A DNA stretch of 35,016 nt from Dictyoglomus sp. NZ13-RE01. Lineage in GTDB: Bacteria > Dictyoglomota > Dictyoglomia > Dictyoglomales > Dictyoglomaceae. Where the stretch lies: NCBI GenBank assembly GCA_002878375.1, contig NIRF01000015.1, positions 1-35,016 on the forward strand. Reading direction: 5' to 3'. Both the position numbers and the translations under genes were made by a program. The notes beneath the pieces are model-generated. The model saw only the letters and a program-made list of their open reading frames with translations, searched no databases and was not told where the DNA came from. Shown here piece by piece: positions 1 through 35,016 of this stretch (position 1 is its first letter; every line of letters starts with the position of its first letter).

Positions 1-190
<190 letters not shown>

Positions 191-248
191 CCTGGCTGGT
201 TATTATGGTAGGTCTAATTAGAGATATAGAGGAAAGGAGGGAGGAGGT

Positions 249-366
249 TACTGGTGATTAGAGCGGAGGGGAAACGCCCGTTCCCATTCCGAACACGGAA
301 GCTAAGCCCTCCAGCGCCGATGGTACTGCCCTGGCAACGGGGTGGGAGAGTAGGTCATCGCCAGAG
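249..366 (+). rRNA. rrf: 5S rRNA
   Basis: Typical 5S rRNA of about 118 nt, about 60 nt after the 23S gene. It contains the conserved CCCATTCCGAACACGGAAG loop region and GGTGGGAGAGTAGGTC near the 3' end. The termini pair as helix I: CTGGTGAT at 251-258 with ATCGCCAG at 357-364. The pairing continues outside the mature RNA (GGAGGTT at 243-249 with AACCTCC at 367-373), which probably forms the processing stem. The order is 23S-5S, the usual rrn order, with no tRNA between them. Confidence 0.95.
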
Positions 367-394
367 AACCTCCTCTTAAAATGGACTTATAAGT

Positions 395-455
395 ACTTCC
401 AGGCGAGGTCCCCTTCCCCCCTCACCCATCACCCCCTACCTCGCCTGGAGGTTTT
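395..455 (+). terminator. rrn operon terminator hairpin with a C-rich loop
   Basis: The inverted repeat CCAGGCGAGGT (399-409) and ACCTCGCCTGG (438-448) extends outward by weaker pairs to 395/452 and is followed by a short T-run. The 28-nt loop (410-437) contains no G and is almost all C with some T and A. It lies directly after the 5S gene and before the next gene's Shine-Dalgarno sequence, so it is read as the end of the rRNA operon. The T-tract is weak, so termination could need a factor. Confidence 0.7.
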
Positions 456-469
456 AAATGGAGGTGTTT

Positions 470-975
470 ATGAAAAAAATATTATTATTCATACTAATTA
501 TATTGTCATTAGCCCCTTTTTATGTTTTCAATTTGCACATGCGGATAACAACGAAATAAAAATAGGTACAATAGCTATAAACTTCAGTCTTCCAGATTTA
601 AATGGAAAAACTCATTCTTTAAAGCAATATAAAGGTAGTGTAATTTTACTCAATTTTTGGGCTACTTGGTGCCCTCCTTGTAGAGCGGAAATTCCAATAC
701 TCTCTAAAATTTACAAAAACTATAAAAAATCTGGATTTAAAATTATTGCGGTTAGTTTAGATAATGATATTAATAAAGTGAAAGCCTTTTTGAATGAGAA
801 CCCTGTTGAATTTACGGTTCTTTTTGACAAAAAAGGTGAGGCAGGCTATAAATACAGTATCTATGCTATTCCTACATCTTTTCTAATAGACAAAGAACTA
901 ATAATTAGGGAAATTTATATAGGAATGATAGACGAGAAAAAGTTTGTCAGTGATTTGAAAAAATGGTTAAAATAA
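470..975 (+). pseudogene. TlpA/ResA-like secreted thioredoxin, interrupted by a -1 frame break
   Basis: The gene starts at ATG 470 behind a strong GGAGGTG Shine-Dalgarno sequence and encodes a signal peptide (MKKILLFILIILSLAPF). This frame ends at a TAA about 30 codons in. The mature protein lies in the -1 frame, starting around base 520: an AHA cleavage-type site, then the thioredoxin fold with the active-site motif WCPPC, the conserved cis-Pro loop (AIPTSF) and a C-terminal helix ending at 975. TlpA/ResA proteins reduce exported disulfides or act in cytochrome c maturation. One deleted T in the T-run at 525-528 would explain the break. Alternatively the heptamer CCCTTTT at 514-520 lies in the correct phase for -1 slippage. 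The mature domain looks intact, so a recent mutation, a sequence error or true recoding are all possible. The next small gene starts inside its last codons. Confidence 0.8.
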
Positions 976-1100
976 TAAAATACTTTTTGATTTTTTTGGG
1001 AATTATTTTTTTATATCTTGGCTTAGTTAAAGGTGATTTTTTTATAATTTTTAGAAATGCAACGTTATTATGTCTTTCTTGTATAGGCATTAGTAATTAG
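963..1100 (+). CDS. Small CXXC-motif membrane peptide (CD1871A-like)
   Basis: A 45-residue reading frame starts at ATG 963, overlapping the last codons of the thioredoxin gene in another frame, and ends at TAG 1098-1100. It has one hydrophobic segment (about residues 6-22, YFLIFLGIIFLYLGLV), a short polar stretch, then the C-terminal motif CLSCIGI. This pattern of one transmembrane helix plus a terminal CxxCIGI matches, from memory, the CD1871A family of Firmicute CXXC peptides, which also lie beside thioredoxin-like genes. Translational coupling to the thioredoxin and the shared redox motif suggest the two act as an electron-transfer pair at the membrane; that role is inference. Its 3' end overlaps the convergent cyclo-ligase gene by 11 bases. 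Confidence 0.7.
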   Translation: MVKIIKYFLIFLGIIFLYLGLVKGDFFIIFRNATLLCLSCIGISN

Positions 1101-1647
1101 TTTTGATAATTCTTTTTTCGCTAATCACATAATCAACTCTGATATCATGAAGATCATGGGGAATTTTCTCTAAAATTAGATCATCATAAGTTAATCCTAC
1201 TTTTATTGGCTTTTTTAGATTATTTAAAAATCTATCGTAATATCCTTTTCCATAACCGATTCTATAACCTTCAAGATCAAAGGCTATACCAGGTACAATA
1301 ATTAAATCAATTTCTTCCAAATTTATATCTATGCTAACCTCAGGCTCCATTATCCCATATTTACCTGTTTTTAAATCATTAAAGCTTTTAATCTCACCTA
1401 CCAACAAAAGATCATCTTTTACTATAGGACAAAGAACTTTTTTACCTTCTAATAGAGCATGATATATGATAAAACGAGTGTCTACTTCACTTTTGAATGA
1501 TACATAAGTATGAATAATTTTTGCAGTCTTCCATATATTTAGGGATTGAAGGTTGTTAAATATCTCATGAGATTTCAATTCCCTATTTTCTATGGAGTCT
1601 CTTTTTTTTATTAATTGTTTCCTAAGTTCTATTTTGTTCATCGTCAT
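1090..1647 (-). CDS. 5-formyltetrahydrofolate cyclo-ligase
   Basis: Converts 5-formyltetrahydrofolate to 5,10-methenyltetrahydrofolate with ATP, returning the storage folate to the one-carbon pool. The 185-residue length is normal for the family. The diagnostic nucleotide/folate-binding motif VPGIAFDLEGYRIGYGKGYY (residues 118-137) is complete, and the C-terminal IPHDLHDIRVDYVISE stretch is also typical. Start at ATG 1647 (MTMNK); the second ATG at 1641 is equally possible. There is no Shine-Dalgarno sequence. An extended -10 element, TGTTATAAT, ends only 8 bases before the ATG, so the message may be leaderless, although the gene also follows the 1679-2818 gene by 31 bases. Confidence 0.93.
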   Translation of the reverse strand: MTMNKIELRKQLIKKRDSIENRELKSHEIFNNLQSLNIWKTAKIIHTYVSFKSEVDTRFIIYHALLEGKKVLCPIVKDDLLLVGEIKSFNDLKTGKYGIMEPEVSIDINLEEIDLIIVPGIAFDLEGYRIGYGKGYYDRFLNNLKKPIKVGLTYDDLILEKIPHDLHDIRVDYVISEKRIIKTNY

Positions 1648-1655
1648 AGTATTAG

Positions 1656-1664
1656 ATTATAACA
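1656..1664 (-). promoter_or_regulatory. Extended -10 promoter next to the cyclo-ligase start
   Basis: On the minus strand, TGTTATAAT is a perfect extended -10 (TGn plus TATAAT). Its predicted transcript start, around 1649, is within 2 bases of the ATG. The -35 position holds only TTATAA. No ribosome-binding site precedes the gene, which fits a leaderless mRNA. Confidence 0.5.
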
Positions 1665-1678
1665 TGAAAAATAATTGT

Positions 1679-2818
1679 TTATAATTTTTGAGATAAGCTA
1701 AGAAGAAAATTGAGAGAATTATTTTGATCACCAAAAATAACAAATCTAATACTGTCAATATAATCCCTCCAGGATATATTATTTGGATGTTTTAATATTA
1801 GAGGGAAATTATCTTTGGATAATAGAAAAACTATTTCTAACTCGTATAAATAAAAGGACTTTATAATTCTAAAGCTTAAATTTATAAGAAATGGATAGTT
1901 TAAGTAACTTAGTGAAAAAATTGCCTTCTGAGGTATGCTCATCTTAAAATCTCTATATCCCTCATATCCACTTATAAGAGGTTGAAATACAATATTACCA
2001 TATTCGTCATAGTATTCTCTATTTGAATTTGCAGTAGCTTCTGTGAAAGGTACATCTTTCCAAAAAATAATTCCATATAAGTCTATTAGAGATATAGTTA
2101 TAAGTAACCTTGGATTTAATTTAAGAAAAATATCTAAATCAAAACTTAAACCAAAGCCTCTTCCTGGTATAAGATCATTTCTTTTATATAATAAATTTTT
2201 GTTGTATGAATATTCTAAGTTTAGATTAAATTGATAGCTTTCTTCATCTAATCTTGAAAAGATACCACTGAGTTTTCCTTTTTGTAAATCAATCCCATAT
2301 AAAACTTTGAAATTTAAGAGTATATCAAGTCTTTCTAAATTAATCTTCTTTGATAACATTCCACCAAAAACAGAATATCCTTCTAAGTTAGCTAAAATGT
2401 TGTAACTTTCTCCTACGGATATAGAATTTTTGTTAATAATTTTTTTAAGAAGGTTTAAAGTAGAATCATTTATTTCAAAAGTATATTCTGAGTAGTAAAA
2501 GCCTGTAAGTTTCCAATTCTTTGCTGGAAACTCTAACTTCCCATTGGTAAAAAGAAAGTAGAAAGTTTTGTTAAATATCGATGTGTCTAAAATATTTAGG
2601 GAATATGGGAAGGAGTTTTCCAAGTCTAAAAAATTACTATATGCATTAAAATAAACTGATAAGTTATTATCAAGTAGATTATACCCTAATGTAAATTGAA
2701 TTAATAATAATGGTAAAATTAAGAGAAATATAAAATATTTAATAGGTAAAGAGGGAGAGTTTTTGCCTCTCCATCTTTTTATTTTATTATTAGAATATGG
2801 ACTCAATATATCCGTCAC
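1679..2818 (-). CDS. Unknown exported protein, possible outer-membrane beta-barrel
   Basis: A 379-residue protein that I do not recognise. About 24 polar, basic residues precede one strongly hydrophobic segment (residues ~27-45, KYFIFLLILPLLLIQFTLGY) that could be a signal peptide or anchor. The rest is rich in alternating aromatic and hydrophobic residues with many Tyr, Phe, Asn and Leu in short stretches, as in outer-membrane beta-barrels of the DUF5723/PorV type, but the last residue is Leu rather than Phe. Its start overlaps the end of the upstream lipoprotein gene by 29 bases, so the two are probably co-transcribed. The start is uncertain; a later start near the hydrophobic segment would give a more ordinary signal peptide. 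Confidence 0.6.
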   Translation of the reverse strand: MTDILSPYSNNKIKRWRGKNSPSLPIKYFIFLLILPLLLIQFTLGYNLLDNNLSVYFNAYSNFLDLENSFPYSLNILDTSIFNKTFYFLFTNGKLEFPAKNWKLTGFYYSEYTFEINDSTLNLLKKIINKNSISVGESYNILANLEGYSVFGGMLSKKINLERLDILLNFKVLYGIDLQKGKLSGIFSRLDEESYQFNLNLEYSYNKNLLYKRNDLIPGRGFGLSFDLDIFLKLNPRLLITISLIDLYGIIFWKDVPFTEATANSNREYYDEYGNIVFQPLISGYEGYRDFKMSIPQKAIFSLSYLNYPFLINLSFRIIKSFYLYELEIVFLLSKDNFPLILKHPNNISWRDYIDSIRFVIFGDQNNSLNFLLSLSQKL

Positions 2819-4394
2819 TGTATCTAACCATGGGAATTCCTGATTGTAGATAAAGATCCGCTAAATTTGCTCCTATATTATTCTTTATACACCCAGTGAA
2901 TGTATTGTCACCTGTTTCATTCCCATCTACTTTGAAATATAATGTCAAATTATCCTGGTTTTTCATATATACCTCCATTATCTCAATTCCTTCATTATAA
3001 TAGCTTTGGGCTTCTTGATAAGTTTTTAGCCAAACCTTGCTACCATCAGGATTTGTTCTTTCATATCCCGCTTGAATCTTGTATAGTTGATACTCATCGT
3101 GTAGTATGCTTAAATTCGCATCAATCTTTGGCCTTTTTGGAGCCTCTATGTGTCCATTAAAGCTTGCTTGCCATTTAGAATAGTTATCAGGTCCATCTGG
3201 TATATGTGGATTATAATCATCTGGATTTAAGTTTTGAGCTGAGATTGTTCCTGTAAAGTATGCTCCAGTTGGAGATCCATCTTTCATTTCTCTAAATGTG
3301 CCTGTAAAAGATATATTTGTTGGAGGATTATTTGTAGCATTGTTTGGTAAATTCACAAGTTTCCCATCTCCTATCAAATTACCTTCTGCTTGGATAGTAG
3401 TTGTTGTAATTTTACCCCCAATTTGGAGTTTTACTAAGTAAGGAAGATATCTATCCTTTGGTGTATCATAAAATTCTCCAAACTCAACATATAGTCCAGT
3501 CTGGTTAAAATCAATGTTTAAGTAGGAGGATGTTATATTTCCTTTAATGGAAAGGGTTTTAAGAGGGTTAGAGTCAGAAAAATAAGTAGCGTTAAAGTTA
3601 CCGCCTACTACTAAATTTCCATCTTTGGTTTTCATCGTTGCATTTATATTTCCAGATGTTAGTTGATTATTGTTATTGAATTGAACTATGATGCTTCCTT
3701 CATCGATTTTTTCATTTGAAATATATCCCTCAAAGGTGCATGATTGATTTTCAACTTGAGTAATTGTTAAATTATAGTTCATTTCAGTATATGTAAAATT
3801 GAAAGTTCCTGATCCTGTTGTTTGGCTTATACAGTTGATTATAAATCCAACTCTTTGCATGGTCTCACTGAGATCTGGCACTATCTTTTCTTCTATCTCT
3901 TCTGAAAATCTCTGGAATGGTGTATCAACAATTCCTGGAACTCCTATTCCTTTATAATCATGAATAGTTAAAACAATATTTCTTAGATCAGAAATCAAAG
4001 CTTTTGCCTTTGCAATATCTCCGGATTGGTTAGTTGTAAAACTCCAAATAGGACCATTTGTTACTCCTCCTTTTACATCTTTTGCAACGATTTTCCAATA
4101 ATAAGTAGTATTGTAGTTTAGATCAAAAATTTGATAGCTATTATTATTATGATTTTCTTTAATTTTTGGCAAAGAGTTTTAATTTGTACCGAAATATATA
4201 TCGTATACTAATGCATCCCCATCAGGATCACTGCAAGACCAGCTTAAAACAGGGTTAATAGTTACTCCTGGGGCTTCATTTGGTGGGAATGGATCTTGAG
4301 GGATATTTGGGGAATTGTTTTGAGGTTTTGGAACACATCCACCCATTAAAAGAAGTAGGATCAATACTATTGGGAACCATCGGATCTTTTTCAT
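2790..4394 (-). pseudogene. Lipoprotein with FN3-like domain, interrupted by an in-frame TAA
   Basis: Two open stretches in the same frame, 4394-4179 and 4178-2790, together make one protein of about 534 residues. The first 71 codons encode a lipoprotein signal peptide (MKKIRWFPIVLILLLLMGGC, lipobox Cys at residue 20), a Pro/Asn-rich linker and the first strands of a fibronectin-III-like domain ending YDIYFGTN. A TAA at 4179-4181 follows. The next codons continue the same domain, reaching the typical YNTTYYWKIVAKD and WSFTT strands, then a long beta-rich region. A Lys codon (AAA) changed to TAA would explain it. The downstream part has only a TTG codon without a Shine-Dalgarno sequence as a possible restart. 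Function unknown; surface adhesion or sensing is a guess. A CRP-like site precedes the gene. Confidence 0.8.
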
Positions 4395-4446
4395 TTTTTA
4401 CCTCCCCACTTTAGTTTTTAGGAAGAGGAGCTCTTCCATAAATCAC

Positions 4447-4452
4447 TTTATA
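4447..4452 (-). promoter_or_regulatory. -10 box of the lipoprotein operon promoter
   Basis: TATAAA on the minus strand, predicted transcript start near 4440. The -35 position (4470-4475) reads ACTTGA, a poor match that overlaps the CRP-like site, as expected where an activator replaces -35 contacts. Confidence 0.5.
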
Positions 4453-4473
4453 ATGTAAAATTAATTAAATCAA

Positions 4474-4487
4474 GTGATCTACGTCAC
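4474..4487 (-). promoter_or_regulatory. CRP-type operator (GTGATCTACGTCAC)
   Basis: The half-sites GTGA and TCAC are separated by six bases, the exact CRP pattern. The centre is at 4480.5, 28.5 bases from the 5' edge of the -10 box and about 40.5 from the predicted start, which is class II activator geometry. A near-identical copy with identical spacing lies at 19746-19759. The site is also about 84 bases upstream of the possible rimP promoter on the other strand. Confidence 0.7.
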
Positions 4488-4534
4488 ACTTTTTATAAAT
4501 TTCTATTGCTATTTTTAATATTTTTTTGTATACT

Positions 4535-4558
4535 TAAAACAGATTTATGTAGTATAAA
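4535..4558 (+). promoter_or_regulatory. Possible promoter for the rimP-nusA-infB operon
   Basis: A TATAAA -10 box lies at 4553-4558, with start near 4565. The -35 region is poor; TATACT about 18 bases upstream is the best candidate. It lies between the divergent lipoprotein gene and the attenuator-like hairpin. Confidence 0.35.
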
Positions 4559-4591
4559 TAGTGTTATTATGTAAAAATAGTAGAACAGTTT

Positions 4592-4621
4592 AAAGTGGGA
4601 AAAACCCCACTTTTTCTTTTT
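4592..4621 (+). terminator. Intrinsic terminator/attenuator just before rimP
   Basis: An 8-bp stem, AAAGTGGG (4592-4599) with CCCACTTT (4606-4613), has a 6-base loop and is followed by TTCTTTTT. It ends 5 bases before the rimP ATG. No plus-strand gene lies between 1100 and here, so it can only act on transcripts of the rimP operon itself. It fits attenuation, possibly by the operon's own NusA. On the minus strand no T-run follows, so it is not bidirectional. Confidence 0.7.
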
Positions 4622-4625
4622 AAAA

Positions 4626-5102
4626 ATGAAAGATCAAATTAAAATGGAGATTATTAATAAAATAAAGACGATTGTAGAGCCTATTCTTCAAAGAGAAGGA
4701 ATAGAGCTGGTAGATATTGAGTATCAAAGAGAAAAATATGGATGGGTATTAAGAATATTTATTTTTAAAGAGGGAGGAGTTTCTGTAGAGGATTGTGCTT
4801 ACGTAAGTGAGAAGGTTAGTAAGGAATTGGATTATTATGATCCAATTCCTCATTCTTATATCTTAGAAGTTTCTTCGCCTGGATTAGATAGACCTTTAGT
4901 TAAAATTAACGATTTCAAAAGAAATGTTGGGGAAAAAGTAAAGGTTATTTTAAGAGAGAATGAGGAATACGAGGGAAAAAGAATTTTTGAGGGCAGAATA
5001 GTAAATGTTTACAATGATATAGTAATTTTTGAGGTGAAGGGAAAAATTGTAGACATTCCTTTGCAGAAGATTCATCATGCAAAAATTATAGTTGAATTCT
5101 GA
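4626..5102 (+). CDS. rimP: Ribosome maturation factor RimP
   Basis: Helps assemble the 30S subunit. At 158 residues it has normal length, with the N-terminal alpha/beta domain (IVEPILQREGIELVDIEYQR, residues ~16-35), the conserved LEVSSPGLDRPL stretch (~78-89) that marks the family, and a C-terminal SH3-like barrel. It is the first gene of the nusA-infB operon, as in most bacteria. The ATG at 4626 lies directly after a terminator T-run and has no visible Shine-Dalgarno sequence; a second ATG at 4644 is possible. Initiation may therefore be weak and closely tied to the upstream hairpin. Confidence 0.95.
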   Translation: MKDQIKMEIINKIKTIVEPILQREGIELVDIEYQREKYGWVLRIFIFKEGGVSVEDCAYVSEKVSKELDYYDPIPHSYILEVSSPGLDRPLVKINDFKRNVGEKVKVILRENEEYEGKRIFEGRIVNVYNDIVIFEVKGKIVDIPLQKIHHAKIIVEF

Positions 5103-5114
5103 GGAGGGAATAAT

Positions 5115-6194
5115 ATGAAATTAGGTGAAGATTTCTGGGTTGTTTTAGAGCAAATTATTAAAGAGAAAAAGATTAATAGGGAGACAATATTAGAGGCTCT
5201 TAGGAGAGCTCTTTTATCTGCTTTTAAGAAGACCTATGGGACTAGTAAGGGAGCAAGAGTAGAGATCGATCTTGAAAACCAAGAAATAAAGATTTATGTC
5301 ACTAAAAAAGTTGTAGATCAAGTTAAAGATCCTATGGCAGAAATATCCCTTGCAGATAGCAAAAATATTAACGAAAATTCCCAACAGGGTGATGAAATAG
5401 AGATAGAAGTAGAACCACAAGAGTTTGGAAGAATAGCTGTTCAAGTGGCAAAACAGGTTATAATTCAAAGCTTAAAAGAGGCAGAAAGAAGAGTGCTTTA
5501 TGAAAAGTATAAAGCAAAAGAGGGAGAAATAATTGGAGGTTCTATTTTAAGAATTGAGAGGGGAACAGTTTATGTAAAGCTACCCGACATAGAAGCTATT
5601 CTTCCTTATAAGGAACAAATACCAGGTGAACAATATTTGATAGGGAGAAGAATAAGAGCATATCTTCTTGAAGTACAGAAGACCACAAAAGAGCCATTGA
5701 TTATTCTTTCCCGTAGCCATCCAAATTATTTGAAAAGATTGTTGGAGCTTGAGGTTCCAGAGATAAAGGATGGAATTGTAGAGATAATGAATGTAGTAAG
5801 GGATCCTGGAGTAAGAGCAAAAGTTGCTGTACGCTCTAACTTACCTGAAGTTGATCCTATAGGTGCCTGTATAGGATTTAGAGGGCAGAGAATACAAAAT
5901 GTAATAAATGAACTTAATGGAGAGAAAATTGATTTAATTTTATGGAGTAGTGATCCTGCGGAGTATATTGCAAGAAGTCTTGCACCTGCAAAACCAATAA
6001 GGGTAGAACTTCACGAAGATGAGAGAAAGGCTGTAGTAATTGTTCCACCTGATCAATTGTCTTTGGCAATAGGGAAGGATGGTCAAAATGTAAGGCTCGC
6101 TGTTCGTCTTACTTCTTGGAAAATTGATATAAGAACTGAGGATACAAAACAGGAAGGTAAAGTAGAGGATAAAGCAGTTGTTAAAAATGAGTAA
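5115..6194 (+). CDS. nusA: Transcription termination/antitermination factor NusA
   Basis: Binds RNA polymerase and nascent RNA and controls pausing, termination and antitermination. The 359 residues contain the N-terminal polymerase-binding domain (1-125), an S1 domain (~134-198, beginning EGEIIGGSILRIERGTVYVK) and two KH domains (~230-345) with the VRDPGVRAKVAV and AIGKDGQNVRLAVRL motifs. The acidic C-terminal repeats of E. coli NusA are absent, as in most non-proteobacteria. It starts after GAGGAGGG, 12 bases after rimP. An attenuator-like terminator ahead of rimP could give autoregulation. Confidence 0.97.
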   Translation: MKLGEDFWVVLEQIIKEKKINRETILEALRRALLSAFKKTYGTSKGARVEIDLENQEIKIYVTKKVVDQVKDPMAEISLADSKNINENSQQGDEIEIEVEPQEFGRIAVQVAKQVIIQSLKEAERRVLYEKYKAKEGEIIGGSILRIERGTVYVKLPDIEAILPYKEQIPGEQYLIGRRIRAYLLEVQKTTKEPLIILSRSHPNYLKRLLELEVPEIKDGIVEIMNVVRDPGVRAKVAVRSNLPEVDPIGACIGFRGQRIQNVINELNGEKIDLILWSSDPAEYIARSLAPAKPIRVELHEDERKAVVIVPPDQLSLAIGKDGQNVRLAVRLTSWKIDIRTEDTKQEGKVEDKAVVKNE

Positions 6195-6492
6195 GAAAGG
6201 TCATATACCTATTAGAACATGTATAGGATGTGGAGAAAAAAAGCCTAAAAGGGAATTGATAAGAATAGTTAGGCAGGATGATAAGATAATTATTGATACT
6301 ACGGGAAAGGCTTCTGGAAGAGGGGCTTATATATGTGTTAGTTTGGATTGTTTAAATAAGGCATTGAATAAGAGTAAATTGTCCTATGCTTTAAAATGTA
6401 CTGTAAGTTCTGAAGATATTGAAATTTTAAAAAAAGAACTACAAAAAGAAATATTAAGACGGGGGGAGAAAGATGAAAAAAAGAATTTATGA
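6187..6492 (+). CDS. ylxR: YlxR family RNA-binding protein
   Basis: A small basic protein of about 101 residues from the YlxR (DUF448) family, normally found between nusA and infB. The motif RTCIGCGEKKPKRELIRIVR near the N-terminus is diagnostic; GRGAYIC follows. I chose ATG 6187, which overlaps the nusA stop codon, over a TTG at 6178. The usual neighbour ylxQ (L7Ae-like) is missing here. YlxR binds RNA and has been linked to transcription or RNase P in other species; its role here is unknown. Confidence 0.93.
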   Translation: MSKKGHIPIRTCIGCGEKKPKRELIRIVRQDDKIIIDTTGKASGRGAYICVSLDCLNKALNKSKLSYALKCTVSSEDIEILKKELQKEILRRGEKDEKKNL

Positions 6493-8443
6493 GCTAAGTA
6501 AGGAGTTAGGAATAGAAAGTAAAGAACTAATGAAGATGCTTACTGATTTGGGGTTTTCCTTTAAATCACCTTTAAGTAATATAGATGCTGAGACTGAGGA
6601 AGTTATAAAGGACTTATTAAAGGAGAAGGAATCTAAAAATTCTTCTCCCCCCACATCTCAGGTTGTTGTAGAAGAGAAAGTAGAAAAAGAAATTGAAGTT
6701 AAGGCAGTTCAGAAGGAAGAAAAGAAAGAGGATACAAAAAAGGAGAAGGTTATAAAAATTCATGGTTCTATTACAGTAAGAGAACTTGCAGAATTGATGA
6801 ATATTTCTCCTACGAATTTGATTTTAAAACTTATGGAAATGAAAATAATGGCCAATGTGAATCAATTATTGGAACCTGATGTGGTTAAGAAAGTTTGTGA
6901 GAAATTTGGTTATAAAGTTGAAGAAGTAAAAAAGATTGAATTAGTAAAGAAGAAAGGACTTACTCCAGAAGAAGAAAAGAGATTAAAGCCAAGACCACCT
7001 GTTGTGGTTGTAATGGGACATGTGGACCATGGTAAAACTACACTCTTAGATGCTATAAGAAAGACAAATGTGGCGGAGAGAGAGTATGGTGGAATTACCC
7101 AGCATATTGGAGCATCGGTGGTAGAATACAAAGGGAAAAAAATAGTATTTTTAGATACCCCTGGACACGAAGCATTCACTGCTTTGAGAGCACGAGGGGC
7201 TCAAGTTACTGATATTGCTGTTTTAGTTGTTGCTGCGGATGATGGAGTTATGCCTCAAACTGTAGAGGCTATAAATCATGCAAAAGCTGCTGATGTACCA
7301 ATTATTGTTGCTATAAATAAAATTGACAAACCAGAAGCCAATGTTGAGAGAGTTAAACAGCAATTATCAGAGTATGGGTTAATTCCAGAAGAGTGGGGCG
7401 GAGATACTGTAATGGTGCCTATATCAGCAAAAAGAAGACAGGGAATTGATGATTTATTAGAAATGATTCTCCTTGTTGCAGAAATACAAGAATTAAGAGC
7501 GGATCCATCAGCAACTCCTAAAGGAGTTATTATCGAAACAAGAATAGATAAAGGGAGAGGTCCAGTTGCAACAGTTATAGTACAAGAAGGTACTTTGAAA
7601 ATTGGGCAGTATTTTGTTGCAGGCGATGTAAAGGGTAAGGTTAGGAGTATGTTTGATGATAAAAACAATCCATTAAAGGAGGCAGGACCTTCTCAGCCAG
7701 TAGAGGTTTCAGGTTTTGAGGACTTACCACAAGCAGGGGATATCTTCCAAGTAGTTTCAAGTGAAAAGGAAGCAGATGAAATTTTGGAGGAAAGGAAAAA
7801 GCAAAAAGAGGTATCAACTTTTGAATTGGTTGGAGAGGGAGAAAAAATTCTTCCAATTATTATAAAGGCAGATACGCAAGGCTCATTGGAGGCTATTCTT
7901 CAAACCATAAGTAAGATGGATAGTGAGGACGTTACATTAAAAATTATTCATTCAGCAGTAGGAAGTATAACTGAAAGTGATGTTATGCTTGCATCTGCAT
8001 CAAAAGCTATGATTATAGGTTTTAATGTTAGACCTGATAGTAAAGCAAATAGTGCTCTTTCCAGAGAAAAAGTCCAAGTAAAAACTTATAGAGTGATATA
8101 TGAGATTATAGATGACTTGAATAATATAATTAAAGGATTGAAGGCTCCCGAAGTTAAGGAAGTAATAATAGGAAGAGCTGAAGTTAAAGCTACATTCAAT
8201 ATTCCAAGAGTTGGTACTGTAGCTGGTGTATTTGTTAGAGAGGGTAAAATTCAGAGGAATGCCAGAGTACGTTTGTTAAGAGATGGTGTGATAATCTATG
8301 ATGGTAAAATTGCATCTTTGAAGCGCTTTAAAGAAGATGTAACTGAGGTTTTGACTAATTTTGAATGTGGAGTAGGATTGGAGAATTTCGGAGATATCAA
8401 GCCAGGAGACCAATTAGAAGTTTACGTTTTGCAGAATCAATAG
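6473..8443 (+). CDS. infB: Translation initiation factor IF-2
   Basis: The GTPase that delivers initiator tRNA and joins ribosomal subunits. The 656 residues include an N-terminal IF2-N helix domain (1-50), a short Lys/Glu linker, a second IF2-N-like domain (~95-150), the G domain with GHVDHGKT (182-189), DTPGHEAF, and NKID, then the beta-barrel domains and C-terminal fMet-tRNA-binding domain. The short N-terminal extension is typical of thermophiles. It starts within the end of ylxR (20-base overlap) behind GGGGGGAG-rich sequence, suggesting translational coupling. Confidence 0.98.
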   Translation: MKKRIYELSKELGIESKELMKMLTDLGFSFKSPLSNIDAETEEVIKDLLKEKESKNSSPPTSQVVVEEKVEKEIEVKAVQKEEKKEDTKKEKVIKIHGSITVRELAELMNISPTNLILKLMEMKIMANVNQLLEPDVVKKVCEKFGYKVEEVKKIELVKKKGLTPEEEKRLKPRPPVVVVMGHVDHGKTTLLDAIRKTNVAEREYGGITQHIGASVVEYKGKKIVFLDTPGHEAFTALRARGAQVTDIAVLVVAADDGVMPQTVEAINHAKAADVPIIVAINKIDKPEANVERVKQQLSEYGLIPEEWGGDTVMVPISAKRRQGIDDLLEMILLVAEIQELRADPSATPKGVIIETRIDKGRGPVATVIVQEGTLKIGQYFVAGDVKGKVRSMFDDKNNPLKEAGPSQPVEVSGFEDLPQAGDIFQVVSSEKEADEILEERKKQKEVSTFELVGEGEKILPIIIKADTQGSLEAILQTISKMDSEDVTLKIIHSAVGSITESDVMLASASKAMIIGFNVRPDSKANSALSREKVQVKTYRVIYEIIDDLNNIIKGLKAPEVKEVIIGRAEVKATFNIPRVGTVAGVFVREGKIQRNARVRLLRDGVIIYDGKIASLKRFKEDVTEVLTNFECGVGLENFGDIKPGDQLEVYVLQNQ

Positions 8444-8446
8444 TTT

Positions 8447-8728
8447 ATGGTTGTTGGTGTTTGTAGAATAATATTGTCAATTCCAGAAAGTTTTTCTCTA
8501 AAAGAGAAAAGAAGAGTAAAACAGAGCATAACTGAAAAAGTTAGAAGTAGGTTTAATGTTTCTATTGCTGAAATAGAGTCACAGGATATTTTGAATCAAT
8601 TAGTCTTGGGAATAAGTTGTGTGTCTACAGATTCTAACCATATATATAAAGTATTTTCAGAAGTTATAAGCTTAGTGGAAAAAGAAAAAGACAGCTACAT
8701 AGTAGACTATGAAATAGATATATTTTGA
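8447..8728 (+). CDS. ylxP: YlxP/DUF503 family protein
   Basis: A 93-residue protein of the DUF503 family, commonly sited between infB and rbfA. It shows the family's opening (VVGVCRIILSIPESFSLKEKRRVKQSI) and the NVSIAEIESQD pattern. It starts 3 bases after infB and its stop overlaps the rbfA upstream region. Genetic context points to ribosome assembly or translation, but the biochemical role is not established. Confidence 0.92.
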   Translation: MVVGVCRIILSIPESFSLKEKRRVKQSITEKVRSRFNVSIAEIESQDILNQLVLGISCVSTDSNHIYKVFSEVISLVEKEKDSYIVDYEIDIF

Positions 8729-8748
8729 TTAAGAAGGAGATGATTACA

Positions 8749-9102
8749 TTGAAACAGAGACAAGAAAGGCTAAGTGAACTACTTAGGATTGAAATTAGCG
8801 AGATACTTTTGAAAAGAGTAAAAGACCCAAGGATATCTTCCTTTTTGTCTATTACAGAGATCAAATTAAGTAAGGATTTGAGGTATGCTCATGTTTTTGT
8901 TAGTGTATTTGGCAATGAGGATGTAAAGAAGAATACTCTTAAAGGTTTGGAGAGTGCAAAGGGGTTTATTAAGAGCGAAATTGGAAAAGACCTTAGGTTG
9001 AGATTTATACCAGAAATAATATTTGAATTAGATGACTCCTTAGAAAGAGGAGATAGAGTACTTAGAATAATGAAGGAATTAGGACTGGATGAGGAAGAAT
9101 AA
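8749..9102 (+). CDS. rbfA: Ribosome-binding factor A
   Basis: A KH-fold factor for late 30S maturation. I choose the TTG at 8749 as start (product begins MKQRQERLSELLRIEISEIL, as in other RbfA proteins), because AAGGAG at 8734-8739 is 9 bases ahead of it; an upstream TTG at 8725 and ATG at 8740 sit before or against the Shine-Dalgarno sequence. The VKDPRI and DLRYAHVFVSVF motifs are characteristic. Length is about 117 residues from this start. It overlaps nrnA by 14 bases. Confidence 0.95.
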   Translation: MKQRQERLSELLRIEISEILLKRVKDPRISSFLSITEIKLSKDLRYAHVFVSVFGNEDVKKNTLKGLESAKGFIKSEIGKDLRLRFIPEIIFELDDSLERGDRVLRIMKELGLDEEE

Positions 9103-10078
9103 AACTGTTAAGAGAATTTGGGAAGTTTTGAATAGTGAAGACAATTTTTTGTTAGTTACTCATAAAAATCCTGATGGAGATGCTGTTGGCTCCATCTTAG
9201 GATTATATTATTTTTTACTGGAAAGGAATAAAAAGGTCGATCTTTATATTCCAGGGGGCATTCCTTACTTTTATCAATTTTTGGCTGTTGAGAATTTAAG
9301 CACCTTTGATTGCAATAAAAGTTATAATGTTGCAGTTTTTTTGGATTGTGGTGATGTGGAAAGAATTGGTGAGAATAATGGCTTTATAGAAAAAATTCCT
9401 TTAATAATTAATATTGATCATCATCCAACCAATACTTATTTTGGAAATATTAACTTAGTTGACCCTTCCGCCTCTTCTGTAACTGAAATATTAACAAATT
9501 TAATTTTAAAGTTTGACAAGAATATATCAGAAAAGACCGCTGAATGTTTTTTAACAGGTCTTATTACAGATACAGGAAGTTTTAGATTTAGCAATACAAC
9601 TATAAATTCTTTAAAAACAGCTATAAAGTTAATGGAAAAGGGTGCAAACATCTCCTATATTTCTAAAGAAGTCTATGAAAAGAAAAGTTTATCCTCTCTT
9701 AAACTTCTTGGCACAGCATTAGTCAGGTTAAGAAGCGAGGACGGAATAGCTTATAGTTTTATTTCCCAGGAAGATATGATTGAGAATAATGCAAAAATTG
9801 AAGATATTGAGGGTATTATTGATGTTATAAGAACATTGAGAGAAAGTAAAATAGCAGTTTTATTTTATCCTATTTCATCTCAAACTACAAAAGTTAGTCT
9901 TAGGTCAAAATCGCAGAGTATAGATGTAGGTTCTATTGCTAAAAGTCATGGTGGGGGAGGGCATAAAGAGGCTGCAGGATTTGAAAAATTAGGAAAACCA
10001 GAAGATGTTTCTAAAGAGATTATACAAGAGTTAAAAGAATATATTAAGAGAAATGAATCATTTCTTATTAGTAAATAA
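9089..10078 (+). CDS. nrnA: DHH/DHHA1 phosphoesterase, NrnA type
   Basis: Degrades short RNA oligonucleotides and 3'-phosphoadenosine phosphate (bifunctional oligoribonuclease/pAp phosphatase). The 329 residues carry the DHH metal motifs: HKNPDGDAVG (25-34), a DCGD motif near residue 91 and DHHPTN near 111. The C-terminal DHHA1 substrate-binding domain ends in GGGGHKEAAGF. It sits between rbfA and truB, the same place as in many Firmicutes and Thermotogae. The start overlaps rbfA and the end overlaps truB by 26 bases. Confidence 0.93.
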   Translation: MRKNKTVKRIWEVLNSEDNFLLVTHKNPDGDAVGSILGLYYFLLERNKKVDLYIPGGIPYFYQFLAVENLSTFDCNKSYNVAVFLDCGDVERIGENNGFIEKIPLIINIDHHPTNTYFGNINLVDPSASSVTEILTNLILKFDKNISEKTAECFLTGLITDTGSFRFSNTTINSLKTAIKLMEKGANISYISKEVYEKKSLSSLKLLGTALVRLRSEDGIAYSFISQEDMIENNAKIEDIEGIIDVIRTLRESKIAVLFYPISSQTTKVSLRSKSQSIDVGSIAKSHGGGGHKEAAGFEKLGKPEDVSKEIIQELKEYIKRNESFLISK

Positions 10079-10916
10079 ACCACCTGGAATATCTACTTAC
10101 TATATTGTTGAAAGAGTTAAAGAAATTACAGGAATCAATAAAGTTGGGCATATGGGGACTTTAGATCCAAGAGCTTGTGGTCTTGTAATCATTGGTTTGG
10201 ATAAGGCAGTTAGGTTAGAAGAATTTATAATTAGATTAGATAAAACTTATATTACAGAGATAATTTTTGGAATAAAAAGTGATAGTTTTGATAGAGATTC
10301 AAAAAGTTTTTATTATCAACCTGTAGATATAAATGTAAATGATGTAGAAAGAGAGTTAGAATATTTAAAAGGAGAAATGGAGCAAGTTCCACCAGAATTC
10401 TCAGCTGTTAAAGTAAAAGGGAAAAGGGCATATGAATTGGCAAGAAAAGGAGAAAAATTTGAATTATCTCCTAAAAAGATTACTGTTTATTCAAGTAAGT
10501 TATTATATTTCACAAAGGAAAAATTTCCAAAGGCTTTAGTTGAATTTACTGTTTCTTCTGGAACTTATATAAGAAGTTTAGTTGGGGAGTTAGGAAGTAG
10601 ACTAAATGTCTTTGCCATGACATCTTTTCTTTTAAGAACTAAAATAGGTAATTTTTCTATAAATGATGCTATTCTTTTTAAAAATCTGAGAAAAGAATGG
10701 AAAGATAGGCTAATACCAGCAATAAAATTATTAAATTTGCCAACCTTTGTTATTCCTTATGAATTGGAGCCAAGAATAAAAAATGGAAATCCCATTAAAA
10801 CATTTGATAATTCTATTGTTGAGGGAACAATTGCTTTAGTTAATCAAAAAGATGAATTAATAGCTATTGCCCAATATGATGGGAAATTGATAAAACCTAA
10901 AAAGGTGTTCTTATGA
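10053..10916 (+). CDS. truB: tRNA pseudouridine(55) synthase
   Basis: Makes pseudouridine 55 in the T-arm of tRNAs. At 287 residues it has NKPPGIST (8-15) and the catalytic Asp38 in GHMGTLDPR, followed by the EQVPPEFSAVKVKGKRAYELAR substrate loop and the GTYIRSLVGELG motif. After TLDP the usual AxG is ACG here, which is conservative. It begins within the nrnA coding sequence (26-base overlap) and its stop overlaps the ATG of ribF-cmk. Confidence 0.95.
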   Translation: MNHFLLVNKPPGISTYYIVERVKEITGINKVGHMGTLDPRACGLVIIGLDKAVRLEEFIIRLDKTYITEIIFGIKSDSFDRDSKSFYYQPVDINVNDVERELEYLKGEMEQVPPEFSAVKVKGKRAYELARKGEKFELSPKKITVYSSKLLYFTKEKFPKALVEFTVSSGTYIRSLVGELGSRLNVFAMTSFLLRTKIGNFSINDAILFKNLRKEWKDRLIPAIKLLNLPTFVIPYELEPRIKNGNPIKTFDNSIVEGTIALVNQKDELIAIAQYDGKLIKPKKVFL

Positions 10917-12484
10917 TTGAGAAATATTTAGAAAAGGTAAAACTCAACAGTTTAGATGATAGAAATGGCTTTACAATTACTATCGGATTTTTTGATGGAA
11001 TTCATAAAGGACATCAGTATATCTTAAGAGAGCTAAGGAAACACTCTTTTGAAAATAATTTGTATAGTGCAGTTATAAGTTTTGATAACGAATTTCTTAG
11101 ACTTCTTAAAAAGACCCAAAGTACACTGCTTACTCTTGAGGAAAAAAAGAAATTTCTGTCCTTTTTAGGAATTGATTATTTAATGATATTAAAGTTTTCT
11201 CAGGATATTATAAAGCTAAAGCCCAAGGAGTTTATCAGAGAATTATTGGATAATATTGATATAAAGTGTATTTGTGTTGGGGAGAATTTTAGATTTGGAA
11301 AAGATAAACAAGGAGATGTTAATACTCTTAAAGAATTAGGAGACCTTTTTGGGTTTAAAGTCAGGATATTTCCTCTTCTAAAGAATAATGATACTTTATC
11401 AAGCAGTAGTATTAGAGGTTTATTAGAAAAGGGTAAAGTTGATGAGGCAAAAGAGAAGCTTGGCTATTATTATTTTATAAGAAGCAAGGTTATTGAAGGG
11501 GACAAGATAGGAAGAAGTATTGGCTTTCCTACTGCAAACATAGAGGTTCCAAATAAGATTATCCCCTCTAATGGCATATATAGAGGAAAAGTAATGGTAA
11601 ATGAAAAATTCTATAAAACTGCCGTATATATAGGGAATAAACCTACTTTCAATAATCCTAAGGGTAGGATTATTGAGGCTCATATTTTAGATTATCAAGG
11701 GGATGATTTAGTTGATAAAGAAATTGAGGTTATTTTCCAAGAATTTATAAGAGAGGAGAGAAAGTTTAAAAATTTGGATGAACTTAAGGAGCAAATAGCA
11801 AAAGATGTGGACTATGTTAGAAGTTATTCTGAGAAGGTTAAGGGGATTATAACAATTGATGGTCCTGCAGGATCTGGAAAAACAACTGTTGCAAAACTTT
11901 TAGCAAAAACATTAGATTATGATTATTTAGATAGTGGTGCTTTGTATAGAGCTGTAGCCTATATGAAAATTAAAGAAAATCTTAATAGTAATGAGGATTT
12001 GATTTCTTATTTGGGGAAGAGTCCTTTTAAGTTTTTTTGGGATGGAGAGGAATTTAAAGTTTTCTATAAAGATAAGGATATCTCTAAGATTATAAGAAGT
12101 GATGAGATTGGAAGAGGGGCATCTATTGTTGGTACCATAAAAGATGTAAGGGATATATTAACTAACATGCAGAGAGAATTTTATAAAGAAAATAAGGGAC
12201 TGGTTATTGAGGGCAGAGATAGTGGAACTTATGTTTTTCCTAATGCAAATCTTAAAATATATCTTACTGCGAATTTAGAAGTTAGGGCAAAAAGAAGAGC
12301 GACAGAACTTAATGAAGATTACAAAAAAATATTAGAGTCAATTAAAGAAAGGGATTTAAAAGATAGTACCAGAGCAGTTGCTCCTTTAAAGATTCCAGAT
12401 GATGCATTTATTATTGATACCTCATATTTATCTCCAAAAGATGTAGTTTTGGAAATCATATCGTTGTATTTAAAGGTGTTATGA
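10913..12484 (+). CDS. Fused riboflavin kinase/FAD synthetase and cytidylate kinase
   Basis: A single 523-codon frame joins two complete enzymes. Residues 1-~305 are RibF: the nucleotidyltransferase domain with GFFDGIHKGH (25-34), SSSIRGLLE near 163, and the flavokinase domain with GRSIGFPTANI (200-210) and NGIYRG. Residues ~311-523 are CMP kinase (Cmk): P-loop GPAGSGKTT (317-325), the EGRDSGTYVFPNA motif (433-445) and the RRATEL and RDLKDSTR lid region. RibF makes FMN and FAD from riboflavin; Cmk phosphorylates CMP/dCMP. The join is only about ten residues after the normal end of RibF, with no ATG or Shine-Dalgarno sequence near it, so the product should be one polypeptide. RibF usually follows truB, which fits; the Cmk fusion is unusual. 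It overlaps truB and birA by 4 bases each. Confidence 0.93.
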   Translation: MIEKYLEKVKLNSLDDRNGFTITIGFFDGIHKGHQYILRELRKHSFENNLYSAVISFDNEFLRLLKKTQSTLLTLEEKKKFLSFLGIDYLMILKFSQDIIKLKPKEFIRELLDNIDIKCICVGENFRFGKDKQGDVNTLKELGDLFGFKVRIFPLLKNNDTLSSSSIRGLLEKGKVDEAKEKLGYYYFIRSKVIEGDKIGRSIGFPTANIEVPNKIIPSNGIYRGKVMVNEKFYKTAVYIGNKPTFNNPKGRIIEAHILDYQGDDLVDKEIEVIFQEFIREERKFKNLDELKEQIAKDVDYVRSYSEKVKGIITIDGPAGSGKTTVAKLLAKTLDYDYLDSGALYRAVAYMKIKENLNSNEDLISYLGKSPFKFFWDGEEFKVFYKDKDISKIIRSDEIGRGASIVGTIKDVRDILTNMQREFYKENKGLVIEGRDSGTYVFPNANLKIYLTANLEVRAKRRATELNEDYKKILESIKERDLKDSTRAVAPLKIPDDAFIIDTSYLSPKDVVLEIISLYLKVL

Positions 12485-13200
12485 GGATTTATTCTTATAA
12501 AGAGCTTGATTCTACAATGGATATAGCCCATGAATTGGCAAAGAAAGGGGAAGAGGAAGGAACCATAGTATTGGCGGATGTTCAGAGAAAGGGAAGGGGA
12601 AGGAAGGGAAATTATTGGGAATCACCAGAGGGGGGACTTTGGTTTTCAGTAATATTTTATCCGAAACTGAGAAAGGAAGAGATAAAGTTTCTTCCCATTG
12701 TTTTTTGTGTTAGTGTTATTCAGGGTTTGGAATTATTTTTAACTAAAAGAATCAATGTTAAGTGGCCAAATGATATTGAATTAGATGGTAAAAAGGTTGG
12801 AGGTATTCTCTTAGAAAGTTCTTGGAATGGAGATAAGCTTGAATATGTTATATGTGGGGTTGGAATTAATTTATTTGTTCCTTTGGATTTTTTTAAGGAT
12901 AGAAATTTAAATGCTACATCACTACTTCCTTATCTCATTGAAAAAGATAAGTTTTTAATATTAAAAGCAATATGGGAAAAGATGCTCTTAAATTATGAAA
13001 ATTATCCATATAATTGGGATTTAATTTATCAATACTATTTAGAAAAATTTCCTTATGTTGGGAAAATTGCTTTGATAAGGCAAGAAGCAGACTCTAAATT
13101 TGTAAAAATACTTAAAGTTTCGAGAGAGGGTGCTTTAATTGTGGAGGAAGAGGGGGAGATTAAAAAATACGAATGGGGTGAAATAAGTGTTAGACATTAA
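12481..13200 (+). CDS. birA: Biotin-[acetyl-CoA-carboxylase] ligase, catalytic-only form
   Basis: Attaches biotin to carboxyl-carrier proteins through biotinyl-AMP. The 239 residues begin with STMD and contain the GRGRKG biotinyl-AMP loop (38-43), KWPNDIELDGKKVGGIL, and the C-terminal SH3-like domain. There is no N-terminal helix-turn-helix, so this enzyme cannot act as a DNA-binding repressor as in E. coli. It starts in a 4-base ATGA overlap with ribF-cmk and its stop overlaps the next gene's GTG. Confidence 0.95.
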   Translation: MRIYSYKELDSTMDIAHELAKKGEEEGTIVLADVQRKGRGRKGNYWESPEGGLWFSVIFYPKLRKEEIKFLPIVFCVSVIQGLELFLTKRINVKWPNDIELDGKKVGGILLESSWNGDKLEYVICGVGINLFVPLDFFKDRNLNATSLLPYLIEKDKFLILKAIWEKMLLNYENYPYNWDLIYQYYLEKFPYVGKIALIRQEADSKFVKILKVSREGALIVEEEGEIKKYEWGEISVRH

Positions 13201-13978
13201 AAGTATAAAGGGCTTTTTAATAGATTTGGATGGCTGTATTTATAGAGGAAATCAGCCTTTACCGTCTTCTAAAGAATTTATTGATTTTCTTCATAAAAGG
13301 TCTTATAAAGTGTTATTTTTAACTAATAATTCAACCCAACTCCCATCAGAGTATGTTAAAAAACTGAGGAATATGGATATATTTGCAGAAGAAAAAGAGA
13401 TTTTAACTTCTGGAGTTGCAACTGCTCTCTACTTGAAAAATTGGAAACAAAAGGGAAAAGCTTATGTTATAGGCGAAAATGCGTTGAAAGAGGCTATTTT
13501 AAGTGTGGGATGGGAGATTGATGATAATGATGTGGATGCAGTGGTTGTAGGGTTAGATAGAAATTTTACTTTTGAGAAATTAAAAAAAGCAAATTATTTA
13601 ATAAGAAAAGGGGCAAGATTTATAGCTACAAATCCTGATAAAACTTTTCCTCAAGAAAATTCTATAGAGCCTGGTGCAGGATCTATAGTATCTGCAGTAA
13701 GTTCTGCTTCTCAGAGAAGACCTATTGTAATTGGTAAGCCATCATCTTATATAGGTAAAATAGCTTTGTCAATGCTTGATCTTTTGCCTTCTGAGGTGGC
13801 AATAGTTGGAGATAGAATTGATACTGATGTTCTTTTGGCTAAAAGGATTAAGTCTATTTCTTTTTTGGTATTGACTGGAGTTTCTACAAATGAAGATTTG
13901 GTGAAGAGCAAGATTAAGCCAGATCTTGTTTTTAATAACCTAACTGAACTTCTAAATCTATTAGAGAATAGTCTTTAA
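13187..13978 (+). CDS. HAD-IIA family phosphatase (NagD/PNPase-like)
   Basis: A cytoplasmic HAD-superfamily hydrolase of 263 residues. Motif I is DLDGCIYRG (13-21) with nucleophile Asp13 and acid/base Asp15; motif II is FLTNNST (~45-51), followed by a C2 cap and motif III/IV GKPSS...VGDRIDTDV. This architecture matches NagD and p-nitrophenyl phosphatases, which dephosphorylate small sugar or nucleotide phosphates; the actual substrate is unknown. It begins at GTG 13187, overlapping birA by 14 bases. It is the last gene of the long operon, and its end overlaps the convergent DUF3307 gene by 18 bases. Confidence 0.9.
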   Translation: MLDIKSIKGFLIDLDGCIYRGNQPLPSSKEFIDFLHKRSYKVLFLTNNSTQLPSEYVKKLRNMDIFAEEKEILTSGVATALYLKNWKQKGKAYVIGENALKEAILSVGWEIDDNDVDAVVVGLDRNFTFEKLKKANYLIRKGARFIATNPDKTFPQENSIEPGAGSIVSAVSSASQRRPIVIGKPSSYIGKIALSMLDLLPSEVAIVGDRIDTDVLLAKRIKSISFLVLTGVSTNEDLVKSKIKPDLVFNNLTELLNLLENSL

Positions 13979-14713
13979 AAAAATTAATACGGTCATCAAA
14001 AGAAATATATCTATTGTATTATTTATGAGAAAGATTTTTTTAGTAAGCTTAAGGTAATACAAATCACACAAAATTTTAATGAAGAATACAAAAATTGGTA
14101 TTGAGATGTTTATGTTTAGCCAAAATAGTATAAAGATTACACCTTTAAATAAAGCTTCCAAATATTTTTCTTTTATTGGAATACCATTATTTGTAAAACT
14201 TTCTGATGAGTTAAAGTGTTTCCTCACATAATAATTAATAATAGTTCCTGCAAATACTACGATTATAAAACCTATAGAAATTAGTATTAGATAATTGCTG
14301 TTATAAAAGTTTTTCCAATATTTGCCTAAATAAGGATTTTCCCAATAAATTACTTCTTTGCTCCCTGGCAATAAGAAGATAGCCATAAGAGAAAGTAAGT
14401 GTTCTAATTGATCAAATAAAAAGTATAGCAAGTTATCTTGTTCTTTAAATTTATTAGATACTTTTACTCTGGTCCAGTCAATGTATATGTGAAAAATTGA
14501 AAGAAGTAGTAGATATATCCAAGAATATATATATTTCAAGTAGGGAACAGAAAAGATTATGGAAAGAATAAAGAATATACTTACATGTAAAAAGACTCCC
14601 CAAAAAGATCTTTTTTTCAATCTAAAAATTGTGTTTGTTTGAAGGGGAAAATCTGCTAAGAGGTGAGCAAGTAAAAGTCTTAGGAACCAGAACATAACAA
14701 TCCCTTCTTCCAT
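13961..14713 (-). CDS. DUF3307 family membrane protein
   Basis: A 250-residue integral membrane protein with about six to seven hydrophobic segments. The N-terminal pattern LLLAHLLADFPLQTN (His17, Asp21, Gln25), then HIYIDWTRVK and FDQLEHLLS, matches the DUF3307 family from memory. The conserved His, Asp and Gln in the membrane suggest an enzyme or metal site, but no function is established. The start at 14713 overlaps the HD-GYP gene by 34 bases; an internal ATG at 14695 (MFWFLRLL) would also overlap. It is the last gene of the FecR/cyclase operon, so it may belong to the same signalling module. Confidence 0.8.
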   Translation of the reverse strand: MEEGIVMFWFLRLLLAHLLADFPLQTNTIFRLKKRSFWGVFLHVSIFFILSIIFSVPYLKYIYSWIYLLLLSIFHIYIDWTRVKVSNKFKEQDNLLYFLFDQLEHLLSLMAIFLLPGSKEVIYWENPYLGKYWKNFYNSNYLILISIGFIIVVFAGTIINYYVRKHFNSSESFTNNGIPIKEKYLEALFKGVIFILFWLNINISIPIFVFFIKILCDLYYLKLTKKIFLINNTIDIFLLMTVLIFLKTIL

Positions 14714-16020
14714 AAGGATATTAGATAAGGAACTATTTCAGGATCAAATTGTTTTCCTTTTTGATTTTCAATTTCTTGAATAGCATCTTCCATAGATAAG
14801 GCTTTTCTATAAGGTCTGTCAGAAGTCATGGCATCTAAAGCATCTGCAATCGCTATTATACGACCTAAAATTGAAATTTCTTCACCTTTTAAGCCCTTTG
14901 GATATCCCTTTCCATCATACCTTTCGTGGTGTTCTTCTATCCCCGGTAAAATGTCCTCTAATGAGGATAAGGGTTCTAATATTTTCTTTCCTAAGCTGGG
15001 ATGTTTTTTAATTTCTTCTCTTTCTGATTGAGATAGTTCGGACTTTTTTAAGAGTATATTCTCACTTATACCAATTTTGCCTATATCATGTAACAATGCA
15101 GAAAGTTTAATCTTTTCCACTAAATTACTATTAAGACCCATTTCCTTTGCTATTAGCTCTGAATATTGAGAAACCCTCCTGGAATGTCCATGAGTGTAAG
15201 GGTCCTTTGCATCTATTGCAGAGGCCAAGGTTTCAACAACATCAAAAAATAGTTCTTTCAAATCTTTATAAAGTTTTGCATTTTCAATGGCGATTGCTGC
15301 TTGATTGGCTATAGAATAAAGTAAATTAAGATCTTCCTCATCAAATCCCTCCATACCTATTTTATTTAACACCTCTATAACCCCAATTATTTCCTCCTTT
15401 GTCTTTAATGGAACGCACAATATTGATCTTGTTTGAAAGGAGGTTAAGGAATCATATCTATGGGCAAATCTGGGATCTTTTCTAACATCATTCACAATGA
15501 TTGGTTCTCCTGTTAATGCTACCCAGCCTGCAATACCTTCCCCTAAAGGTATTTTATACTGCTTAATAATATCTCCTTTTTCTCCTAAAGCAACCTCAAA
15601 TATTAAAGAATTTGAATCTTTATCGAGAAGCATTAATGAGCTTGCTTCAGCATTAAGAGTCTCTTTTGAAAGTTGCATAATTAGGCTAAGAAGCTGATGA
15701 AGTTGTAAGGTAGAATTTAATTTATTACTTATTTCCTGAAGAATCTTAAGTTCATTTATCTTTTCTTCTAAACTATGAACATTATTTTCTAAAAGAGTTA
15801 TTTCTCTTAAGAAAAGACCAATTACATCAAATAATATTTGGTCCTTTAAATTTAAGTGAATAGTTATTTTTGTTTTTTCTAAATTTAACTCCAATTTATC
15901 ACCCGATTCTGTTCCAAATGAGTTTAAAATCTCATCTTTATGGTTTTTTACAGATAATCCATAAGAATCTATTAAATTTTTTCCCAAGAGTAAATCTAAC
16001 AATCTTTTTAATCTTTCCAT
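14680..16020 (-). CDS. GAF-HD-GYP protein, probable c-di-GMP phosphodiesterase
   Basis: A 446-residue signalling protein with no membrane segment. Residues ~1-100 form an unrecognised N-terminal region with a coiled-coil; ~100-245 are a GAF domain (GEGIAGWVALTGEPIIVNDV); ~255-440 are an HD-GYP domain with HDIGKIGI (His311, Asp312), HHERYDGKGYP (364-374) and ADALDAMTSDRPYR. All HD-GYP signature residues are present, so it should hydrolyse cyclic di-GMP, with the GAF domain as ligand sensor. It starts one base after the stop of the adenylate cyclase gene, so the two are translated together and probably integrate cAMP and c-di-GMP signalling. Confidence 0.93.
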   Translation of the reverse strand: MERLKRLLDLLLGKNLIDSYGLSVKNHKDEILNSFGTESGDKLELNLEKTKITIHLNLKDQILFDVIGLFLREITLLENNVHSLEEKINELKILQEISNKLNSTLQLHQLLSLIMQLSKETLNAEASSLMLLDKDSNSLIFEVALGEKGDIIKQYKIPLGEGIAGWVALTGEPIIVNDVRKDPRFAHRYDSLTSFQTRSILCVPLKTKEEIIGVIEVLNKIGMEGFDEEDLNLLYSIANQAAIAIENAKLYKDLKELFFDVVETLASAIDAKDPYTHGHSRRVSQYSELIAKEMGLNSNLVEKIKLSALLHDIGKIGISENILLKKSELSQSEREEIKKHPSLGKKILEPLSSLEDILPGIEEHHERYDGKGYPKGLKGEEISILGRIIAIADALDAMTSDRPYRKALSMEDAIQEIENQKGKQFDPEIVPYLISLWKKGLLCSGS

Positions 16021-16021
16021 T

Positions 16022-17851
16022 TTATTCCTTCTTTCCTATTACTTTATAGACATGAACAGGTTCTTCTTTCCCTTTTACTTTTATAAAGCCTAAATCCTCG
16101 AAATTGAAATAATCCTTTGCAAAATTAAAAGTTTCTTCGCATACTAAAATTTCTCCCCCTTTTGCAATACTTTCCAACCTTTCTGCAAGATTAACCACAG
16201 CTCCGATAGCAGTATACTCCATTCTTTGGGTAGATCCGATTGTTCCTGCAACTGCTTCACCTGTTGTTATACCCATTCCAACCTCAAATGGAGGATATCC
16301 TTTTTCTTTCCATCCCTCTCTTAATTTATTTAATGCTTCCTGTATTTCGATGGCTGTATTAATAGCTCTAATGGGAGCATTTGAGTAGAAGATTGGAGCT
16401 CCAAATAGAGCCATTATGGCATCTCCTAAGAACTTATCAACTGTTCCTTCATATTTAAATATGATCTCCGTTGCTACTGTAAAATATTCATTCAGTATCT
16501 TTGTAATCTCTTCCGGTGTGAGGATATCTGAATAGTAGGTAAAGTTTCTAATATCTGCAAACATAACACTTATCCATTGCCTTTTTGTTTGCAATAGCTC
16601 TTGTCCAGGATTTGAAAGGATTATATCAACGACCGATGATGGTACAAATCTTTGAAAAACACTCTTTAGTTCTCTTTTTTCTCTTTGTTCTTTTAGAAAA
16701 TTATATACAAGTGAAAATATGTAGGAAAAGATTATGGAAAATATTGGAGCTATTATAGGTAAAATCCATCCCCAATTAATAAAAGCTTGATTGCAAAGAA
16801 TAATATAAACAATTATTAATGCAAGTATTAGAATTAGATTAATGTATCCTGAAAAGACTTTTTTAAAGGGAATAATTGGAATTGCTATGAAAATCAATGT
16901 GATTAAGTATAAAGGTATTCCCTCGTTTAAAGGACATAGAAATTTTTTGTTCAGTAAAGTAGCAATACTATTTGCATGGATTTCTACTCCTGGCATTTTA
17001 CTTAGTCTCAAAGTAGAGCCCTTTCTTATATAGTGATAAAAGGGAGTGAAATGGGTATCATGAAGTGCCTCTGTAGTTGCTCCAATTAATACAATTTTAT
17101 CTTTGAATATTTCCTTGGGTATATTCTCTTTTAATACGTCAGAGTAGGAAAAAGTTGGAAATTTATATAATCCACCTTTATAGTTTATATAGACCAAATT
17201 ACTTGAATCTTTTGGTATTTTGGCAGTTTTTATGTATTCTAAAGGATTTAATGAAAGATAGGTAGAAACTATCAAAGTAGGAAAAGAAACATATTCTTTA
17301 TCAAATATTTTAGATGTTAGTCCAAATCTTCTTATAAAGCCGTCTTCATCATAGATAGGGTTAACTAAGCCAACCTTTGTTTTCGATGAAAATATACTTA
17401 AGGGTTCAATAAGTCTTTTAATTGTGCCAAATCTTGGATCATTAAAACTTACATAAAAGCTTGCTAAAATAGTATCTTCCCCTAATATTTTAGAAAAATC
17501 TGAGTCTATTCTCTTATCTTCTTCGGTATCAAAATACACATCAAAAGCAATAACTTTTGCTTTATAATCCCTTAATTTTTTAATTAGTTGAATATGGTAT
17601 CTTCTTGACCAAGGCCAATTTCCAAATTCCTCAATGGAGTTATCATCAATTGCAATGATAACTATAGGTTCATTAACTGGAAGCTCTCCGCGTATTTCAA
17701 ATCTCCAATCAATAGTTTTTAATTCTAAAGTCCTAAACCAAGGAATTTGCATGAGGAGAAGGGTAAGGATAAAGGTTACAATTACTATTATAACCTTTAC
17801 CCTTACCTCTACTAAAGTTCCTTTTTGTAAAGCATTAGTAAAAAGCTTCAC
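16022..17851 (-). CDS. CHASE2-domain class III adenylate cyclase
   Basis: A membrane-bound sensor cyclase of 609 residues. One transmembrane helix (~18-36), an extracytoplasmic CHASE2 domain (~40-295, with DDNSIEEFGNWPWSR), three further transmembrane helices (~311-385), then a class III cyclase domain (~425-600). Metal-binding Asp433 (FADIRNF) and Asp477 (KFLGDAIMALFG), adenine-selecting Lys473 and Thr547, and transition-state residues Asn554 and Arg558 are all present, so it should make cAMP rather than cGMP. The usual IGD is IGA (Ala551). It follows the FecR-barrel gene by 6 bases; FecR plus CHASE2-cyclase is a recurrent gene pair. A CRP-like site precedes the operon. Confidence 0.93.
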   Translation of the reverse strand: MKLFTNALQKGTLVEVRVKVIIVIVTFILTLLLMQIPWFRTLELKTIDWRFEIRGELPVNEPIVIIAIDDNSIEEFGNWPWSRRYHIQLIKKLRDYKAKVIAFDVYFDTEEDKRIDSDFSKILGEDTILASFYVSFNDPRFGTIKRLIEPLSIFSSKTKVGLVNPIYDEDGFIRRFGLTSKIFDKEYVSFPTLIVSTYLSLNPLEYIKTAKIPKDSSNLVYINYKGGLYKFPTFSYSDVLKENIPKEIFKDKIVLIGATTEALHDTHFTPFYHYIRKGSTLRLSKMPGVEIHANSIATLLNKKFLCPLNEGIPLYLITLIFIAIPIIPFKKVFSGYINLILILALIIVYIILCNQAFINWGWILPIIAPIFSIIFSYIFSLVYNFLKEQREKRELKSVFQRFVPSSVVDIILSNPGQELLQTKRQWISVMFADIRNFTYYSDILTPEEITKILNEYFTVATEIIFKYEGTVDKFLGDAIMALFGAPIFYSNAPIRAINTAIEIQEALNKLREGWKEKGYPPFEVGMGITTGEAVAGTIGSTQRMEYTAIGAVVNLAERLESIAKGGEILVCEETFNFAKDYFNFEDLGFIKVKGKEEPVHVYKVIGKKE

Positions 17852-17857
17852 TATATT

Positions 17858-19678
17858 TTAAAAGTATAACTTAGTATCTACGGAGTAGTAGTCTATTGGG
17901 TTACCATCTTTATCAAAGGTTCTTAGGATTTTGATAATTACGTCAATGTTTGAAGCAATGGGATATTGGACTTGACCAAAAAGTTTTGTATTTTCTGTTA
18001 TAAAACTAAAGGGTCCAATAGGTATATCTTTTTGCTCATAAACTAAGACGCCATTTATTCGAGGACTTAGTCTTACAGCAAGCTCGCCATGAAGAGATGG
18101 AAGTCTATCTTGTAATGATTCATACAAAATTATTAATTCTGCAATATTCATTATTTTAGAGTTTACGCCTGCTAAGATTCCATTTATTCTTGTAGATGCA
18201 GGTGTAATAGAAGGTAAATTATTTGTTTGCTTATTTTTTTCATAGAAGGCATCAAAGTATCCAAAAGTAAAATTATCGGATATACTTCTTAACTGTACTT
18301 CTCCATTAATAAATCCTAAGAATCGGGCTTGTAATCCTAAAATTATTCCGTTTTCTGATGCTACATCAGTATTTGTAAGGTTTTCTCCATTATGAATAAT
18401 TCTTTGGGCAAGAGATGCATATAAAACAATATCTTTTGATAGGAAATATCCGGCATCTGCACCAACTATTAATTGCTGTTTTGTATATGTAGCATCAAAG
18501 TCACCCATTGCATTTATTCCTACTTCAAATTTACTTAATGGTCTATAAAAGAGCCTTAATCCGTAGGTACTTAATGGATTTTCAGAGTATTCATACTCAA
18601 GCCCTTTTGAGAGATCATAAGTTAGTCTTAATCTGTAGGGGGAGGGAAGAAGTAGATTAGCTCCAAATTTTTGCTGTTGTCCTATACGTATCAGAAAAGC
18701 ATGTAATTCGTTTGTAGAGTATCTATTTGCAATTAAGCCATAACCTAAATTGAAATTATCTATTGTTCCATATCTAAGTCCAAAAGAGGGAAGATTCAAT
18801 TCTCCATATCTAAAACCTAAGTCGCAAAGGGTAACTCCCTTTCCATTTGTTAATAGAGCGACTTCTAACCCTAATTTTATAACTTGAAGATTTATCTCGG
18901 GTGTAAATGCAAATTTCATAAATAGTTCATTATCCCTGAATTCAGTTCCATAACCACCTTCATACTTAACAATATTGCTTTTAACTTCAGGTTGTATCTC
19001 CTTCATTTTCTCAGGTGGAATTTCTTCTGCTTTAGTCCTTTCCTCAATGTATCCTTTTACTCCCTCAATCTCTTTTTCTATATCTTTTCTATATTCTTGC
19101 ACATTAAAGGGTTGGATTTCTCCTAATGTACCATCTGGTTTAATATCTACCTTAAAGCCTTCGTTTATAAATTTCTCTATTCCACCAACAGCTAAATATA
19201 CAACTCCTGCAAATGTGTTTAGGAAAGTACTTCCATCCTCGTTTACTCCAATCACAAACTCTGTTCCTCTAACTCCTGCAACTGCTGTTGGTGTCTGAAT
19301 CTCTACTCTATCACCTGATTTTAGTAATTTTTCTACTGTTGCCCAAACTTTTCCTATCCAGAGCTTGAAGATTGATGTTTCTTTTTCATCTGTTTTATCT
19401 AATTGAATAATATCAAGTTGTGTGTTTGCTGTTAGTTTTAATGTTGATTTATCAGAGAAAGTTATCGTTGCAGAAGAATTTTCTTGAACCCATATTCTGT
19501 CACCAGGATATAATGGCATGTTTAGTTTAGCTTTTTGGAAAACCTCACTTCCTGCTCTTTTCACATATACATTTCCTTTTATCATTGTTATAACTGCGTA
19601 TCTTTTATCTTGGGTTTCTGCAAAAGAAATGCTGAATAGGAAGAGAAGAAGGAAAATTAACAAGAAGAAGCGTTTCAT
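17858..19678 (-). CDS. FecR-domain protein with C-terminal beta-barrel-like region
   Basis: A 606-residue exported protein. Signal peptide 1-20 (LLLFLFSISFA, cleavage before ETQ), a FecR domain ~25-180 with the signature TPTAVAGVRGTEF (129-141), a Glu/Lys-rich helix (~190-225), and ~350 residues of alternating beta strands ending in Phe, as in outer-membrane barrels. FecR domains sense or scaffold envelope signals. Encoded first in an operon with the CHASE2 cyclase, it probably supplies the periplasmic or surface end of that pathway; this is inference. There is a CRP-like site and TATAAT promoter upstream. Confidence 0.88.
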   Translation of the reverse strand: MKRFFLLIFLLLFLFSISFAETQDKRYAVITMIKGNVYVKRAGSEVFQKAKLNMPLYPGDRIWVQENSSATITFSDKSTLKLTANTQLDIIQLDKTDEKETSIFKLWIGKVWATVEKLLKSGDRVEIQTPTAVAGVRGTEFVIGVNEDGSTFLNTFAGVVYLAVGGIEKFINEGFKVDIKPDGTLGEIQPFNVQEYRKDIEKEIEGVKGYIEERTKAEEIPPEKMKEIQPEVKSNIVKYEGGYGTEFRDNELFMKFAFTPEINLQVIKLGLEVALLTNGKGVTLCDLGFRYGELNLPSFGLRYGTIDNFNLGYGLIANRYSTNELHAFLIRIGQQQKFGANLLLPSPYRLRLTYDLSKGLEYEYSENPLSTYGLRLFYRPLSKFEVGINAMGDFDATYTKQQLIVGADAGYFLSKDIVLYASLAQRIIHNGENLTNTDVASENGIILGLQARFLGFINGEVQLRSISDNFTFGYFDAFYEKNKQTNNLPSITPASTRINGILAGVNSKIMNIAELIILYESLQDRLPSLHGELAVRLSPRINGVLVYEQKDIPIGPFSFITENTKLFGQVQYPIASNIDVIIKILRTFDKDGNPIDYYSVDTKLYF

Positions 19679-19718
19679 TTTTAACTCACCTCTTTAAATT
19701 TATTTTAATTCTGGTTAT

Positions 19719-19724
19719 ATTATA
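19719..19724 (-). promoter_or_regulatory. -10 box of the FecR/cyclase operon promoter
   Basis: A perfect TATAAT on the minus strand, with predicted start near 19712 and about 33 bases of leader before the ATG. The -35 position (19742-19747) reads ACTTAA, a poor match overlapping the CRP-like site, consistent with activator dependence. Confidence 0.65.
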
Positions 19725-19745
19725 ACAGTTTTTTAAGTAAATTAA

Positions 19746-19759
19746 GTGATCTTCGTCAC
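19746..19759 (-). promoter_or_regulatory. CRP-type operator (GTGATCTTCGTCAC)
   Basis: GTGA and TCAC half-sites with six bases between; centred at 19752.5, 28.5 bases from the 5' edge of the -10 box, exactly as at 4474-4487. Only one of 14 bases differs between the two sites. The coaX stop codon (19756-19758) lies inside it. Its operon includes the adenylate cyclase gene. Confidence 0.72.
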
Positions 19760-20517
19760 ATATTTCTTTTAAATAGATGATACAATCCTTTTAGGGTTAA
19801 ATAAGGATCTATCTCTTTTATATATTTAGTGTATGGAACTATTCTTTTTGCCCATCCACCAGTGGCTATAATTCTTGGGGTAGTTTTTAGTTCTTTAATT
19901 TGTCTTTTTAGAATTCCATCTACAAGTCCAGCAAAACCAAATACAATTCCAGCCTGCATTGCGGAGATCGTATTTTTACCAAAAGAAGATGTAGGACTTG
20001 ATATCTCAACTTGAGGCAATTTTGCAGTCTTTTCAAAAAGGGCATAGGCGGATGTACCAACTCCTGGAGCAATAGCTACTCCTAAAAATTTTTTGTTGTT
20101 AATTACGGAAAAAGTAGTTGCAGTTCCAAAGTCTACTGCAATTCCACAGCTTCCATATTCCTCATCAATGGCAACGACATTGCATATTAAATCTGCACCT
20201 ACTTCTTTAGGGTTCTCTGTGTCAATGTAAATTCCTGTTTTTATGCCAGGCTCCACAATGAATGGTTTAAAATTAAATAGAAAATTAATCGCCTCCTCAA
20301 AAACAGGAGTAAGAGAAGGAACAACGGAAGCAATTGCAACCCCTTCAATCTCTGATAACTCTATATCACATTTTTTTAAAGTCCATTCTAATTTTAGAGC
20401 ATATTCATAGTTTGTGGATTCTTTTATAGTAGCAAACTCAAAATGCTTTGAGATTTCTCCATCTTTAAAGAAGGCGATATCTATGTTTGAATTTCCAATA
20501 TCTATGGTAAGAATCAA
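19756..20517 (-). CDS. coaX: Type III pantothenate kinase
   Basis: Phosphorylates pantothenate, the first step to coenzyme A. At 253 residues it has the ASKHA-fold motifs: DIGNSNIDIAFF (5-16), PKEVGADLICN with the catalytic Asp, and AVDFGTATTFSVI. The type III enzyme is not feedback-inhibited by CoA in studied species, so control is expected elsewhere. It lies 2 bases after an ECF transporter S-component that is probably its pantothenate supplier, with a structured leader ahead of both. Confidence 0.96.
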   Translation of the reverse strand: MILTIDIGNSNIDIAFFKDGEISKHFEFATIKESTNYEYALKLEWTLKKCDIELSEIEGVAIASVVPSLTPVFEEAINFLFNFKPFIVEPGIKTGIYIDTENPKEVGADLICNVVAIDEEYGSCGIAVDFGTATTFSVINNKKFLGVAIAPGVGTSAYALFEKTAKLPQVEISSPTSSFGKNTISAMQAGIVFGFAGLVDGILKRQIKELKTTPRIIATGGWAKRIVPYTKYIKEIDPYLTLKGLYHLFKRNM

Positions 20518-20519
20518 AA

Positions 20520-21215
20520 TTAAACCTCCCTTCTTAGGAATCTCCTAATGGCTATACTTGTGGGGGTACATACAATAACTGCCAAAATTGATTCGGGAAC
20601 TCCATGAAGAATTGCAACAGAAAGAGCAGTTTCAAAATTAAAAACTCCAAACAAAACTGCAAGTCCTAAGGTGCCTACTGTATTTGTCCAACTTCCTAAA
20701 AAGGAAGCAATAGATATAGAAACTATTTCTGGATTTTTATCTTTAAGGACTTGAAAGCATAAGACTGATATTAAATAGTCTACAATAAGCCATATGTATA
20801 TAAATTGGCTAAGGTACTTATTGCCTAACCAAAATAGAAATAGAAAAATTATTAGAGATAAAACAAAAGAGCTATAAACTTTCCTTTTTTCACTTTTGCC
20901 TAAGATGTCATAAAGTCCTAAATAAACCAAACCAGATACAATACCAATAAAGGGACGAGCAGGAATTAACACCCAAAAGGGAGCAATATGACTAAAGTAC
21001 AAAACAGTTATTAAACCGAATATTAGACCAACTAATCCTCCAAATAAAGGACCAAGCACAATTCCACCAATAATAGTAGGAAGGTGCATAATAGTGGCAG
21101 CTCCAGCAGGAGTTGGAAGAGGAACAAATCCCCATTGGGTGAATCCGAGAAGAAGAGTAATTCCAGAGATAGCACCAGCAAGAGTTAAAACTTTAGGATC
21201 TTTTAAATTTAACAT
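20520..21215 (-). CDS. ECF transporter S-component, probable pantothenate type
   Basis: A 231-residue membrane protein with about six hydrophobic helices and the opening LTLAGAISGITLLLGFTQWGFVPLPTP, typical of substrate-binding (S) components of energy-coupling factor vitamin transporters. It would need the shared EcfA/A'/T module, which is not in this window. The gene is 2 bases upstream of coaX, so pantothenate is the likely substrate; the family alone would not settle this. ATG 21213-21215 follows AAAGGAGG (minus strand; plus 21223-21230). Its leader carries two hairpins described separately. Confidence 0.85.
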   Translation of the reverse strand: MLNLKDPKVLTLAGAISGITLLLGFTQWGFVPLPTPAGAATIMHLPTIIGGIVLGPLFGGLVGLIFGLITVLYFSHIAPFWVLIPARPFIGIVSGLVYLGLYDILGKSEKRKVYSSFVLSLIIFLFLFWLGNKYLSQFIYIWLIVDYLISVLCFQVLKDKNPEIVSISIASFLGSWTNTVGTLGLAVLFGVFNFETALSVAILHGVPESILAVIVCTPTSIAIRRFLRREV

Positions 21216-21325
21216 TTTAAAACCTCCTTTCCAGCTCTCCTAAAAGGAGATGCTGTATTTTTTTTAATTTTGAGTTTATTTATGTGGTCTTGCTATGGTA
21301 TTCCATATGCAAGCCACATAATTTA
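21216..21325 (-). promoter_or_regulatory. Structured 5' leader of the panT-coaX transcript (candidate riboswitch, pan-motif-like)
   Basis: In minus-strand RNA the leader opens with a three-part hairpin (21321-21280). UUAUGUGG pairs with CCACAUAA, CUUGC with GCAAG, and UAUGG with CCAUA, with an AAUA loop. One A bulges on the 5' arm and one A on the 3' arm, five pairs apart. A second hairpin follows (21255-21232): CAGC with GCUG and UCUCC with GGAGA, also with a bulged A. CUCCUUU in that second hairpin can instead pair with AAAGGAG of the Shine-Dalgarno sequence, so two exclusive folds exist. From memory, the pan RNA motif upstream of pantothenate genes is a hairpin with two bulged adenosines. 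The match is suggestive, not proven. Confidence 0.6.
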
Positions 21326-21331
21326 GGTTAT

Positions 21332-21359
21332 ATTATAATTATGAGGAAGAAAATTGCAA
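21332..21359 (-). promoter_or_regulatory. Promoter of panT-coaX
   Basis: On the minus strand TTGCAA (21359-21354), a 16-base spacer and TATAAT (21337-21332). The predicted start is near 21325, so the transcript begins directly at the bulged-A hairpin. The promoter lies inside the first codons of the divergent radical SAM gene. Confidence 0.65.
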
Positions 21360-22582
21360 TAGTTATATATTATACAAAAGAGAATAGATATAGTTACAAT
21401 GCTTTATTGGGAGCATTAGAGAACTTGACTTTTTTTGATGAATTAGAAATATTCTTATGTTATAAGAAAGATGAGTTTTTCTCTAAGATTAATGATATCA
21501 AAGGAAAATATGAGAGGGTTATCATACTCCTGTCTTTTTTTACAACACAATTGTGGGAATTCAGAGAAATAATTGGGAAGATAAGAGAAATAAAAACTGA
21601 AAATACTTATATTGTTGCCGGTGGTCCCCATCCTACAGGTGATCCTTATGGTGTATTGAAGATGGGTTGTGATTATGTAGCTATTGGAGAAGGCGAAGAG
21701 CTAATTTTAAAACTGGTTGGAGATATTTTAGCGGGCAAAGATATTGGAGATTTAATATTAAAGTCTGAAAACAAATTTGTAGATTTAGATAAGTTTAATC
21801 CCTTTTCTCTAAAATTTGGTAAGTTTGGACCTATAGAGATAACAAGAGGTTGTCCATTTATGTGTTTCTATTGTCAGACCCCTAATATTTTTGGAGTGAA
21901 GGTGAGGCATAGAAGTGTTGAAAAAATATGTGAATTAGTGGAGATTATGAATAAAAGAAATTTAAAGGATATTAGGTTTATAACACCAAATGCCTTTTCT
22001 TATGGTTCAAAAGATGGTAAAAATATTAACCTAAAAGAAATAGAGAGGTTACTTGAAAATATTAGAAGAATTATTGGTAAAAGTGGAAAAATATATTTTG
22101 GGACGTTTCCTTCAGAAGTAAGACCAGAACATGTTAATGATGATACAATCAGATTAATTAAAGAGTATACTGATAATGATAATTTAGTGATTGGTGCACA
22201 ATCTGGAAGCCCAAGAATTCTAAAACTTATTAATAGGGGACATACTGTTGATGATGTTTATAATGCAGTGGAAATTATAATTAAGAATAATTTAAAGGCT
22301 AATGTAGACATTATTTTTGGACTTCCATATGAAGAGGAAGAGGATATAAAACTTACCATCAAGTTTATTTTAGATCTTACTAAAATGGGAGCTAAAGTTC
22401 ATGCTCACACTTTTATGCCACTTCCTCAAACATTTTTTGAAAAGATGCCGGCAGGCAAAATAAATAATGAGCTTTTAAAAACATTAAATAAGCTGATACC
22501 TAAGGGACTTGTTTTTGGTAATTGGAAAAAGCAAGAAGAATTAGGAAAGAAAATAGAAGAATATTTAAAAACTAAAACTTAG
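21341..22582 (+). CDS. B12-binding/radical SAM protein, MJ_1487-like (TIGR04013 type)
   Basis: A radical SAM enzyme of 413 residues from the start chosen here, ATG 21341 (MRKKIAIVIYY). A longer frame from GTG 21284 would run through the divergent promoter and hairpin and is unlikely. Residues ~1-140 are a cobalamin-binding-like Rossmann domain (GGPHPTGDP, 94-102), though the DxHxxG cobalamin motif is absent. Residues ~160-380 are the radical SAM barrel, with cluster cysteines C171, C175 and C178 (TRGCPFMCFYCQ). I recall the family as TIGR04013; no substrate is known. No clear Shine-Dalgarno sequence precedes the ATG, and a TATATT lies 6 bases upstream, so it may be leaderless. Its 3' end overlaps the convergent gene by 18 bases. 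Confidence 0.85.
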   Translation: MRKKIAIVIYYTKENRYSYNALLGALENLTFFDELEIFLCYKKDEFFSKINDIKGKYERVIILLSFFTTQLWEFREIIGKIREIKTENTYIVAGGPHPTGDPYGVLKMGCDYVAIGEGEELILKLVGDILAGKDIGDLILKSENKFVDLDKFNPFSLKFGKFGPIEITRGCPFMCFYCQTPNIFGVKVRHRSVEKICELVEIMNKRNLKDIRFITPNAFSYGSKDGKNINLKEIERLLENIRRIIGKSGKIYFGTFPSEVRPEHVNDDTIRLIKEYTDNDNLVIGAQSGSPRILKLINRGHTVDDVYNAVEIIIKNNLKANVDIIFGLPYEEEEDIKLTIKFILDLTKMGAKVHAHTFMPLPQTFFEKMPAGKINNELLKTLNKLIPKGLVFGNWKKQEELGKKIEEYLKTKT

Positions 22583-23713
22583 TTGGCTTAGTTCTTTAGG
22601 CTTTTTACCATTTATCAATATGAAGGGAGAGATTTTATCTATAGGTATGTCTAATTTTTCTAAATCTTTAATATCTTTTATTAACGATGTTTTTCTTTGA
22701 TTTACTATCCTTCTTGCCCTTATAGGTCCTATTCCTGGCACTCTTAAAAGATCTTCGTAACTTGCTTTATTAATATCAATAGGGAAAAATTCAGGATGAT
22801 TTAAAGCCCAAATTAATTTTGGGTCCTTATCTAAATAAAGATTTCCCTTTTCATCAAATATTATATCTTCCAAACTGAAATGGTACTTTCTTAATAGAAA
22901 ATCTGCCTGGTAAAGTCTATGTTCTCTCCATGTAGGGGTTGGTGGTAAGTCTTCTAAGGGAGTATTGGAAATAGGTTGAAAAGCACTATAATATGCTCTG
23001 TTTAGATTATAATCCTTATAAAGGTTATTAACTATACTTAATATTTCGTAATCTTTTTCATTACTTGCTCCTACCACTAATTGGGTAGTAAATCCATATT
23101 TAGGTTTTAAACCTTTTGAAAAAAGCTTATTAATCAAGCCAATCTTTTTCACTAAATGACTAAAATTTTTCTCTGGGGCAATTTTTTCTAAATACTTTGC
23201 ATCAGGAGCTTCGATATTAATTGAGACTCTATCTGAAAGTTCTAAAGCCCTAATTATATAATCCTCGTCTGATTCTGGAAGTATTTTTAGATGTATATAG
23301 CCAGTAAATTTATATTTTTCTCTTAGTATCTCTGCTACCTTAAGCATATCTTCCATTGTTCTTTTTGGTGATTTAGTAACTGCAGAACTTAAAAATAGCC
23401 CATCTACTAAGTTCCTTCTTTTCATTTCTAAAAATAGTTTTACTAATTCATCTACACTAAAACTGATTCTTTCAAAAGAGCGTTCTCTTCTATTTGCACA
23501 ATAGTAGCAGTTATGAATACAATCGTTAGATAAAAGAGTTTTAAGTAATCTTACTGTTCTTCCATCTGGAAGAGTTGTGGGGTATATCCAGCCATTAATA
23601 GTACTTTTTCTTCTTATGGCTGATGGATCACATAAATAAGACCCACAAAGATCAAATTGTGCATCTTTTGTTAATATTTTTAATTTTTCCTCAATATGCA
23701 TATTCTTTCTCAA
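22565..23713 (-). CDS. Putative DNA modification/repair radical SAM protein with C-terminal HhH (TIGR03916-like)
   Basis: A 382-residue radical SAM protein. Cluster cysteines are C65, C69 and C72 (NDCIHNCYYCANRR); the barrel follows with FLSSAVTKSP and INIEAPD. The C-terminus (~312-340) is a helix-hairpin-helix DNA-binding motif, INKASYEDLLRVPGIGPIRA. This layout matches, from memory, the family linked to uracil-DNA glycosylase and called 'putative DNA modification/repair radical SAM protein'. The usual partner gene is not next to it; instead a small unknown gene overlaps its start by 4 bases. The reaction is not known. Confidence 0.87.
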   Translation of the reverse strand: MRKNMHIEEKLKILTKDAQFDLCGSYLCDPSAIRRKSTINGWIYPTTLPDGRTVRLLKTLLSNDCIHNCYYCANRRERSFERISFSVDELVKLFLEMKRRNLVDGLFLSSAVTKSPKRTMEDMLKVAEILREKYKFTGYIHLKILPESDEDYIIRALELSDRVSINIEAPDAKYLEKIAPEKNFSHLVKKIGLINKLFSKGLKPKYGFTTQLVVGASNEKDYEILSIVNNLYKDYNLNRAYYSAFQPISNTPLEDLPPTPTWREHRLYQADFLLRKYHFSLEDIIFDEKGNLYLDKDPKLIWALNHPEFFPIDINKASYEDLLRVPGIGPIRARRIVNQRKTSLIKDIKDLEKLDIPIDKISPFILINGKKPKELSQLSFSF

Positions 23714-24009
23714 TCCTTGAAAATTTCTTTAGGCAATTCAAAGATTTCTATAATCTTTAGCTTTTCTAATAACTTCAAAAAATTTGTTATATCAGAATTA
23801 TCTAAGTGATATCCTACTTTTTCTCCCATACTTTTGTAATACTGGAAAAACTCAATTAAGCTTGACTTAGGAAATAAGATTTTCTGACACAAAAGAAGAA
23901 TTTCTCTGGAATTCCCAATAGCAAGTATTGGAACATTTTCAGGAATATTACTATTCCTATCCTTTTCCCATATTAAGACCAAAAAATATGAAGAATTTTC
24001 TATCTTCAA
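23710..24009 (-). CDS. Unknown small protein co-transcribed with the HhH radical SAM gene
   Basis: A 99-residue protein that I do not recognise. It starts at TTG 24009 (no ATG start is available upstream in frame before the promoter) and overlaps the radical SAM gene by 4 bases, so the two are translated together. It has an N-terminal beta-like stretch (SYFLVLIWE), a middle helix and a Leu/Ile-rich C-terminal helix. No signal peptide or membrane segment and only one Cys. It takes the place where the usual radical SAM partner gene would be expected; a link to that enzyme is inference from position alone. Confidence 0.65.
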   Translation of the reverse strand: MKIENSSYFLVLIWEKDRNSNIPENVPILAIGNSREILLLCQKILFPKSSLIEFFQYYKSMGEKVGYHLDNSDITNFLKLLEKLKIIEIFELPKEIFKD

Positions 24010-24040
24010 TTTTTGTAAATCTTTTAATTGAATTTTTGAT

Positions 24041-24069
24041 ATTATATCATAAAAACCCTTGTAATTAAA
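24041..24069 (-). promoter_or_regulatory. Promoter of the small unknown gene and HhH radical SAM gene
   Basis: On the minus strand TTTAAT (24069-24064), a 17-base spacer and TATAAT (24046-24041); start near 24034. Its -35 box shares base 24064 with the -35 box of the divergent rpsB promoter. Confidence 0.6.
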
Positions 24070-24087
24070 TATTGTTCGTGATATACT
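24059..24087 (+). promoter_or_regulatory. Promoter of the rpsB operon
   Basis: TTGTAA (24059-24064), a 17-base spacer and TATACT (24082-24087); start near 24094. It is divergent from, and shares its -35 edge with, the promoter of the minus-strand radical SAM operon, so the two probably cannot be occupied at once. Confidence 0.7.
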
Positions 24088-24104
24088 TTTTGCGAATTAA
24101 AACA

Positions 24105-24171
24105 CACCCTCTCCGATTCCCTTGGGGGTGCTTTGGTGGCAAAGTTCCAAGGGAAGATGAAGAGAGGGGTG
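24105..24171 (+). promoter_or_regulatory. Folded rpsB leader, candidate ribosomal-protein autoregulatory element
   Basis: Three nested helices are visible in the 108-nt leader. P1: CACCCTCTC (24105-24113) with GAGAGGGGTG (24162-24171), one bulged G. P2: TTCCCTTGG (24117-24125) with CCAAGGGAA (24147-24155), perfect. P3: CTTTG (24131-24135) with CAAAG (24140-24144), loop GTGG. The structure stops about 20 bases before the GGAGGTG Shine-Dalgarno sequence. Ribosomal protein S2 autoregulates through its leader in some bacteria, which makes S2 or EF-Ts binding likely here, but I cannot match this to a known motif. Confidence 0.65.
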
Positions 24172-24201
24172 GAAAAAAACCAAAGAATTATGGAGGTGTA
24201 A

Positions 24202-24933
24202 ATGGCACACGTATTAATGAAACAATTATTAGAAGCTGGTGTACATTTTGGACACCAAACAAAAAGATGGTGTCCCAAAATGAAGGAGTACATTTTTTCA
24301 GAGCGTAATGGTATCCACATTATTGATCTCCAAAAAACCTTAGTTAAACTTGAGGAGGCGTATGAATTCCTCAAGGAACAGGCTAAGGAAGGTAAAACAT
24401 TCTTATTTGTTGGCACTAAAAAACAAGCCCAACAAACTATTGAAGAAGAAGCAAAAAGATGTTCTGCTTATTATGTGAATCAGAGATGGTTAGGTGGTAT
24501 GCTAACTAATTTTACTACAATTAAGTCTCGTATTGACTACATGATTCAATTAGAGCAGATGAAGCAGGATGGAAGATGGGAAAGACTTCCTAAGAAAGAA
24601 GCATTAAAATTGGAGAGGGAATTACAGAAGTTAGTGAAGATTTTTGATGGTTTAAGGGGCATGGAAAGAGTTCCTGATGTTGTTTTTATTGTAGATCCTA
24701 AGAGAGAAGAGATTGCGGTTAAAGAGGCAAGAAGACTCAATATACCAATAGTAGCAATAGTAGATACAAATTGTGACCCTGAGCTTATTGATTATCCAAT
24801 TCCTGGTAATGATGATGCTATAAGGGCTGTTAAGTTGATAGTATCAAAGATGGCAGATGCCATTATAGAGGGTAGAGAATTGAGAGCAAAAGAAATAGAG
24901 CTTCAAGAGAAAGAAGCTGAAGTTAGTCAATAA
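24202..24933 (+). CDS. rpsB: 30S ribosomal protein S2
   Basis: The 243-residue S2 protein, with the conserved [20 protein letters not shown]-type opening (here [18 protein letters not shown] from residue 5), [21 protein letters not shown] and [19 protein letters not shown] motifs. It starts at ATG 24202 after GGAGGTG. It begins the rpsB-tsf-pyrH-frr cluster, the usual order, behind a folded leader that may carry autoregulation. Confidence 0.98.
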
Positions 24934-24949
24934 GGAGGTTGGTAGAGTC

Positions 24950-25549
24950 ATGGAAGTTTCTTTGGAAATGATTAAGGAGTTAAGGGAAAAGACTGGTGCA
25001 GGAGTAATGGATGCCAAGAGGGCATTAGAAGAAGCCAATGGAGACATGGAAAAAGCAATACTTATATTAAGAGAAAAGGGAATAGTTAAAGCAGCAAAGA
25101 AGGCAACAAGAGTAGCTAAAGAGGGAGTAATTGAGGCTTATATTCATACTGGTGCTAAACTTGGAGTTTTATTAGAACTAAATTGTGAGACAGACTTTGT
25201 AGCAAGGACTGATGAGTTTAAAAATCTTGCAAAAGAATTATGTTTACAGATTGCAGGGATGAATCCTCTATATGTAAGTAAAGAAGATGTACCAAAGGAG
25301 GTAATAGATAGAGAGATAAGTATTTATAGGACTCAATTGGAAAAAGAAGGAAAACCTGCCCATGTAATTGATAAAATCATTGAGGGAAAATTAGAGAAAT
25401 TTTATGAAGAGGTTTGTTTGTTAGAACAGCCCTTTGTAAGGAATCCAGAAATAAAGGTAAAGGATTTAATAACCGAAGCGGTTGCAAAGCTTGGAGAGAA
25501 TATTGTAGTTAGAAGATTTACTCGATATGTAGTTGGAGAGGAAGAGTAG
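24950..25549 (+). CDS. tsf: Elongation factor Ts
   Basis: The nucleotide exchange factor for EF-Tu. At 199 residues it is a short-form EF-Ts, with the N-terminal UBA-like domain (IKELREKTGAGVMDAKRALE), the GVIEAYIHTGAKLGVLLEL core and the ETDFVARTDEF motif. It follows rpsB by 16 bases behind AAGGAGG. Confidence 0.98.
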   Translation: MEVSLEMIKELREKTGAGVMDAKRALEEANGDMEKAILILREKGIVKAAKKATRVAKEGVIEAYIHTGAKLGVLLELNCETDFVARTDEFKNLAKELCLQIAGMNPLYVSKEDVPKEVIDREISIYRTQLEKEGKPAHVIDKIIEGKLEKFYEEVCLLEQPFVRNPEIKVKDLITEAVAKLGENIVVRRFTRYVVGEEE

Positions 25550-25552
25550 TTT

Positions 25553-26269
25553 ATGTCTTCCATTAAATTTAAGAGGATTCTTTTAAAACTATCTGGTGAG
25601 ATTTTTAGTGGTCCTCAAGGATTTGGATTAGATGCAAATAAGATTTCACAAATAGCGGAAGATATTAAAGAAGTACATGATTTAGGAGTAGAAATAGGAG
25701 TAGTAGTGGGAGGGGGGAATATTTTTAGAGGTAGAGAGGCAAAAAGTTTAGGAATAGATAGAGTTACAGCGGATTACATGGGTATGTTAGCAACAGTGAT
25801 AAATGCATTAGCGCTTCAGGATGCCTTAGAGAAATTAGGAGTTAATACAAGGGTTCAAACTGCTATTGAGATGAGACAAGTGGCAGAACCTTTTATAAGG
25901 AGAAGAGCTATTAGACATTTAGAAAAAGGAAGAGTAGTAATATTTGCTGCTGGAACAGGTAATCCCTTTTTTACAACAGATACTGCTGCTGTTTTACGAG
26001 CTTCTGAAATTAAGGCGGAGGTTATATTGAAGGAAACAAAAGTTGATGGAGTTTACACTGCAGATCCTTTTAAAGATCCTAATGCAAAAAAGTTTGATAC
26101 AATAAACGCTTTGGATTTTTTAAGTTTGAGATTAGAGGCTTTAGATGCTACAGCAGTTTCTTTATCTATGGAGAATAAAATACCAATAATAGTTTTTTCT
26201 ATGTCAGAGAAAGGAAATCTTAAAAAAATTATTCAGGGGGAGAAGATTGGTACTTATATAGGACCTTAA
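25553..26269 (+). CDS. pyrH: UMP kinase
   Basis: Phosphorylates UMP to UDP; member of the amino-acid kinase fold, unrelated to eukaryotic UMP kinase. The 238 residues have KLSGEIFSG, the glycine-rich [11 protein letters not shown] loop, and [19 protein letters not shown], typical of bacterial PyrH. Starts 3 bases after tsf in the usual gene order. Confidence 0.98.
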
Positions 26270-26290
26270 AAGGGTAGAGGAGGGAGAAAA

Positions 26291-26848
26291 ATGGGCAGGG
26301 AAAATTTCAAAGAAATTGAAGAAAAGATGAAAAAAACAATTGAGGCTGTTAAGAAGGAACTACAAGGCATAAGAACAGGTAAACCATCTATTGGCTTGTT
26401 TGACGAAATAAAGGTGAGTTATTATGGCAATATGATGCCGATAAATCAAGTTGCCAGTCTCAAATTGGGCGAGGGAAGAACAGTAATTATTCAACCCTGG
26501 GATAAAAATGTAATCTCTGAAATTGAAAAAGCTATTTTAAAGTCAAATCTTGGTTTAAATCCACAAAGTGATGGACAGACTATAAGAGTGGTTTTCCCTC
26601 CATTGTCAGAGGAAAGAAGAAAAGAGCTGGTGAAAGTAGCCCATAAAGAAGCTGAAAATGGAAGAGTAGCTATTAGAAATATTCGCAGGGACTATTTAGA
26701 GATATTCAAAAAAGAAAAACAAGAAGGAAAGATTTCTGAAGATGAATTTCACAGATTACAGGAGGATTTGCAAAAGCTAACTGATAAATATATTGAAGAG
26801 ATTGATAAACTCTTATCAATGAAAGAAAAGGAAATTATGGAAGTGTAA
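26291..26848 (+). CDS. frr: Ribosome recycling factor
   Basis: Splits post-termination ribosomes with EF-G. Normal 185-residue length, with the conserved GIRTGKPSIGLFDEIKVSYYG, PWDKNVISEIEKAI and VRIPLPP-equivalent VVFPPLSEERRKEL stretches, the latter followed by the long helical hairpin. It follows pyrH behind GAGGAGGG and ends 3 bases before the next small gene. Confidence 0.98.
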   Translation: MGRENFKEIEEKMKKTIEAVKKELQGIRTGKPSIGLFDEIKVSYYGNMMPINQVASLKLGEGRTVIIQPWDKNVISEIEKAILKSNLGLNPQSDGQTIRVVFPPLSEERRKELVKVAHKEAENGRVAIRNIRRDYLEIFKKEKQEGKISEDEFHRLQEDLQKLTDKYIEEIDKLLSMKEKEIMEV

Positions 26849-26851
26849 TAA

Positions 26852-27043
26852 ATGGGAAGTTTTTTGGGTTGGAAATTAAAAGATGTTTTAAAAGTAATAC
26901 CCCCAGAGAAAATCAAATTTGATATAGACTATCCCTTTCAAATGCAAGAAGCCTTTGGAGATTTAAGGGTAATTATGGAAAAGGAAGAAAATGGATATTA
27001 TTACTTTACCCTAAGTTATGAAAACTATCAGGAAAGAAGATGA
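26852..27043 (+). CDS. Small unknown protein between frr and uppS
   Basis: A 63-residue protein (ATG 26852) that starts 3 bases after frr and overlaps uppS by 4 bases (ATGA), so it is embedded in the operon. It begins MGSFLGWKLKDVLKVI, then a charged/beta stretch ending YENYQERR. The shape (a short helix after a G-W/L pattern, then beta strands) faintly recalls a single PASTA domain, but I cannot support that. No membrane segment or Cys. Function unknown; its position suggests cell envelope or translation. Confidence 0.75.
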   Translation: MGSFLGWKLKDVLKVIPPEKIKFDIDYPFQMQEAFGDLRVIMEKEENGYYYFTLSYENYQERR

Positions 27044-27759
27044 AGTTAGATATTCCAAAAGAAAAATTACCAAAACATATAGCGTTTATTATGGATGGAA
27101 ATGGGAGGTGGGCCCAAAAAAGGGGACTTCCAAGAATCATGGGACATAGGGAAGGAGCATTGGTGGTTGATAAAATCTGTGAAACTGCCTTTTCATGGGG
27201 AATATATTATCTTACCTTTTTCGCTTTCTCTACTGAAAATTGGAAGAGACCAAGGGATGAAGTAGAAGGATTAATGCAACTCCTAAATGAGAGTATTGAT
27301 AAATTTAGAGATAAGCTTATAAATAATGATATTCAATTGAGGGTTATAGGTAAAATTCATGAATTACCAGAATATTTGCAAAATAGAATAAATAAAGTAG
27401 TATCTGAGACTAAGGAAGGGAAAAATGGAGTAGTCACAATTGCTCTAAATTACGGTGGAAGATGGGATATTGTTAATGCATGCAGTAAAATATTAGAAGA
27501 TTATTCCAATGGCTCTATAAGAAAAGAAGATTTGTCAGAAGAAATTTTTAAAGAATATTTATCAACTAAGGATATTCCTGATCCTGATTTACTAATTAGA
27601 ACCAGTGGGGAATATAGAATCAGTAATTTCCTTTTATGGCAAATTGCATATACAGAGCTTTGGTTTACAAGTAAATATTGGCCTGATTTTAATGAAGAAG
27701 ATTTAAGACAGGCTTGTTATGAATATATGAATAGAAAAAGACGTTTTGGGGGTTTATAG
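27040..27759 (+). CDS. uppS: Isoprenyl transferase (undecaprenyl diphosphate synthase type)
   Basis: Makes the long cis-polyprenyl diphosphate carrier for cell-wall synthesis. The 239 residues have HIAFIMDGNGRWA (Asp19 catalytic), the YYLTFFAFSTENWKRP and ALNYGGRWDI segments, and the C-terminal DLLIRTSGEYRISNFLLWQIAYTEL signature. It overlaps the preceding small gene by 4 bases and its last base touches cdsA. Confidence 0.97.
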   Translation: MKLDIPKEKLPKHIAFIMDGNGRWAQKRGLPRIMGHREGALVVDKICETAFSWGIYYLTFFAFSTENWKRPRDEVEGLMQLLNESIDKFRDKLINNDIQLRVIGKIHELPEYLQNRINKVVSETKEGKNGVVTIALNYGGRWDIVNACSKILEDYSNGSIRKEDLSEEIFKEYLSTKDIPDPDLLIRTSGEYRISNFLLWQIAYTELWFTSKYWPDFNEEDLRQACYEYMNRKRRFGGL

Positions 27760-28541
27760 TGCTACAAAGAATTATTACTGGACTTTGGGGAGTTCCGCTA
27801 ATATTGTGGAGTATTTATTTAGGTGACCAAATTTTTTTTATATTGATTTTTGTTATATCTGGATTTGGGCTTTGGGAATTTTACTCTTTGTTAGAAAAAT
27901 ACAATTATAATCCCCTTAAATTAGAAGGAATTATTTTTGGATTAATCTATTTGGCTTTTATCTATCTTGGATCAAGAAGAGCAATAACTATTGCCTTACC
28001 TGTTTTGATAGTAGTTTTGCTTATTTATGAGCTTTTTCAAAAAAAGAGGAGAATAGACGATATAGCTCTAACATTTTTAGGGTTTTTTTATATTCCTTTT
28101 CTTTTGAGTTATTTTCTGATTCTTAGAAATATTCCTCATGGAGATAAAATTTGTTATTTTACCTTTATATTAATCTGGGTATCTGACTCCTTTGCCTATT
28201 TTACAGGTAAAGCTTTAGGAAGACATCCATTAGCTCCTTCTATTAGTCCAAAAAAAACTATTGAGGGAACTATTGGTGGTATAATTTTCTCCGCTCTTGC
28301 TTCTTTATTGTTTTCCCATTTGTATTCATGGCATCCATTCCCAACCTTTATTACAGGTTTGGCTGTTGGAATTATGGGACAATTAGGTGATTTAGTAGAG
28401 TCAATGCTTAAGAGAGAAATAGGTGTAAAAGACTCATCTTCTTTGCTTCCTGGACATGGAGGAATTTTAGATAGATTTGATAGTTTAATTTTTGCAGGAC
28501 CAACAGTTTATTATTTCTTGAATCTTCTAAGAATTATTTAA
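27759..28541 (+). CDS. cdsA: Phosphatidate cytidylyltransferase
   Basis: Makes CDP-diacylglycerol, the precursor of phospholipids, at the membrane. The 260 residues contain about seven hydrophobic segments and the family signature beginning SDSFAYFTGKALGRHPL and continuing SPKKTIEGTIGG, then LGDLVESMLKRE and LPGHGGILDRFDSL. It starts at GTG 27759 and ends 1 base before dxr. Confidence 0.97.
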   Translation: MLQRIITGLWGVPLILWSIYLGDQIFFILIFVISGFGLWEFYSLLEKYNYNPLKLEGIIFGLIYLAFIYLGSRRAITIALPVLIVVLLIYELFQKKRRIDDIALTFLGFFYIPFLLSYFLILRNIPHGDKICYFTFILIWVSDSFAYFTGKALGRHPLAPSISPKKTIEGTIGGIIFSALASLLFSHLYSWHPFPTFITGLAVGIMGQLGDLVESMLKREIGVKDSSSLLPGHGGILDRFDSLIFAGPTVYYFLNLLRII

Positions 28542-28542
28542 T

Positions 28543-29682
28543 ATGAAGAGGGTAATAATATTTGGAGCCACAGGCTCTATAGGATTACAAACCTTAGAAG
28601 TTATAAGAGAAAATCCAGATGAGTTTGAAATAGTAGGATTAGCGGTAAGAGAGAATGTAAAATTACTTAGTAGGTTAGCAGAAGAATTCAAGCCAAAATA
28701 TTTAGCTATATATAGCCAAAAAGAAGATTTTCCTCTACTATCTTATAATCCTCAGATTTACACAGGGAAAGAGGGACTTGAGACTTTAGCAAGTGTACCT
28801 GCGGATCTAATAGTAATGGCAATATCTGGAATAAGTGCTATCTATCCTACAAAAGTTGCAATTCAATTGGGAAGAAAAGTTGCAATGGCAACTAAGGAGG
28901 TTATAGTCACTGCGGGTAAATTTATAAAAAACTGGCTTACAAACTCTAAGGCGGAGATAATTCCTGTGGATAGTGAGCATAGTGCTATTTTTCAACTATT
29001 ACAAGGAAGGGGAGATATTGAAAGAATAATTCTTACAGCATCAGGGGGTCCCTTTTATAATAAAGATCTAAATTACATAATGAATGCGGGGATTGAAGAG
29101 GTTTTAAAACATCCTCGTTGGAACATGGGTAAAAAAACCACCATAGATTCCGCAAATTTGGTTAACAAAGCGTTAGAAATTATTGAAGCTCATTATTTAT
29201 TTGATTTTCCATATAATAGAATTGATGTGATAATTCATCCGCAAAGTATTGTACATGGTATTATAAGGTTTTCTGATGGTAGTTTTATGGCTCATTTATC
29301 TCCAACAGATATGCGTTTTGCTATTCAGTATGCTCTTTTTTATCCAAAAAGAAGTAGCTATGTATGGCAGGAATTAGATTTTTCAAACTTAAACTTAGAA
29401 TTTAGATCAGTGGATTATGATAAGTTTCCTATAATAAGATATGTATATGATTTTGTAGAAAAAGGAGATATTTATCCAGTAATATTGGCAGTTTCTGATG
29501 AAATACTTGTTAATGCCTTTTTGGAGGGTAGAATAAAATTCTATAGAATTGTTCCTTTGATAATTAAGATAATGGAAAGTTGGAATGATAAAATACAAAT
29601 AGATTCTTTAGATGATTTGTTTGAAGCTATTGAATTAATTAAAAATAAAGCTCAATATCTAATTGAGAGGGAGGACTATTGA
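28543..29682 (+). CDS. dxr: 1-deoxy-D-xylulose 5-phosphate reductoisomerase
   Basis: Second enzyme of the MEP isoprenoid pathway. The 379 residues have the NADPH motif GATGSIGLQT (8-17), PVDSEHSAIFQLL, the SGGPF loop, and HPRWNMGKKTTIDSANLVNK. The usual NKE loop reads TKE here and DSAT is DSAN, mild departures at conserved places. It follows cdsA directly, as in the common uppS-cdsA-dxr order. The protease gene rseP that often comes next is missing; galactose genes follow instead. Confidence 0.96.
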   Translation: MKRVIIFGATGSIGLQTLEVIRENPDEFEIVGLAVRENVKLLSRLAEEFKPKYLAIYSQKEDFPLLSYNPQIYTGKEGLETLASVPADLIVMAISGISAIYPTKVAIQLGRKVAMATKEVIVTAGKFIKNWLTNSKAEIIPVDSEHSAIFQLLQGRGDIERIILTASGGPFYNKDLNYIMNAGIEEVLKHPRWNMGKKTTIDSANLVNKALEIIEAHYLFDFPYNRIDVIIHPQSIVHGIIRFSDGSFMAHLSPTDMRFAIQYALFYPKRSSYVWQELDFSNLNLEFRSVDYDKFPIIRYVYDFVEKGDIYPVILAVSDEILVNAFLEGRIKFYRIVPLIIKIMESWNDKIQIDSLDDLFEAIELIKNKAQYLIEREDY

Positions 29683-29686
29683 AAAA

Positions 29687-29791
29687 ATGAGAAAATGGAA
29701 AATGAAAAAAAGAATAGAGGTAAAGGAAGATGGGAGATTAATGTATTATTATGATTTTGAATTGGAGGGGGAAATAGAAGATGAGCAGTGA
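29687..29791 (+). CDS. Small acidic peptide upstream of galT
   Basis: A 34-residue frame (ATG 29687 to TGA 29791), beginning MRKWKMKKRIEVKEDGR and continuing LMYYYDFELEGEIEDEQ. It is basic at the N-terminus and acidic at the end. GGGAGG lies about 12 bases upstream of its ATG. It starts 4 bases after the dxr stop and overlaps galT by 11 bases, so it fills an otherwise empty gap and may couple galT translation. The regular beta-like pattern makes it look like a real small protein, but I have no family for it. Confidence 0.55.
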   Translation: MRKWKMKKRIEVKEDGRLMYYYDFELEGEIEDEQ

Positions 29792-30746
29792 GTTAAGATG
29801 GCATCCATTTTTAAAGGAATGGGTTATAGTTGCTGGTAAAGTACAAGAAAGACCGGTTCTTCCAGCAAAAAATGCTTGTCCTCTTTGCTATGGTGGTGCT
29901 GAAGTACCAAAACCTTTTGATGTGGCAGTGTTTGAAAATAGGTACCCTTCTTTAACAAAAGAGGTCAATGATGTAACTCCTTTTGAAGATGAAATATATA
30001 AAAGAAGGGGAGGACAAGGGGTTTGTGAGGTGGTTCTCTATACTATGGATCATGATTCAGCACTCTCAAGGATGCCTTTGGAGCAAATAGAAAAATTGGT
30101 TTTGGTTTGGGAAGATAGATATAAAGATCTTAGTTCTTTACCTTTTGTAGAGTATGTACAAATTTTTGAAAATAGAGGGGAAATTGTTGGAGTCTCTTTA
30201 CATCATCCTCATGGTCAGATATATGCTATGCCTTTTATACCACCAATCATTGAGAAAGAGATAAATTCTGCAAAAGAATTTTGGAATAATTACAATAAGT
30301 GTCTTTTTTGTTCTGTCTTAGAAAGAGAAGTAAAGGAAGAAATTAGAGTTGTTTATGAGAATAAATATTTTGTAGCTTTTATGCCTTACTATGGTAAATT
30401 CCCTTTTGAGCTTCATATCTATCCTAAAAGACACTTAGGATCTCTTGTGGAGATGACTTATGCAGAAAAGATGTACCTGGCGGAAATAATTCAAAAAATA
30501 ACTAAAGGGTATGACAACGTCTATGGCTACAACTTTTCCTATATGATGCTCCTTCATCAAAAACCATCTAAAGGTGATTATCCTTTTTATCATTTTCACA
30601 TTGAATTTTATTCTCTTCATAGAGACAGGGATAAAATTAAGTATCTTGCCAGTATAGAGTCTGGAACTGGAACCTTTGTTAATCCTTTATCTCCTGAGGA
30701 TTCAGCAAGACTATTGAGGGATAGTATAAGGAGGCTCTCATTATGA
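29781..30746 (+). CDS. galT: Galactose-1-phosphate uridylyltransferase
   Basis: Leloir pathway enzyme that exchanges UDP between glucose-1-P and galactose-1-P. The 321 residues are a HIT-superfamily fold with zinc-binding CPLC (Cys33, Cys36), active-site HHPHGQIY (141-148) with nucleophile His144, and a second half with CLFCSVLERE and FHFHIEFY-type HFHIEFY. It overlaps the small upstream peptide and overlaps galK by 4 bases. Confidence 0.96.
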   Translation: MSSELRWHPFLKEWVIVAGKVQERPVLPAKNACPLCYGGAEVPKPFDVAVFENRYPSLTKEVNDVTPFEDEIYKRRGGQGVCEVVLYTMDHDSALSRMPLEQIEKLVLVWEDRYKDLSSLPFVEYVQIFENRGEIVGVSLHHPHGQIYAMPFIPPIIEKEINSAKEFWNNYNKCLFCSVLEREVKEEIRVVYENKYFVAFMPYYGKFPFELHIYPKRHLGSLVEMTYAEKMYLAEIIQKITKGYDNVYGYNFSYMMLLHQKPSKGDYPFYHFHIEFYSLHRDRDKIKYLASIESGTGTFVNPLSPEDSARLLRDSIRRLSL

Positions 30747-31879
30747 GTTTGAAAGATTTTTTTGGAAATCTTGATAAGGTTAGAGGTTTTCAGGCTCCTG
30801 GTAGAATAAATCTAATTGGAGAGCATACTGATTATCATTTTGGCTTTGTTTTGCCATGTGCAATCAATAGACATTTTAAATTTTATATAAGAGAGAATAA
30901 TACAAAGAAAGTAAGGGTATATTCAAATAACTTTTCTGAGGTATGTGAAATTGATCTTGATAATATTGAATATAGTTACGAATATCCTTGGAGTAATTAT
31001 ATTAGAGGAGTATTAAAAGAAATAAAAGAGAAGGTAAAAGAGATTCCTGGATTTGATGGTTACGTAGATAGTGATATTCCTATGGGAGCTGGGCTTTCCA
31101 GCTCTGCTGCCTATGAGGTATCTGTAGCTTATGGAGTTTGTAAATATTTCAATTTTTCAATAGATCTATTAGATATAGTGAAGTTATCACAGAGGGCTGA
31201 AAATGAGTTTGTTGGAGCAAGATGTGGGATTATGGATCAATTTATTTCTGCCTTTGGGAAGGAAAAGCATGCCCTTTTAATAGATACTCGTTCCTTAGAG
31301 TATCAGTATATTCCCTTTGATATAAATAGAAAGAATTTAGAACTTGTAGTTATAGATACAAAAGTTAAACATTCAATTGCTGGAGAGGGTTATTCTACAA
31401 GAAGAAGAGAAGGGGAGGAGGCAGTTGAAATATTAAAGAAATATCTTCCTATAACATCTCTAAGGGATTTAGATGAGGATGGATTTAAAAAAGCCATGGA
31501 GGTTTTACCGACCGTATTAAGAAAGAGAGTAGAACATGTTTATAATGAAAACAGAAGGGTATTGGAATTTGTTAAAGCTCTTAAGGAAGATAGATGGGAA
31601 GCTTTAAAAGACTTGATGTTAGAATCTCATAACAGTCTTAGATACCTATATGAGGTTACCTGTGATGAGTTAGATTTTCTTGTGGAAAAGGCTTTAGAAT
31701 ATAATGCTTTTGCATCAAGAATGACAGGAGGAGGTTTTGGAGGATCGACTATCAATCTTGTTCACAGTAACATATTAGATGATTGGACTAACAAAATAAA
31801 AGAAAGCTATAAAGAAAGATTTGGATTTTATCCAGATGTGTATGTATTAGAGACATCAGATGGGGTAAAGGAAATATAA
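30743..31879 (+). CDS. galK: Galactokinase
   Basis: Phosphorylates galactose at C1. The GHMP kinase of 378 residues has GRINLIGEHTDY (20-31), the nucleotide loop PMGAGLSSSAAYE (113-125), GIMDQFISAFG, and the C-terminal ASRMTGGGFGGSTINL. The galT-galK pair gives galactose entry into central metabolism. It starts in an ATGA overlap with galT. Confidence 0.97.
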   Translation: MSLKDFFGNLDKVRGFQAPGRINLIGEHTDYHFGFVLPCAINRHFKFYIRENNTKKVRVYSNNFSEVCEIDLDNIEYSYEYPWSNYIRGVLKEIKEKVKEIPGFDGYVDSDIPMGAGLSSSAAYEVSVAYGVCKYFNFSIDLLDIVKLSQRAENEFVGARCGIMDQFISAFGKEKHALLIDTRSLEYQYIPFDINRKNLELVVIDTKVKHSIAGEGYSTRRREGEEAVEILKKYLPITSLRDLDEDGFKKAMEVLPTVLRKRVEHVYNENRRVLEFVKALKEDRWEALKDLMLESHNSLRYLYEVTCDELDFLVEKALEYNAFASRMTGGGFGGSTINLVHSNILDDWTNKIKESYKERFGFYPDVYVLETSDGVKEI

Positions 31880-31885
31880 TGGTTG

Positions 31886-31894
31886 TGCTATAAT
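31886..31894 (+). promoter_or_regulatory. Extended -10 promoter of the SPASM radical SAM gene
   Basis: TGCTATAAT is a perfect extended -10 element just after galK. Its predicted start (~31901) is at or after the TTG codon taken as gene start, so the mRNA would begin with the GGGAGGTGAT Shine-Dalgarno sequence itself. Confidence 0.5.
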
Positions 31895-31898
31895 ATAT

Positions 31899-32888
31899 TT
31901 GGGAGGTGATATATTCAAATACCTAATTTGGATATTAGATGATAGATGCAATCTTAATTGTAGTCACTGTTATGTACATTCTCGCGGTTGGAGAAGAGAA
32001 ATAACTAAGGAGAGAGGATTAAAGTTAATTGAAGAAATTAGTTCTTTAGGTTTTACAGATATAGATTTTACAGGTGGGGAACCTTTATTAATCCCAGAAA
32101 TTTTTGATTATATTAGAAAATCTAAAAACCTGGGCTTAAACGTATCAATAAACACAAATGGAATATTACTTAATGAGGAAATAATTGATTTTTTAAAAGA
32201 AAATAATGTTTATGTATATGTTTCCGTTGATGGTCCTTTCAAAGAGATATACGAAAAGGTTAGAGGAGCAAATACTTTTGATAAGTTATCTAACAACTTG
32301 AAATTATTAAAAGAAAAAAATCTTAAATATTCAATTATATTCTCTATATCAAAACTAAATTACAAGTATGCAAAAGATATGGTTTCATTTGCAAAGAAAT
32401 ATAATGCTAAGTTATGTATGATTCCTGTTATTCCTTCTGGAGAAGCTAAAAAAAATGAAATTTACATAGAAAAAGATGAATTAATATCTGCTATAAGGGA
32501 AGTTAAAGATTGTGCAGAGATTAATAAATATACTGTAGAGATATGGTGTGCACCGTTTTTAAGACTTCTATTTAATTCCCCATATCTCGAAATCGATAGT
32601 TGTCCTATAACAGAAGTTCTTGATATATCACCAAATGGTGATGTATTACTATGCGATGTTATTGATTTGCCTTTATCTGAGATTAGAACTAAATCCCTTA
32701 AAGAGGCAATAGAAGAAGTGATAGAGCATCCTTTATATAAAGAGGTTACAAAGATAAAAGACGACTGTAAAGGATGTAAAATAGAAGAATTCTGTAAAGG
32801 TGGATGTTTTGCAAGATCTTATATCTTAACTAAAAGTCTCTTGAGTAAAGATCCTTACTGTCCTAAGGTATCAACAGGTGTGTTATAA
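31899..32888 (+). CDS. SPASM-type radical SAM protein
   Basis: A radical SAM enzyme of about 329 residues. Cluster cysteines C17, C21 and C24 (DRCNLNCSHCYV), the glycine motif DFTGGEPLL, and a C-terminal cysteine set (C290, C293, C299, C303, C321, in CKGCKIEEFCKGGC) that fits an SPASM auxiliary cluster. Such enzymes modify peptides or mature other enzymes; no precursor peptide is seen next door. The start is unclear. TTG 31899 lies before the perfect GGAGGTGAT, which instead points to ATA at 31911 four bases downstream. It has its own promoter and a strong terminator after it. Confidence 0.85.
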   Translation: MGGDIFKYLIWILDDRCNLNCSHCYVHSRGWRREITKERGLKLIEEISSLGFTDIDFTGGEPLLIPEIFDYIRKSKNLGLNVSINTNGILLNEEIIDFLKENNVYVYVSVDGPFKEIYEKVRGANTFDKLSNNLKLLKEKNLKYSIIFSISKLNYKYAKDMVSFAKKYNAKLCMIPVIPSGEAKKNEIYIEKDELISAIREVKDCAEINKYTVEIWCAPFLRLLFNSPYLEIDSCPITEVLDISPNGDVLLCDVIDLPLSEIRTKSLKEAIEEVIEHPLYKEVTKIKDDCKGCKIEEFCKGGCFARSYILTKSLLSKDPYCPKVSTGVL

Positions 32889-32891
32889 AAT

Positions 32892-32926
32892 AAAAGGGAG
32901 GAGTTTTTCATACTCCTCCCTTTTTT
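32892..32926. terminator. Bidirectional intrinsic terminator
   Basis: A 13-bp stem, AAAAGGGAGGAGT (32892-32904) with ACTCCTCCCTTTT (32912-32924), loop TTTTCAT, then T-run. On the minus strand TTTTATTTTAT follows, so it can also end the glutamate synthase-like transcript. It lies between the two convergent genes. Confidence 0.92.
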
Positions 32927-32930
32927 AAAA

Positions 32931-34499
32931 TTATCCAAATAGTATTTTCATGCTTTCTTCATGGTCTAAGTCCATAACGTAAGGAATTCCAGTTACTCGT
33001 GCTGCTTCTTCTGTTAATGCTACAAGATCATCTCTTGATATATATTCTAATTTAAACTTTCTTGCTCCTGCCATAAATTGTTTTAATCCTACTGCAAGTC
33101 TATCAAAGTACCCATACACTCCTAAAGCGGATGGAGGAATCTTTTTCCAGTCTTCCCCATAAATCTTCTTCATTTCTGCAACAGCAGTAAATATTTCCTC
33201 AATTTCATCACCATATTCTTTATATTCTGCTGGAACTTTACCAGATTTTACCATCTCACCTATAGTTTTACCAACCATTGCTGCTGTTAAAGTGGCTCTT
33301 CCCATTGCCACTAATTTTACATAGGGTGCACCTAAAGCAAGTCCCTTAAAAATATGATCTTCCATTGTAAATCCACCTGCAATTGCTATTGCTGGAACAT
33401 GCTTTCCTTTTTCTGCAAGCATTTTTGCATATTTATATGTTAAAGATTCTAAGTATACTGTTGGAATTCCCCATTCATTCATCATTCTCCATGGGCTCAT
33501 GCCAGTACCACCACCAGCTCCATCTACGATCAATAAATCTATCTTACCCTCAGAAGCTGCCTTTAAAGCTAAAGCTAAATCCTTAGGTCTGTAGGCACCG
33601 GTTTTTAAAGATATATATTTTGCTCCAGCTTTTCTTAATTCTTCTACTCTCTTGAGAAAGCCTTCTAAGGATGCCATACCAAGGCGTGAATGTCTTTCAA
33701 ATTCTTTGATTCCTCCCTTTTTGGCTAAATCCTGAATTACGGGATCATCTGGATCAGGAAAGACAATATAACCCCTATCTTTTAATTGTTTTGCTCTTTC
33801 TAAACTACTTAGCTTAATCTCACCACCTATATCCTTTGCTCCTTGTCCCCACTTAATCTCGACAAATTGAATTCCTAATTTTTCAATAACATATTCTAAA
33901 ACTCCTAATCTATTATCTTCTACATTCTCTTGAACAATTATTCCACCGTATCCATCTCTTTGCCATTCTTTAAATAATCTTACTCTTCTTTCCATTTCTG
34001 GAGATTTTACAACTCTTCCATTTTTAAATTCTGCATCAGGATCAACTCCACAAACATTTTCTCCTATTCCAACCATAGTACCAAAGATTGCAGAACCGAT
34101 TGCAACTCCTTCCCAGTTATCTCTTGCGATGAAAGTTGAACCTAAACCTGTGGTGAACCATGGGGCTCTAAGTTTAATATCTCCTATTCTTGTTTCAATA
34201 TCAACAGCTGGGAAAGTTGCTTTATCGGGGTCGGGTTCAACACCAAGGGCACCTACACAAGTTCCATTAATATTTAGATGGGAAAAGTCTATTGGATAGT
34301 CCTTTTGAGAGCCTGATGTTATTTTTCCATATGGCTTGGGATAAATATATTCCCTTCCTCTAATAGCGGATTTACCTATTTCACAGAATCCAGGACATCC
34401 CTCCTCACAAGTTACACACATACCACTAAAAGGAGAGTAGTCCCTTAAACGGAGTCTTGTATTGGTAGCTTCAGAAAAATTAGGTCTGGAAAAAGACAT
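32931..34499 (-). CDS. FMN-binding glutamate synthase-like protein
   Basis: A 522-residue protein of the glutamate synthase FMN-domain family. An N-terminal Cys cluster (C28, C31, C35, C39 in CVTCEEGCPGFCEIG) suggests an iron-sulfur centre. The rest is a TIM barrel with the FMN/glutamate motifs YISLKTGAYRPKDLALAL, IVDGAGGGTGMSPW and AIAGGFTMEDHIFKGLALGA. It lacks the glutaminase and Fe-S small subunit of full GOGAT, so it may use free ammonia or a different donor, or have another role. ATG 34499 follows GAGGAGGTG. Confidence 0.9.
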   Translation of the reverse strand: MSFSRPNFSEATNTRLRLRDYSPFSGMCVTCEEGCPGFCEIGKSAIRGREYIYPKPYGKITSGSQKDYPIDFSHLNINGTCVGALGVEPDPDKATFPAVDIETRIGDIKLRAPWFTTGLGSTFIARDNWEGVAIGSAIFGTMVGIGENVCGVDPDAEFKNGRVVKSPEMERRVRLFKEWQRDGYGGIIVQENVEDNRLGVLEYVIEKLGIQFVEIKWGQGAKDIGGEIKLSSLERAKQLKDRGYIVFPDPDDPVIQDLAKKGGIKEFERHSRLGMASLEGFLKRVEELRKAGAKYISLKTGAYRPKDLALALKAASEGKIDLLIVDGAGGGTGMSPWRMMNEWGIPTVYLESLTYKYAKMLAEKGKHVPAIAIAGGFTMEDHIFKGLALGAPYVKLVAMGRATLTAAMVGKTIGEMVKSGKVPAEYKEYGDEIEEIFTAVAEMKKIYGEDWKKIPPSALGVYGYFDRLAVGLKQFMAGARKFKLEYISRDDLVALTEEAARVTGIPYVMDLDHEESMKILFG

Positions 34500-34531
34500 A
34501 GAAAGACACCTCCTCAGAAAATTTTTTGGGA

Positions 34532-34553
34532 TTTTATGCCTCGCTGCATAAAA
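34532..34553 (-). promoter_or_regulatory. 5'-leader hairpin of the glutamate synthase-like gene
   Basis: A perfect 8-bp hairpin: TTTTATGC and GCATAAAA with a 6-base loop (AGCGAG on the minus strand). The predicted start at ~34559 puts it at the very 5' end of the mRNA. It may stabilise the message or bind a regulator. Confidence 0.55.
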
Positions 34554-34565
34554 GTATTTTGTAGG

Positions 34566-34594
34566 ATTTTAATACTTAAAAATTTAATTGTCAA
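34566..34594 (-). promoter_or_regulatory. Promoter of the glutamate synthase-like gene
   Basis: A consensus TTGACA (34594-34589), 17-base spacer and TAAAAT (34571-34566) on the minus strand. This is the best sigma-A type promoter in the window. Confidence 0.8.
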
Positions 34595-34629
34595 TAGGTA
34601 AATGTTTGCTTATTGCCTTTTATAATTAT

Positions 34630-34662
34630 AAAAAATAAGCCATTTAAATCAAATAAATGGGC
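34630..34662 (-). terminator. Minus-strand terminator
   Basis: Read on the minus strand: a hairpin (34662-34639) of GCCCATTTA-type arms around an A/T loop, followed by TTATTTTTTAT. It would end a transcript coming from beyond 34700 before the promoter of the glutamate synthase-like gene. Confidence 0.6.
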
Positions 34663-34816
34663 GTTTTCTTAGGAAATGATTTAAGTATTCTTAAATATCA
34701 GAAAGGGTATATATTTACTTTTTCTTCTACCTCATTACTATTATTATTACTATACTGGTACCTATGTCCATACCTATTTGCCCATTTACCCAATTATGAC
34801 TGATCTGTAATCATTT
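34663..34816. other. Stretch without a recognised gene
   Basis: AT-rich and without a long open frame; minus-strand reading is broken by many stops and holds a run of TAATAATAATAG triplets. It may be the decayed 3' end of the partial gene that follows, or non-coding leader sequence. Confidence 0.4.
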
Positions 34817-35011
34817 TTAATCACCCCCAATCATAAGCACAATTCTTCCTTTCTTGCTTATCTTTAACCTCAATCTTAATATCTCAATTATTCTTAAGGC
34901 AAAATTTATGAAGCTTATTATTCCTCTCTTTAATTCCTCTTTTAATAACTTTATTCTATGCTCTCCCTTCTCTATTTTTGATGTTAAGTAAATAACTAAC
35001 AATGCTCCCAT
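34817..35011 (-). CDS. Unknown partial or decayed gene at the window edge
   Basis: A 64-codon minus-strand frame that may continue beyond the window, since no stop is seen upstream. The product is rich in Ile, Leu, Lys and Arg with a helix-like middle (IKLLKEELKRGIISFINFAL). No motif is recognised. Coding is uncertain; it may be a remnant, because the frame after it is quickly broken. Confidence 0.25.
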   Translation of the reverse strand: MGALLVIYLTSKIEKGEHRIKLLKEELKRGIISFINFALRIIEILRLRLKISKKGRIVLMIGGD

Positions 35012-35016
35012 AAATA

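Follow-up and report, generated by a model that had tools for sequence, protein, structure and literature searches.

Since its description in 2010, the pan motif has remained an orphan, and we know of no protein that binds it. The phyla in which Weinberg et al. found it were reportedly Firmicutes, Chloroflexi, and Proteobacteria. The published description covers three phyla and operons with panB, panC, or aspartate decarboxylase genes only, and its authors suggested a dimeric protein from the tandem arrangement of the hairpins (PMC2864571). The family also appears in an RNA-seq study, where it is listed with panBCD (PMC5670726). Within the literature that we searched, which has subscription journals outside its coverage, we found no report of pan RNA before transport or kinase genes, and neither control by pantothenate status nor a bound partner of pan RNA was established.

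Here we compare these RNAs with a leader on the minus strand (21325-21216) of the window, by which we mean the whole 35,016-nucleotide stretch of Dictyoglomus sp. NZ13-RE01 DNA that was analyzed. We consider it likely that a tandem, divergent pan RNA in this leader controls translation of an operon for a PanT-like S component and CoaX, with the operon off when the hairpins are held. Interpreting the computed structure, covariation, pan kinship, gene context, promoter, and Shine-Dalgarno (SD) register, we infer the sign of this control, its translational level, and the range of its ligands.

The S component/coaX operon and its leader

The gene directly behind the leader (20520-21215, minus strand) is identified by profile matches as a PanT-like S component of an ECF transporter (PF12822). 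It is followed by coaX (19756-20517, minus strand), encoding a type III pantothenate kinase (NF009855, 269 bits against a cut-off of 233), which begins 2 nt past the end of the S component, and the two genes adjoin in all Dictyoglomota that we examined. When compared with the PDB, the S-component profile matched only two chains, 4RFS at E 0.0024 and, as a weak hit, 6ZG3 at E 0.4. Both chains come from structures of the pantothenate transporter ECF-PanT, in which N131 of 4RFS is a binding residue (PMC7755397). The invariant N178 of the S component aligns with N131, the position of W64 is occupied by F, and R95 is not conserved. This distant homology and the coaX neighbor lead us to infer that the S component carries pantothenate, in line with the transport and kinase context that the original prediction had proposed.

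The leader shares its intergenic region with a divergent B12-binding/radical SAM gene of unknown function (TIGR04013; 21341-22582, plus strand). A second gene, at 22565-23713 on the minus strand, encodes a putative DNA modification/repair radical SAM protein (TIGR03916, with a uracil-DNA glycosylase-like partner, going by the name). Downstream of coaX, the stretch 16022-19678 (minus strand) holds a gene for a FecR-domain protein and, directly 3' of it, a CHASE2-adenylate/guanylate cyclase gene.

The predicted promoter of the operon is of the sigma-70 type (21332-21359, minus strand), with a -35 box TTGCAA (21359-21354), a 16-nt spacer, and a perfect -10 box TATAAT (21337-21332) that ends 10 nt upstream of the first hairpin, HP1. 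Each of the seven Dictyoglomota leaders has a perfect TATAAT at a distance of 6-12 nt before HP1, and a transcript start near 21325, at the base of HP1, is plausible. HP1, the upstream pan hairpin (21280-21321, minus strand), consists of helices of 8 bp (21321-21314/21287-21280), 5 bp (21313-21309/21293-21289), and 5 bp (21307-21303/21298-21294) closed by an AAUA loop. One A is bulged on each arm, A21308 on the 5' arm and A21288 on the 3' arm, exactly as the original prediction had drawn the hairpin on this strand. The fold of HP1 has an energy of -22.5 kcal/mol and a z-score of -7.7, with no shuffle equally stable, and the whole leader folds with a z-score of -6.5.

An A-rich linker that is unalignable between genera (21256-21279, minus strand) leads from HP1 to the SD-proximal pan-type hairpin, HP2 (21231-21255, minus strand). 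HP2 is made of CAGC/GCUG, the bulged A21251, UCUCCU/AGGAGA, and a UUU loop, A21251 being the one bulge that had been predicted for a second hairpin. Alone, HP2 is weaker (z -2.2), and it lacks the outer helix seen in full pan hairpins, so that a second A, at 21230, is not a bulge. In position, this A is homologous to the A that full pan hairpins bulge out on the 3' arm, and its register, GGAAN-GGAG, is shared by the S-component leaders compared. The SD sequence GGAGG (21223-21227, minus strand) lies 7 nt upstream of the ATG at 21215. In a geometric scan, the last 130 nt of the leader scored 14, a value reached by none of 2000 shuffles.

We compared the leaders of orthologous S-component genes from six further Dictyoglomota and one genome of another family. 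HP1 and HP2 were present in all eight orthologous leaders, including seven of seven in Dictyoglomota. Among the latter, compensatory changes on both sides were seen at 6 of 11 HP1 pairs and compensatory changes at 6 of 10 HP2 pairs, which supplies the covariation in relatives on which the original prediction had been staked, and both bulged A residues of HP1 were invariant. The covariation score of HP1 was 0.52 compared with 0.26 in shuffled data (0 of 500 shuffles reached the observed value), and slid controls gave 0-1 pairs. Padded alignments were used for the hairpins; MAFFT slid on such short sequences. We did not rely on a covariation count over 38 hairpins, which for the middle and apical helices amounts to a circular argument, the hairpins having been selected by pairing. 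A pattern scan for HP1 returned the S-component leader as the sole site per Dictyoglomota genome in which the matched apical arms pair (judged by eye).

HP1 could instead act at the DNA level, as a palindromic operator bound by a dimeric repressor, since its arms form a near-perfect inverted repeat beside the promoter and their covariation fits a DNA palindrome as well. When tested, such a protein site, which the original prediction had raised against itself, was not borne out. The hairpin varies in length from 27 to 37 nt, including a variable loop, and G-U pairing is frequent (22 of 38 cells at one pair). On the transcribed strand, every bulged residue is an A, which also agrees with the minus-strand reading proposed at the outset. 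In addition, the same hairpin type recurs at the SD, and HP1 lies downstream of the -10 box. We regard an operator as extremely unlikely and read HP1 as an RNA element.

Kinship with pan RNA in Dictyoglomota and Bacillota

Out of 4227 Rfam families, pan (RF01749) was the top match on the window leader, in the right place and on the right strand. The match scored 23.5 bits, below the gathering cut-off of 36.2 bits, and its E-value of about 0.06 holds for 351 nt only. Two orthologous leaders score above this cut-off, L005 (37.2 bits, representing the L005/L046 lineage) and L047 (42.3 bits), and an S component and coaX are downstream there too. We also trained a hairpin model on Bacillota and panB hairpins only and used it, unfiltered, to search 71.7 kb comprising the window and loci from Dictyoglomota and the L005, L046, and L047 lineages. 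With hits accepted up to an E-value of 10, its 13 matches were all leader hairpins, including both in the window (HP1, 12.3 bits; HP2, 13.3 bits, match 21259-21227), and the 46 matches of a combined hairpin model in 260 kb also all fell within leaders. The proposed likeness to pan is thus upheld, and the proposed tandem arrangement is recovered by a model that had seen no Dictyoglomota.

Feature by feature, HP1 has two opposite-arm bulged A residues, 5 bp apart, and HP2 has only the 5'-arm bulge; the copies are in tandem, their stems carry compensatory changes, and what follows them is an S component with coaX, not a panB/panC/panD operon. Judged from sequence, homology via intermediate orthologs makes the window leader a divergent pan RNA, though its own score does not make it a formal Rfam member. 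The kind of element is already known; its novelty here lies in the phylum Dictyoglomota, in the setting before transport and kinase genes, and in the SD-proximal form. Rfam's pan model is tied to one tandem spacing and misses many members. Other pan-scoring places in genome G000 were rejected as chance matches (L019, inside an ATP synthase-like coding sequence, and L035).

HP1 starts only a few nucleotides from the predicted 5' end, and thermophile mRNAs may need 5' stabilization. HP1 and HP2 could then be constitutive stabilizers of the mRNA 5' end without a sensing role. We find this very unlikely, since two bulged A residues kept at a fixed 5-bp distance across phyla would be unexpected in a stabilizer, as would a tandem arrangement and a restriction to pantothenate genes. 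A regulatory pan RNA remains our preferred reading.

A scan of our genome collection yielded 35 S-component loci. Many of those in Bacillota carry CGU-CCGGC-A-CCC...GGG-GCUGG-A-ACG-GAGG directly at the SD, together with a second pan hairpin 55-90 nt upstream. In a first genome survey, the seven best-placed pan matches were upstream of panB, and one more was located before a ketopantoate-reductase-like gene. Pan RNA at E up to 0.01 was found in 181 of 399 Bacillota-type genomes.

Individual Bacillota loci show further gene arrangements. At L146 (969-1052), a pan RNA over the cut-off lies 8 nt upstream of a PanT-type S component, with coaX next. Pan RNAs over the cut-off also precede BioY-family (PanU-like) S components at L139, with coaX about 1 kb further, and at L155. 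In B. subtilis, the S component for pantothenate is PanU (PMC11487621), and its placement in the BioY family is our own reading of the discussion in that paper. At L145 (G353:C1:11440-11526), a pan RNA and a terminator are upstream of an OPT-family transporter, possibly a new pantothenate- or pantetheine-related importer. In several Bacillota, a family S58 peptidase gene (PF03576) is just upstream of the PanT-like S component (L050, 1617-2618; L053, 1770-2900; L064, 1733-2917), and the upstream pan hairpin may overlap or directly follow the end of this gene. Two CoaX paralogs occur in G062, G063, G066, and G075, and a diverged copy is directly upstream of the S component in L052, L062, and L065.

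Pantothenate supply and control of translation

Gene content in the genomes with these leaders suggests that pantothenate is obtained from outside. We found panB absent from all seven Dictyoglomota and from G052, G060, and G061, and panC absent from the same genomes save for a 20-bit fragment in G005. The host Dictyoglomota appear unable to make pantothenate and to need an external supply. With panB and panC absent, the pan RNAs there would be independent of PanB, PanC, and the ketopantoate and pantoate that these enzymes make, which removes all four as necessary partners of pan RNA. This leaves pantothenate itself, or something made from it such as phosphopantothenate or later compounds of the CoA pathway, as the probable signal. 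No type I pantothenate kinase scored over the cut-off in Dictyoglomota, G052, G060, or G061, and type III kinases escape inhibition by CoA (PMC12570885). Given no type I kinase and no CoA feedback on type III, control of expression would be a natural substitute.

In the mechanism that we propose, transcription would start just upstream of HP1. When pantothenate or its product is sufficient, a putative sensor, which may be the metabolite itself or an RNA-binding protein acting as a dimer, would hold both hairpins, gripping them through the bulged A residues. The end of HP2 lies right in front of the SD, and a held HP2 would block the 30S subunit, lowering uptake and kinase. When the vitamin is short, HP2 would be free to melt and translation could proceed. 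Folding models leave the SD partly open while HP2 is formed, so HP2 alone would be insufficient and a bound partner would be needed for strong repression.

The biosynthesis-type pan leaders point to the same sign. Of 45 such leaders, 44 carry a terminator after the last hairpin, and the 5' half of this terminator shows complementarity to the 3' strand of pan (duplex mean -10.1 compared with -7.1 kcal/mol in shuffled sequences; 14 of 44 singly at p 0.05). The combined p of 1.7e-12 is overstated, as the 44 leaders are related. Because the pan 3' strand competes with the 5' half of the terminator, a formed hairpin would free the terminator and cause termination. A terminator would not fit into the S-component leaders, where the hairpin stops at the SD in the constant register GGAAN-GGAG. 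We note that this register was read separately in L005, L045, and L047, where the script chose a later GGAG, and that L062 has GAGAAC-GGAG, with one base different before the A. Together, the terminator-ending and SD-ending arrangements suggest that a held hairpin means off in both, a sign that can be tested with simple reporters.

Control could also run the other way, with HP2 leaving the SD free (on) and alternating with a CUCCUUU/AAAGGAG helix that hides it (off), HP1 tipping the balance. Of this switch, as put forward in the original prediction, the part that stands is the pairing itself: this helix exists in the window, only 2.0 kcal/mol worse than HP2, an alternative SD helix is also long in L006, and the 3' arm of HP2 imitates an SD in most relatives. 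However, the SD-hiding fold is 2.7-7.1 kcal/mol worse than HP2 in six relatives, and Bacillota HP2 hairpins of the same register have no CUCC arm for it. In the folding model of the window, the SD and the HP2 region showed pairing of 0.00 at 37 C, rising to 0.18 at 73 C. With its alternative fold inferior in the window and in relatives, the SD-sequestering switch is not favored, and we consider it unlikely. The register of the hairpin beside the SD suggests the opposite sign to that switch, namely that a held hairpin turns the operon off.

Under repression by held hairpins, CoaX itself, which is dimeric and lacks CoA feedback, could be the pan-binding sensor, although we think this rather improbable. 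Substrate- or product-occupied CoaX would then hold the tandem hairpins and shut either the synthesis genes, through the terminator, or its own uptake operon, through the SD. A coaX gene is present in 178 of 181 pan-bearing and 187 of 218 pan-less Bacillota-type genomes (n=399), a correlative difference with a p of 2.6e-6 that ignores kinship. The three pan-bearing genomes without coaX are fragmented drafts in which a type I kinase was not found either. In a mixed genome set, coaX occurred in 56 of 60 genomes, hence co-occurrence there is uninformative.

Comparison with described leader RNAs

Several known regulatory leaders resemble parts of this system. ANTAR-target tandem hairpins and PyrR-binding loops are small leader hairpins with conserved unpaired purines that are recognized by proteins. 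The likeness to the window leader lies in these features, with no matching sequence family in the window; in the Rfam search, the PyrR family reached only 18.3 bits on the leader against a cut-off of 54. Vitamin riboswitches, such as those for TPP, precede S components of ECF transporters. The leader feedback control of an S component proposed here would be similar, but it would involve two hairpins of about 30 nt and no large aptamer.

The closest likeness is to pan RNA (RF01749; PMC2864571), which shares the tandem hairpins, the opposite-arm bulged A residues around a 5-bp helix, the 5' UTR location, and the association with pantothenate genes. The Dictyoglomota leader offers a compact thermophile RNA of this kind for binding studies. 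Unlike published pan RNAs, it stands before transport and kinase genes and not before panB, panC, or panD. It also differs from full pan RNA in its second hairpin, which lacks the outer helix and the second bulge and, with no terminator behind it, abuts the SD.
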